Source: Glutamicibacter uratoxydans
GTDB lineage: Bacteria > Actinomycetota > Actinomycetes > Actinomycetales > Micrococcaceae
Reading direction: 5' to 3'
DNA length: 51,023 nucleotides
NCBI RefSeq assembly: GCF_006539925.1
Contig: NZ_BJNY01000023.1
Span: 1 to 51,023 of the forward strand
How positions within the stretch are numbered: the first letter of the stretch is position 1; each line of letters opens with the position of its first letter. The notes beneath the pieces are model-generated. The model was not told the DNA's origin. It ran no database searches and saw only the letters and a list, made by a program, of their open reading frames with translations. Below, piece by piece: positions 1 to 51,023 of the stretch. The translations under genes were made by a program, and so were the position numbers.

Positions 1-33
1 AGCCAGCTCGGTCAGTGCGGTGGAATTATTCAT
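1..33 (-). CDS. 5' end of an unidentified gene, cut by the window edge
   Basis: An ATG at 33-31 reads leftwards as MNNSTALTELA before the sequence ends. It follows a Shine-Dalgarno-like GGGAGAA about 5 nt upstream, so a real start is likely. It is the next minus-strand gene after the HopA1 gene, separated by 284 bp that contain a possible operator. The polar, Ser/Thr-containing start would suit a RiPP leader peptide, and the position next to the modification enzymes makes a precursor gene possible. Eleven residues cannot prove that; a regulator or enzyme is equally allowed. No function is assigned. Confidence 0.5.
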   Translation of the reverse strand, partial: MNNSTALTELA

Positions 34-136
34 GGAGTTCTCCCTATGTGAGATGGATGGTGATACTGAAGATTGCTGTTAGTTGGAGCTTCAAGCAGCT
101 CGCAGTAACAGAGGGTGAATTTACCCAAGCGAAAAA

Positions 137-157
137 CATTGATTGCGTATATCAATG
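137..157. promoter_or_regulatory. 7-7-7 inverted repeat, possible operator
   Basis: Perfect inverted repeat CATTGAT / ATCAATG with a 7-nt AT-rich spacer. It lies about 105 nt upstream of the gene starting at 33, in the only sizeable gap of the minus-strand cluster. The symmetry and place suggest a dimeric regulator site or promoter element. No regulator gene is visible in the cluster, so this is inference. The rest of 34-317 is AT-rich and holds no gene I can support. Confidence 0.35.
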
Positions 158-266
158 AGATTCAACTTGAATAGCTGGATGCCAAAAGAAATTTGACAAG
201 TTTTTCGCGAATTGATGTTCCCATTTGTCGGCACTTCGTTTATTCGCATTTTCGCCACTATGGTTT

Positions 267-283
267 CTTCCGGTGGCCGGAAG
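267..283 (-). terminator. Short hairpin after the HopA1 gene
   Basis: Perfect 7-bp stem CTTCCGG/CCGGAAG with a 3-nt loop, 35 nt past the HopA1 stop codon on the minus strand. No U-run follows, so it may be an attenuator or mRNA 3'-end hairpin rather than a complete intrinsic terminator. Confidence 0.35.
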
Positions 284-317
284 TTCTAGGTATACGTGAA
301 ACTCTCAAAAAATGGGT

Positions 318-1283
318 TCACACATAGTTTTCGGAAGGGTGCTCACTGTTGATACAGGCCAGTGCGGCTTGGTTGGCCCAAGCTTCCTTGATCGATATTC
401 GCTGATCGTGAGCATCAATAAGAGAGTCAGTTAGTATTCGAGAGCGATGTTGGCCAAAACTTAATCGGGCATATTCTGTACGCCGATCGGCAGGTTCCAT
501 AGCTATCGCTATTCCTGGACCGATCGTCCTGCTAAAAATGGAGGTTGGGCAGCTGACCGTCGCATTTCCCCAGAACATGCTTTGAAGCTCTTGTTCGACT
601 CTTGGTCTGTCCATGTTTGGCACGTAAACGACTATGGAATCGCTTCTGGGATATGCAGCAGACGAAGAGAGGACTTTGATATGGAAACCTGATGCGTGGG
701 TTTCAAGCATGTCCTGAAGGTGGCCCCAGCGAGACAGAGCCTGTTCCGCTGAGTCAGATGCTATGTAGAAACGAGTGGCGTTGCGACTGTCTTGAACACC
801 TTTACCACCGATGGCGAGTAAGTATCCTGGCGTAGTTCGCGCCCTCCAACTTGGCATTCGTACGGTTGCTAATCCGTCCGAGCTTTGTACGGCGACATCA
901 TCCCAAGGAACCAGTACTTTCACCCCGCCCAATTGCACAGTGGCGTGGACCTGGCCGTTCACTGTTTTCGAACTGCCATTAATTGATTTGTCGACTCGCT
1001 GCCAAATTGTTGGCTGCCGAATCTCGTCGATAAAATTCTGCGCGTAATCCTGATATCCCGTTGTTGGCTCATCAGCCAAGTGTGGGTTCTGCACATGATA
1101 TTGCAGGTAAATTTCGTGAGCGATCTGAGATCTCAGTTCACTGCGGCTGCCGGCTGACAAATGTTTATCGCCAATACGGGCTTGGATCGTCCGCAAGTTC
1201 AGTTTGGCGGTATTCGCAAAGTTTTCTAGGTGGCTTTCAAACGGTGATGCCACGAGACGATGTTGAGTTGTCAATAGACTCAT
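318..1283 (-). CDS. HopA1-domain protein, putative RiPP lyase (LxmY/TvaD-like)
   Basis: A 321-residue protein matching the HopA1 effector-domain family of actinobacteria. The fold's conserved C-terminal blocks are present: TPGYLLAIGG (151-160), the RFY strand (171-173), FHIKVLSSSAAYPRSD (200-215) followed by a VVYVP strand, and SFGQHRSRIL (275-284). In class V lanthipeptide (LxmY) and thioamitide (TvaD) clusters, HopA1 proteins work with an APH-type kinase: the kinase phosphorylates Ser/Thr in a precursor and the HopA1 protein eliminates phosphate to give dehydroamino acids. I chose the ATG at 1283, which has a GGGGGA ribosome site, rather than 1322; the gene then overlaps the kinase end by 47 bp, implying translational coupling. 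The family call is from motif recognition; the biochemical role is inferred from the partner gene. Confidence 0.75.
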   Translation of the reverse strand: MSLLTTQHRLVASPFESHLENFANTAKLNLRTIQARIGDKHLSAGSRSELRSQIAHEIYLQYHVQNPHLADEPTTGYQDYAQNFIDEIRQPTIWQRVDKSINGSSKTVNGQVHATVQLGGVKVLVPWDDVAVQSSDGLATVRMPSWRARTTPGYLLAIGGKGVQDSRNATRFYIASDSAEQALSRWGHLQDMLETHASGFHIKVLSSSAAYPRSDSIVVYVPNMDRPRVEQELQSMFWGNATVSCPTSIFSRTIGPGIAIAMEPADRRTEYARLSFGQHRSRILTDSLIDAHDQRISIKEAWANQAALACINSEHPSENYV

Positions 1284-2385
1284 TTGTATTTTCCCCCAAG
1301 CCAAGTGCTGCTTGATATGCATCGGGCGTAATCAATGCCCTGCGACCGATGCTTAGTGCAGCTCGTTCAATTCCCGATAGCTTCGAAACCATGCCAGCAC
1401 GGGCGATGGTCCTTTCCACTAGGTGCCATCCAAGCCGTGCTGTGGCACGCAGCCCTAGATTAGGATCGGATGCTTCTCTGTTGTTCTTATAGGTTTTCCA
1501 AAAATTTCCAATGTGGACAGTTGCCTCGTTCATGCGAGCTGCAATGAGAGTTGTTGCGCTCTGTTCATTAAATTTCTCTGGAGGCCTCTGCCCATCACCT
1601 CGCGAGGTGACCGTGTCGAGGATCGATCGGTATAACCACTCACCGGCCATCATTCCGACGTCCCTGGCGGCGTCCCCTCGACCGAAATCTTCCCAGTCCA
1701 AGAGCATGAGCTGCTCGTCGTTCAAATAGAACTGGTCAAGTCGAAGATCTCCGTGTATTGCCGCCGTGAGATTCTGCTTCTCGTCAGAAAGTAGATCTTC
1801 TGCCGCACAGATCAGTTCTTCGTCTTGCTGAAGCTGCGACCACAAATCCAATTCCGCCAGTGTCAAGTCGACATAACGGTTTTTGGGAATGCCGTGACGC
1901 AGCATCTGGACTATTCCGAAAACTGGCTTAGTTTCGGGCAGATGGTCACTTGGCAGATTATGCAGTTCCGCTACAACCTTCGCAGCCATACTCGCGAAGT
2001 TCTGAGGAAGCATTTCATCGACCAAGAGATGAGCCACCGATGTTCCTGCGCAATATTCGAAAGCAATTGCTTTGAGATTGTTGTCGCTGGCCAATACTCG
2101 TGGAGTCGTTTGATGGCTGCCTTGCACCTGGGTAATAGTTGATTCGTGCATCAATGATCGTTCAAAAGCATCTGCCGCAGAGGCTCCACTGACAAACCTT
2201 TTGACAAAGACTTTTGTGTGGTCTGCAAGGGTCATCACCCAGGTATCGTTTCTCCCTGCAAAAGCAGCAGGAGAAATTTCAATACTTTGCGGATATCCAC
2301 TGTCCTTTAGCAGGGAGTTGACCTGCTCGGCGGCTTCAAAGGTGGATGGAGCCGTTGAAGCTGGATGCTGGGCAGTGATTGCCAT
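1237..2385 (-). CDS. APH-family kinase, putative RiPP Ser/Thr kinase (LxmK/TvaC-like)
   Basis: A 382-residue aminoglycoside-phosphotransferase-fold protein. It shows the N-lobe lysine (K62 in VFVKRF), the catalytic-loop motif HGDLRLDQ (211-218, with Gln in place of the usual Asn) and the metal-binding LLDWEDFGRGDAARD (228-242). Start chosen at 2385, directly after AGAGGAC; the open frame runs 20 codons further upstream without a ribosome site. Taken alone it could be an antibiotic or small-molecule kinase. Its 47-bp overlap with a HopA1 gene, and the exporter upstream, point instead to the split dehydratase kinase of class V lanthipeptide or thioamitide pathways, acting on Ser/Thr of a ribosomal peptide in the cytoplasm. 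The substrate is not visible in this window. Confidence 0.75.
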   Translation of the reverse strand: MAITAQHPASTAPSTFEAAEQVNSLLKDSGYPQSIEISPAAFAGRNDTWVMTLADHTKVFVKRFVSGASAADAFERSLMHESTITQVQGSHQTTPRVLASDNNLKAIAFEYCAGTSVAHLLVDEMLPQNFASMAAKVVAELHNLPSDHLPETKPVFGIVQMLRHGIPKNRYVDLTLAELDLWSQLQQDEELICAAEDLLSDEKQNLTAAIHGDLRLDQFYLNDEQLMLLDWEDFGRGDAARDVGMMAGEWLYRSILDTVTSRGDGQRPPEKFNEQSATTLIAARMNEATVHIGNFWKTYKNNREASDPNLGLRATARLGWHLVERTIARAGMVSKLSGIERAALSIGRRALITPDAYQAALGLGENTNESIDNSTSSRGITV

Positions 2386-2452
2386 AATGTCCTCTTTCGT
2401 GCTGCGGATACCCGGGAGCCTGCATGCTCCACAAGTACCGCACACAATTCGT

Positions 2453-2581
2453 CTAGAGCAGGAAAGTAGTGACTACGTAAGCCGCCGCAATACCCAGAAT
2501 CAGCATGATTGCACTACGCAAGTACTTCTTAGTTGCAGCAGTCTTGGCTTCCTGGTTTTGGTGGTTCAGTTCGTTGTTCAT
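2453..2581 (-). CDS. 42-residue single-span membrane peptide
   Basis: A small gene in the gap between the ABC permease and the kinase. ATG at 2581 after AAGGAAAT, stop TAG at 2453. The product has a polar N-terminus (MNNELNHQNQEAK...), a KKYLR basic stretch at about 18-22 and one hydrophobic helix (about 23-42). It has no cysteine, so it cannot be a lanthionine-forming core. It fits either a small accessory or immunity subunit of the exporter or, less likely, a hydrophobic precursor with few Ser/Thr. Ribosome site, co-direction and tight spacing (45 bp after the permease, 67 bp before the kinase) argue that it is real. No family recognised. Confidence 0.6.
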   Translation of the reverse strand: MNNELNHQNQEAKTAATKKYLRSAIMLILGIAAAYVVTTFLL

Positions 2582-2626
2582 CGTTCTATTTCCTTACGTC
2601 GTTGATCTGTTAGTTCGAAACTGGGG

Positions 2627-3532
2627 CTAGATATCGTTGGCGGATCGGAGCGAAGCTCGCAGAGAGATCCGCGAACCGGTGCGCAACGCGTTGTTTGTAT
2701 AGAGCTTGGCGACAATGTTGAACAGCACTGGAATTGCCACCAGGGCAATGGCTGCAGCTGTGGCCATCTGCCACATCTCAACGCTTTCTAGGCCGAAACG
2801 AATTGGCATGAGGTAGGAGGAGAAGAGCGGCACAAACGAAAGAACCTTCAGCCAAGTGCTTTCCAAGTGTGTCGGCGCCATGTACAAAGAAACAACGAGC
2901 AAAACCATCTGAAGCACTGAAAGCGGCATCACTGCGCTGGCTAGGTCTTCTTGCCTTGCAACTGTTGCGGCTAGTGCTGTGTTCAATAGTGCGAAGACGG
3001 AATAGCCCAACAGGTACCAGACGATGAACCAAATGAGGGCCGGTCCAGGCTCAACCTGAAGGAAGGAGAAACCATCTTTAATGGCGAATCCTGCAACTGC
3101 AGCTCCGCCGATAAGCAGCAGTTGCGCCAGGCTCACGAGACCGATGCCGATGATTTTTCCGGCCAGCAACGGGCGTATACCGATTTTGGTCAGCAGGATC
3201 TCTACAATTCGCGAGGACTTCTCTTCAACAACGCCCGTTGTCAGCGACTGTGCGGAGTAGACCAGTGAAGCCAACAGTGCGCAGATCATGGCCGTTGCAA
3301 AAATCAGTTTGGGGTTCAGGTTCGCCGGCTCAGATCCCTGCATGCTGTTGCCAAGAAGCGTGGCGCCAAACCCTGCAGCTACTCCGACGCCGATAGCCAG
3401 CAACAGTGTGGTGATAAGGATCGTCCGGTTAGTGACACGCGTCAAAATTTCTCTTCGAATCACCAATAGCATTTCGCGTAGCGGCTGCCCCGACTGGGTG
3501 TTCAGCGAATCTTTCGATAGTGCGTTGCTCAT
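2627..3532 (-). CDS. ABC-2 type exporter permease
   Basis: A 301-residue multi-span protein of the ABC-2/NatB group. A cytoplasmic N-terminus with LVIRREILTRVTNRT (about 23-37) precedes the first helix. It then has a region (about 75-115) resembling the TTGVVEEKSSRIVEILLTK segment typical of NatB/CcmB-like permeases, followed by about five further helices. The start lies 2 nt past the stop of the ATPase gene, with GGAGTC as ribosome site, so both are surely one transporter. In a RiPP cluster it would export the product or give self-resistance; that role is inferred from context. Confidence 0.8.
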   Translation of the reverse strand: MSNALSKDSLNTQSGQPLREMLLVIRREILTRVTNRTILITTLLLAIGVGVAAGFGATLLGNSMQGSEPANLNPKLIFATAMICALLASLVYSAQSLTTGVVEEKSSRIVEILLTKIGIRPLLAGKIIGIGLVSLAQLLLIGGAAVAGFAIKDGFSFLQVEPGPALIWFIVWYLLGYSVFALLNTALAATVARQEDLASAVMPLSVLQMVLLVVSLYMAPTHLESTWLKVLSFVPLFSSYLMPIRFGLESVEMWQMATAAAIALVAIPVLFNIVAKLYTNNALRTGSRISLRASLRSANDI

Positions 3533-3534
3533 GA

Positions 3535-4503
3535 TCAGACTCCAGCCGTTTCGAGATTTTCAGCCGTTTCGCGGGCTTTCCCGCGACCAGCAGAGATGTA
3601 CTTTTCGTTTAGCAGCTCTTCCAGCGAACGCTGCACAGGTTCAATCCCCCGCAAGGACCCAAGTCGCCATGCCGCGGCAAGAACGTTGGGTGGAATATCG
3701 CCGTCCCCGTGGTCGAGGCTGACAAGTACTTCGCGTCGATTCTCCTGATTCAGCTGAACCGAAACACCTTCGACAAGTTCGGCCTCAGCAGCAAAAGACT
3801 CTGCACTTCGTGAGAAACAGAAGTTCCAACGGGACTGGTTTTCGCGTTTCAATTCAGAGATGGATCCGCTGGCAACCACATGACCTTTATCAAGAATGCA
3901 CACTCTGTCGCACAGCTTCTCTACAAGATCCAGCTGGTGGGATGAGAACAGCACGCCTACACCTTGCGCAGCTTGTTCTTGCAGAAGGGAACCCATTGTT
4001 GCTACAGCAGTTGGGTCCAAACCAGAGAACGGTTCATCGAGCACCAGCAGGTTTGGATTGCCTACGAGAGCAACTGCCAGCTGTACTCGTTGCTGATTGC
4101 CGAGGGACAGATCCTGGACGAGTGTCTTCTCGCGGCCCTGCAGCCCAAGTGAGGCGATGAGGTCATCTGCAATGCCACGAGCTGCCTTGGTGCTATTTCC
4201 CTCGAGCAATGCAAAGTGGATGATTTGTTCACGAATCGGCATCTGTGGGTAAAGGCCGCGCTCTTCGGGCATGTAGCCGATCTTCCTGCGGTCGGCGCTG
4301 GTGATCGGACGTCCGTCCCAGGTGATTTCACCGGTGTCAGCGGCCAGCAGACCCAAGATTAAACGCATGGTTGTGGTCTTTCCTGCACCGTTGCCGCCAA
4401 TGAAACCGACGATCTCTCCAGGCTGGACGCCAAGATCCATACTGTGCAGGACCGTGTGGTTTCCGAAGCTTCGGCTTACACCGTTGAGCTGCAGCCCATT
4501 CAT
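3535..4503 (-). CDS. ABC exporter ATP-binding protein
   Basis: A 322-residue single-nucleotide-binding-domain ATPase. Walker A GGNGAGKTT (36-44), a Q-loop region around YMPEERGLYPQM (78-89), signature LSLGNQQR (132-139, the form common in ABC-2 exporters), Walker B LLVLDEP (152-158) and switch His189. The C-terminal extension of about 100 residues resembles the DUF4162-type tail of such exporters. ATG at 4503 is preceded by GAAGAGGT; the open frame extends 27 codons upstream but crosses the palindrome at 4534-4548. First gene of the minus-strand cluster; partner of the permease 2 nt downstream. Confidence 0.85.
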   Translation of the reverse strand: MNGLQLNGVSRSFGNHTVLHSMDLGVQPGEIVGFIGGNGAGKTTTMRLILGLLAADTGEITWDGRPITSADRRKIGYMPEERGLYPQMPIREQIIHFALLEGNSTKAARGIADDLIASLGLQGREKTLVQDLSLGNQQRVQLAVALVGNPNLLVLDEPFSGLDPTAVATMGSLLQEQAAQGVGVLFSSHQLDLVEKLCDRVCILDKGHVVASGSISELKRENQSRWNFCFSRSAESFAAEAELVEGVSVQLNQENRREVLVSLDHGDGDIPPNVLAAAWRLGSLRGIEPVQRSLEELLNEKYISAGRGKARETAENLETAGV

Positions 4504-4533
4504 TGTGACCTCTTCGTGTTGTTCTTCCTTGTT

Positions 4534-4548
4534 AATAAAGACTTTATT
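4534..4548. promoter_or_regulatory. AATAAAG-A-CTTTATT palindrome, possible operator
   Basis: Perfect 7-1-7 inverted repeat 31 bp before the exporter ATPase start and just downstream of the predicted promoter. A dimeric repressor bound here would block the whole cluster. No regulator gene is next to it, so the role is inference. Confidence 0.4.
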
Positions 4549-4579
4549 GAGCTGTGGGGAATCCATACCTGTACTTACG

Positions 4580-4607
4580 TACATATTCGGGCTGTCTAAA
4601 AGTTCAA
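4580..4607 (-). promoter_or_regulatory. Predicted promoter of the exporter/kinase/HopA1 cluster
   Basis: On the minus strand, TTGAAC (-35) and TATGTA (-10) are separated by 16 nt and lie about 77 nt before the ATPase start. A second symmetric element, TGTAC-TTAC-GTACA (4570-4583), overlaps the -10. Elements match consensus only partly. Confidence 0.35.
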
Positions 4608-5198
4608 GAGTTGAATGGTCACATCGAGCAGTTTTTGTAATCCTCCAGCGATTTCTCCTGCATTTGGATTCTGTACAGTCAGAGTTCCGGCGTGTGGATC
4701 TTTGAAGCTGGACCTATTTCAGCGCGCAGCAATAGCTTGGCTTTACATTGGTGAATTTAGCAACGATCCGTTCCCGCAGTAATAAGCAAGCGACCTGCGC
4801 GATGCAAGATTCAACTCATGACGTAGTCGCTCATCTACGCTGTAGGACAAAGAGGTTGTCTGTGAATGCCTCTAGATGCCTAGTGGTTCGACGATCGGGC
4901 CTGTGTTCAAAGAAGTCATGTACGCCCAGCTTTCCCGGAAAAGCCACACTTGAGTCATGATTCGGGTGCTTCGACCGGGCGACTATGGAAACGACGGCAG
5001 GGTTCAGCCGAGCTGCTGGAGTTCTCGATGGACAGTGAACTGATCACGAAATATGATTACCCGTTCTCTGGCAGGGTAACGTACTTGAGCTTGCGGCAGG
5101 CGAAGTTCGAAAACTCGCCTAGCGTGGGGCAAGCGTTATCGGTGTCCTGATAGAGAACTGTCACCGATGTGTCGAGACATCACATCGTTAAAACAAAG
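4608..5198. other. Intergenic region without a supported gene
   Basis: About 590 bp between the cluster promoter and the YjdM terminator. Two short plus-strand frames (4748-4960, 4950-5150) have no good ribosome site, no recognisable domain and unusual composition. I see no RNA gene or repeat here. It may be the boundary between the AT-richer cluster and ordinary chromosome. Confidence 0.4.
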
Positions 5199-5239
5199 TT
5201 GCGGTAGCGAGCTTCAAAGAACGAAGCTGGCCACCGCAA
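5199..5239 (-). terminator. Intrinsic terminator of the YjdM gene
   Basis: Long imperfect stem beginning TTGCGGT and ending ACCGCAA, with inner AGCTTC/GAAGCT pairing and a 7-nt loop. On the minus strand it is followed by a T-rich stretch (CTTTGTTTT). It sits 37 nt past the yjdM stop. Confidence 0.75.
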
Positions 5240-5275
5240 ATTCACTGTTCATGCCAAAGAAGGTCTCTACGATGC

Positions 5276-5623
5276 CTAGATCTTCTTCACGATCGAAGAC
5301 TTGAGTTCCATTTGCCCAAATCCATCGACTTTGGCGGCGATGTCATGGTCGCCGTTATCCGGCACCAAGCGGATATTGCGGACCTTGGTGCCTGCCTTCA
5401 GCGCGCTCTGCGCACCCTTGACCTTCATGGTCTTGGTGATGCTGACGGTATCGCCGTCCTGCAGCACATTGCCCACTGCGTCCTTGATGACAAGCTCAGC
5501 AGCCGGCGATTCCTCGGCTTCGGCATTCCACTCATGACCGCATTCGGGGCAGACCAGAAGCGCATCCATCTCATAGGTGTATTCGCTGGAGCATTTAGGG
5601 CACGGTGGCAAGGTATCAGACAT
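5276..5623 (-). CDS. yjdM: YjdM/PhnA-family zinc-ribbon protein
   Basis: A 115-residue protein with an N-terminal zinc ribbon (C8-x2-C11 and C25-x2-C28) followed by the PhnA beta domain, including DGDTVSITKTMKVKG (about 56-70) and ending SSIVKKI. Length and motifs match the YjdM (formerly PhnA) family. The old annotation as alkylphosphonate uptake protein is not supported for the family in general, and its cellular role is not settled. It stands alone, with its own terminator. Confidence 0.9.
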   Translation of the reverse strand: MSDTLPPCPKCSSEYTYEMDALLVCPECGHEWNAEAEESPAAELVIKDAVGNVLQDGDTVSITKTMKVKGAQSALKAGTKVRNIRLVPDNGDHDIAAKVDGFGQMELKSSIVKKI

Positions 5624-5797
5624 GCGAGTATTTTAGCCCGAGCAGACCGCGAACCTATCATGCAATCGGTAGTCGAAAAGAGGCCGAAAGCTCTTCGTAA
5701 GACGAATGTCATGGGCGCCCATTTCTCTTGTGCGTGCGGGGTCGATAACGCATACTCAGGCTAGAAGCACAGCGTGCGTTATTCACCAGGGGGAATC

Positions 5798-6988
5798 ATG
5801 TCCAAGCATCACAAGTACCGCAGGTATGAGTCTTCCTATATGGCCGCCCCCCGGGACGGAATTGCACTGGAAGTGTTGGCCCACGCAGAAAAAGCTGGAG
5901 CCAAGGCAGGCTACGCGACCGCCAAGGAACACCTCTATCGCAACATCGGCGTGGGGGCAGCTCTGGGACAGGCTGAAATTGACGAGCTGCTCGCCGCCGC
6001 CGAACGCGCAGGAGCCGCTGCGGCCCTTGCTTCGGCACGCAAGGTACTCGCCAAGACGCTTCGCACCTCTTTCAGCCCTGCTCCGATGCAGGCACCTGCC
6101 GAGGCCCAACCCGCCCCGCTACCCATGACCCAACCGGTAGAGCCGGCTCCCTATGCGCAAACCTATGAGGAGCCACTGGCCAGATACAACCCGCCCATCG
6201 GCTATGTCCCCATGCCCAAGGTCAAAACCGATCAGCATGTCCTGACGGTGACCCGTGTACAGCGCCTGAGCGAACAGATGGTACGCGTCGTTGCTTCGGC
6301 ACCGAACCTCGGCGGCTACCGTTCCAATGGGGCGCTAGATGAGTACGTGAAGGTATTTGTCGCCGATCCAGCGCTGGGTCTGACACCTCCCTACGACCTG
6401 CGCACGTTGCGCCAGCACCTGCCGCGCGAGCTCATGCCACGCTCCAAGTCCTACACGATTCGTTGGGTTGATACGTTGACCGACGAGTTGGCCATCGACT
6501 TTGTCGTCCATGGGGAACCTGGAACGGTAGGCCATTGGGCTGGAACCGTTGAACCCGGGGCTGCGCTGGTGATCTCTCCGGCGCGCAGCAAGTCCTCATT
6601 CAAGCTCATTGCCGACAATTACATTTTGGCGGCGGACGAGGCAGGGATTCCTGCCATCAGCAAGATCCTAGAGGCACTGCCCGAGCAGGCGCAGGGAATT
6701 GCCCTGCTGGAAATCGCGGATCAGCAGTCAATGTTTGACGTGAAACATCCGGAAAACGTTGATTTACGCTGGGTCACCAGGGACGGCGTCCCTGCAGGCC
6801 GCAGCAATGTCCTACTCTCAGCCTTCCAGGAACTGCAACTACCGGCGATGAACACCACCGTGGTTGCCCATGCCGAACGTTCGACGATCAAGGCCATTGG
6901 GCATGTCTGCGACCAATGGAGGATCCATAAGGGTCAACGACACATCTCCTCCTACTGGACCCTGCGCGAAGACCGATTGCTACGCTAG
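5798..6988 (+). CDS. Siderophore-interacting protein with an Ala-rich N-terminal extension
   Basis: A 396-residue protein. The C-terminal two thirds (from about residue 145) are a ViuB/SIP-type flavin reductase: an FAD-binding beta-barrel with the SYTIRWVD block and a NAD(P)H-binding domain. It would reduce Fe(III)-siderophore in the cytoplasm to free Fe(II). The first about 130 residues are unlike ordinary SIPs: helical, Ala/Glu-rich (LLAAAERAGAAAALASARK) and then Pro-rich. ATG at 5798 follows AGGGGGAA; the open frame begins earlier with a GTG at 5774. A second SIP is encoded at 13438. The lipase follows after 37 nt. Confidence 0.85.
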   Translation: MSKHHKYRRYESSYMAAPRDGIALEVLAHAEKAGAKAGYATAKEHLYRNIGVGAALGQAEIDELLAAAERAGAAAALASARKVLAKTLRTSFSPAPMQAPAEAQPAPLPMTQPVEPAPYAQTYEEPLARYNPPIGYVPMPKVKTDQHVLTVTRVQRLSEQMVRVVASAPNLGGYRSNGALDEYVKVFVADPALGLTPPYDLRTLRQHLPRELMPRSKSYTIRWVDTLTDELAIDFVVHGEPGTVGHWAGTVEPGAALVISPARSKSSFKLIADNYILAADEAGIPAISKILEALPEQAQGIALLEIADQQSMFDVKHPENVDLRWVTRDGVPAGRSNVLLSAFQELQLPAMNTTVVAHAERSTIKAIGHVCDQWRIHKGQRHISSYWTLREDRLLR

Positions 6989-7025
6989 ATAGGCACCTGA
7001 CCTCAAACTGCGCCGAAAGCAAACC

Positions 7026-8792
7026 ATGCCGACATCGGAAAAAACCATTCAAATCCTCCGTCCTCTCGTCGGGCTCTCGCTAATTGTTCTGGGCGTGCTG
7101 CTGATAATCAACTCCGCCGTTGCCAGTACATTGATCGTCGTGCTTCTGAGTGCGGGGCTCGTCCTAGCCGGGCTGCTGCGCATGTTGGAAGCTCAAGACT
7201 CAACTGGTCGCAGGCTGCCAGCATTGGTCGCCGGTGGGCTGCTGATCTGCATGGGAATTGCTGCTCCGTTTTGGCGCGGTGTCACGCTGCCGGTCCTAGC
7301 GCTCGCGGTTTCGATTGCGCTTCTCGTGGGCGGAGTTTTGAGATTCGTCGATGTGCTCACCGGCGAGCAGCGTCCGGCATTTCGCGGGTTGCTCAGCGCC
7401 ACGACTGGGATTTTCGGTGCAGTACTTGTACTTTTCTGGCCCAAGCTCTCTCTATGGGTGCTCGGCGTCGCCTTCGGGTCATGGCTTGTTATCAAGGGAC
7501 TGCATGTCTTAGGTCAGTCGATCGGAGCCTCTCCTCGATTGGCCCGGCGGATGAAACGTCCGGCGAGCGCGACGCTCACGACGTTAACGCTCGTCGGCCT
7601 AGTGGCAGTTTTGGGGTTGGGAGCAGCAACGGCCTGGATGCATGGTCAAAGCCAGCGCACAGTCAGCGATGACTTTTACCTGCCTCCTGCGTCGGTTCCA
7701 GCCCAGCCCGGACAGCTCATCCGTGTTGAGCCGCTCAATGGAGGGAATTTACCTGACACCGATGCTTGGCGCATTTTATATACGACAACGGATGCGTCGG
7801 GAGACCCGTCCGTCGCCTCGGGCATCGTCACGATCCCCAGCAATGCGACCGGTAAGCTTCCCGTCATTTCCTGGGCGAACGGCACTAAGGGGGTAGCTTC
7901 CCGATGCGCCGTCTCGGAAAGCCAAACCCCCTATGACGATGGTCCAGGTACGGCACGCACAAAGATGCTCGATTCCGGATGGGCCGTGGTCGCCACCGAC
8001 TACATCGGTTTAGGAACTGCAGGTCCTCATCCATATCTCGTCCCCAAGAGCGAGGCTCATGCGGTGCTCGACGCCACGCGCGCCGCTGGACAGATAGACG
8101 AGTTGAAATCCCACGACGTTTCGCTTGATTCCCGAACTGTCTTGTGGGGCCACTCCCAAGGCGGCCATGCTGCGCTTGCCAGCGCCAAGGAAGCACCTTC
8201 CTATGCACCTGAACTGCAAGTGCTCGGCATTGCCGCGATGGCCCCAGCCACTGACCTCAAGCAGTTAGCAGCTTCGGTTGCGAATTCTTCAGCTGGCAAG
8301 GTCATCAGCAGCTATATCGCCACGAGTTGGAACCAGCTCTACCCGGAGCTTCAGATTGAACAAAGCCTCAGCGGAGCCTCGGCTTCGGCTTCTGAGCTGA
8401 TATCCAAGAGTTGCTTCTTCGGAACAGATACTTTGACTGCTATGGCTCAGGCCAGCCAGCTTTTTGAACCAATCTTCAACCCTCAGATGCTCAATGGACC
8501 TGTCGGTACGAAACTTGAAGAGAATTCGGCCCCAGTTCCGTCCAACGTGCCATTATTTATTGCTCAAGGGGCTGCGGATTCTCTTGTTCTTCCATCAATG
8601 CAGCGCCAATTCTTCAAGAAAATCTGCAGCACCAACGAGCAGGCTGCTTATGCCGAGTACGCGGGTCTTGATCACATGCCTCTGGTCGGTCCCGATTCAA
8701 CGGTCAATCAAGATGTTGCCACTTTCACCGCCTCGCTCCTTGATTCCAAGGTGAAATACCCTTCCACCGCCGTGCACTGTGCCGGACAGTAG
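7026..8792 (+). CDS. HdeD/DUF308-like membrane domain fused to an alpha/beta-hydrolase lipase
   Basis: A 588-residue fusion. Residues about 10-205 form six or seven membrane helices resembling HdeD/DUF308. Residues about 215-588 are an alpha/beta hydrolase of the secretory (LIP-type) lipase family, with nucleophile Ser377 in GHSQGG, probable acid Asp518 (GAADS) and His550 (GLDHM). The last helix (about 184-205) would place the hydrolase outside the membrane. It lies between a SIP gene and the AraC gene, whose GTG start overlaps its end by 14 bp. Its substrate is unknown; lipid or siderophore esters are both possible given the iron context. Confidence 0.8.
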   Translation: MPTSEKTIQILRPLVGLSLIVLGVLLIINSAVASTLIVVLLSAGLVLAGLLRMLEAQDSTGRRLPALVAGGLLICMGIAAPFWRGVTLPVLALAVSIALLVGGVLRFVDVLTGEQRPAFRGLLSATTGIFGAVLVLFWPKLSLWVLGVAFGSWLVIKGLHVLGQSIGASPRLARRMKRPASATLTTLTLVGLVAVLGLGAATAWMHGQSQRTVSDDFYLPPASVPAQPGQLIRVEPLNGGNLPDTDAWRILYTTTDASGDPSVASGIVTIPSNATGKLPVISWANGTKGVASRCAVSESQTPYDDGPGTARTKMLDSGWAVVATDYIGLGTAGPHPYLVPKSEAHAVLDATRAAGQIDELKSHDVSLDSRTVLWGHSQGGHAALASAKEAPSYAPELQVLGIAAMAPATDLKQLAASVANSSAGKVISSYIATSWNQLYPELQIEQSLSGASASASELISKSCFFGTDTLTAMAQASQLFEPIFNPQMLNGPVGTKLEENSAPVPSNVPLFIAQGAADSLVLPSMQRQFFKKICSTNEQAAYAEYAGLDHMPLVGPDSTVNQDVATFTASLLDSKVKYPSTAVHCAGQ

Positions 8793-10179
8793 TCAGTTGT
8801 CCGTCGAACATCCTCGTTCAGGGGTTGTCAGGGTCGACTGGAAATGCAATCTGACCTACAACATTGTTGTTTACGCCAGCGTCGGAGAAATCAGTATTCA
8901 TTTCGAAGACGAGGTGGTTCACTTACCAGCGGGGCAGGCATTGTGGATCCCCACACGACTGGCACATATGGTTGAACATGATGAAAAGTCTTTAGGCATT
9001 TCAATCTTGATTCCACAACGTGCGGAGCACACACTAGGCGTTGAACGACGGATCATCGCAGTCCCAAATTCACATCGTCAGTGGATGTTCCACCTCATGT
9101 TGCTGACGCTATCTCCTCTGCATACCGGACAGGTCGCTACCGACCAGGTGATTCAATTACTGACTCGGTTCGCAGCGGTACCGGCAACTCATTCCAATGC
9201 CGGACAACTGAAAATTCCACGCCATTCTGCCGCGCGGCGCACCGCTATTAGCCTGATGTCAGACCCGCACTCATCCCTGCGCTTGGTGGACTTTGCAGCA
9301 CGGTACGGGGTTTCTGAACGAACAATCGGACGAGCATTTAGTGCTGAATCAGGAATGAGTTTTAGCAAGTTCAGGCAAGCCTGCGGTTCTTTGTCGGCTG
9401 CTAGTCCGGCCCTGATGCACCCTGTGCCAGCGTTGAGCACTCGGTGGATGAATTTGCTCAGAAACGACGTAGTCCTTTGGGCCATGCGAGGAAGGGCAGT
9501 CATTCATGTCGCGGCTCATGCTGCTCCAAGCATTGCTGAAAGAACTCAGCGTCTGCAGGCGGGACAGCTGATGCTTATACCCTGTGGCCATTCTGTGCGG
9601 CTGGAAATAGAGCAGGGCTCATTGCTTTTCCCGCTGCCGTTACCCAGTGGCGCACTCCCTTCCGATGCATTGGGCCTCTTGCCATGTCAGCTTCCTGCAT
9701 CTCATACCCTTGCCCTTCTGCGCCGTTCCATCGCGCACATCACTGCACTCAGACCGCTGTATTTTGATCCACTAGATACCTTGACCCTGCTAGAAAAAAT
9801 TCCCAATTACCCTGGCTTGCGTTTCCCGACATCTCCGCTGCTACGACGCATCGCTTCAGCGCTTATGGCAGATTTGCCCGGGAACCTGAGCGCAGATGAG
9901 GTCAGCAGAACCCACGGAATTAGCCTGAGACAGCTTCAACGACGCTGGCCGGAAGAAACGGGACTACGGCTTCAGCAGTGGCGTCAAAGGCACAGATTCC
10001 AGCACGCCCAATCTCTACTGGCTGCAGGATTCAGCGTAAATTTCACCGCGACTCAACTCGGTTTCTCGGAGAGCAGCAATTTTTCCCGAGCATTCATGAA
10101 AATCTACGGATACCGACCTCGGAAGATCCATTTAGATGGCGAGTCGGACATTTATGGATCACTTAACGACATCATTTGA
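8779..10179 (+). CDS. AraC-family regulator with two sensor/HTH units
   Basis: A 466-residue protein with an internally repeated plan. A cupin-like N-terminal domain (about 15-90, with a PAGQALWIPTRLAHMV block) is followed by a short HTH half (about 151-201). A second cupin-like stretch (about 225-290, LQAGQLMLIPCGHSVRL) is followed by a full AraC HTH (about 352-450, with LGFSESSNFSRAF and YGYRPRK). It starts with GTG inside the end of the lipase gene. AraC regulators beside ferric-siderophore operons commonly activate them in response to the siderophore; that is the likely role for the operon starting at 10353. The first HTH looks truncated and may serve in dimerisation. Confidence 0.85.
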   Translation: MPDSSQLSVEHPRSGVVRVDWKCNLTYNIVVYASVGEISIHFEDEVVHLPAGQALWIPTRLAHMVEHDEKSLGISILIPQRAEHTLGVERRIIAVPNSHRQWMFHLMLLTLSPLHTGQVATDQVIQLLTRFAAVPATHSNAGQLKIPRHSAARRTAISLMSDPHSSLRLVDFAARYGVSERTIGRAFSAESGMSFSKFRQACGSLSAASPALMHPVPALSTRWMNLLRNDVVLWAMRGRAVIHVAAHAAPSIAERTQRLQAGQLMLIPCGHSVRLEIEQGSLLFPLPLPSGALPSDALGLLPCQLPASHTLALLRRSIAHITALRPLYFDPLDTLTLLEKIPNYPGLRFPTSPLLRRIASALMADLPGNLSADEVSRTHGISLRQLQRRWPEETGLRLQQWRQRHRFQHAQSLLAAGFSVNFTATQLGFSESSNFSRAFMKIYGYRPRKIHLDGESDIYGSLNDII

Positions 10180-10256
10180 TTCAACGACTGACTTCATCTG
10201 TCTTCGAAATCCCCGATTTTCTAAGAAAAATCTCCCTTTGGCGCATTTATCACAAG

Positions 10257-10275
10257 GTAGGTGAGCCTAAACTAA
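10257..10275. promoter_or_regulatory. IdeR/DtxR iron box
   Basis: The 19-mer GTAGGTGAGCCTAAACTAA agrees at 16 of 19 positions with the actinobacterial IdeR/DtxR consensus TTAGGTTAGSCTAACCTAA. It lies 77 nt before the binding-lipoprotein start, where bound repressor would cover the promoter. It predicts repression of the downstream operon by Fe(II)-loaded IdeR/DtxR. Confidence 0.75.
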
Positions 10276-10352
10276 CCGCACTAGGCTCAGTCCCTGTCAT
10301 CTTTAATTCACGGCTGCCATGAGATCAGCAGCCCGACGGGGAGAATTACCAA

Positions 10353-11372
10353 GTGCGAACTACGCTGTTTAAACTCGCTTCTGCATCCGCCACCGTGGCA
10401 CTTGCCCTAACGCTCGGGGCCTGCTCCAGCAACGCGCCTCAGTCATCTGCGGACGAGAACAAGCCTGCAGCTGATGCGGGGCAATGGCCGCGCACGGTGA
10501 CCGATGATCAGGGGCAGCAGGTGGAAATCCCTGCTCAGCCGAAGAAGATCGTCTCAACCACGGTCTCGACTACCGGCACGCTACTGGCCATCGATGCACC
10601 CGTCGTTGCCAGCTCAACCGGTGCAGTTGGTCCAGAAACTGATGAGAATGGGTTCTTCAGTCAATGGTCAGACGTTGCCTCCGAGCGCAAGGTCGAACCC
10701 ATTTACCAGGTTGGCAACTTCAATTTGGAATCGGTCTTGGCTCAAGATCCTGATCTCATCATCGTCTCAACTTCGGGTGCCGACTCGGAACTCGACTATG
10801 TAGATCGGCTCAATGACATCGCTCCGACGCTCGTGGTGAATTACGGCGGAAAAGACTGGAAAGAATTAGCGACACAGCTTGGCGAAGCAACCGGATTGGA
10901 GGCCAACGCCGAGAATATCGCCGATGAATTCGATCAGAGGTCTAAGGCGGTCAAGGACAAGTTGAACATCCCCGAGGGAACTTCCGCATCGATCGTCTCC
11001 TACAACAAGGGCAAGGACTCCCCCGTGGGTAAAACCAGCGGACCGCATTCACGGCTGATTTCGGCCCTTGGATTCGCAGTTGTTGATCCGCCAGCAGAAT
11101 TCGACACCTCCACCCAGAAGCGCGAAGATTTTGCGTTTACGTCCTATGAGGGTCTCTCGGAGTCGGCCACCGGCGATGCGACATTCCTGATCTCGGCCAC
11201 CGACAAGACGGCAGACGCCTTCACCGCTGATCCAACGCTTGCCAATATTCCATCGGTGAAAAATAAGAATGTCTTCCCCCTGGCTAATTCCTTCCGGCTG
11301 GACTATTACTCCTCCAATGACATTCTCGACTACTTTGAGTCTGACTTTCCGGGCCTGAACTCAGCAAAGTAA
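10353..11372 (+). CDS. fepB: Ferric-siderophore binding lipoprotein
   Basis: A 339-residue periplasmic-binding-type lipoprotein: signal peptide with lipobox LGAC (Cys24), then a FecB/FepB fold (TVTDDQGQQVEIPAQPKKIV, about 49-68; a long helix; SRLISALGFAV in the second lobe). It captures the Fe(III)-siderophore at the cell surface and hands it to the permeases that follow 2 nt downstream. GTG start at 10353 after GGGGAGA. The FepB-like reading is supported by the Fes-type esterase in the same operon. Controlled by the iron box upstream. Confidence 0.85.
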   Translation: MRTTLFKLASASATVALALTLGACSSNAPQSSADENKPAADAGQWPRTVTDDQGQQVEIPAQPKKIVSTTVSTTGTLLAIDAPVVASSTGAVGPETDENGFFSQWSDVASERKVEPIYQVGNFNLESVLAQDPDLIIVSTSGADSELDYVDRLNDIAPTLVVNYGGKDWKELATQLGEATGLEANAENIADEFDQRSKAVKDKLNIPEGTSASIVSYNKGKDSPVGKTSGPHSRLISALGFAVVDPPAEFDTSTQKREDFAFTSYEGLSESATGDATFLISATDKTADAFTADPTLANIPSVKNKNVFPLANSFRLDYYSSNDILDYFESDFPGLNSAK

Positions 11373-11374
11373 CC

Positions 11375-12397
11375 GTGCTGCAAAAAACAACAACGACACG
11401 CTTCCAGCCGCGCGTCCTGATCTGGCTGGCGGCGGCCGTTGCAACTACGCTCCTAGTTCTTATTTCCTGCGCCGTCGGCAGCAAGGGCATTGCCCTAGCT
11501 GAGTCGTGGCAGGCGATCACCGCATTCGATGAATCGAACAACAACCATCTGTTGGTTCACGAACTGCGTATACCGCGCACTATCTTGGCCTTGGTAGTTG
11601 GAGCGGCGCTTGGTTTGGCTGGAGCGTTGATGCAGTCGCAGACACGCAATCCATTGGCCGAGCCAGGGCTGCTGGGCGTCAATGCCGGCGCTGCCTTCGC
11701 CGTCTCCATTGCCATCACCTTTGGTGTAGTTCAGCCGTCGGGCTATATGCTCTTTGCCTTTTGCGGCGCGGCAGCGGCAAGCATCATCGTCTATCTCATG
11801 GGCGCGGGACAGCGCGCCGGGAACGACGTTGTACGGCTGGTGCTGGCGGGTGCTGGTCTTTCGGTCATGCTCATGGCCGCTACCCAGATTCTGATCATCG
11901 GCGGAAGCTCAGATGTTCACGCGAGATTCGCCGCCTGGACTACCGGTTCCCTACAGGGACGAGGCTATGACGTGCTGCCGGTGACCACTGCAGTAGTCGC
12001 CGTCGGAGCACTGATCGCCCTGGCGCTGACCCGTTCCTTAGACGCGCTTGCCCTTGGCAATGACAGTGCTCGCGCCCTAGGCATCAATTCGGGAAAAATC
12101 TGGTTCGTCTCATCTGCCGCCATCATGCTGCTGGCAGGCGCGGCCACCGCTGCCGCGGGACCGATCAGCTTCATCGGGCTTGCAGCGCCGCACGCCTCAC
12201 GGCTGATGGTGGGCCCGAGCCATGCCCGCTTTCTTCCGCTGTCTATGATGCTCGGCGCTGCCATCCTGTTGGTGGCAGACGTTCTTGGGCGAGTCGTTTC
12301 AGCACCAGCAGAGATCGGAGCAGGAGCCATGAGCGCCCTCATTGGTGCTCCGCTGTTCATCATGCTCGCCCGCAAAAAGCTCAAGGCTGGCCGATGA
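11375..12397 (+). CDS. fepD: FecCD-type siderophore permease 1
   Basis: A 340-residue permease with about nine or ten membrane helices. FecCD-family hallmarks are ELRIPRTILALVVGAALGLA (about 63-82), QSQTRNPLAEPGLLGVNAGA (88-107) and AAAGPISFIGLAAPH (about 258-272). It forms the membrane channel with the next permease, whose start overlaps its stop (ATGA). The GTG start at 11375, 2 nt after the lipoprotein stop, has no clear ribosome site, so translation is probably coupled. Confidence 0.9.
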   Translation: MLQKTTTTRFQPRVLIWLAAAVATTLLVLISCAVGSKGIALAESWQAITAFDESNNNHLLVHELRIPRTILALVVGAALGLAGALMQSQTRNPLAEPGLLGVNAGAAFAVSIAITFGVVQPSGYMLFAFCGAAAASIIVYLMGAGQRAGNDVVRLVLAGAGLSVMLMAATQILIIGGSSDVHARFAAWTTGSLQGRGYDVLPVTTAVVAVGALIALALTRSLDALALGNDSARALGINSGKIWFVSSAAIMLLAGAATAAAGPISFIGLAAPHASRLMVGPSHARFLPLSMMLGAAILLVADVLGRVVSAPAEIGAGAMSALIGAPLFIMLARKKLKAGR

Positions 12398-13401
12398 CTA
12401 CCCCCACTATCAACAGCTCCCTGCGCCGGAGCCTCATTCTTTCGATCATCGCGGCTTTGCTTGCCATAACCTGTGTCGTAGCGCTGGGCACTGGGACAAT
12501 TTCGTTGAGCCCCCGCGAAGTGCTGGCAGCACTCTTTGGACAGGCAGACGCCAAGGACCTTTTGGTCATCCAGAAAATTCGCGCCCCACGGGTACTCACC
12601 GCCCTGGGCGTTGGGGCAGCACTCGGAGCGGCAGGAGCGTGTTTTCAGTCAATTTCGCGCAATCCGCTGGGCAGCCCCGACATCATCGGATTTACCACCG
12701 GTGCAGCCACTGGCGCAGTAGCACAGATCGTCTTGTTCAACGCAGGCGTCTGGGCTACCGGGGTGGCGGCGATGATCAGCGGCCTGCTCACCGCAGCCGT
12801 TGTTTACCTTCTGTCTTTTTCACGTCGGACGACCGGAGGCCAGCGCTTGGTCATCATCGGCATCGGCGTTGGAGCAATGCTGGGTGCCGTCAACACCCTG
12901 CTGCTCTCGAAGGGCGACGCAGATCTAGCGGCTCAAGCAAACCTGTGGCTTTCCGGATCACTCGGCGGGCGCAGCTGGGCCGACGCACTGCTGGTGGGAA
13001 TCGCAGTGCTGGTGCTCATACCGTTGCTAGTTGCCCATTCGAGAAGTCTGACGCTGCTGGAAATGGGAGATGACACCGCCAGCGCCCTCGGGGTCGGCGC
13101 CGAAACAGTTCGGCGGATCGTCATATTCGCCGCAGTCTGCCTCACAGCAGCAGCCACCGCGGCCGCAGGACCCATTGCCTTCGTAGCCCTGGCTTCCGGC
13201 CAGATTATCCGTCAACTGATCGGCAATCGATCAGTTCCAATCATTCCGGCGGCGATGACCGGTGCGCTGTTGCTGGTTTCCTGCGATGTTCTCACCCAGC
13301 ATCTGCCGCTTCAGGCACAGGTGCCCATCGGATTGGCCACCTCGCTGGCAGGTGGACTTTACCTGTTGTGGCTGCTCACCCGGCACCGTGTAAGAACCTA
13401 A
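12394..13401 (+). CDS. fepG: FecCD-type siderophore permease 2
   Basis: A 335-residue FecCD-family permease. Visible marks: KIRAPRVLTALGVGAALGAA (about 49-68), SISRNPLGSPDIIGFTTGAA (75-94) and AAAGPIAFVALASGQ (about 255-269). It overlaps permease 1 by 4 bp and precedes the siderophore reductase by 36 bp. Together with permease 1 it makes the usual heterodimer. No FepC-type ATPase gene follows, which is unusual. Confidence 0.9.
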   Translation: MTTPTINSSLRRSLILSIIAALLAITCVVALGTGTISLSPREVLAALFGQADAKDLLVIQKIRAPRVLTALGVGAALGAAGACFQSISRNPLGSPDIIGFTTGAATGAVAQIVLFNAGVWATGVAAMISGLLTAAVVYLLSFSRRTTGGQRLVIIGIGVGAMLGAVNTLLLSKGDADLAAQANLWLSGSLGGRSWADALLVGIAVLVLIPLLVAHSRSLTLLEMGDDTASALGVGAETVRRIVIFAAVCLTAAATAAAGPIAFVALASGQIIRQLIGNRSVPIIPAAMTGALLLVSCDVLTQHLPLQAQVPIGLATSLAGGLYLLWLLTRHRVRT

Positions 13402-13437
13402 GCACCCAGTCCCATCAGTAGAAGAGGAACATTCAGC

Positions 13438-14292
13438 ATGCCTGCCAAGGAACTTCGGGTCGCACAGATCCAGGACTTTACGCCGAAAATGCGAAGGGTA
13501 GTTTTCGACGGCCCCGGCGTTGCGCAATACGCCGCGCATCCACCCTGCGTCCCCAATATCAAACTGTATTTTCCGAAGCCGGGACAGCTACTGGACCACC
13601 CGGGAGTTGATGATCGGGGCAGGTGGGCATTTACCGGAGACCAGCGTTCTCGGGTGCGCACCTATACCGTCCGCTGGCTTGATGAAGCAGCCGGGCGGAT
13701 GGCCATCGACTTTGTACGCCACGGTGACGAGGGCCTAGCCAGCGCCTGGGTTGAGCGGATCGCACCGGGTTCGATTCTCGGCGCCTTGGGCGGCGGCGGT
13801 CGCGTGCTCAAGCCCGGCGGATATGCCCTGCTTTTCGGCGATGAAACCGCCTTGCCCGCCATCAGCGACACCCTTGAACAGATGCCCGAAGTTCAAGAGG
13901 GCCAGGTCTTCATCGAGGTTGCTGACCATGAGGAAATCCACGATCTAGAAAAGCCCGACGGAGTGCAGATCACCTGGCTGCTGCGCGCGGGAAAACCTGC
14001 CGGGACCACCCACCTGCTGAAAACCGCGATGCAAAATCTGGAACTGCCCACCGACGTTGAACAGGTACAACTCTGGGTATCAGCCGAATCCGAGGTAGTG
14101 CGCTTTGCCCGCTCCTGGGCTGCCGGGGTAGGCATCCCCAAGGGCAACCGACTGATCATCGGCTATTGGCATCGCGATCTCGACGAACTGGCCTATGCCA
14201 ATGACAGCGACCACGACCGGGTCAGCGGAGAAATGCTCTTTGAACGACAGGGACACGAACGCGAGATGAATCATGCACACTCCCACCACTAG
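13438..14292 (+). CDS. Siderophore-interacting protein (ferric-siderophore reductase)
   Basis: A 284-residue ViuB/SIP-type flavoprotein without the N-terminal extension seen in the copy at 5798. FAD-binding features are RVRTYTVRWLDE (about 70-81) and FVRHGDEG (about 92-99); the C-terminal half is NAD(P)H-binding-like. ATG at 13438 follows AGAGGAAC. It would reduce the imported Fe(III)-siderophore in the cytoplasm. Its 3' end overlaps the esterase gene by 20 bp. Confidence 0.9.
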   Translation: MPAKELRVAQIQDFTPKMRRVVFDGPGVAQYAAHPPCVPNIKLYFPKPGQLLDHPGVDDRGRWAFTGDQRSRVRTYTVRWLDEAAGRMAIDFVRHGDEGLASAWVERIAPGSILGALGGGGRVLKPGGYALLFGDETALPAISDTLEQMPEVQEGQVFIEVADHEEIHDLEKPDGVQITWLLRAGKPAGTTHLLKTAMQNLELPTDVEQVQLWVSAESEVVRFARSWAAGVGIPKGNRLIIGYWHRDLDELAYANDSDHDRVSGEMLFERQGHEREMNHAHSHH

Positions 14293-15568
14293 AATCCCCA
14301 GACCCCAACCGCGCGGCAGCGGCGCCGCCACACCGCGCGTCTACAACCACCTCGCATTAACATCCAGCCGCGAACAGCTTCTTGGCCTTGCCGCCCAGCT
14401 TCGGGAGCGAGAGCTGGACTATCCCCTCTTCACCGATGCCGGCGACGGGCAAGTATTCGCCACCTTCCTCTGGGTGGATGCCCCCGTTGTGGAACCCGCC
14501 AGCAACGTCGTCCTCTCGGCCAATGCGCTGGTCGATCACGAAGAACTTGAGGCCTGCGAGTTCGAGCGACCGGCTCCCGGCCTGTGGTCAATTACGCTGC
14601 GGGTGCCCGCTGACTGGATCGCCTCCTACCGGATTACTGTGCACTATGGCGACGAACCGGCCCCCTGGCGTCGGGAAACCGAGCGGCGGGCCATCCGGCT
14701 TGCGGCGGATTCCGGCGGTGTGGATCCGTTGAATCCGTTGATTGGCGCGTCGATGAACGGCGCCCCGGTGTCAATTGTCCGCGGGCCGACCGCCCCACGC
14801 AACGATGCCTTGGCCGATGCCACCGCTGATCTTGGCCAGCAGGGGCCATCCATTGGCGGCACCGGCGCAGCTTCGACTCACGATACTGCACAGCACCCGC
14901 GCATGACCCGGCATCAACTATGGGACGAAAACTGCCAGCGACCGCGCGACCTCTGGGTCTATCAACCGCCGGCCCCTGCCGAAGATACTCCGCTGGTCTT
15001 TGTACACGACGGCGCCACCTGGACGAACTACCTCAATATCCGCAGCACCCTGGACACTGCCATCTCCCGCGGCGCGCTGGCACCGTTGCATGTGGTGTTC
15101 ATCGACAGCACGACGACCGAGATCCGAGGTGAGGAGCTACCGGTGGCCTCGGGTACCACCCGATCGCTGGCCGAACAGTTCCTGCCCTGGGCCAGGCGTT
15201 TCCTCCCGGTCAGCGCCGACCCCGCACAGACCCTGATCACCGGTGCATCCTATGGCGGGCTTGCTTCCGTATTGACGGTCCTAGAGCACCCGAACCTCTT
15301 CGGCCTTGCCTTGGCCCAGTCTCCATCTTTGTGGCACACCGACCTGCGCGAACAGTTAACCGAGCTAGATCCGTCGGTACGCGTGCTCATGCAAGCCGGA
15401 TGCTATGAAACAGAAATCTTCGATTCCTGTCAGCGGGCGCTCCAGCACCTCGCGGGATCCCCGGTCCGTGAACAGATTGAATTTCAAGAGATCTCAGGGG
15501 GCCACGACTGGGCATGGTGGAACGTCAAACTCCTTGAAGGTCTCATCGAGTTCTTCCCCGAGTCTTGA
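14273..15568 (+). CDS. fes: Fes-type enterochelin esterase
   Basis: A 431-residue protein. The N-terminal domain (about 35-175) matches the Fes N-terminal beta domain. The C-terminal alpha/beta hydrolase has nucleophile Ser326 in GASYGG and catalytic His411 in GGHDWAWW. It hydrolyses the ester backbone of catecholate tri-lactone siderophores to release iron after uptake. It overlaps the SIP gene by 20 bp and ends the operon before the terminator at 15588. A low-complexity segment (about 175-208) separates the domains. The exact siderophore is unknown, and no synthesis genes are in the window, so it may be a xenosiderophore. Confidence 0.85.
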   Translation: MHTPTTRIPRPQPRGSGAATPRVYNHLALTSSREQLLGLAAQLRERELDYPLFTDAGDGQVFATFLWVDAPVVEPASNVVLSANALVDHEELEACEFERPAPGLWSITLRVPADWIASYRITVHYGDEPAPWRRETERRAIRLAADSGGVDPLNPLIGASMNGAPVSIVRGPTAPRNDALADATADLGQQGPSIGGTGAASTHDTAQHPRMTRHQLWDENCQRPRDLWVYQPPAPAEDTPLVFVHDGATWTNYLNIRSTLDTAISRGALAPLHVVFIDSTTTEIRGEELPVASGTTRSLAEQFLPWARRFLPVSADPAQTLITGASYGGLASVLTVLEHPNLFGLALAQSPSLWHTDLREQLTELDPSVRVLMQAGCYETEIFDSCQRALQHLAGSPVREQIEFQEISGGHDWAWWNVKLLEGLIEFFPES

Positions 15569-15587
15569 GCGTTCCTGCGCATCAAAC

Positions 15588-15630
15588 AGGCTCCCCCGAA
15601 AACTACGATGACCTAGCTTTCGGGGAGCCT
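15588..15630. terminator. Bidirectional terminator between Fes and monooxygenase genes
   Basis: AGGCTCCCC(C)GAAA pairs with TTTCGGGGAGCCT around a 16-nt loop. It lies 19 nt after the fes stop and 14 nt past the end of the convergent monooxygenase gene, so it can serve both. U-runs are weak on both sides. Confidence 0.65.
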
Positions 15631-15644
15631 GATTCAGCGGCCGG

Positions 15645-16994
15645 CTAGGACCGACTTCCGGCGAGCGCTGCCTCTACCGGCAGAGCTTGCAACGCCGGAA
15701 GCCCGAGATTCTCGCGCAGGGTGTCGTGCTCATACTCGGTGCGATAGCGGCCGCGGCGCTGCAGTTCCGGAATGACCAGCTCGATGAAGTCTTCCAGTGC
15801 GCCGGGCAGCGACGGCGGCATCAGATTGAAGCCGTCGGCGGCGCCCGAATCCAACCAGCTCTCGATCTGGTCGGCAATCATTTCCGGAGTGCCGATCATG
15901 GTGCAGTGCCCTCCGCCGGCGGCCAGCAGGCCGAGCAGTTCGCGCACCGTCGGGTGATGGATTTCAATCAGCCGCAGGATGGTTGCGTAGCGTCCTGCCG
16001 GTCCGGTGAACTCTTCTGCTGGAGGCAGCTGCGGCACCGGTGCATCCAGGTCCCAGTTCTTGACATCCTGCTGAACAAACAATGCCAGCTGGTCCAGGGA
16101 CTGTTCGATGGGCAGCAGATCATTTAGCGCCCGCTGTTTGGCTTTGGCTTCTTCCAGCGTTTTGCCCACAAAGGTGACCAGCCCCGGCATGATGGCGATC
16201 CCCTGTGGGTCGCGCCCCGCAGCCTCAACACGCCGGCGGACATCCTGCGCATAGTCTTGAGCCATCTGTTCATCAGCCGCCACTGCGTAGATCGCTTCTG
16301 CATGCTTCGCAGCCAGGTTGCGCCCCTGCTCTGAGGCGCCGGCTTGGAACAGGACCGGAGCTCCCTGGGGTCCGGAAGGTAGGTTCAGCGGGCCGCGGAC
16401 CTTGAAGTGCTCGCCCACGTGGTCGATGGTGCGCAGCTGGTCAGGGTCGGTGAACTGTCCAGACTTGTCCACCTTGACTGCCGCAGCCGGGTAGGTTTCC
16501 CACAGCGCCTTGAGCACGGTGATGAATTCTTCCGCCCTGCCATAGCGCTGCGCATGGCTTTCCAGTTGGTCCATGCTGTGGTTCTGCGCTTCGGCATCCC
16601 ACATGCTGGTGACAATATTTGCGCCGGCCCTGCCTCCGGAAATCCTGTCCAGGCTCGCCAGCAGGCGGGCCGCATGGAACGGGGTATAGAAGCTGGAGGA
16701 CACCGTACACACTAGGCCAAGGTGCGTGGTGTGCTGGCTCAATGCAGTTAGCAGGGTCAGCGGCTCAAAGAACCAGGTCGGCCCGGCGGCCGCAGCCTGC
16801 GGATTGACGGCTTGCCCGTCGGCGAAGAACACCGCGTCGAGCAGCCCGCGCTCGCACAGCTGGGCCAGCTCGATGTAGTAGTCCAGTTCAGACAAGCGTT
16901 CGGCGCCGGAGTCCTCGGCCCTCCAGGCTGCCTGGTGGTGGCCGGAACCGTAGAGGAACAGGTTGAAATGCGCCTGCTTCTTCGGCTGGCTCAT
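15645..16994 (-). CDS. NtaA/SnaA/DszA-family FMN-dependent monooxygenase, TPP-riboswitch operon
   Basis: A 449-residue luciferase-like (group C) flavin monooxygenase. Family marks: FFADGQA in strand 2 (about 56-62), SFYTPFHAARLLASLDRISGGRAG, ANIVTSMWDAEAQNHSMDQL and VLFQAGASEQGRNLAAKHAEA. Such enzymes oxidise organic substrates with O2 and FMNH2 from a separate reductase. The gene overlaps the SDR start-side gene by 4 bp (its ATG at 16994 lies in the SDR stop) and is transcribed from the same TPP-riboswitch leader. The substrate is not predictable from sequence; regulation implies a thiamine-related compound. The other two NtaA-family genes in the window are SAM-controlled instead. Confidence 0.85.
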   Translation of the reverse strand: MSQPKKQAHFNLFLYGSGHHQAAWRAEDSGAERLSELDYYIELAQLCERGLLDAVFFADGQAVNPQAAAAGPTWFFEPLTLLTALSQHTTHLGLVCTVSSSFYTPFHAARLLASLDRISGGRAGANIVTSMWDAEAQNHSMDQLESHAQRYGRAEEFITVLKALWETYPAAAVKVDKSGQFTDPDQLRTIDHVGEHFKVRGPLNLPSGPQGAPVLFQAGASEQGRNLAAKHAEAIYAVAADEQMAQDYAQDVRRRVEAAGRDPQGIAIMPGLVTFVGKTLEEAKAKQRALNDLLPIEQSLDQLALFVQQDVKNWDLDAPVPQLPPAEEFTGPAGRYATILRLIEIHHPTVRELLGLLAAGGGHCTMIGTPEMIADQIESWLDSGAADGFNLMPPSLPGALEDFIELVIPELQRRGRYRTEYEHDTLRENLGLPALQALPVEAALAGSRS

Positions 16995-17794
16995 CCCTTG
17001 ACCAGGCCGCCGTCGACGATCAGGTTCTGCCCGGTGACGCCGCGGGAGAGCGGGGAGGCGAAGAAGAGCACTGCGTCAGCCAGTTCGGCCGGAGTGGTCA
17101 CGCGGCGCAGCGGGGAGCCGGCGGCGATCAGGTCGAAGACCTCTTCCGGGGTAGCAGCCGAAGCATCGGTGGTGCGCAGCAGCCCTCCGGAGACCATGTT
17201 GACATTGATGCCGTCCTGGCCCAGGTCGTCGGCGAAAGTGCGGGTCACAGACAGCAGGGCCGCCTTGGTGGCAGTGTAGTCGTGGTACGGGACTACCGGG
17301 TTCTGGAAGAGGTTCGTTCCGATGTTCACGATGCGCCCGAAGCCTGTCTCGCGCATGCCTGGAAGCACCGCTTGGATAGCGGCCACCGGTGCCAGCACCG
17401 ACCCGGCGAACTGGGCGGAGAGCTCTTCGGCGGAGATCGAATCGGCCTTGGAACGTGCGTCGCCGTTGAAGGAGAAGTCCACCAGTGCGTTATTCACCAA
17501 GGTGGTGATCGGACGCTTGAAGTGGGAGCCGGCTTCTTCGGCCAGGGAAGCCAGTGCTCCGGCGTCGCGGACATCAGCCTGCACGGCAAGCGCCTGCTGC
17601 GGGTACTTTGCTGCGAGCTCATTCGCCGCAGTTTCGGAGGACTTGTAGTTGATGACTACCTTGGCACCGGCTTCGAGGAATGCGGTGCTGATGGCTGCGC
17701 CCAAACCGCGGGCTCCCCCGGTGACAAGCACGAGTTGGTCTTTGAGCGGCAGCGCGGCGGTTATTGGTGCGGTGGTTTCTGCCTGTGCAGTCAT
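16991..17794 (-). CDS. Short-chain dehydrogenase/reductase under TPP control
   Basis: A 267-residue classical SDR: cofactor loop TGGARGLG (25-32), NNA (101-103) and active-site Tyr173-x3-Lys177 (YTATK). The usual catalytic serine position appears to hold Thr160 (NIGTN), a tolerated change. It would be called FabG/3-oxoacyl-ACP reductase by similarity, but the TPP riboswitch directly upstream argues for a thiamine-linked redox step. From memory, a THI-element-controlled SDR named OarX was predicted in comparative studies of thiamine regulons; this may be a relative. The ATG at 17794 has AAGGAG 10 nt upstream. Co-transcribed with the flavin monooxygenase. Confidence 0.85.
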   Translation of the reverse strand: MTAQAETTAPITAALPLKDQLVLVTGGARGLGAAISTAFLEAGAKVVINYKSSETAANELAAKYPQQALAVQADVRDAGALASLAEEAGSHFKRPITTLVNNALVDFSFNGDARSKADSISAEELSAQFAGSVLAPVAAIQAVLPGMRETGFGRIVNIGTNLFQNPVVPYHDYTATKAALLSVTRTFADDLGQDGINVNMVSGGLLRTTDASAATPEEVFDLIAAGSPLRRVTTPAELADAVLFFASPLSRGVTGQNLIVDGGLVKG

Positions 17795-17868
17795 GGTGGT
17801 CGAACTCCTTGAGGATGTGTCAAGGCGAACGGGACCCCGGGAAAGATGCGGTGCATCGAGGTATCCAG

Positions 17869-17943
17869 GACATTCCCTTCGCCAGTACTAACTGGATCAG
17901 GTTCGACGGGTTTTATCTCAGCCGCAGTGCGGCACCCCGTGTC
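17869..17943 (-). promoter_or_regulatory. TPP (THI-box) riboswitch
   Basis: Read on the minus strand, the leader has all THI-box blocks in order: ACGGGGTGCC, then GGCTGAGA, ACCCGT, AACCTGATCCAGTTAGTACT, and GGCGAAGGGAAT. Outer GACA/TGTC segments (17940-17943 with 17869-17872) form P1. It lies 75 nt before the SDR start. A small hairpin GATGC-ACC-GCATC (17845-17857) followed by TTTCCC is the only expression-platform candidate I can see. Bound thiamine pyrophosphate should switch the SDR/monooxygenase operon off. Confidence 0.95.
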
Positions 17944-18012
17944 ACTTATCCCCATTAGTATCACAGCCGACTTGTGCGCACCCAGAAGGTGACTTCACAT
18001 TGGCTTAGCGAA

Positions 18013-18621
18013 CTACTGGATCAGCTGGTACTCGAAGGTTGCGTGCGTTCCCGGCTGTGGATTCTGTTCAACCACCAAGTTCTCGATGTGCTCAACGTCG
18101 AATTCGTAGTCGGAAGACTTCACCGTCGACGCACAGTGTTGCTGTGTTCGCAGCAGTTCTTGGCCGTCTGCGGAAACAACGAGTTCGACCTGCCCTTCAC
18201 CCTGGCACATGTAGCGCAGCAAATAAGGGCCCGTCAGATCTGCCGTGGGGATAGTTGTGATTTCAGAGCCAAGCGCACCGCCGCGTTCATAGGGAAAACC
18301 ACCGCTGCCCCATGCGGCCAGGCCGGAATAGCTGCTCTTGTCCCATTCACCCTGCCAGTAGCCGATCCCCTGCTCCGCGGGAGGGTGCCAAACTCCTGTC
18401 TGTAGATAGGCCAGCGGCTTCCCATCAAAAATCTTTGCAATTTCTTGGGACCGTGCTTTGGCTTCCGGAGACTGGGGCTCGACATTTTCCGGCCCGGAGA
18501 TCGGCCCGCCGCTGGTGCTCAGCGCCGATTCAACCTCCCCGAAGTCCAGCTCAGAGACCGGAGTGGTACAGGCGCTGAGCGCCAAGATGGAGAGGCAGAC
18601 TAGGGGCCGGAGCTTCTTCAT
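18013..18621 (-). CDS. Putative lipoprotein, paralogue of its upstream neighbour
   Basis: A 202-residue protein with a signal peptide and lipobox LSAC (Cys18) followed by TTPVSELD. The mature part shows no family I recognise; it is predicted surface-anchored with a beta-rich C-terminal half ending TFEYQLIQ. The neighbour upstream starts its mature part with the near-identical TTPVSKLK and also ends in a YEFRIY-type strand, so the two arose by tandem duplication. Its ATG overlaps that gene's stop by one base (TAATG), implying coupling. Confidence 0.75.
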   Translation of the reverse strand: MKKLRPLVCLSILALSACTTPVSELDFGEVESALSTSGGPISGPENVEPQSPEAKARSQEIAKIFDGKPLAYLQTGVWHPPAEQGIGYWQGEWDKSSYSGLAAWGSGGFPYERGGALGSEITTIPTADLTGPYLLRYMCQGEGQVELVVSADGQELLRTQQHCASTVKSSDYEFDVEHIENLVVEQNPQPGTHATFEYQLIQ

Positions 18622-19271
18622 TATTCACCTTCCGTCGAGCTGTAAATCCTAAATTCATATGAACCCAAGGTCTTGGAATCAGCCGACACGAAAGTCGAGA
18701 GGCTATAGCCTCCACGAGGAATCGAGAATTCTCCATGCCGCACCGAAACAGGGTCGCTGCAGGATATTGGCAGCGCCAAACTGGACTGCGTTGCAAACTC
18801 AGCAGGATCATCGCTCAAATGCACTTCAAGAGTTGCTTTGCCAACACCCTCGCAGGCAAAGTACGCCTCGTAGTTTCCCGGTTGGGCTAATCCATCGCTC
18901 ACTGCCATGGACTGGTCGATTCCTTGCACTTGGTCCAAGTCGTCGACGCCATAGGAGTAGCGGAAGAAACCATCCATAGACATCACCAAGTTGTCGTTAT
19001 CCGTCAGCGGACCTGCAACGTCGTCAAGCAGTGTGCTGGCACGGTAAGTTTCACCGAAAAGCCCAGAAAATATCGGGATTCCGTCTTGGAAAGTTGAAAA
19101 TTCTCCGTTTAGTTCACGCTGCTCGGCTTCCCACGCAGAAGCGTTCCCGCCCAGTTCCTCTAGCTGTTGATCGGTTTTAAGCTTGGATACCGGGGTGGTG
19201 CACGATGTCAGTGCAATAAGGCCTACGGCCAATAGAGGAAGAAGCTTCTTCACGGAATCTGTCCGTTTCAT
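18621..19271 (-). CDS. Putative lipoprotein, first of a tandem pair
   Basis: A 216-residue predicted lipoprotein: lipobox LTSC (Cys24), then TTPVSKLKTDQ. The rest is a soluble extracytoplasmic domain of unknown function, with a central segment about handling a small set of Cys residues (YFACEGVG and ISCSDPV) that matches RYMCQGEG and TQQHCAS in the paralogue, suggesting a conserved disulfide. First gene of a two-gene unit; 240 bp separate it from the divergent nuclease gene. Confidence 0.75.
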   Translation of the reverse strand: MKRTDSVKKLLPLLAVGLIALTSCTTPVSKLKTDQQLEELGGNASAWEAEQRELNGEFSTFQDGIPIFSGLFGETYRASTLLDDVAGPLTDNDNLVMSMDGFFRYSYGVDDLDQVQGIDQSMAVSDGLAQPGNYEAYFACEGVGKATLEVHLSDDPAEFATQSSLALPISCSDPVSVRHGEFSIPRGGYSLSTFVSADSKTLGSYEFRIYSSTEGE

Positions 19272-19511
19272 TTGTCAGACCTGCAGTACTCTGACCTTAT
19301 TTTGCACACTGAAAATAAACAACCCTTGTCATCGCCCATTTTAGCGACAAATCGATAACGATTTCGGACCCTCCCAATGCTTTTGGCGAGAACATCACAG
19401 GCCCACGTCGGCTCGGCACACTGAATCCGTCGGTTCCAGATCCTAGAGTCGAAGAAGCAGGTTGATCGTTAACCTGCCGTTCATGCGCGACCCAAGGAGA
19501 ATTACGACCGC

Positions 19512-20213
19512 ATGCGTCTATTGCGCCGCACACTTTCAATCGCACTCATTGCCTCCACCCTCGGCCTCACCGCCTGTTCGGCATCCTCGCCACTCGATCT
19601 TTCAGGGGCCGGCAAAGCACAGGCTGCCACCAAGTCGGCAGACCAGAAAGCTTCCTACGCTCAAGCTCTAGACCAGTTGGACGATATCCAAATCAAGGGC
19701 CGCGCTCCCAAGACGGGCTACAGCCGGGAACAGTTCAGCAACGGCTGGAAAGACACCGATAACAATGGCTGCGACGCGCGCAATGACATCCTTGCCCGAG
19801 ACTTGGAAGATGTGAAGTTCAAGCCTGCCCGGGTCGAGTGCGTCGTCATTTCGGGAACTTTCAACGACCCGTACACCGGCAAGACCATCCAGTTCCAGCG
19901 TGGACAAGGCACCAGCACCGCGGTGCAAATCGACCATGTCGTCGCGCTATCCGACGCTTGGCAGAAGGGCGCCCAGAAGTGGAGTTCCCAAAAGCGTTTG
20001 GAGTTTGCGAACGATCCGCTGAATCTTCTGGCATCGGATGGTCCGACGAATGCGTCGAAGTCGGACAAGGACGCAGCCACCTGGCTGCCCCCGAACAAGG
20101 ATTTCCGCTGCGACTACGTGGCTCGCCAGACTCAGGTGAAGGCGAAGTACAAAGCATGGATGACTCAGGCCGAGCATGACGCGATTGCTAAGACGCTGAG
20201 GTCCTGCATCTAA
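19512..20213 (+). CDS. Secreted HNH (GmrSD/DUF1524-type) nuclease lipoprotein
   Basis: A 233-residue protein with lipobox LTAC (Cys22) and a C-terminal HNH nuclease domain of the DUF1524/GmrSD group. Visible: QIDHVVALSDAW (139-150, Asp141-His142), NDPLNLLASDGPTN (167-180) and WLPPNKDFRC (191-200). Such exported nucleases are common in actinobacteria and probably degrade extracellular DNA for nutrients. The start is 12 nt after AAGGAG. Stands alone. Confidence 0.9.
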   Translation: MRLLRRTLSIALIASTLGLTACSASSPLDLSGAGKAQAATKSADQKASYAQALDQLDDIQIKGRAPKTGYSREQFSNGWKDTDNNGCDARNDILARDLEDVKFKPARVECVVISGTFNDPYTGKTIQFQRGQGTSTAVQIDHVVALSDAWQKGAQKWSSQKRLEFANDPLNLLASDGPTNASKSDKDAATWLPPNKDFRCDYVARQTQVKAKYKAWMTQAEHDAIAKTLRSCI

Positions 20214-20381
20214 GCCGGACCCGTTCCCCACTCAGTCCTAGGGTGGAGTCGCTCCCAGCAAATTACCACCTAAGAATCATGTCCAACGAACGTAATCTGT
20301 GACACCATTGATGTTACTCCAGCCGATAGCGATTATGTTTCGCGGTGTTTTGGCGTAAATCAACGGTGATAGGGATTCACA

Positions 20382-20591
20382 ATGAAGATGCGTTTGCTAG
20401 GCGTAGTGATGCTGTTGCTCAGCGTCGGCGTCTTCGTGTTCGCTTTGGACAATACCCAGCGTTCCCTGGCAACCACCTGCTGGGTCACCTCAACCCTATT
20501 ATTCATCGCGGCGGCAATGCTGTTGCTCAGCGGAATCGTCGGTTCTTCCTCCGCCACCGTTTCAGATTCCCAGCAAAAGCGCCGCCGATAG
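20382..20591 (+). CDS. Small two-span membrane protein
   Basis: A 69-residue protein with two predicted helices (about 4-22 and 32-52) and a basic tail ending KRRR. ATG preceded by an AGGGA-type site, and followed 24 nt later by a good terminator, which supports a real short gene. No family recognised. Confidence 0.6.
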   Translation: MKMRLLGVVMLLLSVGVFVFALDNTQRSLATTCWVTSTLLFIAAAMLLLSGIVGSSSATVSDSQQKRRR

Positions 20592-20615
20592 CAAACACCT
20601 CGAACAGTTCTAGAT

Positions 20616-20648
20616 CCGGTGCCCCGTCACGAATCAACGGGGCACCGG
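20616..20648 (+). terminator. Intrinsic terminator of the small membrane protein gene
   Basis: CCGGTGCCCCGT pairs perfectly with ACGGGGCACCGG around a 9-nt loop; GCGTTT follows. Confidence 0.75.
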
Positions 20649-20795
20649 GCGTTTAAGTATTTTCCTTCGCCGCTAAGACAGCGCTCGTGAAGCCCGACTG
20701 CCAATAGTCAAATCTCCACGAGTTCAATTACCCGCTGCGTAAAGAAGCGGGCCTCAGCGAAACCCCTCACGCCAAGACCCACTTCAAATCTGCAG

Positions 20796-21293
20796 TTAGA
20801 CTCGCTCAAACACACAATTCTGAGCATTCACAGCTCGCAAAGTAGGTCCGGAGCGTTCCGGAAGCCGATACCGCCCCTGCGCAAATTGCGATTTCTCCAT
20901 TGCTTCGCAGGACGGAACGGCGAACGCTACAGCCGTGTGATCCCACTGAGCCACTCGAAATTCCTGGCTCCCTTCAGCCATAACCTCTTTGAAGAAGTCT
21001 CCAGAAGTCTTGCGAGCGGGTGATGCTTCCACAACAGTCAGCACTTTCTGGGGCGTCGTTAGATAAAGCATGTGCAGCCGATCTGTCTTCGGATCAACCA
21101 TGGCGAGAAAAACTGGCCGCCAGTGGACTGAAACCATTGCCATCGCATTGGTCAGCTCTTCCTCGGCATTGGTCATCACAACCGGCATCCCCTTGCGCCA
21201 GCCATACGCACTCAGATGCCTCTTCCCCTCGCGCGTGGCGAGAAATTCGGCAACTCGGACTGCTGTTTGAGTTCTTGCGATTCTGCTTGGCAT
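20796..21293 (-). CDS. Hypothetical protein, second gene of a MarR-linked pair
   Basis: A 165-residue soluble protein with no recognised domain. It begins with a possible helical region (RIARTQTAVRVAEFLATREGK) and later has strands such as PVFLAMVDPKTDRLHMLYL. ATG at 21293 has AAGGGA about 10 nt upstream. It follows the next gene after 51 bp in the same direction and is probably co-transcribed with it from the promoter facing the MarR gene. Composition fits a coding sequence; function unknown. Confidence 0.65.
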   Translation of the reverse strand: MPSRIARTQTAVRVAEFLATREGKRHLSAYGWRKGMPVVMTNAEEELTNAMAMVSVHWRPVFLAMVDPKTDRLHMLYLTTPQKVLTVVEASPARKTSGDFFKEVMAEGSQEFRVAQWDHTAVAFAVPSCEAMEKSQFAQGRYRLPERSGPTLRAVNAQNCVFERV

Positions 21294-21344
21294 TTGAGGT
21301 ACTTCCCTTCATGCTCCGTTTATCAAAAGAAACTGCTAATACTT

Positions 21345-21767
21345 TTAGGCCATTTCCAATTTCGCAACGTGAGGTATCTGCAGTGGATGATCCAGCCAAG
21401 CGGTCGATATCGCTGCTTCCTCGACATGCTCTGGCTCGGAGAGCAGATCTTCGTGTCCAGCAACAGCGAACTGCAGGTTCCTGACCTCAAATTGAACCCC
21501 CAAACGACGCTCCATTTCAGGGATGACCTGATCACTAGCGAGGTTTACCAGCTCCGCCAGTGAACCTTCAGACCTGGCCGTGCAAGACAGATTTACAACA
21601 AGTTGCTTTGGCTCGCCCGTGATAGTGCAAATTGCGGAGTGGCATGATTGGTTATCTTGGCACTGGCCAGCGCCCCAAGCGGCGATCGTCGACATTTTGA
21701 GGGCCCAAGCCTTTTTGCTCGGCTTTTCGGGTGATGCTACGGGTACTGCAAACTGCTGCTTTTTCAT
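21345..21767 (-). CDS. Hypothetical protein divergent from a MarR regulator
   Basis: A 140-residue protein without a recognised family; four cysteines cluster in QCQDNQSCHSAICT and LSCTA (about residues 36-62), which could bind a metal or form disulfides. ATG at 21767 directly follows GGAGAG. Its promoter region holds the perfect palindrome at 21819-21835, shared with the divergent MarR gene, so it is likely the regulator's direct target. Confidence 0.65.
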   Translation of the reverse strand: MKKQQFAVPVASPEKPSKKAWALKMSTIAAWGAGQCQDNQSCHSAICTITGEPKQLVVNLSCTARSEGSLAELVNLASDQVIPEMERRLGVQFEVRNLQFAVAGHEDLLSEPEHVEEAAISTAWLDHPLQIPHVAKLEMA

Positions 21768-21818
21768 CTTTCTCTCCGGTGCGTTGTTTGCTTTTGTAGT
21801 ATGATTCAATCTGTAGCT

Positions 21819-21835
21819 TAGCTAACTGTTAGCTA
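21819..21835. promoter_or_regulatory. Perfect 8-1-8 palindrome, likely MarR operator
   Basis: TAGCTAAC-T-GTTAGCTA lies midway between the divergent starts at 21767 and 21942. Length and symmetry suit a MarR dimer. Related half-sites (GTTAGCC, TTTAGCC) flank the -10 element at 22774, suggesting one small regulon. Confidence 0.65.
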
Positions 21836-21941
21836 GACTACACATATTATTCGAATACACGCAAGCCGAAAATCATGTCACCGCACAGCAAGGCGACATC
21901 ACATCTGGGAGTTGCCCATAATCGACAGGAGGGAAATAAAG

Positions 21942-22487
21942 ATGACGACCTACGAAGCGAGCGGCTATTGGTACGCTAGGGAAGAATCCGCCCCCGGTTC
22001 GATCGAGCTCCTCAATCTCCTGCGGGAATACCGTGATGCTGAGCGAAAAATGCGACTACAAACCCGCGACTCGATGGGCATGGGCGAGAATGACATGGAA
22101 GCCCTTCGCTACCTTTTGCGGGCGCATGCCCAAGGTGAGATTCCGCGTCAGCGCGAATTGGCAAAAGAGCTAGGCATTTCAGATGCTTCGACATCAGGCC
22201 TGATCGATCGCCTATGCCGCCAAGGCTACGCCGAACGCGTCATCCACCCCGACGACCGGCGTTCTGCTGGCATCATCCCCACCGACTTCAGCAACCAAGA
22301 GATACGCGAAAGCCTCGAAGAAATGCACCACCGAATGCATGACGCCATAAGCCAGCTCTCCCCCGCGGATCGCGCTGGCGCCGCAAGATTCCTCCGGCTC
22401 TTGATCGACAGCCTCAACGCGACTGTCCAAGCCAGAACACGATGCAGCTCAAGGAAGTCGGACACTTCTAGATCAACGAAGCGGTGA
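21942..22487 (+). CDS. MarR-family transcriptional regulator
   Basis: A 181-residue regulator with a MarR winged helix: RQRELAKELGISDASTSGLI (recognition region, about 68-87) and the wing VIHPDDRRSAGI (about 98-109). ATG at 21942 follows a strong AGGAGGG site. The last about 20 residues are basic and low-complexity. It sits divergent to two hypothetical genes with a perfect palindrome between them, so auto-regulation is likely. Ligand unknown. Confidence 0.85.
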   Translation: MTTYEASGYWYAREESAPGSIELLNLLREYRDAERKMRLQTRDSMGMGENDMEALRYLLRAHAQGEIPRQRELAKELGISDASTSGLIDRLCRQGYAERVIHPDDRRSAGIIPTDFSNQEIRESLEEMHHRMHDAISQLSPADRAGAARFLRLLIDSLNATVQARTRCSSRKSDTSRSTKR

Positions 22488-22512
22488 ATTGGGCATGCTC
22501 GCCAAATAGGCG

Positions 22513-22743
22513 CTAGCGCGCGTCCGAATCTTCGTCCGACACTTCCACAGCATTTTCGCGCACAATTTCTCGCAGTTCCTCAACTTCCGCGACCCGGCCA
22601 TGCCAATACTCCGGTTCCAGCCCAAAACCCAAGATAGACTCCTCCTCCAGCTTCTTAAGGCCGTGTCGATGATCCTCAAGAGCCATATCCAGGTCCTGGT
22701 ACTGGCTGTGGCTTAGGTCAAGGTTTAGCCGCTTTCTCGGCAT
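22513..22743 (-). CDS. Small hypothetical acidic protein
   Basis: A 76-residue, highly charged, predicted helical protein (MPRKRLNLDLSHSQYQDL... ending DEDSDAR). The start has an exceptionally strong AGGAGGTG ribosome site 5 nt upstream and a TATAAT -10 further up, so expression is credible. No family recognised. MarR-like half-sites flank its promoter. Confidence 0.65.
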   Translation of the reverse strand: MPRKRLNLDLSHSQYQDLDMALEDHRHGLKKLEEESILGFGLEPEYWHGRVAEVEELREIVRENAVEVSDEDSDAR

Positions 22744-22764
22744 CGAATCACCTCCTATCTAGAC

Positions 22765-22788
22765 TGGCTAAATATTATACAGGCTAAC
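22765..22788 (-). promoter_or_regulatory. Promoter -10 with two TTAGCC half-sites
   Basis: On the minus strand GTTAGCC, TATAAT (perfect -10, at 22779-22774) and TTTAGCC follow each other, 30 nt before the small protein's start. The half-sites resemble those of the palindrome at 21819. A clear -35 is not seen. Confidence 0.5.
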
Positions 22789-23404
22789 AACTTTGCTTCC
22801 GGGCGCGTCAGCCCACTGTGAATTACCCTCAAATTCGAAGTTTCAATTCAACCGGATCAGGATGGATGCAGCCGATGAGCTCGGCAGGTCTACCGGGAAC
22901 GTCGCTTCACGTTCAAACAGTTGATCCCAAGGCACCAATTAGCGCGCCTCCGAGCGAAATCACCACGAGGATTACGGCACCAGAGCGCCGCTCCAAATTG
23001 CACTGGCATTCGCAACTTCTATTGAAACTAGCGCAGAGCGGCAAGAAGTCACTGCATCTCTAGGTTTTAGGGGTTTGGCTGACACAGGGAGCAAGAACCC
23101 TGGCTTCAACGCCTGCACGCCGCACGAAACCCATTGCCCTAAGTCAGGGAAGTGCTGAAAGCGCCTTCACCATGAGCCCGCCAAGGAGTCCTTGTCCACT
23201 CATAGAAGCCTATGCGCTGCTGCAACATCTTCACGCGCTGTCCGGTTGACTGATCGAACTTTTTCCAGCCAGCAAATTTTCTGAATGTTGACTGAACACC
23301 TCAACGATACTTGCTGATCACTTGCCAGCCTCTTGGCAAGTGCAGATCTGGCAGGTGATCAGCACCGCCTCCCGCACCCCGAACCCCTAGTTGGCGGTTT
23401 AAAT
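22789..23404. other. Intergenic region without a supported gene
   Basis: About 615 bp between the small-protein promoter and the terminator of the YeaQ-type gene. Short frames exist on both strands but none has a ribosome site plus recognisable product. One minus-strand frame (22913-23044) encodes a hydrophobic C-terminus and might be a decayed membrane gene. Confidence 0.35.
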
Positions 23405-23441
23405 GGAGGAGCCCACTGCATCATCTGCAGCAGGCTTCTCC
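23405..23441 (-). terminator. Hairpin terminator after the YeaQ-type gene
   Basis: GGAGAAGCC...TGCAG pairs with CTGCA...GGCTCCTCC (two internal mismatch spots) around a short loop, 15 nt past the stop on the minus strand, then ATTTAAAC. Confidence 0.6.
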
Positions 23442-23455
23442 TGTTTGCTCGGGAG

Positions 23456-23716
23456 CTATGCGCGTCGTCGAGTCAGTGCGCCCCAGACTACAAGCACAAT
23501 TAGGGAACCGCCGATCGCGAGCAACCAAGTTGACAGCGACCAGAACTCATTCACTCCTACATCGAAGAGTGCAGTGCCAATCCATCCGCCAACAATGGCG
23601 CCAACAACGCCAAGAAGCAGGGTGGTTAGCCATCCGCCGCCAGCATCACCAGGGCGAATCGCCTTAGCGATGGCGCCGGCCACGAGACCCAAAATAATCC
23701 AGCCTAGAAAACCCAT
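23456..23716 (-). CDS. GlsB/YeaQ/YmgE-family stress membrane protein
   Basis: An 86-residue transglycosylase-associated-type membrane protein: MGFLGWIILGLVAGAIAKAI at the start, GGGWLTTLLLGVVGAIVGGW (about 26-45) in the middle and a third helix (about 62-80). Three helices and length are typical. Start taken at the ATG at 23716, which has AGGTGG 5 nt upstream, rather than the GTG three codons earlier. Members are often stress-induced; precise role unknown. Confidence 0.9.
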   Translation of the reverse strand: MGFLGWIILGLVAGAIAKAIRPGDAGGGWLTTLLLGVVGAIVGGWIGTALFDVGVNEFWSLSTWLLAIGGSLIVLVVWGALTRRRA

Positions 23717-24391
23717 CAGTTCCACCTACTTTCTCATCGACTACATCTGATGCGCCCTAAGCTACACTGACGCCCGCAGCCCTCAACTGAATCTGTGTTT
23801 AATCTGAAAATGCCTAGTTATTGGGCTTACCACCAGCCAATTGCCCCAGCGCCAAGTCAGCGACGAAGCTAGCCGCAACACACAGAATCGCCAAGCAAAG
23901 CAAGACAAGTGCATTGCCATGCTTATCGTCAAATAACACCGTTGACCCGCACAGTCTAAGAGGAAGGCCAGAGCCAAATCGGAAGCTTCGGCGTCACTGC
24001 GCTCAGGAGAAAGTCAACAGCCGATAAGCCGGAAATGGATGTATTGGATTTGAATAATTCCTCTGCCCGCGTCAACCGGAACAAAGGCGTACGAGCATCT
24101 ATCTGAAGCGTTGATTCTTAGCACGAAAGATGTTCATCTTTGCAGCATCAAACGCAACCCGCACCGAGGATCAACGAATCATCGTGCGGGAATGCTCCAG
24201 CTAGAACTAGTGACCTGTACCTTCGCCGCGTAACCCCCACTTGAGGTCTATGACGAAAACGAGGCCGGAAGCCATCTATTATCTGCCCTAAATCTCAGTT
24301 TTAAACGTGGAATTAATGTCCAGGCATCGACAGGTTCACTTCTTTGCGATAGACATGATGGAAGTCACACGCTTAACTCTGAGGAGGACCT
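23717..24391. other. Long intergenic region before the 5'-nucleotidase
   Basis: About 675 bp with no confident gene. The only frame with protein-like character is the possible 41-residue minus-strand peptide at 23814-23939. The last 80 bp should hold the nucleotidase promoter; I could not fix -35/-10 elements. Confidence 0.35.
23814..23939 (-). CDS. Possible 41-residue membrane peptide
   Basis: A GTG-initiated frame encoding MLFDDKHGNA, a hydrophobic helix (ALVLLCLAILCVAASFVA) and the polar tail GGKPNN. Helix-plus-tail shape is protein-like, but there is no strong ribosome site and the competing frame on the same strand is longer. Offered with low confidence. Confidence 0.25.
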   Translation of the reverse strand: MLFDDKHGNALVLLCLAILCVAASFVADLALGQLAGGKPNN

Positions 24392-26659
24392 ATGCCTGCG
24401 TTCAGGCAGATCCGGAACTTTACGCTGTCATCAGCCGCCGCGGCGGCGCTCATCGCCTCGAGCTGTGCAGCGGCTCAGGCCGCTCCCGCAGCCGAACCAA
24501 CAGCAGGTGAAACTTTCACGCTCGACCTGCTGGACATCAACGACTTCCATGGCCGCATTGCAGCCAACAGCGATTCAGCAGGCGCCGCCGTTCTCTCCGG
24601 AGCGGTAGACCAGGTGCGCAAGGAGAATCCAAATACGCTATTCGTTTCGGCCGGCGACAACATTGGAGCTTCCACCTTTGCCTCCGCCTCGCAGGAAGAC
24701 GCGCCCACCATTGACGCCCTGGGCGCCGGCGGCCTGGACGTCTCCACCGTTGGAAACCACGAGTTCGACCGCGGCTTCAAGGACCTGTCCGGGCGCGTCA
24801 TCGACCGCTACGCGAAGGCCACCGGCCAGGACGGCGCAGAGTTCGCCCTCGGAGCCAACGTGTATAAGAAGGGCACTAAGAACCCCGCCCTGCGCGAATA
24901 TGCGATCCGCGAAGTCAACGGCGTCAACGTCGGGTTCATCGGCACTGTCACCGAGGACGTTCCATCCCTGGTCTCCCCCGCTGGCATCACCGAACTCGAC
25001 TTCGGCAGCGAGCTAGAGGCAGTAAACCGCGTCGCCGCACAGCTCTCGGACGGCAAGGCCGACAACGGAGAAGCAGATGTCATCGTCCTGCTGACCCACA
25101 ACGGCTCGGAAAGCACCGAATGCTCAAGCATCGCCAGGGAGAACACCAGCTACGGCGAGCTGCTGCGCAAGGCAAGCGGCGAAGTCGACGCCATCATTTC
25201 CGGACACACACACCAGTCCTACGACTGCTCGGTCGCCGGCCCTGGCGGCGAGCGCCCGGTGATCCAGGCACACCAGTACGGCACCACGCTGGGCAAGGTC
25301 TCCCTGGAAGTGGACGGCAGCACCGGCGACGTGGTGGAGTCCTCCACCGAGCGGCTGCCGCTGACCGCCAAGAACGATGTCGGGGAATGGGCCGCCAACT
25401 ACGCACCCAACACCAAGGTTGAAAGCATCGTTGAGAAGGCAGTTGCCGACTCCGAAAAGGTGGGCAACGTCAAGGTCGGCCAGATTTCACAGGACATCCT
25501 GCGCGGCGGCGAAGTGCCCGGTTCGGACCGCGGGGTGGAATCCACCTTGGGCAACACCGTGGCAGACATCCACCTGTGGGCCACCTCCAACAAGGACTTC
25601 GCCGGAACCCCGGCGCAGATTGCGTTCATGAACCCAGGCGGCCTGCGCGCCGACCTGCTCTACGGCGAGGACGGCACCGTCACCTACAAGGCGGCCGCCG
25701 ATGTGCAGCCTTTCGCCAACACCCTGGTCACCTTCGACATGACCGGCGCACAGATCCGCGAGGCGCTGGAACAGCAGTGGCAGCCGGACGGCTCGGAGCG
25801 TTCAAAGCTGCACCTGGGTATTTCCGAGGGCCTGTCCTACACCTACGTTGAGGATGCCCCGCGCGGAAAGCACATCAAGGACATCACCTTCAACGGCAAG
25901 CCGCTGGACGAGTCGGCGACCTTCCACGTTGCCGCCAATGCGTTCCTTGCGGCCGGCGGCGACAACTTCGCGGCATTTGCCGAGGCCAAGAACCACGCGG
26001 ATTCCGGCCAGATCGACCTGGATGCAACGGTGAACTACTTCAAGTCCCATGACGTGGTTGACCCTGCGCCGCTGGGCCGCGCAGCTGTTGCCGGCACCGA
26101 CTGGGCCAAGGTAGAACTCTCCTCCAAGCAGCTGAAGGCCGGCGAGGAAGCCACCGTGACAGTCACCGGATTGGCCGAGGGTGCACAGATCAACGCCAGC
26201 GCTTTTGACGGCGAACTGGTCATCTCTGACATCCCTGCCGCCGATGCCAAGGGCGCTACCAGCTTCAAGCTGCCTATTGCCGAGGACGCTGCCGCAGGCG
26301 ACTATGAGCTGGTCATCTCGCAGATCCAGCATGAGGACATCGTGACCCCGTTCAGCGTCGTCGGTGCCGAAGAGCCGAGCCAGACTCCAACCGAGTCGCC
26401 GTCTGCAACCCCCACCGAACCGAGCGAGACTCCGAGCGCGGAGCCTACCGGCACCCCGAGCGAGACGGCTACTTCTTCCGAGTCGGCCACCGACGCTCCG
26501 AGTGCAACACAGTCGGCCAACGACGATGACTCGCAGAAGAATCAGGACGGCTTGGCGCAGACCGGCTTCAACACCGCATGGCTGGGCATTGCCGCCGGCG
26601 TGATCGTGCTGCTGGGCGTCGGCCTGCTGCTAGCGCGCCGCTTCGGCGCCAAGCACTAG
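24392..26659 (+). CDS. Cell-wall-anchored 5'-nucleotidase/metallophosphatase
   Basis: A 755-residue exported enzyme of the UshA/5'-nucleotidase family. Signal peptide (about 1-31). Metallophosphatase motifs DINDFHGR (48-55), GDN (88-90), GNHEFD (121-126), LTHNGSES and ISGHTHQSYDC. A C-terminal nucleotidase domain (about 350-550) with NPGGLRADL and AANAFLAAGGDNF. Then an extra beta domain, a Pro/Thr/Ser/Glu-rich linker (about 660-712), the sorting signal LAQTG (721-725), a helix and a basic tail. LAxTG suits class E sortases of high-GC actinobacteria. It should dephosphorylate extracellular nucleotides to supply phosphate and nucleosides. Start follows a strong GAGGAGGA site. Confidence 0.9.
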   Translation: MPAFRQIRNFTLSSAAAAALIASSCAAAQAAPAAEPTAGETFTLDLLDINDFHGRIAANSDSAGAAVLSGAVDQVRKENPNTLFVSAGDNIGASTFASASQEDAPTIDALGAGGLDVSTVGNHEFDRGFKDLSGRVIDRYAKATGQDGAEFALGANVYKKGTKNPALREYAIREVNGVNVGFIGTVTEDVPSLVSPAGITELDFGSELEAVNRVAAQLSDGKADNGEADVIVLLTHNGSESTECSSIARENTSYGELLRKASGEVDAIISGHTHQSYDCSVAGPGGERPVIQAHQYGTTLGKVSLEVDGSTGDVVESSTERLPLTAKNDVGEWAANYAPNTKVESIVEKAVADSEKVGNVKVGQISQDILRGGEVPGSDRGVESTLGNTVADIHLWATSNKDFAGTPAQIAFMNPGGLRADLLYGEDGTVTYKAAADVQPFANTLVTFDMTGAQIREALEQQWQPDGSERSKLHLGISEGLSYTYVEDAPRGKHIKDITFNGKPLDESATFHVAANAFLAAGGDNFAAFAEAKNHADSGQIDLDATVNYFKSHDVVDPAPLGRAAVAGTDWAKVELSSKQLKAGEEATVTVTGLAEGAQINASAFDGELVISDIPAADAKGATSFKLPIAEDAAAGDYELVISQIQHEDIVTPFSVVGAEEPSQTPTESPSATPTEPSETPSAEPTGTPSETATSSESATDAPSATQSANDDDSQKNQDGLAQTGFNTAWLGIAAGVIVLLGVGLLLARRFGAKH

Positions 26660-26684
26660 CAGGACCGGGTAGGACAAACTGAAG

Positions 26685-26725
26685 ACGGTGGGCGCGGATT
26701 CCTTTTTGGAATCCGCGCCCACCGT
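26685..26725. terminator. Bidirectional intrinsic terminator
   Basis: Perfect 18-bp stem (ACGGTGGGCGCGGATTCC and its complement) with a TTTTT loop, between the nucleotidase and the convergent monooxygenase gene. Confidence 0.85.
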
Positions 26726-26749
26726 TCGTTATCCGGTGCTCTGCCGGTT

Positions 26750-27073
26750 CTAGTCGATGACCAGCTCGCCCATGGCGTCCCAGTCCTCGCCGTCGACCTT
26801 GCGGGAGACGATCTTTGGAGTGGACACCAGCAGCGGGCGCATGGTTTCAAGGCCTGCCGCGAAGTGCTCGGAGTTGACGTGCTTGCCGGCCGCTTCGTCG
26901 TCGCGGAATGCCTCAACGAGGATGAATTCGTTGGGGTTCTCGACGCTGACCGACCAGTCAAACCACAGATTGCCTTCTTCGGCGCGGGTGGCCTGGGTGA
27001 ATGGGGTCACCTTTTCGATGAAGCTGTCGGTGAATTCTGGCTTTACCTGATACTTAACAACGATGAAGTACAT
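26750..27073 (-). CDS. Quinol/antibiotic-biosynthesis-type monooxygenase (ABM domain)
   Basis: A 107-residue single ABM-domain protein: MYFIVVKYQVKPEFTDSF at the start, TRAEEGNLWFDWSVS (about 29-43), FILVEAFRDDEAAGKHVNSE (about 50-69) and HFAAG. Length and pattern match the YgiN/LsrG-type cofactor-free dimeric family. Substrate unknown. Stands alone. Confidence 0.85.
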   Translation of the reverse strand: MYFIVVKYQVKPEFTDSFIEKVTPFTQATRAEEGNLWFDWSVSVENPNEFILVEAFRDDEAAGKHVNSEHFAAGLETMRPLLVSTPKIVSRKVDGEDWDAMGELVID

Positions 27074-27148
27074 GTTCCCAGTCTACGAAACCATGGCTCC
27101 GGCCGCAGTCTCCCATCCAGTGAATCTGCACCCATTTGAGCACCGCGC

Positions 27149-27856
27149 CTAGAGCGCCTTGACGAAGTTGAACGTCTTATCAGCGTCGGGGTAGCCTGTC
27201 GCCACGATCTGCCGTCCGCAGCTGAAGAGGGCCACCTGACCATAGGCAAAACCTGTTGAATCTGGGTTATCCGCTCCTGGACGCGGGAAATCCCAGGCCG
27301 GCCCGTGGGCGCGCAACACATACTGCACGGTCAGCGACTGCCCGGATTCCAGCGGTTCTGCCCCGGAGACCGTGGCATAGCCCAGCCAGCCCGGGTTTGA
27401 GCTGGCACTTCGCCGGCCGTTGTTGTCAAAGCCTCCCAGCGAGATGCCTCCCTGCGAGGAGGAAATGACCGGGGAGCCGATGATCTCCCAGTCGAGGCTG
27501 GTAGTTCCGTTCAGTCCCAGTTCCACACCGCCGACTTCCAGGGGGCCGCTGCCGCTGTAGAGGAAGGTGGCGGCCACGGTGATGTCGAAGTCGTCGCCAA
27601 AGACGGAGCTGTGCTGCAGCTCGCCGTTTTGGCTGTTGCCGATGTTCGTTGGCGCATCCCCTGCGGTGATGGTGGTGCTGAGCTTGCCGACCTTGGTGAA
27701 CGCGCCGTCGGCGGCGCACTGCACGGGATCGATAGTCGATGCGGCTGCTAATGGAGCCATGACGGCGGCGGAGACTACCGGCACGGACCAGGCCGCGCCT
27801 TTGAGCACAGTTCGTCTTTCAGGCAGTGCTTTAAAGGCTTTTTGAGATTCATTCAT
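27149..27856 (-). CDS. Tat-exported protein of unknown function
   Basis: A 235-residue protein with a twin-arginine signal (ERRTVLKGAAWSVPV, Arg14-Arg15; cleavage near residue 38). The mature part is Gly/Ser-rich and beta-sandwich-like, with two cysteines (about 48 and 214) that may pair. Proteins of this shape are frequent in Arthrobacter relatives, but I know no function. Export in folded form may mean a cofactor or early disulfide. Confidence 0.8.
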   Translation of the reverse strand: MNESQKAFKALPERRTVLKGAAWSVPVVSAAVMAPLAAASTIDPVQCAADGAFTKVGKLSTTITAGDAPTNIGNSQNGELQHSSVFGDDFDITVAATFLYSGSGPLEVGGVELGLNGTTSLDWEIIGSPVISSSQGGISLGGFDNNGRRSASSNPGWLGYATVSGAEPLESGQSLTVQYVLRAHGPAWDFPRPGADNPDSTGFAYGQVALFSCGRQIVATGYPDADKTFNFVKAL

Positions 27857-28056
27857 GCTCTAAAACTAGGCCAGTTCCAGGCGTCGAAATGCTCAAAAAG
27901 AAGGATCTGGCATGACGGTTTTACGTCTGGCAGGTTTGCGCCCGATTGCGGATCTGACATGATCATTTAGCCGAAGGCCAGGGATCTTCTGCGGTCTAGA
28001 ACCAACGCCTGCAGGTGCAATGTGCGGGCCACGCATTCTGGCCTACACTCATTTAT

Positions 28057-28461
28057 TCAACCCTGTTGAATCACCGCTTGCAGGCGGATATATTCCTTGT
28101 CCCTTTTCGGCATCCCGTCCACGACCAGGTCATAGGAATCCTCGACCAGTTCGCGCATCGTCTGCTCGTCAAGGCCCACCCGGATTGAATTCCAGTGCTT
28201 CTTGTTCATGTGATAGCCGGGAGTGATCTGCGAGTAAGTGCTGCGCTGCTGGTCGGCGAGCGCGGGCTCGCATTTCAGGTTCAGCACCAGCTCCCCGTGC
28301 AGCACCATGAGAAGGGCGAACATTTTTGCGTCCTCCCGGTTGCGGCCTGCCACCTTGTAGACGGTGCTGTCGGGGCCGAAGGGATGGTCCTCGAAAGCCA
28401 GAGGCATCTGAAGGCACAGCGACCTCCAGCTGCGTTCCATTTCATCAAACTGTGGATTCAT
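28057..28461 (-). CDS. MmcQ/YjbR-family protein
   Basis: A 134-residue MmcQ/YjbR-like (CyaY-fold) protein: FEDHPFGPDSTVYKVAGR (about 23-40), MFALLMVLHGELVLNLKCEP (47-66), the HMNKKHWNSIRV block (about 83-94) and VEDSYDLVV. The family is often called DNA-binding, but its function is not established. It is 19 bp downstream of the CoA-binding gene in the same direction, perhaps co-transcribed. Confidence 0.85.
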   Translation of the reverse strand: MNPQFDEMERSWRSLCLQMPLAFEDHPFGPDSTVYKVAGRNREDAKMFALLMVLHGELVLNLKCEPALADQQRSTYSQITPGYHMNKKHWNSIRVGLDEQTMRELVEDSYDLVVDGMPKRDKEYIRLQAVIQQG

Positions 28462-28480
28462 GAGGCTGCTGCTTTCGGGC

Positions 28481-28897
28481 TCAGAGGTACGGGTACTCGA
28501 TCTTCGGGCAGGTATCCATCACGACCTCCAACCCTGCCGCCTTGGCCCGCTGGGCGGCCGCCTCGTCGACGACGCCCAGCTGCAGCCACACGGCTTTGGC
28601 GCCGACGGCAATAGCCTGGTCCACGATATCCCCTACCTTCTGGGAGTGCACGAAGCAGTCCACTACATCGATGGGTCCCGGAATCTGTGCCAGGTTCTTG
28701 TAGCCGGCTAAGCCCATCACGCTTTCTCCACTCAGGGACACCGGGATGATTTCCATCCCCAGGCTCTGCTGCAGGAAAGCTGCGATGGAGGGCGCCACGC
28801 GATATGGATTATTGGTCAGCCCCACCACTGCCCAGCGCCCGGGCGTGCTAAGCAGCCGGCGGATCACCGCCGGATCGTTGACATGTTTCCTATCCAT
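28481..28897 (-). CDS. YccU-type CoA-binding protein
   Basis: A 138-residue Rossmann-type CoA-binding domain protein. Marks: RWAVVGLTNNPYRVA (about 21-35), PVSLSGESVMGLAGYKNLAQ (52-71), VDVVDCFVHSQKVGDIVDQA (about 77-95) and the ending VMDTCPKIEYPYL, typical of the YccU family. Binds CoA or related nucleotides; physiological role unclear. Start at 28897. Confidence 0.9.
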   Translation of the reverse strand: MDRKHVNDPAVIRRLLSTPGRWAVVGLTNNPYRVAPSIAAFLQQSLGMEIIPVSLSGESVMGLAGYKNLAQIPGPIDVVDCFVHSQKVGDIVDQAIAVGAKAVWLQLGVVDEAAAQRAKAAGLEVVMDTCPKIEYPYL

Positions 28898-28945
28898 ACC
28901 GCAAGGCTACCCGCTGTGGCGGAGCGTTGGCGCCGCGGCGGGAAA

Positions 28946-28988
28946 TGCCAAGGCCGGGGCCAGCTGGTCGCTGGCCTCGGCCTTGGCA
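28946..28988 (-). terminator. Terminator of the SAM-controlled importer/monooxygenase operon
   Basis: TGCCAAGGCC(G)AGGCCAGC pairs with its partner around a short loop; one mismatch in about 19 bp. It lies 25 nt after the NtaA-family stop, followed by ATTTCCC. Confidence 0.75.
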
Positions 28989-29013
28989 ATGGCTGTTATC
29001 TCGACAACCAGTA

Positions 29014-30432
29014 TTAGTGCTGAATCTGCAGGCTCACCTCGGTGTTGGCGGCGGAGAATTCGCCAAAGGCTCCGCGGTACTGGGCGGCAGGGTGGTTCTG
29101 CGGCAGCCTGTCGCCGCGGCCGAACACCTTCTGGCGCAGGGAGCCCGGAGCGTATTCGCTCTGCGCGAGGCCGCGCTTGCGCAGCTCGGGCAGCACGCCC
29201 TGGATGAAGTTGTCATAGGAGCCAGGCAGCACATGATTCATGATGTTCAGCCCGTCGATGCCTGCATCCTGCCACTTTTCCAGTTCGTCGACGATCTGCT
29301 CCGGGGTGCCGACGATCTGCTGCGCCTTGGCACGGTAGTGCGCCAGGTCCCGCAGGGTCGGGTTGCCGCCCGGAGTGGAGGCGATGGCCGCCTCCAGCAC
29401 GCCCTGAGCGCCCTCGGTCTTCACGTCGCCCAGCGGGGTGTCCAGGTCCAGGCCGCCCAAATCCACTCCGATGCCGCCGCCAATGTGGGCGATGATCGCG
29501 TGCGGATCCAGGTATTGGTCGTATTCGGCCTCCAGCGCCTTTGCTTCCGCCTCGGTGGAGCCCACGACGAAGGACAGGCCGGCGAAGACCTTGATGTCCT
29601 CCCGGCTGCGGCCGGCGGCTTCCAGGTTCGCGGTGAGCTGCGCGTTCTTCTTCGCCACATACTGTGCATGCGGAGCAAACAGGAAGGTTGCCTCCGCATG
29701 GGTGGCGGCGAACTGCGAGCCGCGCGGGGAGGAGCCTGCCTGGAATAGGAACGGGGTGCGCTGGGTGCTGGGCAGCGCCTGGTGCGGGCCGTCGATGGAG
29801 TAGATTTCGCCGCGGTGGTTGATCTTGTTCACCCGGGCCGGATCCGCGTAGACGCCGCTGAGCTTGTCGGCCTTGAGTGCGTCGTCTTCCCATGAGCCTT
29901 CCCACAGCTTGTAGGCGGCTTCCACGTATTCTTCGGCCCAGGCGTAGCGGTCGTCGTGGGCCACCAGATTCTTGCCGCCGAAGTTGCGGTGTGAGTTCTC
30001 CAGCACGCTGGTGACGATATTCCACGCCACGCGGCCCTGGGACAGGTGGTCAAGGGTGGACAGCTGGCGGGCGAACTGGAAGGGGTGGGCCTGGATGACC
30101 GAGCTGGTCATCGCCAAGCCGATCTGGCTGGTTGACGCGGCCAGCGCGGAAAGCAGCACCAGCGGGTCGTGGCTGGGAACCTGCATGCCCTTGCGCACCA
30201 GCGACGCCCAGCCGCCCTCGTGGTCGCCGTACAGGCCCACCACGTCGGCGAAGAACAGGTTGTCGAACTTTGCCTCTTCCAGCTTCTTGGCCAGGTCCAC
30301 CCACAGCCCCAGTTCATGGAACTTGTGCTGCTGCGCGTCGGGGTGGCGCCACATGCCGCCGAGGATGTGGCTGGAGGTGTTCATGACGAACGCCGAGAGC
30401 AGGAAGCGCGGACGCGATTCGAAGGTACCCAT
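29014..30432 (-). CDS. NtaA/SnaA/DszA-family FMN-dependent monooxygenase, SAM-controlled operon A
   Basis: A 472-residue luciferase-like flavin monooxygenase. Marks: WRHPDAQQHKFHELGLWVDL (about 29-48), FFADVVGLYG (about 60-69), QGRVAWNIVTSVLENSHRNF (about 136-155), AHDDRYAWAEEYVE and PFLFQAGSSPRGSQFAATHA. Start set at the ATG at 30432; the frame is open much further upstream but that part overlaps the preceding gene. Last gene of the six-gene SAM-riboswitch operon, 2 nt after an acyl-CoA-dehydrogenase-fold partner. DszA/SnaA-like enzymes cleave or oxidise C-S or C-N compounds with reduced FMN, so oxidation of an organosulfur substrate is the likely role. The FMN reductase must be elsewhere. 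Confidence 0.88.
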   Translation of the reverse strand: MGTFESRPRFLLSAFVMNTSSHILGGMWRHPDAQQHKFHELGLWVDLAKKLEEAKFDNLFFADVVGLYGDHEGGWASLVRKGMQVPSHDPLVLLSALAASTSQIGLAMTSSVIQAHPFQFARQLSTLDHLSQGRVAWNIVTSVLENSHRNFGGKNLVAHDDRYAWAEEYVEAAYKLWEGSWEDDALKADKLSGVYADPARVNKINHRGEIYSIDGPHQALPSTQRTPFLFQAGSSPRGSQFAATHAEATFLFAPHAQYVAKKNAQLTANLEAAGRSREDIKVFAGLSFVVGSTEAEAKALEAEYDQYLDPHAIIAHIGGGIGVDLGGLDLDTPLGDVKTEGAQGVLEAAIASTPGGNPTLRDLAHYRAKAQQIVGTPEQIVDELEKWQDAGIDGLNIMNHVLPGSYDNFIQGVLPELRKRGLAQSEYAPGSLRQKVFGRGDRLPQNHPAAQYRGAFGEFSAANTEVSLQIQH

Positions 30433-30434
30433 GG

Positions 30435-31673
30435 TTATTTTGCTCCCTTTGCTTCGCCGATGGAGTTCAGGCCGGTTGGAATGGTGCCGTTGATGAAGTA
30501 GTCGCCCACCGAGCGGGCCTTGAAGGCCACCGGGTTGTGCGTGGCCACGGTGCGGGCATTGCGCCAGAAGCGGTCCAGCGACTTGGAGGTGGACACCGCG
30601 GAGGCGCCGGTGACGTCGAACAGTTCGCTGGTGGCATCCAGGACCAGCTTCGGCACCGCCACGTGGGCCTGCTGCACAGCGATTTCGGCGCGGACAAAGG
30701 CCGCCTCGGCGTCTAGGCCCAGGGCCGGGTCCAGCGCCGCATCCAGGTCGCGGGCCGCGGCGACCACGATGGACTGCGCGGCGAACACGTTGGCGGCCAG
30801 GCGGCCCACCAGTTCCTGGATCTGCGGGTCGTCCTTGAACAGGGCGCCGGAGCCGGTGTTGAAGGTGCGGGTGCGGGCTGCGACGATCTGCGCTGCCTCG
30901 TTGCGCGCCGCGATGCCAATGCCCACGAGCACCGCCAGCAGGCACAGCTGGAAGAAGGCGGGCTCCAGGGTGGAGGCGACCTTGCGCTGGATGATGTTCG
31001 CTTCCTCGACGGCCACATCGGTGAAGACTGCGGTGCCGGTGCCGGTCAGCGGCTGGCCAAATCCGTCCCAGTCGTCGAGGATTTCCACGCCCGCGGCATG
31101 ACGGTCCACGATGGCGTACTGGCGGCCTTCCACGCCCTCGGTGGTGGCCATGACCACGACCCAGTCGGCGAAGATCGAGCCGGTGGTGTAGTACTTCTCG
31201 CCGCGCAGCACCCATCCCGCACCGGTCTGAACCAGCTTGGTGTTGGTGCTGCCCAGCGCGTTGCCGCCGCGTTCGGTGGCGGCATTGCCGAAGATCTCGC
31301 CGGCCAGCACACGCGGGAACCAGCGGTCCTGGAATTCCTTGGGCTGCAGGGCAATGGTCTCCACAAAGGAGAAGTGGCTGCGCAGCAGGTGGGCGACGTT
31401 GGAGTCCGCGGCCGCCAGCTCGATCAGCAGGCGGAACAGGTGCTCATGGGTGATCGGGGTTCCGCCGTGGCTGGCCGGCACGCGTAGCGTGGTGAACCCC
31501 GCGTCCTTGAGCCACTGCACCTGCTCGAAGGGAAGCACCCGGTGCTGTTCGCGTTCGCGCGCACCGCGTCCGATGCGCTCGAAAACCTGCGCAAAGCGGG
31601 CTTCCAGCTGCTGATAGTCAGCTTCGCCGCCGCTGTAGGCGGTAGGGACTGTGTCTAGGACTTCGGTGCTCAT
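30435..31673 (-). CDS. Acyl-CoA-dehydrogenase-fold flavin monooxygenase (DszC/SfnB-like), operon A
   Basis: A 412-residue acyl-CoA dehydrogenase superfamily protein. Helical N-terminal domain with LRVPASHGG (about 62-70), flavin-binding region GNAATERGGNALGSTNTKL and YYTTGSIFADWVVVMATTEG, and the C-terminal bundle LDRFWRNARTVATHNPVAFK. This last motif is typical of the DszC/SfnB/TdsC monooxygenase branch rather than true acyl-CoA dehydrogenases. It likely oxygenates sulfur of the imported compound. It ends 2 nt before the NtaA-family gene, and the same pairing recurs at 42935-45738. Confidence 0.88.
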   Translation of the reverse strand: MSTEVLDTVPTAYSGGEADYQQLEARFAQVFERIGRGAREREQHRVLPFEQVQWLKDAGFTTLRVPASHGGTPITHEHLFRLLIELAAADSNVAHLLRSHFSFVETIALQPKEFQDRWFPRVLAGEIFGNAATERGGNALGSTNTKLVQTGAGWVLRGEKYYTTGSIFADWVVVMATTEGVEGRQYAIVDRHAAGVEILDDWDGFGQPLTGTGTAVFTDVAVEEANIIQRKVASTLEPAFFQLCLLAVLVGIGIAARNEAAQIVAARTRTFNTGSGALFKDDPQIQELVGRLAANVFAAQSIVVAAARDLDAALDPALGLDAEAAFVRAEIAVQQAHVAVPKLVLDATSELFDVTGASAVSTSKSLDRFWRNARTVATHNPVAFKARSVGDYFINGTIPTGLNSIGEAKGAK

Positions 31674-31708
31674 GGCGTCTCTTTCACTGGTGAGGGGTCT
31701 GGAAAATT

Positions 31709-33331
31709 TCAGGCGCTGCGGGTGCCGGCAAGCTCGCGCAGCACGGTTCCGGGGTTGGCGGCCAGCAGCGTGCGGGTGTACTCGTGCTGCGGGTTGGCGA
31801 AGACTTCTTCAGCGGTGCCGGTTTCCACCAGCTCTCCGCGGCGCATCACGCCCACCCGGTGGCTGATGCGCTCCACCACGTGCAGGTCGTGGGAGATGAA
31901 CAGGTAGGTCAGCGACTGTTCTTCCTGCAGGCGGGCGAGCAGCGCAAGGATCTGTTCCTGGGTGAGCACATCCAGTGCGCTCAGCGCCTCGTCAAGCACC
32001 AGGATCTTGGCCCCGCTGGCCAGCGCCCGGGCGATGGCCACGCGCTGACGCTGGCCGCCGGAGAGCTGGCCGGGGCGCTTGGCGGCCAGGGAGGCATCGA
32101 GGCTGACCTGCTCCATCAGCTGGGCCACCCGGTTCGCGCGCCAGGCGGCGTCGCCGAGCTTGTAGTTCACCATTGGCTCGGCGATGATCGACTCGATGGC
32201 CTGGCGCGGGTCGAGCGCCGAGTCGGGGTTCTGGTAGACCAGCTGGGCCTCGCGCCACAGGTCATAGCGCGCCTTGCCGCGGATGCCGTCCACGGCCAGG
32301 CCGTTGACGCTGATGCTCCCTTCGCTGGCCTCCAGCAGGCCCATGACCATCTTCGCGGTGGTGGACTTCCCGGAGCCTGACTCGCCGACCAGCGAGAAGG
32401 TGGTTCCGCGCTGAATCTGGAATGACACATTGGACACTGCCCGGTGCGCCGCCGCTCCCTTCCCGAAGACCTTGCCCAGGCCCTGCACGGTGATCACCGG
32501 GGTGCCGGCCGCCGGAGCCTCCTGCCGCTCGTTGACCGCATAGGCCTGGTCCAGCAGCGCCTTGGTATAGGGGTCGGTGCTGCTGGAGACCAGCTGTGCG
32601 ACGCTGCGGTCCTCCAGGATCCGGCCCGAGTTCATCACCAGCACCCGGTCGGCGATGTCGGTGGCCACCGCCAGGTCGTGGGTCACGAACAGGACCGTGG
32701 TCCCCTTCTGCCGGGCCAGAGAGACAAAGGTCTCCAGCACGGTGCGCTGCACCGTAACATCCAGGGCACTGGTCGGCTCGTCGGCAATCAGCAGCTGCGG
32801 ATCCAGCGCAAAGGCGATGGCGATCAGCACGCGCTGCTTCAGCCCGCCGGACAGCTCATGCGGGTACTGGGACAGCCTGCTCTCCGCCCGGTCGATGCCC
32901 ACGCTGTGCAGCAGCTCGATGGCCTTGGCCCGCCACTGGTCCTTGGGCACCGAACGGCTCGGGTGCAGCCGGAAGACCTCGATCAGCTGCGAGCCGATGG
33001 TCTTGACCGGGTCCAGCGAAGCGCCGGGATCCTGCGGCACCAGCCCGATGCCCGCGCCGCGGATGCTGCGCCACTGGTGCAGCTTCAGCTCGGTGACCTC
33101 GGTACCGCCAAAACGCACACTGCCGGTGCAGCTGGTTCCTTCCGGCAGCAGGCCGATCAGCGTCTTGGCCAGCGTGGATTTGCCGGAGCCCGACTCGCCG
33201 ACGACCGCGACAATCTGGCCCGCGGGAATTTCAAGGTTGATGCCCTTCGCGGCAACCGTGCCCTGTGCATACTGCACCCGCAGGTCTTCAATCCGGATGA
33301 CCGGATTGGCGCCGGTGTCCTGTGCATTCAT
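31709..33331 (-). CDS. Fused double ATPase of a peptide-type ABC importer (DppDF-like)
   Basis: A 540-residue protein with two ATP-binding cassettes in tandem. Unit 1: Walker A GESGSGKST (45-53), signature LSGGLKQR (160-167), Walker B LLIADEP (180-186), His218. Unit 2: Walker A GESGSGKST (316-324), signature LSGGQRQR, Walker B ILVLDEA. Oligopeptide/nickel transporter type, with the D and F subunits in one chain. It energises uptake by the two permeases and binding protein of this operon. Confidence 0.92.
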   Translation of the reverse strand: MNAQDTGANPVIRIEDLRVQYAQGTVAAKGINLEIPAGQIVAVVGESGSGKSTLAKTLIGLLPEGTSCTGSVRFGGTEVTELKLHQWRSIRGAGIGLVPQDPGASLDPVKTIGSQLIEVFRLHPSRSVPKDQWRAKAIELLHSVGIDRAESRLSQYPHELSGGLKQRVLIAIAFALDPQLLIADEPTSALDVTVQRTVLETFVSLARQKGTTVLFVTHDLAVATDIADRVLVMNSGRILEDRSVAQLVSSSTDPYTKALLDQAYAVNERQEAPAAGTPVITVQGLGKVFGKGAAAHRAVSNVSFQIQRGTTFSLVGESGSGKSTTAKMVMGLLEASEGSISVNGLAVDGIRGKARYDLWREAQLVYQNPDSALDPRQAIESIIAEPMVNYKLGDAAWRANRVAQLMEQVSLDASLAAKRPGQLSGGQRQRVAIARALASGAKILVLDEALSALDVLTQEQILALLARLQEEQSLTYLFISHDLHVVERISHRVGVMRRGELVETGTAEEVFANPQHEYTRTLLAANPGTVLRELAGTRSA

Positions 33332-33361
33332 GGTTCGTGTCCGTTCGCAGAGAGTTCGTGG

Positions 33362-34246
33362 CTAGAAGCGGAAGGCCTTGTTCACGCCGCGGCCCAGGGC
33401 GGCGGTGAGCATGACCGCCGCGACGATGACCAGCCCCGGAAGGGTGGTCAGCCACCAGGCCACCGACAGGTACTGGCGGCCCTCGGAAATCAGCAGGCCC
33501 CACTCGGGAGTCGGCGGCGGCGAGCCGAAGCCCAGGAAGCCCAGACCGGAGATCGCCAGGATCGCGGCGCCAAGGTCCACGGCGATCAGCGAGAGCACCG
33601 GGCCGATGACATGCGGCAGGATGTGCCGGCGCAGCACGGTGAAGTAGCCGCCGCCGCTCATCAGCGCCGCCTGCACAAAGTCGCGGGAGCGCACGCGCAG
33701 CACCTCGGTGCGCACCAGCCGGGCAAAGGCCGCGATGGAGGCGATGCCCACGCCCAGTCCCAGCGACAGCGGGCCGGGCTGCGTGGCGGTGACCAGAATC
33801 AGCGCGATCAAGAACCCCGGCACCGCCAGGATGATGTCCACAAAGCGCATGGCGGCGGTATCCGCGAAGCGTCCTGCGATGCCTGCCAGCAGGCCCAGCA
33901 GGGTGCCGACCACGCTGCCCACCAGGCAGGCCAGGCCCGCGGTGAGCAGGGTCTGCCGGGTTCCATAGACCACGCGGGTAAAGACGTCGCGGCCCAGGTG
34001 GTCGGTGCCGAACAGGTGTGCGCCGCTGGGCGCGGAGAACTTGTCTGCAGGCACGCCGGTGATCGGGTCCTGCCCGGTGAACAGGGCAGGCGCCAGCGCC
34101 CAGGCCAGCAGGATCGCCAGCGGAACCAGCACCCACCAGCGGGCGGCCCAGCGCAGCAGCGCCGGGGCCCTGCGCTCGCCGTCGGAATCGGCGGGAGCCT
34201 GTGCGGCGGCGGTTTCCGCGTCGACGCGGTCTGCAACGATGCTCAT
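33362..34246 (-). CDS. DppC-type ABC permease
   Basis: A 294-residue permease. An N-terminal cytoplasmic tail, TM1 (about 33-52), an OppC-type external segment (DHLGRDVFTRVVYGTRQTL, about 81-99) and the EAA-like coupling loop (LRVRSRDFVQAALMSGGG, about 180-197), ending GRGVNKAFRF. Forms the channel with the DppB-type protein, encoded 15 bp upstream. Confidence 0.92.
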   Translation of the reverse strand: MSIVADRVDAETAAAQAPADSDGERRAPALLRWAARWWVLVPLAILLAWALAPALFTGQDPITGVPADKFSAPSGAHLFGTDHLGRDVFTRVVYGTRQTLLTAGLACLVGSVVGTLLGLLAGIAGRFADTAAMRFVDIILAVPGFLIALILVTATQPGPLSLGLGVGIASIAAFARLVRTEVLRVRSRDFVQAALMSGGGYFTVLRRHILPHVIGPVLSLIAVDLGAAILAISGLGFLGFGSPPPTPEWGLLISEGRQYLSVAWWLTTLPGLVIVAAVMLTAALGRGVNKAFRF

Positions 34247-34261
34247 AGGTCTTCCCTTTCC

Positions 34262-35218
34262 TTAGGCGCTCAGCGCGCGGGGCGAGCCAGCGCGGGCGGT
34301 GATGATGCGCGGGTCCAGCTGCGGGTGGACCAGGTCCACCACCAGGTTCACGGCGGTGAAGACCACCGCGGTCAGCAGCACCAGGCCCTGGACCAGCGGG
34401 ATGTCCTGGACGGTGACCGACTGCAGGATCAGCTGGCCCAGCCCGGCGCGGGCGAACACGGTTTCGGTGATGACCGAGCCGGCCAGCAGGGTGCCGATGG
34501 TGATGCCTGCAATGGACAGGGCGGCCGGGGCCGCGTTCTTGAGGGTGTGGCGGTAGAAGATCCAGGATTCGCTGGCGCCCTTGGCCCGCAGCACGTCGAT
34601 GAACGGCTGCGCATTGACCTCCTGCACGCTCTTGATCAGCACCTGCGCAATCGGGGCGCTCAGGTGCACGGCAAGCACGAAGATCGGCACCGCCAGGGAC
34701 ATGAACGAGTCATCCGGGAACAGCGACATCACCCCGAGCTGGACTGCCAGCAGCTGCAGCAGCACCAGGCCCAGCCAAAACACCGGGATGGAGACCATCA
34801 GCGGCGGAAGGTTCAGCAGCGCGCTGCGCAGCTTGGCCCCGCGGGCCAGGGTCGCCGCTGCGGTCAGGGCCAGGGCCAGGACGACCGCCGCGGCGAAGGC
34901 GCTGCCGGCGAGCACCAGGGTGGATCCCACGACCTCGCCGATGCGGGTGGTTACGTCCGAGCCGCTGGAGAGCGAATAGCCCAGGTCTCCGCGCAGCAGG
35001 CCCAGCAGCTGGGTGAAGTACTGGATGACCAGCGGCTGGTCATAGCCGTAGTATTCCTTCATCTGCGCAATGGTTGCCGGGTCCGCCGCCGAGTCCGAGT
35101 TCAGGAAGATCGTGACGGGGTCGTTCGGCAGGGCCTGAACCGCGAGGAACACCAGCGTGTAGGCAAGCCAGATGACCAGCAGCGCCTGGCCGATTCTTTT
35201 GGCGACGTATCCACCCAT
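34262..35218 (-). CDS. DppB-type ABC permease
   Basis: A 318-residue permease starting MGGYVAKRIGQALLVIWLAY (ATG at 35218). The frame is open further upstream but overlaps the binding-protein gene. OppB-type features: ALPNDPVTIFL (about 29-39), NLPPLMVSIPVFWLGLVLLQ and the EAA loop around INAQPFIDVLRAKGASESW (written VNAQ here). First permease of the operon, 8 bp after the binding-protein stop. Confidence 0.92.
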   Translation of the reverse strand: MGGYVAKRIGQALLVIWLAYTLVFLAVQALPNDPVTIFLNSDSAADPATIAQMKEYYGYDQPLVIQYFTQLLGLLRGDLGYSLSSGSDVTTRIGEVVGSTLVLAGSAFAAAVVLALALTAAATLARGAKLRSALLNLPPLMVSIPVFWLGLVLLQLLAVQLGVMSLFPDDSFMSLAVPIFVLAVHLSAPIAQVLIKSVQEVNAQPFIDVLRAKGASESWIFYRHTLKNAAPAALSIAGITIGTLLAGSVITETVFARAGLGQLILQSVTVQDIPLVQGLVLLTAVVFTAVNLVVDLVHPQLDPRIITARAGSPRALSA

Positions 35219-35226
35219 GCCGGCTC

Positions 35227-36858
35227 CTAGCCCTCGGCCTTCCAGGCGCCCTGGAAGATCGGTGCGGTGCCGGAGGTGAACTCGACGTGGGCGTTCTTGC
35301 TGCCGCCGTAGACCTGCACTTCGTCCCACAGCACCAGGGTCAGCGCCTTGTCCAGAACCAGTGCGCGCTGTTCCTCGCCGACCAGCTTCAGGTGTTCGGC
35401 TTCGCTGGTGGCCGCCTGCTCTTTGGTGAAGAGCTTGTTCAGCTGCTCATCCGCGTTCAGCGTCTGGGTGTTGTTGGCCGGCGCGTAGACCGGGCCCAGG
35501 CCGCCATAGGCGAACTGGCGGGTGCCGAAGAATTCGATCTTGTCATCCACCAACGCGTTGGCAAGGAAGGTATTGTCGGCGGCGCGGTTGACCAGCTTCA
35601 CCCCGAGTTCGCGCCACTGCTGCTCGATCAATTCAAAGGCGGGCTTGATCACCACGGAGTTGTTGGAGGTGGACACCGTCAGTTCCAGCTTCTTGCCGTC
35701 CTTTTCGCGGATGCCGTCGGCGCCGGGCTTCCAGCCTGCCTCATCCAGCAGCTGCTTGGCCTTCTCGGGGTTGTAGGCAAGGTCTGCCGACAGGTCAACG
35801 AAGCCGGGGGCCTTGTGGTTGAGGATCGATCCGGCCAGCACGTAGCTGTCAGAAAGCACAGTGTCCTTGATGGCCTGGCGGTCGATGCCCACCTGCAGCG
35901 CCTGGCGGACCTTCACGTCGGCCAGCTTGCCCGAGCCGATGCGGACCGCAGCCTGGTTGGTGGTCAAATCCACGCCCTGGGCGGCGAAGACCTGTCCTCC
36001 GTTGGCGCTGAGCACCTGCTCGTCCACCGGCTGCAGGCCGCGGACCAGATCGACCTGTCCGGACTGGGCGGCGCCGGCGCGGCTTGCCACCTCGGGCAGG
36101 TACTTGATAACCAGCTTGTCCAGGTAGGCGTCGCCCTGGTTTGCAGCGGTTTCCGGCGCCCAGGCATAGTCGTCGCGGCTGGTGAAGACGACCTCTTCAT
36201 CAGGCTTCTCGGATTCGAAGACGAAGGGTCCGGAGCCGACGATCTTGGAGATCGCCGACTGCCCTGCATTGTCCAGCTTCAGGGTCTTGGGCGAGACCAG
36301 GCCTGCGGCCACCGAGGAGGTGGAGCGCAGGAAGTTCGCATCGGCGCGCTTCAGGGTGACCTTGACCTTGTCCTTGCCGATGACTTCGGCGGACTTGTAC
36401 GCGCCGAAGTCGACGTTGGGAGCGATCTGCGCGTCCTTGATGCCAAGGCCCAGTGCGTCCAGGTTCAGCTTGACCGCCTGGGCGTCGAGCTTGCTGCCGT
36501 CGGAGAAGGTGACGCCGTCGCGGATGGTGAAGGTGAATTCGGTCTGGTCCTTGTTCGCCGTGAAGTCCTTGGCGATCCAGCCGACCAGCTTGCCGGATTC
36601 AGCATCGAAGTAGGTCAGCCGGTCGAGCACCGAGTTGAGCACATTGGCTTTTTCGTAGAAGCGGGCCGCCTGGGTCTGCCAGTTGTTGATCGGCGTGACT
36701 TCGGCGTAGGTGAAGGTGCCGCCCTCTACCGGGGCGCCGGAGTTCTGGGCTGCATCGGCCGCTGGCGCCGCGCTGTTGTTGGTGCCGCAGGCGGTCAGGG
36801 ACAAGCCTAGGACTGCCAGCAGCGCCGTGACTTTCAGGCTCAGGTGCGAGTTGCGCAT
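35227..36858 (-). CDS. SBP_bac_5-family substrate-binding lipoprotein, SAM-controlled operon A
   Basis: A 543-residue binding protein of the oligopeptide/nickel type (SBP family 5) with lipobox LTAC (Cys24). Family blocks: TFTIRDGVTFSDGSKLDAQA (about 108-127), VGSGPFVFES and VRQALQVGIDRQAI. Its ligand cannot be read from sequence. The SAM riboswitch and the two oxidising flavoenzymes at the end of the operon argue for an organosulfur compound rather than plain peptides. ATG at 36858; a stem CTCGG/CCGAG (36875-36891) sits against its AGAGGA ribosome site. Confidence 0.9.
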   Translation of the reverse strand: MRNSHLSLKVTALLAVLGLSLTACGTNNSAAPAADAAQNSGAPVEGGTFTYAEVTPINNWQTQAARFYEKANVLNSVLDRLTYFDAESGKLVGWIAKDFTANKDQTEFTFTIRDGVTFSDGSKLDAQAVKLNLDALGLGIKDAQIAPNVDFGAYKSAEVIGKDKVKVTLKRADANFLRSTSSVAAGLVSPKTLKLDNAGQSAISKIVGSGPFVFESEKPDEEVVFTSRDDYAWAPETAANQGDAYLDKLVIKYLPEVASRAGAAQSGQVDLVRGLQPVDEQVLSANGGQVFAAQGVDLTTNQAAVRIGSGKLADVKVRQALQVGIDRQAIKDTVLSDSYVLAGSILNHKAPGFVDLSADLAYNPEKAKQLLDEAGWKPGADGIREKDGKKLELTVSTSNNSVVIKPAFELIEQQWRELGVKLVNRAADNTFLANALVDDKIEFFGTRQFAYGGLGPVYAPANNTQTLNADEQLNKLFTKEQAATSEAEHLKLVGEEQRALVLDKALTLVLWDEVQVYGGSKNAHVEFTSGTAPIFQGAWKAEG

Positions 36859-36989
36859 GATCGTACTGTTTCCTCTCGGTATGTGCCCGAGGATTACGCC
36901 TGAAGTTCGTTGGTCCTTGGTGCTGGCGGCGGGCTCGTTGAAGGTAGAGCTCTGCCGCTGCAGTGGACCGTTGCGAAATCTAGCAATCT

Positions 36990-37076
36990 CCATCGGTCCT
37001 GGCCTTAGCACCGCTCACGAAAACGTGATGGTTGCTGCGACTTCAACGAGCCAGGTCTCTCAGTCGCTCTGGATGG
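36990..37076 (-). promoter_or_regulatory. SAM riboswitch 1 (SAM-I clan)
   Basis: Minus-strand order: CCATC (P1), CAGAGCGAC, TGAGAGACCTGGCTC, AAGTCGCAGCAACC, a variable hairpin TCACG-TTTT-CGTGA, GGTGCTAAGG, CCAGGACC, GATGG (P1). P2 is GCGAC/GTCGC here but GCGGC/GCCGC in the two other copies, a compensatory change. No SAM-I P4 stem is seen after GGTGCTA, so it may be the SAM-IV or SAM-I/IV variant. It lies about 130 nt before the binding-protein start and should switch off the whole six-gene operon when SAM is plentiful. Confidence 0.92.
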
Positions 37077-37081
37077 TGTGG

Positions 37082-37102
37082 TGTCCGGCATTACCGGCCG
37101 GA
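37082..37102. repeat. 7-bp inverted repeat just upstream of SAM riboswitch 1
   Basis: GTCCGGC-ATTACCG-GCCGGAC, five bases upstream of the aptamer on the minus strand. It could be an extra 5' hairpin of the leader RNA or an operator. The other two SAM leaders lack it. Confidence 0.5.
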
Positions 37103-37374
37103 CAATTCAAGTGTGAAACGTAGGTCGGGTTCAAGCCAAGAGTTACGTAAGAGAACCGTCACGAAGTAATATTCAGAATCTTGACACGCCTTAAACACGT
37201 CACAGTCTTCGTAACGAACTGTCACAAGTCGCTAGATGACGCGAAATCCAGCGATTCCTTGAAACTGTTCAATGAATCGGTGATCATGCGGCCGGACTGC
37301 TGATAATTTTCCGCCCCGGGAATTGCCGGGGGTCCTGTTTGGTTGGCACCAGTGGATACCTACGAAGGGAAATC

Positions 37375-38238
37375 ATGAAGATCGCAATTGCCGGTGCCAC
37401 CGGAAAGCTTGGAAACCTCGTCGTCGATGCCCTGCTGGAACGAGGTGCTGATGCCGGCCAGATCATTGCCATTGGCCGCTCCGAGGAGAAATTGGCTCCG
37501 CTGGCATCCAAGGGCGTCCAGACTCGAGTCGCCGACTACAACGCGCCGGCGACCTTGGTTCCAGCTTTGGAAGATGCCGACAAGCTGCTGCTGATTTCGG
37601 GCAGCGAGGTCGGGCAGCGCATTGCCCAGCATGAAAACGTCATCAACGCCGCAAAATCGGTCAACGTGTCCCTGATTGCCTACACCTCCATTGCCAATGC
37701 GGCCACCGGCGGCATGAAGCTTGCCGCCGAGCATGTCGCCACCGAGCAGGCGCTTGCGGCTTCCGGGGTGGACTACGTGTTGCTGCGCAATGGCTGGTAC
37801 ACGGAGAATTACACCGACCAGATCATGGGCTATCTGAACAGCGGAGTGATCCTCGGCGCCGCGGGCGACGGAAAGATCAGCGCCGCCGCGCGGTCAGACT
37901 TCGCCGAAGCCGCCGCGGCCGTGCTGCTCGCTGAGGAGCCCCAGGCGGGAAAGATCTACGAACTGGGATCCGACAAGCCCTTCACCTTGGCCCAGCTTGC
38001 CGGTGCGGTATCTGCCGCCGCTGGGCATGACGTCAGCTACAAGCAGATGGATCCCGAAACACTCGTTGACATCTACGAGCAGTCGGGTGTCCCCGCGGTC
38101 TTCGCCGACATCCTGGTGGACACCGATGTGCGCATCAGCGAGGGCGCACTGGAGGTAAACACCGGCCAGCTTGCACAGCTGATCGGCCATGCCCCGACTT
38201 CTCTGGGCAAGGTCATCAAGAACGCCTTGGACCAGTAG
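37375..38238 (+). CDS. NmrA/QorB-type NAD(P)-binding reductase
   Basis: A 287-residue atypical SDR. Rossmann motif GATGKLGN (7-14), typical LLLISGSEVGQRIAQHENVI (about 71-90), AYTSIANA, and LRNGWYTENY (about 141-150), a block shared with NmrA-type quinone reductases (QorB/YtfG). ATG at 37375 follows GAAGGGAA. Likely an NADPH-dependent quinone or aldehyde reductase. It is divergent from the SAM-controlled operon, and no shared control is evident. Confidence 0.88.
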   Translation: MKIAIAGATGKLGNLVVDALLERGADAGQIIAIGRSEEKLAPLASKGVQTRVADYNAPATLVPALEDADKLLLISGSEVGQRIAQHENVINAAKSVNVSLIAYTSIANAATGGMKLAAEHVATEQALAASGVDYVLLRNGWYTENYTDQIMGYLNSGVILGAAGDGKISAAARSDFAEAAAAVLLAEEPQAGKIYELGSDKPFTLAQLAGAVSAAAGHDVSYKQMDPETLVDIYEQSGVPAVFADILVDTDVRISEGALEVNTGQLAQLIGHAPTSLGKVIKNALDQ

Positions 38239-38339
38239 GTTTTCACCTGGCCACCGCCCAAACCATGCTGGCGTACTCTAAGTACCAGGCCCAGTGCGCC
38301 AGCATCACGTTCAGACATCGACAAAGAGGAGTCGGCCCC

Positions 38340-38835
38340 GTGGCCTCGCTCATTGTCTTGAGGGGAAACTCCGGCTCGGGGAAAAGCACCATTGCCTCAC
38401 TGCTTCAGCGAGAACTCGGAGCTCTGGCTGCGGTGCTCGCCCAAGACCACTTTTGTTGGGCCGTCTACCGCGAACCAGACCAGCGCGGCATGGCCCATGC
38501 GCAGCTAATGAAAGCCGCCGCGAAACACTGCCTGACGCAGGGGCATGCCGTCATTCTTGATCTTCAACGCCTCGCGCTATTCGCGAATGCTCCAGAGGAT
38601 CGCCCAGCACTCCTCAAATGCTTGGTTCTACGCATTCGATCTCGACTTTGAACAAACAGCGCTGCGCTATGAGTCGAGGGCAAGAGCCAAGGATTTCAGC
38701 AGTGAAGACATGCGCGGCTGGTACCACGGCTGGCAGCCGCTGGATTTCGTAGCTGAACAGCGAATTACCGCCGAGGAAAGCCCCGAAGAAATCGTTGGCT
38801 GCATCCTGGCTGATCTCAGCCGGGGCCGCGCTTAA
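38340..38835 (+). pseudogene. Frameshifted P-loop (zeta-toxin/AAA_33-like) kinase
   Basis: The first part, from GTG at 38340 (ribosome site AGAGGAG), encodes LIVLRGNSGSGKSTIASLLQ with Walker A GNSGSGKST, and later GHAVILDL, then a wrong frame that stops at 38651. The rest of the domain continues in another frame from about 38560 (IFNASRYSRML, FYAFDLDFEQTALRYESR, MRGWYHGW) to 38835. Intact relatives read roughly VILEGIFNASRYSRML across the joint, so about 5 nt (or 2 modulo 3) are missing near 38560. Either a recent pseudogene or a sequencing error. Function of intact relatives is uncertain; they are small-molecule kinases. Confidence 0.75.
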
Positions 38836-39020
38836 TATTGCATTCCCACTTGAACCAGATAACGCCTAGTAAAGCATGGGTTTTTCATATAACCCGGCGC
38901 GATCGGCAATGAATCATTCCCACATGAAACCAGCGTGGCGCGTGTCACACAAATGAACCGGTCAGCCCCTGCCGTAGATTGACGCATACTCATCCCCCAC
39001 CTTCTAGAGGAGAACTAGGT

Positions 39021-40844
39021 ATGTCTCGACCTGCTTTCCGGGTGCTGGCCTGCGCCGCCACCCTCGCCCTAGGATTGGGCAGCGTTGCTACGCTGCCAGC
39101 AACTGCCGACCCGCGGCATACAGAGAAGACACCCACCGCCCAGGGAACCGGCGGCGCGGTGTCATCAGTGGACCCAGAAGCAACCGCCGCAGGCATCGAA
39201 GTGCTCAGCAAGGGCGGCAATGCGGTGGACGCCGCGGTAGCCACCGCGGCGGCGCTAGGCGTCACCGAGCCATACAGCGCAGGAATCGGCGGCGGCGGCT
39301 ATTTCATGTACTACAACGCAAAAACCGGCAAGGTCAGCACCATTGACGGCCGCGAGACCGCCCCGGCTGGCATGCCGCATGATGCATTCATCGATCCAGC
39401 AACCGGCAAGCCCTACAATTTCACCCCGGAACTGGTCACCAGCGGCGTGTCCGTAGGCGTGCCAGGCACCCTTGCCACCTGGCAGCGCGCCCTGGACAAG
39501 TGGGGTTCGCAGAGCTTGAAGCAGGTCCTGAAGCCTGCCACCCAGATTGCCTCGCGCGGTTTCGTCGTTGACGAGACGTTCCGCGAACAAACTTTGGACA
39601 ACAAGAAGCGCTTCGAAGCCTTCGATGCAACCAGCGACCTGTATCTTCCCGGAGGCGACGCACCTGAAGTCGGCACACTCTTCCGAAACCCGGACCTCGC
39701 AGACACCTACAGGCTGCTGGCCAAGCAGGGGCCGAAGGCCTTCTACACCGGGGATCTGGCAGACGAGATCGCCCAGACGGTCCAAGCACCGCCGAAAAAT
39801 GATGCCACCGATCTTCCGGTGCCGGCAGGCTATGTCACCGCCGAAGATCTTGCCTCCTACAAGGTCGCCGAACAGGCTCCCACCAAGGTCAACTACCGCG
39901 GGCTCGACGTCTTCGGCATGGCGCCGTCTTCCTCCGGCGGCACCACCATGGGCGAGGCGCTGAACATCCTCGGCGAGTTCGACCTTGCAGGCATGCAGCA
40001 GACCTCCGCGCTGCACCACTACCTGGAATCCACCGCGCTGGCCTATGCAGACCGCGGGAAGTTCGTCGGCGACGCAGCCTTCGTCAATGTTCCGGTCAAG
40101 GCCCTGACCGACAAGCTCTTCGGCGCTGAGCGCGCCTGCCTGATCAATCCCGATCAGGCGGCAGTCAAGCCTGTCGCTCCTGGCGATGTTGAGAACTACG
40201 ACGGCGTGTGCCCGGCGGGCACCAGCGATGAGGTGAAGGAAACCGATACCGAGAACATTTCCACCACCCATCTGTCCGTGGTCGACAAGTGGGGCAACGT
40301 CGTTTCCTACACCTTGACCATTGAACAGACCGGCGGATCCGGAATGGTAGTTCCGGGCCGCGGCTTCCTGTTGAACAACGAGCTCACGGACTTCTCCACG
40401 GTGTACGATCCAGCTGATCCGAACCGTATTGACCCGGGCAAGCGCCCACGCTCGTCCATGTCTCCCACCATTGTCCTGAACGACGGAGAACCAATGCTCG
40501 CCATTGGCTCGCCGGGCGGCTCGACGATCATCACCACCGTGCTGCAGACGCTGGTCAACCGCGTTGATCTGGGCATGGACATCAGCCAGGCCATTGCCGC
40601 TCCGCGCGCTTCGCAGCGCAACACCGCAGCGGTGACCGCCGAACCTGAGTTCATCGACGCCTACGGGCCAGCCCTTGAAGCCCTGGGCCACAAACTGACC
40701 CCCGCGGGAGATTCCTTCACCCCGCAGGCAGAAATCGGCGCGGTGGAAGCCGTTGAGATCCACCCCGACGGCACCTTGACCGCGGCTGCCGAGCCTACCC
40801 GCCGCGGCGGCGGATCCGCCATGGTGGTCAAGCCGACTAAGTAG
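39021..40844 (+). CDS. ggt: Secreted gamma-glutamyltransferase
   Basis: A 607-residue GGT precursor with a signal peptide (about 1-29). Catalytic nucleophile Thr415 in STTHLSVVD, where autocleavage makes the two subunits. Also NAVDAAVATAAALGVTEPYS (67-86), GIGGGGYFM (88-96), substrate-binding RETAP (111-115), and RPRSSMSPTIV with GSPGGS. It hydrolyses or transfers gamma-glutamyl groups, for example from glutathione, outside the cell, and could feed cysteine-containing dipeptides to importers. ATG at 39021 has AGAGGAGA upstream. A terminator follows at 40859. Confidence 0.93.
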   Translation: MSRPAFRVLACAATLALGLGSVATLPATADPRHTEKTPTAQGTGGAVSSVDPEATAAGIEVLSKGGNAVDAAVATAAALGVTEPYSAGIGGGGYFMYYNAKTGKVSTIDGRETAPAGMPHDAFIDPATGKPYNFTPELVTSGVSVGVPGTLATWQRALDKWGSQSLKQVLKPATQIASRGFVVDETFREQTLDNKKRFEAFDATSDLYLPGGDAPEVGTLFRNPDLADTYRLLAKQGPKAFYTGDLADEIAQTVQAPPKNDATDLPVPAGYVTAEDLASYKVAEQAPTKVNYRGLDVFGMAPSSSGGTTMGEALNILGEFDLAGMQQTSALHHYLESTALAYADRGKFVGDAAFVNVPVKALTDKLFGAERACLINPDQAAVKPVAPGDVENYDGVCPAGTSDEVKETDTENISTTHLSVVDKWGNVVSYTLTIEQTGGSGMVVPGRGFLLNNELTDFSTVYDPADPNRIDPGKRPRSSMSPTIVLNDGEPMLAIGSPGGSTIITTVLQTLVNRVDLGMDISQAIAAPRASQRNTAAVTAEPEFIDAYGPALEALGHKLTPAGDSFTPQAEIGAVEAVEIHPDGTLTAAAEPTRRGGGSAMVVKPTK

Positions 40845-40858
40845 CCGAATTGTTCATT

Positions 40859-40895
40859 CCGCGGCCCCTGTGGTGGAAAACTGCAGGGGCCGCGG
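40859..40895 (+). terminator. Intrinsic terminator of ggt
   Basis: CCGCGGCCCCTG pairs perfectly with CAGGGGCCGCGG around a 13-nt loop, followed by GATTTTCTTTC. Confidence 0.85.
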
Positions 40896-41028
40896 GATTT
40901 TCTTTCGTCAATCCATAGGCAACAAGCCTGAAGAAAACTGCACGCACAGTGAACCTTTTGTTCTGCTGCCTCGTGTTGCATGCATGGGAAAGCTGAGACG
41001 AAGCGCGGAAAAGGACCGGAGGCATGAT

Positions 41029-41538
41029 GTGGATCTAGGCCAACGACAGCAGGCCTTCAACCGCCTGCAGGAGCTTCATGCCCCGTCGCTGCACCGCTAT
41101 GCGTGCTCTTTGACCAGGGACAATGCCCGCGCCCAGGACATCGTCCAGGAAACGCTGCTGAAAGTCTGGCAGCACCCGCATCTGCTTGACGAGCCGCCCG
41201 AGCAATTACGCGGCTGGCTCTTCACCGTGGCCCGAAATCTGGTGATCGACCAGTCACGCAGCGGCTACTCGCAGCATGAATTCGCGGCAGAACAGCTTCC
41301 AGAACAATCGGTGGCGGACCAAGCCGACCAGATCTTCAACGAGCTGCTGGTCAGGGAAGCGCTGTCCAGCCTGAGCGAAGACCATCGGCAAGTAGTCGTC
41401 CGCGCCTACTATTACGCGCACAGTGTTGAGCAGATTGCCGCAGACTTGGCTATCCCTTCCGGGACCGTGAAGTCGCGGCTGCACTATGGCATGAGATCGT
41501 TGAAATTGGCCTTGGAGGAAAAGGGGGTAGGGCGATGA
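41029..41538 (+). CDS. ECF-type sigma factor
   Basis: A 169-residue sigma-70 family protein of ECF size. Region 2: YACSLTRDNARAQDIVQETL and the following LRGWLFTVARNLVID. Region 4: LSEDHRQVVVRAYYYAHSVE and IAADLAIPSGTVKSRLHYGM. I chose GTG at 41029, which has GGAGG 6 nt upstream, over an in-frame ATG at 40984 without a site. Its stop overlaps the anti-sigma start (ATGA), a standard sigma/anti-sigma arrangement. Confidence 0.88.
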   Translation: MDLGQRQQAFNRLQELHAPSLHRYACSLTRDNARAQDIVQETLLKVWQHPHLLDEPPEQLRGWLFTVARNLVIDQSRSGYSQHEFAAEQLPEQSVADQADQIFNELLVREALSSLSEDHRQVVVRAYYYAHSVEQIAADLAIPSGTVKSRLHYGMRSLKLALEEKGVGR

Positions 41539-42245
41539 ACGAGCATGAATCACTGAGCGAATGGGACGCCGCCTATATGCTCGGGGCGCTGAATTCCGCA
41601 GACCGGCAGCGTTTCGAAGCGCATCTCAAGACGTGCCAGGAATGCCAGAGCTCCCTCGCCGATTTGAGCACCGTGCCGCCGATGATGGCCCGCATCGCCC
41701 CGCCGGATGACCTGCTGTCCGCCCCCGCAGTATCTGCTGTGTCGCTTCCGGCTGCCGGCGCTTCCGCGCCTGAAGCCCAGCCCACGAAAACCAAGAAGCC
41801 TGCACGGCGCAGGCTGTACTTTGCCTTGGCTGCAGTCATGCTGCTTGCCGCAGGAATAGGGCTGGGAAGCCTGGTGAACAGCGCCCCCGCGTCATCCCCG
41901 GTAGTGCAGACCCTTGCATTAACGCCTGCAACAACCCAAGACATGGCGGTCAACGTTGGATTTGAACCGAAGAAGTGGGGTACTGCGCTGACAATCAACT
42001 GCAACTATCCTCCGGCGGCCGGCTATAACAGCGCCGAGACCCAACAGAGCTATGTTCTGGTGGTCCAAAACCGCGAAGGCGACCAGAGCAAGAGCGCCAG
42101 CTGGAAGTATGTCCCCGGCCAGAATGTCACGGTGCCAGCAGCAACCTCGATGCAGCTGGATGATATTGCCGTGGTCAGCGTCCAATTGGCAGATGGCACG
42201 ACGGTATTTAGCGCTCCACTGAAACAAATTCCCAAAAATTCTTGA
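41535..42245 (+). CDS. Membrane anti-sigma factor with ZAS motif
   Basis: A 236-residue single-pass protein. Cytoplasmic zinc anti-sigma motif His30-x3-Cys34-x2-Cys37 (HLKTCQEC), one helix (about 94-114), and an extracytoplasmic domain (115-236) of RskA-like appearance. It should hold the sigma factor inactive until a surface signal triggers release. Translationally coupled to the sigma gene; the lipoprotein 94 bp downstream may be a regulated target. Confidence 0.88.
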   Translation: MNEHESLSEWDAAYMLGALNSADRQRFEAHLKTCQECQSSLADLSTVPPMMARIAPPDDLLSAPAVSAVSLPAAGASAPEAQPTKTKKPARRRLYFALAAVMLLAAGIGLGSLVNSAPASSPVVQTLALTPATTQDMAVNVGFEPKKWGTALTINCNYPPAAGYNSAETQQSYVLVVQNREGDQSKSASWKYVPGQNVTVPAATSMQLDDIAVVSVQLADGTTVFSAPLKQIPKNS

Positions 42246-42339
42246 CCGGACATTGAACCGAGGAGACCCTGTTCTCGTGTTAACTCCAGAACGGCAGCCG
42301 CGTTCCTCCCGAACGCACCGTTGGACCAAGGAGTAGCTC

Positions 42340-42858
42340 ATGAGCAAGAAACTAGCTTCCGCCGCAGCACTCGCAGCGGCCCTCATGTTGGCCGTGACCG
42401 GATGTTCGGGGCAGTCTGATGCACCATCCGCCAGCCAATCAACCTCTGGCGGCAACGGCTACGGCGCCGCAACGCCATCCAAAAGCCAGAGCGTCAATGA
42501 CACCGGCGCCATGCTGAGCACAGCAGACAGCGCTCTGGGCAAGATCGTTGTGGATCAGCGCGGAATGAGCGTGTACCAGTTCGACAAGGACACGCAGAAC
42601 TCCGGAAAATCAGCATGCACCGGTACCTGCTTGGATGCCTGGCCTCCAGTTCCTGCGACCGGGGATTCCTTGAAGAATGCCCAGGGCATCACCGGTAAAT
42701 TGGGAACCATCACCGGCACCAATGGCAAGGAGCAGCTGACCCTCAACGGCTGGCCGCTGTATTACTACGCCTCGGATTCCAAGGCCGGAGACACCAAGAG
42801 CCAGGCAGCCCAAGATGTCTGGTGGGTCCTTGATGCGAAGGGCACGCCCATCCACTAG
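42340..42858 (+). CDS. Secreted-repeat (COG4315/Lipoprotein_15) lipoprotein
   Basis: A 172-residue lipoprotein (lipobox VTGC, Cys22), a Ser/Gly/Gln-rich linker, and two copies of the secreted repeat: RGMSVYQFDKDTQNSGKSAC with CLDAWPPV (about 74-109) and LNGWPLYYYASDSKAGDTKS (about 131-150). The family has no firm function, though it is often seen next to ECF sigma/anti-sigma pairs, as here. A terminator follows. Confidence 0.88.
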   Translation: MSKKLASAAALAAALMLAVTGCSGQSDAPSASQSTSGGNGYGAATPSKSQSVNDTGAMLSTADSALGKIVVDQRGMSVYQFDKDTQNSGKSACTGTCLDAWPPVPATGDSLKNAQGITGKLGTITGTNGKEQLTLNGWPLYYYASDSKAGDTKSQAAQDVWWVLDAKGTPIH

Positions 42859-42867
42859 CCGAAACCA

Positions 42868-42914
42868 CGACAGCCCGAGCACCTTCTTCTTTACAGAAGG
42901 TTCTCGGGCTGTCG
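42868..42914. terminator. Bidirectional terminator
   Basis: CGACAGCCCGAG pairs with CTCGGGCTGTCG and, after one mismatch, ACCTTCT with AGAAGGT: about 19 paired bases. It lies between the lipoprotein gene and the convergent monooxygenase gene. Confidence 0.85.
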
Positions 42915-42934
42915 TTGCGCTTGAGGGGCGGCGG

Positions 42935-44353
42935 CTACGCCTGGGCCGCCACGCGATTGGAGATCTTGTACTTGGCAGCGCGGTGGGTTTGCTTCACGTG
43001 GTCGCCGGCGCCGAAGAGCTTGTTGCGCAGCGAGCCCTCCACATAGTCGGTCTTGTACGCGCCGCGGGCCTGCAGCTCGGGAACCACGAACTCGACGACG
43101 TCTTCGAAGGTGCCCGGGGTGATGGCGTAGGCCAGGTTGAAGCCGTCCACATCGGTGTAGTCCACCCAGTCGATGAGCTTCTCTGCGACCTCTGCGCCGG
43201 AGCCGACGGTGATCGGGCCGAAGCCGCCCACGCCGACCCATTCGGCCAGCTGGCGCACGGTCCACGGGTTGCCCTCGTCGCCGCTGGCCTTCTGGAAGGT
43301 GGCCACCGAGGACTGGATGGCATTGGACTTCACGTCGCTGCCGATGGGCTGGTCCGGGTCGAAGGTGGACAGGTCGATGCCCATCCAGCCGGAGATCAGC
43401 ACCATGGCGCCTTCGATGTCTGCATAGGACTTGTAGTCCTCATACTTCGCCTGGGCGGCCGCCGAATCCTCGGCGGTGATGATGGTCTGCATCGCGAAGA
43501 CTTTGATGTCGTAGCGGTCGCGGCCGGCGGCTTCTGCGTGGTCGCGGATCTTGGCCACGGTGGACTTGAGGATTTCCTTGGTCGGGCTGGTCACGAAGAC
43601 CGCCTCCGCGTTTTCCGCGGCGAACTTCAGGCCGCGCGGCGAGGTGCCCGCCTGGTAGATCACCGGGGTGCGCTGGGTGCTCGGTTCGGTGATGGCGATG
43701 CCCGGAACCTTGAAGTATTTGCCCTCGTGGTTGATGGAGTGCACCTTGGCAGGGTCGGTGTAGATCCCGGTTTCCTTGTCCGCCTGCACCGCGTCGTCTT
43801 CCCAGGAACCTTCGAGCAGCTTGTAGACGACCTCGAGGTATTCGTCGGCGTGGTTGTAGCGTTCGTCGTGCTCCATCTGGTCTTCCTGGCCCATGTTGCG
43901 GGCGGCCGAAGGCAGGTAGCCGGTGACGACGTTCCAGCCCACGCGGCCGTTGGTCAGGTGGTCCAGGGTGGCAAGGCGGCGGGCGAAGGGGTACGGGTGC
44001 TCATAGGCGGTGCCGGCGGTGACACCGAAGCCGAGGTTCTCGGTGACAGCGGCCATGGCGGAGACCAGCAGGAACGGGTCGTTGACCGGGGCCTGGGCGC
44101 CGGTGCGCAGCGGAGACTCGTTGGTTCCGTTGTATACGTCGTAGGTGCCCAGCACGTCGGCGATGAACAGGCCGTCGAACTTCCCCTTTTCCAGCACCTT
44201 GGCCAGGTGGGTCCAGTAGCCGATGGTCTTGTAGTCCGAGGCCTTGTCCTGCGGGTGGCGCCACAGTCCCGGAGACTGGTGGGCAACGCAGTTCATATCG
44301 AAAGCGTTGAAGAGGATTTCCCGCTGCTTTTCAGTTGGCTGGTTCTGGCTCAT
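42935..44353 (-). CDS. NtaA/SnaA/DszA-family FMN-dependent monooxygenase, SAM-controlled operon B
   Basis: A 472-residue luciferase-like flavin monooxygenase, same length as the operon A enzyme (29014) and clearly related. Marks: FIADVLGTYDVYNGTNESPL (about 62-81), NGRVGWNVVTGYLPSAARNM (about 136-155), HDERYNHADEYLEVVYKLLE and PVIYQAGTSPRGLKFAAENA. ATG at 44353 follows GGGGC; the open frame upstream overlaps the partner gene's end region. Second gene of the SAM-riboswitch operon, 41 bp after the acyl-CoA-dehydrogenase-fold gene. Likely desulfurises a sulfone, sulfonate or thioether compound with FMNH2. Confidence 0.88.
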   Translation of the reverse strand: MSQNQPTEKQREILFNAFDMNCVAHQSPGLWRHPQDKASDYKTIGYWTHLAKVLEKGKFDGLFIADVLGTYDVYNGTNESPLRTGAQAPVNDPFLLVSAMAAVTENLGFGVTAGTAYEHPYPFARRLATLDHLTNGRVGWNVVTGYLPSAARNMGQEDQMEHDERYNHADEYLEVVYKLLEGSWEDDAVQADKETGIYTDPAKVHSINHEGKYFKVPGIAITEPSTQRTPVIYQAGTSPRGLKFAAENAEAVFVTSPTKEILKSTVAKIRDHAEAAGRDRYDIKVFAMQTIITAEDSAAAQAKYEDYKSYADIEGAMVLISGWMGIDLSTFDPDQPIGSDVKSNAIQSSVATFQKASGDEGNPWTVRQLAEWVGVGGFGPITVGSGAEVAEKLIDWVDYTDVDGFNLAYAITPGTFEDVVEFVVPELQARGAYKTDYVEGSLRNKLFGAGDHVKQTHRAAKYKISNRVAAQA

Positions 44354-44394
44354 TGATGTGCCCCGTTCGTTGTGTGAAGAAAAATCTGTGGTGT

Positions 44395-45738
44395 TTACAG
44401 CCCAAAGCCCTGATGGGGCGAGGACAGGTCGCCGGTGACCGACAGGCGCTGGGGCTGGACCCCGTTGATCTCGTAGTCCCCCACGATGCGCGCCTTGTAG
44501 ATGGCCGGGTTGTGGGTGGCGATGGTGCGGGCATTGCGCCAATGCCTGTCCATATTGCAGCTGCTGCGCGTCGAAGAAGCGCCCAGCCCATCGAAGAGTT
44601 TGCTGGTGGCGCTGATGACCAGCGGCTGAACGATGGTCTGCGCGCGGTTGGCCGCCAGCTCGCAGACGGCAAAGCGCTCCTCGGCGTTCAGGTAGGGATC
44701 TGCCAGCGCCGATTCGACCTCAAGCACCGCCCCCATGACCACAGCGTCCGCGGCGAAGATCTCCGCGGAGACCTCGCCGACCAGCTGCAGCACCTGCGGT
44801 TCGCGGTGCACCGGGACCCCGGTGCCGGTGGAGAAGCTGCGGGTGCGGGCCTGCACCGAGGCGCGCATGTCGTTCAGCGCTGCACGGCCGATGCCTGCCT
44901 GCACCGCCATGAGCACCAGCTGGAAGATGGCGGCCTCCGGGTCATTGGCGTCCTCGGGCATGAAGCTGTCCACCGGAACCTGCTGGAACACGGTGCTGCC
45001 GGTGCCGGTGAGCCCCTGGCCGAACCCGTCCCAGTCATCGAGGATCTTCACCCCGCTGTGCTGGGTGGAAACCAGGGCGATCTGGCGGCCGGGAAGCTCC
45101 GGGTGCGCCACCGCCACGGTGGTCCAGTCAGCGAAGATGGTGCCGGTGCAATAGTACTTCTCGCCGTTGACCACCCATCGGCCGTCCACCTGGCTGACCT
45201 TGGTGTTCAGCGAGCCCAGGGCATTGCCGCCCTTTTCCGTGTACGCGTTGCCGATGATCTGGCCGGCGGCGATGCGGGCGACCCATTTGGCCCGCAGCTC
45301 GGCGTCTTCCAGGCGCAGCACGTCCTCGACGAAGGCAATGTGGGCGCGCCACAGCTGGCCGATGTGGGAGTCCGCCTCGGACAGCTCGATCAGTAGGCGG
45401 AAGACATCGCTGAGCCGTGCTCCGTGGCCGCCGTCGGCGACGGGCAGGCGCAGAGCGCCGAAGCGCTCGCGGTTCAGCAGCCCCACCTGTTCAAAGGGAA
45501 GGATGCGGTTGCGGTCGCGGTCCTTGGCCCCGGCGGCAATCTGGGCGAAAACCGGGCGGAAGATCGCGGCGAGGCGTTCGTAGTCTTCGTCGGCGCCGGG
45601 ACCAGGGGTGACCTTGAGCAGCTGGCGGGTTGGACGTTCCTCGGAGAATTGGTCCAGATCGAGCGCGGATCCGTTGTGGGGATTGCTCAAGGCGTTGAAA
45701 TCCAGGTCTAGGCTGTTCCCGGTTTCACCAAAAGACAT
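44395..45738 (-). CDS. Acyl-CoA-dehydrogenase-fold flavin monooxygenase (DszC/SfnB-like), operon B
   Basis: A 447-residue relative of the operon A enzyme (30435). Shared marks: LRLPVADGGHGARL, GNAYTEKGGNALGSLNTKVS, YYCTGTIFADWTTVAVAHPE and the C-terminal DRHWRNARTIATHNPAIYKA. ATG at 45738 follows AAAGAGGAC; the open frame upstream runs through the riboswitch and is not used. First gene after SAM riboswitch 2. It probably makes an S-oxygenated product that the NtaA-type partner cleaves. Confidence 0.88.
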   Translation of the reverse strand: MSFGETGNSLDLDFNALSNPHNGSALDLDQFSEERPTRQLLKVTPGPGADEDYERLAAIFRPVFAQIAAGAKDRDRNRILPFEQVGLLNRERFGALRLPVADGGHGARLSDVFRLLIELSEADSHIGQLWRAHIAFVEDVLRLEDAELRAKWVARIAAGQIIGNAYTEKGGNALGSLNTKVSQVDGRWVVNGEKYYCTGTIFADWTTVAVAHPELPGRQIALVSTQHSGVKILDDWDGFGQGLTGTGSTVFQQVPVDSFMPEDANDPEAAIFQLVLMAVQAGIGRAALNDMRASVQARTRSFSTGTGVPVHREPQVLQLVGEVSAEIFAADAVVMGAVLEVESALADPYLNAEERFAVCELAANRAQTIVQPLVISATSKLFDGLGASSTRSSCNMDRHWRNARTIATHNPAIYKARIVGDYEINGVQPQRLSVTGDLSSPHQGFGL

Positions 45739-45757
45739 GCAGAAGTCCTCTTTCTTT

Positions 45758-45840
45758 CCATCGATCCTGGCGGTAGCACCGGCCCGGTTGGGTGGTTGCT
45801 GCGGCGTCGTGGAGCCAGATCTCTCGGCCGCTCTGGATGG
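45758..45840 (-). promoter_or_regulatory. SAM riboswitch 2 (SAM-I clan)
   Basis: Minus strand: CCATC (P1), CAGAGCGGC, CGAGAGATCTGGCTC, GACGCCGCAGCAACC, hairpin CCC-AACC-GGG, CGGTGCTACCGCCAGG, ATCGATGG (P1). P2 GCGGC/GCCGC. Ends 19 nt before the monooxygenase ATG, with the ribosome site just 3' of P1. Nearly identical in its core to riboswitch 3, with which it is arranged head to head. Confidence 0.92.
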
Positions 45841-45850
45841 GTCGCTACTA

Positions 45851-45880
45851 TTTGTAGCCGTAACAATCTGCGGCGTCCAA
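45851..45880 (-). promoter_or_regulatory. Predicted promoter for SAM riboswitch 2 transcript
   Basis: TTGGAC (-35, 45880-45875) and TACAAA (-10, 45856-45851) with an 18-nt spacer. Transcription would begin almost at the aptamer's first base. Confidence 0.55.
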
Positions 45881-46071
45881 GTCCCAATGTCATATTTCGC
45901 CGTCCTGCGCACCGGAGTTGATTCACCAACTGAACAATGCTCAGCGCGATGCTCCGAAGATGCCCCATGCAGATCTCAAAGTATCGAGCAAACAGCCATT
46001 GAATGAAATAAAACACGAAATTTTCCACATATTACGCGCTGGCATCGAATATTTTTCATGTTACATCCGAT

Positions 46072-46101
46072 TTGCAATAAAAACGTTCGACACCATGTAA
46101 T
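46072..46101 (+). promoter_or_regulatory. Predicted promoter for SAM riboswitch 3 transcript
   Basis: TTGCAA (-35, 46072-46077) and TGTAAT (-10, 46096-46101) with an 18-nt spacer, a mirror of the promoter on the other side. The start would fall a few bases before the aptamer. The about 190 bp between the two promoters is AT-rich and gene-free. Confidence 0.55.
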
Positions 46102-46111
46102 GGACGTGTAA

Positions 46112-46206
46112 CCATCCCGAGCGGCCGAGAGATCTGGCTCTGTGACGCCGCAGCAACCACCGATGAACAACATGTTCACGGCCGGTGCTACCGCCAGGAC
46201 CGATGG
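46112..46206 (+). promoter_or_regulatory. SAM riboswitch 3 (SAM-I clan)
   Basis: CCATC (P1), GAGCGGC, CGAGAGATCTGGCTC, GACGCCGCAGCAACC, a longer P3 hairpin (CCG-A-TGAAC, loop, GTTCA-CGG), CCGGTGCTACCGCCAGG, CCGATGG (P1). The ribosome site GGAG (46205-46208) of the next gene begins inside the 3' strand of P1, so SAM-stabilised P1 would hide it directly. Controls the SsuBAC-like importer and the acetyl-CoA-synthetase gene. Confidence 0.93.
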
Positions 46207-46214
46207 AGATGATC

Positions 46215-47036
46215 ATGGCTACTGCCTACGCCCTGCCGCACACCGACGTCGCCGCCAGCACCTCGACGGCGCTGGACGTCAACTTTGCCAATGTCTCACG
46301 CACCTTCAGCACCAAGAAGGAATCACGCACGGTGCTGCGCGACGTCAACCTGCACATCAACGCCGGCGAGGTCGTAGTGATCCTCGGCGCCAGCGGCTGC
46401 GGAAAGTCAACGCTGCTGCGCTCGGTCTCCGGGCTGGATGCGCCATCTACAGGCATTGTCTCCACCGGTGCCCACCAGGTCGACGGCATCAATGAACTGT
46501 GCGCCGTCGCCTTCCAGGAGCCGCGCCTGCTGCCCTGGCGTTCGGTGCGCGAGAACATTGCGCTGGGGCTCGCCCCTAAAACCGAGGCGGGTGCGGGAGC
46601 CGCGCTGATCAACGAGCTGCTGGAGCTGACGGGACTGACCCACGCAGCAGAGCTGCGCCCCCGGGAAATCTCCGGCGGCATGGCGCAGCGCGTTTCCTTG
46701 GCCCGGGCACTGGCCCGCCGCCCCGGCGTGCTACTGCTCGACGAGCCCTTTGGCGCTCTGGACGCGCTGACCCGGATGAACATGCAGGACCTGCTGCTCT
46801 CGATCCACGCTTCCTTCCCCACCACCGTGCTGATGGTGACCCATGATGTGGACGAGGCGCTGAACCTGGCAGACCGCATCGTGGTGCTGGGCCGCACCGA
46901 AGACGCACCCGGTGCCACCGTCGTCGAGGATCTTGCGCTGAACGCAGCCCACCCGCGCAGCCACAGCGCCGAGGACTTCATCGCACACCGCGCACATCTG
47001 CTGCGCCTGCTGGGCGTCGACCCGGCAAATCACTAA
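46215..47036 (+). CDS. ssuB: SsuB/TauB-like ABC importer ATPase
   Basis: A 273-residue ATPase. Walker A GASGCGKST (58-66), Q-loop region AFQEPRLLPWRSVRENI (SsuB/TauB/nitrate type), signature ISGGMAQR, Walker B LLLDEPFGALD, and THDVDEA. ATG at 46215 follows GGAG at the edge of SAM riboswitch 3; upstream in-frame starts would lie inside the riboswitch. First gene of the operon ATPase, binding protein, permease, acyl-CoA synthetase. Energises sulfonate-type uptake; ligand inferred from SAM control. Confidence 0.9.
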   Translation: MATAYALPHTDVAASTSTALDVNFANVSRTFSTKKESRTVLRDVNLHINAGEVVVILGASGCGKSTLLRSVSGLDAPSTGIVSTGAHQVDGINELCAVAFQEPRLLPWRSVRENIALGLAPKTEAGAGAALINELLELTGLTHAAELRPREISGGMAQRVSLARALARRPGVLLLDEPFGALDALTRMNMQDLLLSIHASFPTTVLMVTHDVDEALNLADRIVVLGRTEDAPGATVVEDLALNAAHPRSHSAEDFIAHRAHLLRLLGVDPANH

Positions 47037-47107
47037 TACACGCACCCCTTTTTCTTCGGCTGTTCACCCCAGCCGCCGCATTCGCACGCACAATTCAAGG
47101 AATTTCT

Positions 47108-48130
47108 ATGCTTTCGACCCGTTTCACCCGTCGCACCGCACTGTCCCTGGCAGCCCTGGCAGTAGGCGCCGTGGCACTCTCCGGCTGCGCTGGCGAAAAC
47201 GCCGCAGCCTCCTCCGCAGACCAGAAGCTGTCCATCGACTTCGCCACCTACAACCCGTTGAGCCTGGTCCTCAAGGAAAAGGGCTGGCTGGATGACGCAG
47301 CCAAGCAGCAGGGCGTGAGCGTCGAATGGATCCAGTCGGCGGGATCCAACAAGGCCAACGAGGCGCTGCGCGCCGATGCGGTGCAGGTAGGCTCCACCGC
47401 AGGGTCCGCCGCCCTGCTGGCGCGGTCCAATGGCTCCCCGATCAAGACCATCGCTCTCTATTCCCAGCCGGAATGGTCGGCGCTGGTGGTGAAGAAGGAC
47501 TCGGACATCGCCTCGCCCAAGGACCTCAAGGGCAAGTCCGTGGCCGCCACCAAGGGCACCGACCCGTACTTCTTCCTGCTGCAGACTCTGAAAGAAGCCG
47601 GGCTGAGCGAAAAGGACATCACCTTGCAGAACATCCAGCACGCCGACGGCCGCACCGCGCTGTCCAACGGCTCGGTGGATGCCTGGGCCGGCCTTGACCC
47701 GATCATGGCCACCGCAGAAAAGGAAGACTCCAAGCTGGTCTACCGCAACCTAGACTTCAACACCTATGGTGCACTGAACGCCCGCGAGGACTTCATCCAG
47801 AAGAGCCCCGAGCTGGCCCAGCTGGTGGTCGACTCCTACCAGAAGGCCCGCGAATGGTCGGCAGCCCATCCTGAAGAAACCGCAGACATCCTGGCTGACG
47901 CCGCGGGCCTGGACAAGGACGTGGCGAAAACCGTCATCACCGAACGCTCCAACCTGGACGTGCCAGGCGCACCGTCCGAAGCGTTCACCACGGTGCTGAA
48001 GAACATCGGCCCGACCCTGGTGGAGAACAAGGACGTCGCCTCGCAGGACAAGGTCGACCAGGCCCTGGCCACGCTGGTTGACGGCCAGTTCGCCGCCAAG
48101 GCCGACGCCAAGAAGATCTCCGGAGAGTAA
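47108..48130 (+). CDS. ssuA: SsuA/TauA-like sulfonate-binding lipoprotein
   Basis: A 340-residue NMT1/SsuA-type binding protein with lipobox LSGC (Cys27). Typical: GWLDDAAKQQGVSVEWIQSA (about 59-78), KANEALRADAVQVGSTAGSA (about 82-101) and DLKGKSVAATKGTDPYFFLL. Family members bind aliphatic sulfonates, taurine or related anions; the exact ligand is unknown. The ATG follows AAGGAA. Confidence 0.9.
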   Translation: MLSTRFTRRTALSLAALAVGAVALSGCAGENAAASSADQKLSIDFATYNPLSLVLKEKGWLDDAAKQQGVSVEWIQSAGSNKANEALRADAVQVGSTAGSAALLARSNGSPIKTIALYSQPEWSALVVKKDSDIASPKDLKGKSVAATKGTDPYFFLLQTLKEAGLSEKDITLQNIQHADGRTALSNGSVDAWAGLDPIMATAEKEDSKLVYRNLDFNTYGALNAREDFIQKSPELAQLVVDSYQKAREWSAAHPEETADILADAAGLDKDVAKTVITERSNLDVPGAPSEAFTTVLKNIGPTLVENKDVASQDKVDQALATLVDGQFAAKADAKKISGE

Positions 48131-48135
48131 TCCCC

Positions 48136-48960
48136 ATGTCCGCGCCTCAACTTTCCACAGACCGCGCCGGCTCCCAGCGCCCCAAGAAGGCAGGGCTCGG
48201 CGAAGTGATCCTGCGCGCCCCCAAGTGGCTGCTTTCGCTCATCCTGCCGGTGGCGCTGCTGGGCATCTGGCAGTTCGTCACCACCACCGGGATCGTCGCT
48301 CCCTGGTCGCTGCCCACTCCGGGAGCGGTCATCGCCGCCGCCGGCGAGCTGCTGGAAGGCGGGGACCTGGGCAAGCACATCGGCATCTCCACCCAGCGCG
48401 TGCTGCTCGGTTTTGCCATCGGCTCGCTGCTCGGGCTTGTCTTCGGCGCGCTGGTCGGCCTGTCGAAGCTGGCCGACGCGCTGCTGAGCCTGAGCATCGG
48501 CGCGCTGCGGGCGGTGCCGTCCCTGGCCTGGGTGCCGCTGCTGGTGCTGTGGATGAAGATGGGCGAGGACTCCAAGGTCACGCTGATCATCATCGGCGCG
48601 TTCTTCCCGGTGTTCACCACCGTGTCCCTGGCCCTGCGCCATGTCGACGCGCAGCTGGTGGAGGCGGCGCGCGCCTTCGGCTTCAAGGGGCTGAAGCTGC
48701 TGCGCACGGTGCAGCTGCCTGCCGTGGTCCCCGCAATCTTCTCCGGGCTGCGCCTGGCGCTGGCCCAGGCCTGGCTGTTCCTGGTGGCCGCCGAACTGCT
48801 GGGCGCCTCCATGGGCCTGGGATTCCTGCTCACCGACTCGCAGAACAACGGGCGCATCGACCGGCTGATCCTGACCATCATCCTGCTGGCGATCTTCGGC
48901 AAGATCACCGACGCGCTCATCTCGCTGGCAGAACGCTGGGCCATCCGCCGCTGGACCTAG
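48136..48960 (+). CDS. ssuC: SsuC/TauC-like ABC permease
   Basis: A 274-residue permease with about six helices and the EAA loop EAARAFGFKGLKLLRTVQLP (about 175-194); TM1 at about 32-52. Starts 5 nt after the binding-protein stop with GGAGAG. Completes the SsuBAC-type importer. Confidence 0.92.
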   Translation: MSAPQLSTDRAGSQRPKKAGLGEVILRAPKWLLSLILPVALLGIWQFVTTTGIVAPWSLPTPGAVIAAAGELLEGGDLGKHIGISTQRVLLGFAIGSLLGLVFGALVGLSKLADALLSLSIGALRAVPSLAWVPLLVLWMKMGEDSKVTLIIIGAFFPVFTTVSLALRHVDAQLVEAARAFGFKGLKLLRTVQLPAVVPAIFSGLRLALAQAWLFLVAAELLGASMGLGFLLTDSQNNGRIDRLILTIILLAIFGKITDALISLAERWAIRRWT

Positions 48961-49012
48961 GCCCGGCGCACCGCCGAACCAACCACCTACGCAATATTCA
49001 AGGAGCCGGGCC

Positions 49013-50974
49013 ATGAGCACCGAACTAGCATCCCGCGCCGCCGTACTCGACGAGGCGCACCGCCAAGAATTCTGGGACGAGGCAGCCAACTTGCTCGACT
49101 GGGACACCCGCTGGCACACCACCAGCAGCATCATCCCGGCAGACCCGCAGGCCCAGCACGGACCGCAGATCTCCTGGTACCTGGGCGGAAAGCTCAACGC
49201 CGCGGTGAACTGCGCCGACCGCCATGTGGCCGCTGGCCATGGGGAGAAGGTGGCGCTGTACTTCGAGGGCGAACCAGGAGACCGCCAGGCCATCACCTAC
49301 GCCGACCTGCAGCGGCGGGTCAGCCAGGCGGCCAACGCGCTGGAACAGCTGGGCATCACCAAGGGCGACCGCGTGGTGATCTACCTGCCGGTGCTGGTGG
49401 AAACCGTGGTCATCACCCTGGCCTGCGCCCGCATCGGCGCGATCCACTCGCTGGTCTTCGGCGGCTTCTCCGCCGAGGCGCTGAAGTTCCGTGTGGAAGA
49501 CACCGGCGCCAAGCTTTTGGTCACCACCGACGGGCAGTTCCGCCGCGGCGCCAGCGTCCCGGTCAAGCAGAATGCCGATGCGGCGGTCGCCGGGGACAAC
49601 AGCATCCAGAACGTGCTGGTAATCCGACGCACCGGGGATCAGATCCCCTGGATTCAGGGACGCGACCTCTGGTGGCACGAGCTGGTCGATGTCCAGAGCA
49701 CCGAGCACAGCCCTGAATTCTTCGACGCCGAAACCCCGCTGTTCATCATGTACACCTCCGGCACCACCGGGCAGCCCAAGGGCCTGGTGCACACCACCGG
49801 CGGCTACCTGACCCAGACCGCGCTCAGCTACAACCTGCTCTTCGCCAACCCGGATCCCGCCCAGCGCGACCGGGATGTGCACTGGTGCACCGCGGACCTG
49901 GCCTGGGTCACCGCGCACACCTATGAGATCTACGGCCCGCTGGCCAACGGCGCCACCCAGGTCATCTACGAGGGCGTGCCCAACGCCCCGCATCCGGGCC
50001 GCCACTTCGAGGTGATCGAGCGCTACAAGGTCACCAGCTACTACACCGCACCGACCCTGGTGCGTTCGCTGATGGGCTGGTTCCCAGAAGGCATTCCGGC
50101 AGACTACGACCTGTCCTCGGTGCGCGTGGGCGGCACCGTGGGCGAGGCGGTGAACCCCGAGGCCTGGCGCTGGCTGCGCGAGCAGGTGGGCCGCGACACC
50201 CCGGCGGGCATCCCGATGGTGGATACCTGGTGGCAGTCCGAATCCGGGGCCACGGTGCTCTCCCCGCTGCCCACCGACGAGCACTTCAAGCCGGGCTGCG
50301 CCTCGCGTGCGCTGCCCGGGCTCAGCGTGGACATCGTGGACGCGGCGGGCGCGCGCGTTGCCCCGCAGACCCAGGGGAATATCGTCATCACCCAGACCGG
50401 GCCCGCCATGGCGCGCACTGTCTGGGGCAACCCGCAGCGCTACTACACCAGCTACTGGCAGCAGTATGTTCACCAGGGCTGGTTCCTGGCCGGTGATGGG
50501 GCCCGCTTTGACGAGGACGGGGATATCTACATCCTGGGCCGCACCGACGACGTCATCAACGTCTCGGGCCACCGGCTGTCCACCATCGAGATCGAATCGG
50601 CGCTGGTCACCCACCCGGGCGTGGTGGAGGCAGGTGTCTGCCCGACCCCTGATGCGAAGACCGGCCACGCCGCCACCGCATTTGTGGTGCCGCTGGATAA
50701 GTCGCTGATTTCCCTTGAGCCGGATGCCGATACGGCGCGGCGCCGGGAGGAGTTCATCGGCCAGCTGCGCGCGGCCGTCACCCAGCAGATCGGCCCGATC
50801 GCCAAGCCTCGGGACATCGTGCTGGTCCCCGATGTGCCCAAGACCCGTTCGGGGAAGATCATGCGCCGCCTGCTGACCCAGCTCTTCGAGGGCAGCACGC
50901 TGGGAGACACCACGAGCCTGCAGAACGAGCCGTGCATCGAGCAGATCGATGAGATCTGCCGGGCCCGCGGCTGA
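49013..50974 (+). CDS. acsA: Acetyl-CoA-synthetase-type acyl-CoA ligase in the SAM-controlled operon
   Basis: A 653-residue AMP-forming ligase of acetyl-CoA synthetase size and layout. N-terminal ACS domain (ISWYLGGKLNAAVNCADRHV, about 44-63), AMP-binding MYTSGTTGQPKG, DTWWQSESG with the Acs-type acetate-pocket tryptophan, GRTDDVINVSGHRLST hinge, and the catalytic Lys615 in KTRSGKIMRR. It makes acetyl-CoA (or a close acyl-CoA) from acetate, ATP and CoA. Placed 52 bp after ssuC, with AAGGAG and no terminator between, so it shares SAM control. One idea: it recycles acetate released when O-acetylserine or O-acetylhomoserine reacts with sulfide. It could instead activate a small sulfonated or imported acid. 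Confidence 0.9.
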   Translation: MSTELASRAAVLDEAHRQEFWDEAANLLDWDTRWHTTSSIIPADPQAQHGPQISWYLGGKLNAAVNCADRHVAAGHGEKVALYFEGEPGDRQAITYADLQRRVSQAANALEQLGITKGDRVVIYLPVLVETVVITLACARIGAIHSLVFGGFSAEALKFRVEDTGAKLLVTTDGQFRRGASVPVKQNADAAVAGDNSIQNVLVIRRTGDQIPWIQGRDLWWHELVDVQSTEHSPEFFDAETPLFIMYTSGTTGQPKGLVHTTGGYLTQTALSYNLLFANPDPAQRDRDVHWCTADLAWVTAHTYEIYGPLANGATQVIYEGVPNAPHPGRHFEVIERYKVTSYYTAPTLVRSLMGWFPEGIPADYDLSSVRVGGTVGEAVNPEAWRWLREQVGRDTPAGIPMVDTWWQSESGATVLSPLPTDEHFKPGCASRALPGLSVDIVDAAGARVAPQTQGNIVITQTGPAMARTVWGNPQRYYTSYWQQYVHQGWFLAGDGARFDEDGDIYILGRTDDVINVSGHRLSTIEIESALVTHPGVVEAGVCPTPDAKTGHAATAFVVPLDKSLISLEPDADTARRREEFIGQLRAAVTQQIGPIAKPRDIVLVPDVPKTRSGKIMRRLLTQLFEGSTLGDTTSLQNEPCIEQIDEICRARG

Positions 50975-51023
50975 ACACCGGCAGCTGCAACAGCTTAAAA
51001 GGGCGCCGCCTCAAAGCATTGCT

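Follow-up and report, generated by a model that had tools for sequence, protein, structure and literature searches.

The window, the whole stretch of 51,023 nucleotides analysed here, is a complete contig (G000:C23:1-51023) of a Glutamicibacter uratoxydans assembly and very probably carries the opening half of a lexapeptide/rosin-type class Va lanthipeptide cluster. The remaining genes are found on another contig of this assembly, C31, placed beside the window by gene order and synteny. The cluster almost certainly makes small ring-stapled peptides, class V lanthipeptides, a class with many antibiotics among its members.

Genes at the two contig ends

A preliminary description of the window listed a kinase, a HopA1 gene, an exporter pair and a small peptide gene in one direction, and these genes are present as given, all on the minus strand. 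The window half of the cluster contains the following:

1..33, minus strand: 5' end of a lanA precursor gene, probably of alpha type (start codon plus 10 codons, MNNSTALTELA..., where the contig stops)
318..1283, minus strand: lanY, HopA1-family phospho-Ser/Thr lyase
1237..2385, minus strand: lanK, APH-fold kinase of the class V lanthionine synthetase (LxmK)
2453..2581, minus strand: 42-residue single-pass membrane peptide
2627..3532, minus strand: ABC-2 type permease of the exporter (PF12698, E 1.8e-20)
3535..4503, minus strand: exporter ABC ATPase, which opens the run (PF00005, E 9e-32; in-frame ATG also at 4584)

The search of 318-1283 against PF17914 (HopA1), set beforehand as a test of the lyase assignment, returned an E value of 1e-24 and 87.7 bits (cut-off, 22.7). 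The kinase assignment was borne out by PF01636 (APH; E 1.4e-12) and by the NCBIfam model NF038156 (LxmK), which LanK matches at 318.8 bits against a cut-off of 315, a margin of only 3.8 bits. LanK and LanY match both chains of one solved dehydratase complex, that of lexapeptide (LxmKY, 9dk1; PMC12141560), LanK matching chain A (E 7e-36) and LanY chain B (E 5e-19). LanK residues K62, D213, Q218 and D230 and LanY residues R171, K203, R213, Y220 and H63 are identical in all 24 sequences. The LanY residues are the catalytic residues of cacaoidin CaoY (PMC9486802), with R171, K203, R213 and Y220 equivalent to R187, K219, R229 and Y236 and H63 probably to H57. The models, the structural matches and these residues agree with the split Ser/Thr dehydratase of class V lanthipeptide type proposed at the outset. 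The two genes overlap by 47 bases (1237-1283); the lanY open reading frame spans 318-1322, with a further ATG at 1283 and GGGGGAAA just ahead of it. The 42-residue peptide has one hydrophobic stretch and a polar, basic N-terminus, reaches the cut-off of none of the Pfam or NCBIfam families, and is a candidate immunity or exporter accessory protein.

Because the window is a whole contig, the sequence to its left is absent from the assembly and should not be read as empty. Its last 33 bases at the left end (1-33) start a precursor gene, and 8 of the 11 encoded residues equal those of the G254 precursor start, MSNTTALTDLA..., when the sequences are read directly. Precursors sit directly after lanY in relatives, at the same place as this start, and by gene order it is probably alpha and not beta. 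Contig C31 was spotted via its M16 peptidase, which is 44% identical to that of MYb229. It opens with a precursor end, FCAGVIIGATLTLGC-stop, and continues as follows:

C31 1-48: precursor end, ending in Cys
C31 132-770: LanD, flavin-dependent Cys decarboxylase (PF02441, 57.8 bits, above cut-off)
C31 767-1645: LanX, pseudokinase (HGQ in place of kinase HxD)
C31 1639-2880: P1, M16 peptidase (PF00675, E 3e-15)
C31 2880-3809: P2, M16 peptidase (by the MYb229 P2 model)
C31, after P2: response regulator and histidine kinase (NarL-type two-component system)

LanD scores 88 bits with the CypD model, far below its cut-off of 215, and slightly higher, 90 bits, with the CoaBC model, likewise below cut-off. 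LanX falls just short of the Pfam APH cut-off (22.5 versus 23.2 bits), and a phmmer search of the PDB gave only weak matches, to an unrelated protein. The best PDB match of the modelled MYb229 LanX, a relative's protein, is TvaE with leader peptide (8jsu; E 4e-6), a meaningful match although the model is of low confidence (mean pLDDT 59). P2 of this genome matched no Pfam or NCBIfam family; the modelled MYb229 P2, again a relative's protein, has an M16B fold, with 3ami as its best PDB match. No PF05147 (LanC) match was found in the whole draft genome, by a search positive in 1 of 14 control genomes, and a class Vb cluster, which needs LanC, was rejected. The cluster has no space for a LanJ reductase gene or a methyltransferase gene; the lxm cluster carries methyltransferase and reductase genes, neither of which is present here. 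The locus combines several features of class Va: a stand-alone LanK, a stand-alone LanY with the lyase residues, LanD and LanX, with LanC unmatched. Discovery of C31 overturned the earlier suggestion of a compact, decarboxylase-free pathway, with LanD, LanX and the proteases encoded in the same genome. The short precursor-like reading frame anticipated in the left flank is accounted for by the precursor end on C31 and by the precursor genes of relatives.

The ends of C23 and C31 have no DNA overlap, so their join rests on gene order and synteny, and the window's left end has no second copy elsewhere in the genome. The order ATPase-permease-lanK-lanY-[precursors]-lanD-lanX-P1-P2-response regulator/histidine kinase occurs in 13/13 relatives whose cluster does not run into a contig end; NIO-1057, the 14th, breaks off within a precursor and stands outside this count, a second genome broken at the same spot. 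Genes purQ (C31 side) and SIP (C23 side) lie on one contig and one strand, 3.7-13.5 kb apart, in all 16 other Glutamicibacter genomes with a SIP match, a match that in four of them covers only the last ~250 residues (53-56%); TAG codons interrupt the frame in three. The shared order and this synteny together place the two ends side by side, and by these comparisons it is within the precursor genes that the assembly broke, leaving the gap.

Relatives and their precursors

Relatives were gathered with an alignment query, a single-protein query having yielded none. The cluster is present in 8 of 18 Glutamicibacter genomes, the other 10 having no LanY match, and in some Arthrobacter and Rothia. 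The preliminary guess of an Arthrobacter-like host was right as to family (Micrococcaceae), the genus being Glutamicibacter. ATPase, permease, lanK and lanY are consecutive in that order in 14/14 Micrococcaceae clusters of the type, so their association is not due to chance. The ATPase (57-75% identity in 11 relatives) and the permease (58-75% in 11) are each present in 14/14, as is a small hydrophobic reading frame between permease and lanK, detected with a filter that required a hydrophobic run. LanK is identical between JC586 and NIO-1057. On the sequence tree, the window and L079 are flagged as long branches of unsure placement. The genes flanking the locus had no tblastn match (E 1e-5) in 17 loci (the 14 clusters of the type and three remote ones), compared for most loci over ~6 kb to the left and 1.5 kb to the right of the cluster; the site therefore seems to vary between strains. 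A plasmid search returned 28 records with related kinases, with identity below 60% among the matches listed (15 of 28).

Thirty complete precursors were read from 13 relatives' clusters, 12 of which hold two to four in tandem and encode two core types, alpha and beta; two distinct precursors are conserved together, as in two-component lanthipeptides. The alpha core reads T[ST]P[LVF]C[IV]G[IV]I[IV]GATLG[AT]GC in 15/16 (that of S41 is TSPLCIGIIVGATLGAGC) and the beta core T[ST]PFC[AV]GV[ILV]IG[AFL]TLT[AMV]GC in 14/14 (that of Arthrobacter is TTPFCAGVIIGATLTMGC). These counts include the third PS precursor and L118 and omit an alpha copy from the Rothia MAG that carries a frameshift; neither NIO-1057 nor the window enters any of the precursor counts. 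Cores are 18 residues long, except for the 19-residue alpha core of R. endophytica, and contain three or four Ser/Thr. Small residues are spaced as G7xxxG11xxxG15 in 15/16 alpha cores and G7xxxG11xxxT15 in 14/14 beta cores. Leader sequences in any one cluster have been homogenised, whereas the cores are conserved by type across three genera; comparisons at equal length omit the R. endophytica alpha core and hence remove its cluster from the same-cluster pairs. Two precursors tested against the LxmA leader model NF038146 (cut-off, 25 bits) scored 26.1 and 18.1. JC586, a Glutamicibacter, has a single precursor, so the alpha/beta pair is not universal. The cores of the window's own genome are only partly known because its precursors are incomplete in the assembly.

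Proposed pathway and alternative readings

By analogy with characterised homologues, short precursors with an LxmA-type leader would be produced and their C-terminal Cys oxidatively decarboxylated by LanD to an enethiol. LanK would phosphorylate core Ser/Thr, and elimination of the phosphate by LanY would yield Dha/Dhb. At the N-terminus, the T-[ST]-P-x-C motif would form a (methyl)lanthionine ring, probably Thr1-Cys5, and LanX would close a C-terminal AviMeCys ring (Thr13-Cys18). The M16 pair P1/P2 would remove the leader, the ABC pair would export the peptide with the small membrane protein as immunity or export helper, and the NarL-type two-component system would regulate the cluster. In relatives, the outcome would be two matched hydrophobic peptides.

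A two-peptide product is plausible. It is rather probable, though, that alpha and beta are separate products with no joint action, forming a small library of the kind known from sistertides A1/A2 and rosins A1-A3. Separate peptides from multi-precursor class V clusters have been published (sistertides, kebanetides and rosins), class V clusters of Streptosporangiaceae hold 3-7 precursor-like reading frames with different cores, some alike between species (L095-L097), and JC586 has just one core. Independence sits less well with the retention of both core types, at near-equal length, in 12/13 clusters from three genera; the other class V clusters compared have less regular sets of precursors. 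A tentative and less likely idea is that alpha and beta work jointly in membranes, as short hydrophobic helices that are stapled and bear small-residue zippers; a single synthetase set would serve both, gene conversion would equalise the leaders, selection would keep the cores apart, and the small membrane peptide would protect the producer.

Other readings concern the cluster as a whole. It is very unlikely to be decayed or orphaned, its product no longer made: the precursor region is broken in its own assembly and 10 of 18 Glutamicibacter genomes have no LanY match, but the eleven non-precursor genes on both contigs are all open frames, LanK and LanY keep their catalytic residues, and the break falls where 12/13 relatives hold tandem precursors and where NIO-1057 also breaks. 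A thioamitide-type pathway without visible partners, an option raised in the preliminary description, is highly improbable. LanK and LanY are homologous to TvaC and TvaD according to the literature, and the modelled MYb229 LanX appears structurally nearest to TvaE. Yet the draft genome gave no match to PF02624, the family of YcaO, the defining enzyme of thioamitides (5 of 14 control genomes did), LanK lies above the class V equivalog cut-off, and in the precursors the leader follows the class V register while the core carries an N-terminal Cys motif. That the HopA1 protein and kinase form a pair with a signalling or effector role and no connection to RiPPs, as the naming of PF17914 for a secreted plant-pathogen effector might suggest, is scarcely conceivable given their linkage to LanD, LanX, M16 peptidases and precursors in 13/13 uncut relatives.

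Comparison with known lanthipeptides and significance

Among class Va systems, the available description of rosin (ros; PMC12291118) shares LanK, LanY, LanD, LanX, two M16B peptidases and ABC transporter genes with the present cluster, and likewise has several precursors, no N-methyltransferase, the core motif (Dhx)2-Xxx-Xxx-Cys and a C-terminal Thr-X4-Cys. It differs in its LanJ F420 reductase, not found here, and in having three transporter genes rather than one ABC pair, while the conserved run here adds the small membrane peptide and the two-component system. Rosin A1 has 25 residues and nine dehydrations, against 18-19 residues and three or four Ser/Thr here; LxmA undergoes eight dehydrations (PMC12141560). 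As outlined in PMC11162475, the massatide A core starts with TTVPC, compared with T[ST]P[LVF]C here, and both share the C-terminal T-X4-C; massatide A and the sistertides undergo reduction, and methylation is found on massatide A and sistertide A1, whereas no genes for such steps are seen here. Sistertides A1/A2, like alpha and beta, are two products of one enzyme set with a shared leader and different cores, and show that two-product class V clusters are already published (PMC11162475), but the two sistertide cores are very unlike each other in length and in number of rings, and alpha and beta are near-equal in size. Cacaoidin (CaoK/CaoY/CaoA) has the same leader register, with an aromatic residue at -17, Glu at -12, Leu/Ile at -11 and Pro at -2; position -17 is a fully conserved Tyr in the type-A set reported in PMC9486802 and Phe in 19/30 precursors here. 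Two-component class II lantibiotics (haloduracin, lichenicidin) also have two conserved, different precursors per cluster, but here a single modification set serves both.

The preliminary description placed such pathways mainly in Streptomyces-type hosts; class V gene pairs outside Streptomyces are already in print (PMC7794033). Searches of open-access main texts found no mention of five core strings and no paper on class V lanthipeptides in Micrococcaceae; the available part of PMC10456417 contains no class V. Some of these loci may well be included in the 851- and 1172-cluster lists of PMC12291118 and PMC11162475.

What looked like an odd, truncated gene pair becomes a complete peptide pathway, open to testing, in a family with small genomes, and the case shows how clusters of this type can go unnoticed when tandem precursor genes leave them at the end of a contig. 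With three or four Ser/Thr in a very short chain, the cores offer unusually simple substrates for the study of dehydration, ring closure and LanX. The pattern of leader and core evolution leads to the hypothesis that the two peptides may be under joint selection.

Gene run at the left end of the window

The window is one complete contig (C23) of a draft genome in 49 contigs. Its leftmost genes, for which the preliminary description gave correct coordinates, are as follows.

Genes at the left end of the window
3535-4503, minus strand: ABC ATPase (ORF and profile match)
2627-3532, minus strand: ABC-2 permease (ORF and profile match)
2453-2581, minus strand: 42-residue membrane peptide (ORF read)
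1237-2385, minus strand: kinase, LanK (LxmK profile match)
318-1283, minus strand: HopA1-family protein, LanY (HopA1 profile match)

The gene at 318-1283, earlier assigned to HopA1, matches that profile strongly (E 1e-24) and is the sole HopA1 match found in the genome. The kinase scores 318.8 bits against LxmK, the model for the kinase subunit of class V lanthionine synthetase, exceeding the NCBI curated cut-off of 315 bits. Between permease and lanK, all 14 relatives (Micrococcaceae clusters of the same type) contain an ORF of 37-65 residues that carries a single hydrophobic segment at one terminus.

Searched against the Protein Data Bank, kinase and lyase each matched one of the two chains in a shared set of entries, 9dk1-3 (E 7e-36 and 5e-19, respectively); 9DK1 is identified in a review as the lexapeptide dehydratase LxmKY (PMC12141560). 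In CaoY, the cacaoidin lyase, R187 and K219 are reported as critical, R229 and His57 as contributing, and Tyr236 as the counterpart of a catalytic Tyr in SpvC (PMC9486802). Residues R171, K203, R213, and Y220 of the window LanY are spaced as in CaoY, and we take its His at 63 to correspond to His57. These five residues are invariant across 24/24 aligned sequences, as are K62, D213, Q218, and D230 of the kinase. In a tree built from LanK, a single group (support, 100/100) comprises the window sequence together with 14 others from Micrococcaceae. The window has a long branch there (0.6), of a kind whose position the tool flags as uncertain. Kinase relatives on plasmids occur in Streptomyces (22), Pediococcus (3), Nonomuraea (2), and Arthrobacter (1), all below 60% identity.

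ORF translations read by eye show an iron-siderophore uptake region at 10353-15568 (a lipoprotein, two permeases, a siderophore-interacting protein, and an esterase-like protein). Several flavin monooxygenase-like and acyl-CoA-dehydrogenase-like genes with ABC importers, read in the same way, lie at 15645-48960, a set resembling those for organosulfur use.

The second half of the cluster and its class

Read from 33 to 1, the minus strand of the window is ATG AAT AAT TCC ACC GCA CTG ACC GAG CTG GCT (MNNSTALTELA), and precursor genes occupy the equivalent place in relatives, e.g., MSNTTALTDLAQAHTIYAAPDELGADAAAEAPATSPLCIGIIVGATLGTGC. When the M16 peptidase of relatives was used as a query, the genome gave a match 1.7 kb from the start of another contig, C31. 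Reading into this contig, FCAGVIIGATLTLGC and its stop codon come first; LanD (PF02441), LanX, the M16 peptidase P1, and a further protein, P2, come next. Then, in convergent orientation, lie a NarL-type response regulator and a histidine kinase, and beyond them purL and purQ (both recognized by eye). The ends of C23 and C31 have no overlapping DNA. A siderophore-interacting protein gene (SIP; window 5774-6988, named by eye) and purQ share a contig and a strand, separated by 3.7-13.5 kb, in 16/16 other Glutamicibacter genomes with a SIP match, which is partial in 4 of the 16; SIP was not found in one further Glutamicibacter, PS. Because of this synteny, C31 and C23 very probably adjoin, with the cluster between them, and the assembly break very probably falls inside the precursor genes. 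Two to four precursor genes are present in 12/13 relatives, and the contig of NIO-1057 ends at the same place as the window.

On C31, a 37-residue ORF with a GTG start (6083-6196, plus strand) is divergent from the histidine kinase gene; its signal-peptide-like start is followed by ATTGFWCAQLGWWC, which ends in Cys. It may serve the two-component system as a secreted pheromone, or it may be a small peptide in its own right. With the filter used, no such ORF was found beside the histidine kinase in 13 relatives.

The gene content equals the class Va set of the rosin paper, given there as LanK, LanY, LanD, and LanX with M16B peptidases (PMC12291118). In 13/13 relatives whose cluster is not interrupted by the end of a contig, the genes run ATPase, permease, K, Y, D, X, P1, P2, followed by the response regulator and histidine kinase in convergent orientation. 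For the MYb229 relative, the predicted LanX structure (mean pLDDT, 59) best matches TvaE in complex with its leader peptide (8jsu; E 4e-6), and the good P2 prediction (pLDDT, 88.5) matches M16B subunits, best 3ami. Class Vb is spoken against by the absence of any LanC match in the genome, and a thioamitide by the absence of any YcaO match there.

The run leaves no room for LanJ reductase and methyltransferase genes: within it, gaps between neighboring genes are an estimated 95 bases or fewer, precursor and small-ORF stretches aside, except for 510 bases in a Rothia metagenome-assembled genome (MAG), where LanX is frameshifted. The frames are close together in the window's own genome as well. 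The lack of these tailoring genes in the run agrees with the cores, which hold only three or four Ser/Thr each. In the Rothia MAG, the first precursor (an alpha copy) and lanX both carry frameshifts, which may reflect either errors in the MAG or genuine decay.

Alpha and beta precursors

With the core assumed to start at Thr1, position -17 is aromatic, -12 is Glu, and -11 is Leu/Ile in 28 precursors; mutations in CaoA are reported to show that these positions matter (PMC9486802). Position -17 is Phe in 19/30 and Tyr in 11/30 sequences (the 28 plus two of L118), whereas Tyr is described as fully conserved there throughout the type A set of the same cacaoidin paper. The product would be an 18-residue, helical peptide with two rings.

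Clusters with readable precursors contain both alpha and beta types, as assigned from core position 15 (four residues from the end), in 12/13 relatives. The window's own genome holds precursor fragments only, and Glutamicibacter sp. JC586 has one core, TSPFCVGVLIGATLTAGC. No other cluster has just one precursor, and the core looks like an alpha/beta hybrid that may have arisen via recombination or assembly collapse.

Within one cluster, alpha and beta share 91% identity in their leaders (-28 to -1) and 63% in their cores (17 pairs); for the same type across genera, the values are 61% and 86% (123 pairs). Where the amino acid is the same, an alpha-beta pair from one cluster uses identical codons at 78% in leaders and 63% in cores; between genera, the figures are 41-43% and 57-58%, respectively. 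These patterns fit leaders homogenized by gene conversion, with selection keeping the cores apart. When core position 15 is left out, cores of different genera are 85% identical within a type and 64% across types, a difference reached by 0/5000 within-cluster label shuffles; the comparisons cover only three genera, with close relatives inside each.

Distribution and relation to published systems

Counting the window's own genome, LxmK exceeds the cut-off in 13/395 genomes of the family and 6/396 of a phylum sample. LanY-positive genomes number 8/18 in Glutamicibacter, 3/35 in Rothia, and 7/206 in Arthrobacter, the last comprising four of this cluster type and three remote by score. The genus of the window is called Glutamicibacter because it includes JC586 and PS; strains labeled Arthrobacter sp. 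NIO-1057, S41, and MYb229 belong to it as well. The cluster site seems to vary among strains, since none of the genes flanking it in the window turned up next to it in 14 relatives and the cluster lies far from purQ in two genomes (G254 and G142).

Published work already covers class V gene pairs in hosts other than Streptomyces (PMC7794033), class Va cluster lists obtained by genome mining (PMC12291118, PMC11162475), and the sistertides, from two-product class V clusters with shared leaders (PMC11162475). Our literature search of open-access papers found no published description of a Micrococcaceae clade with paired short cores.
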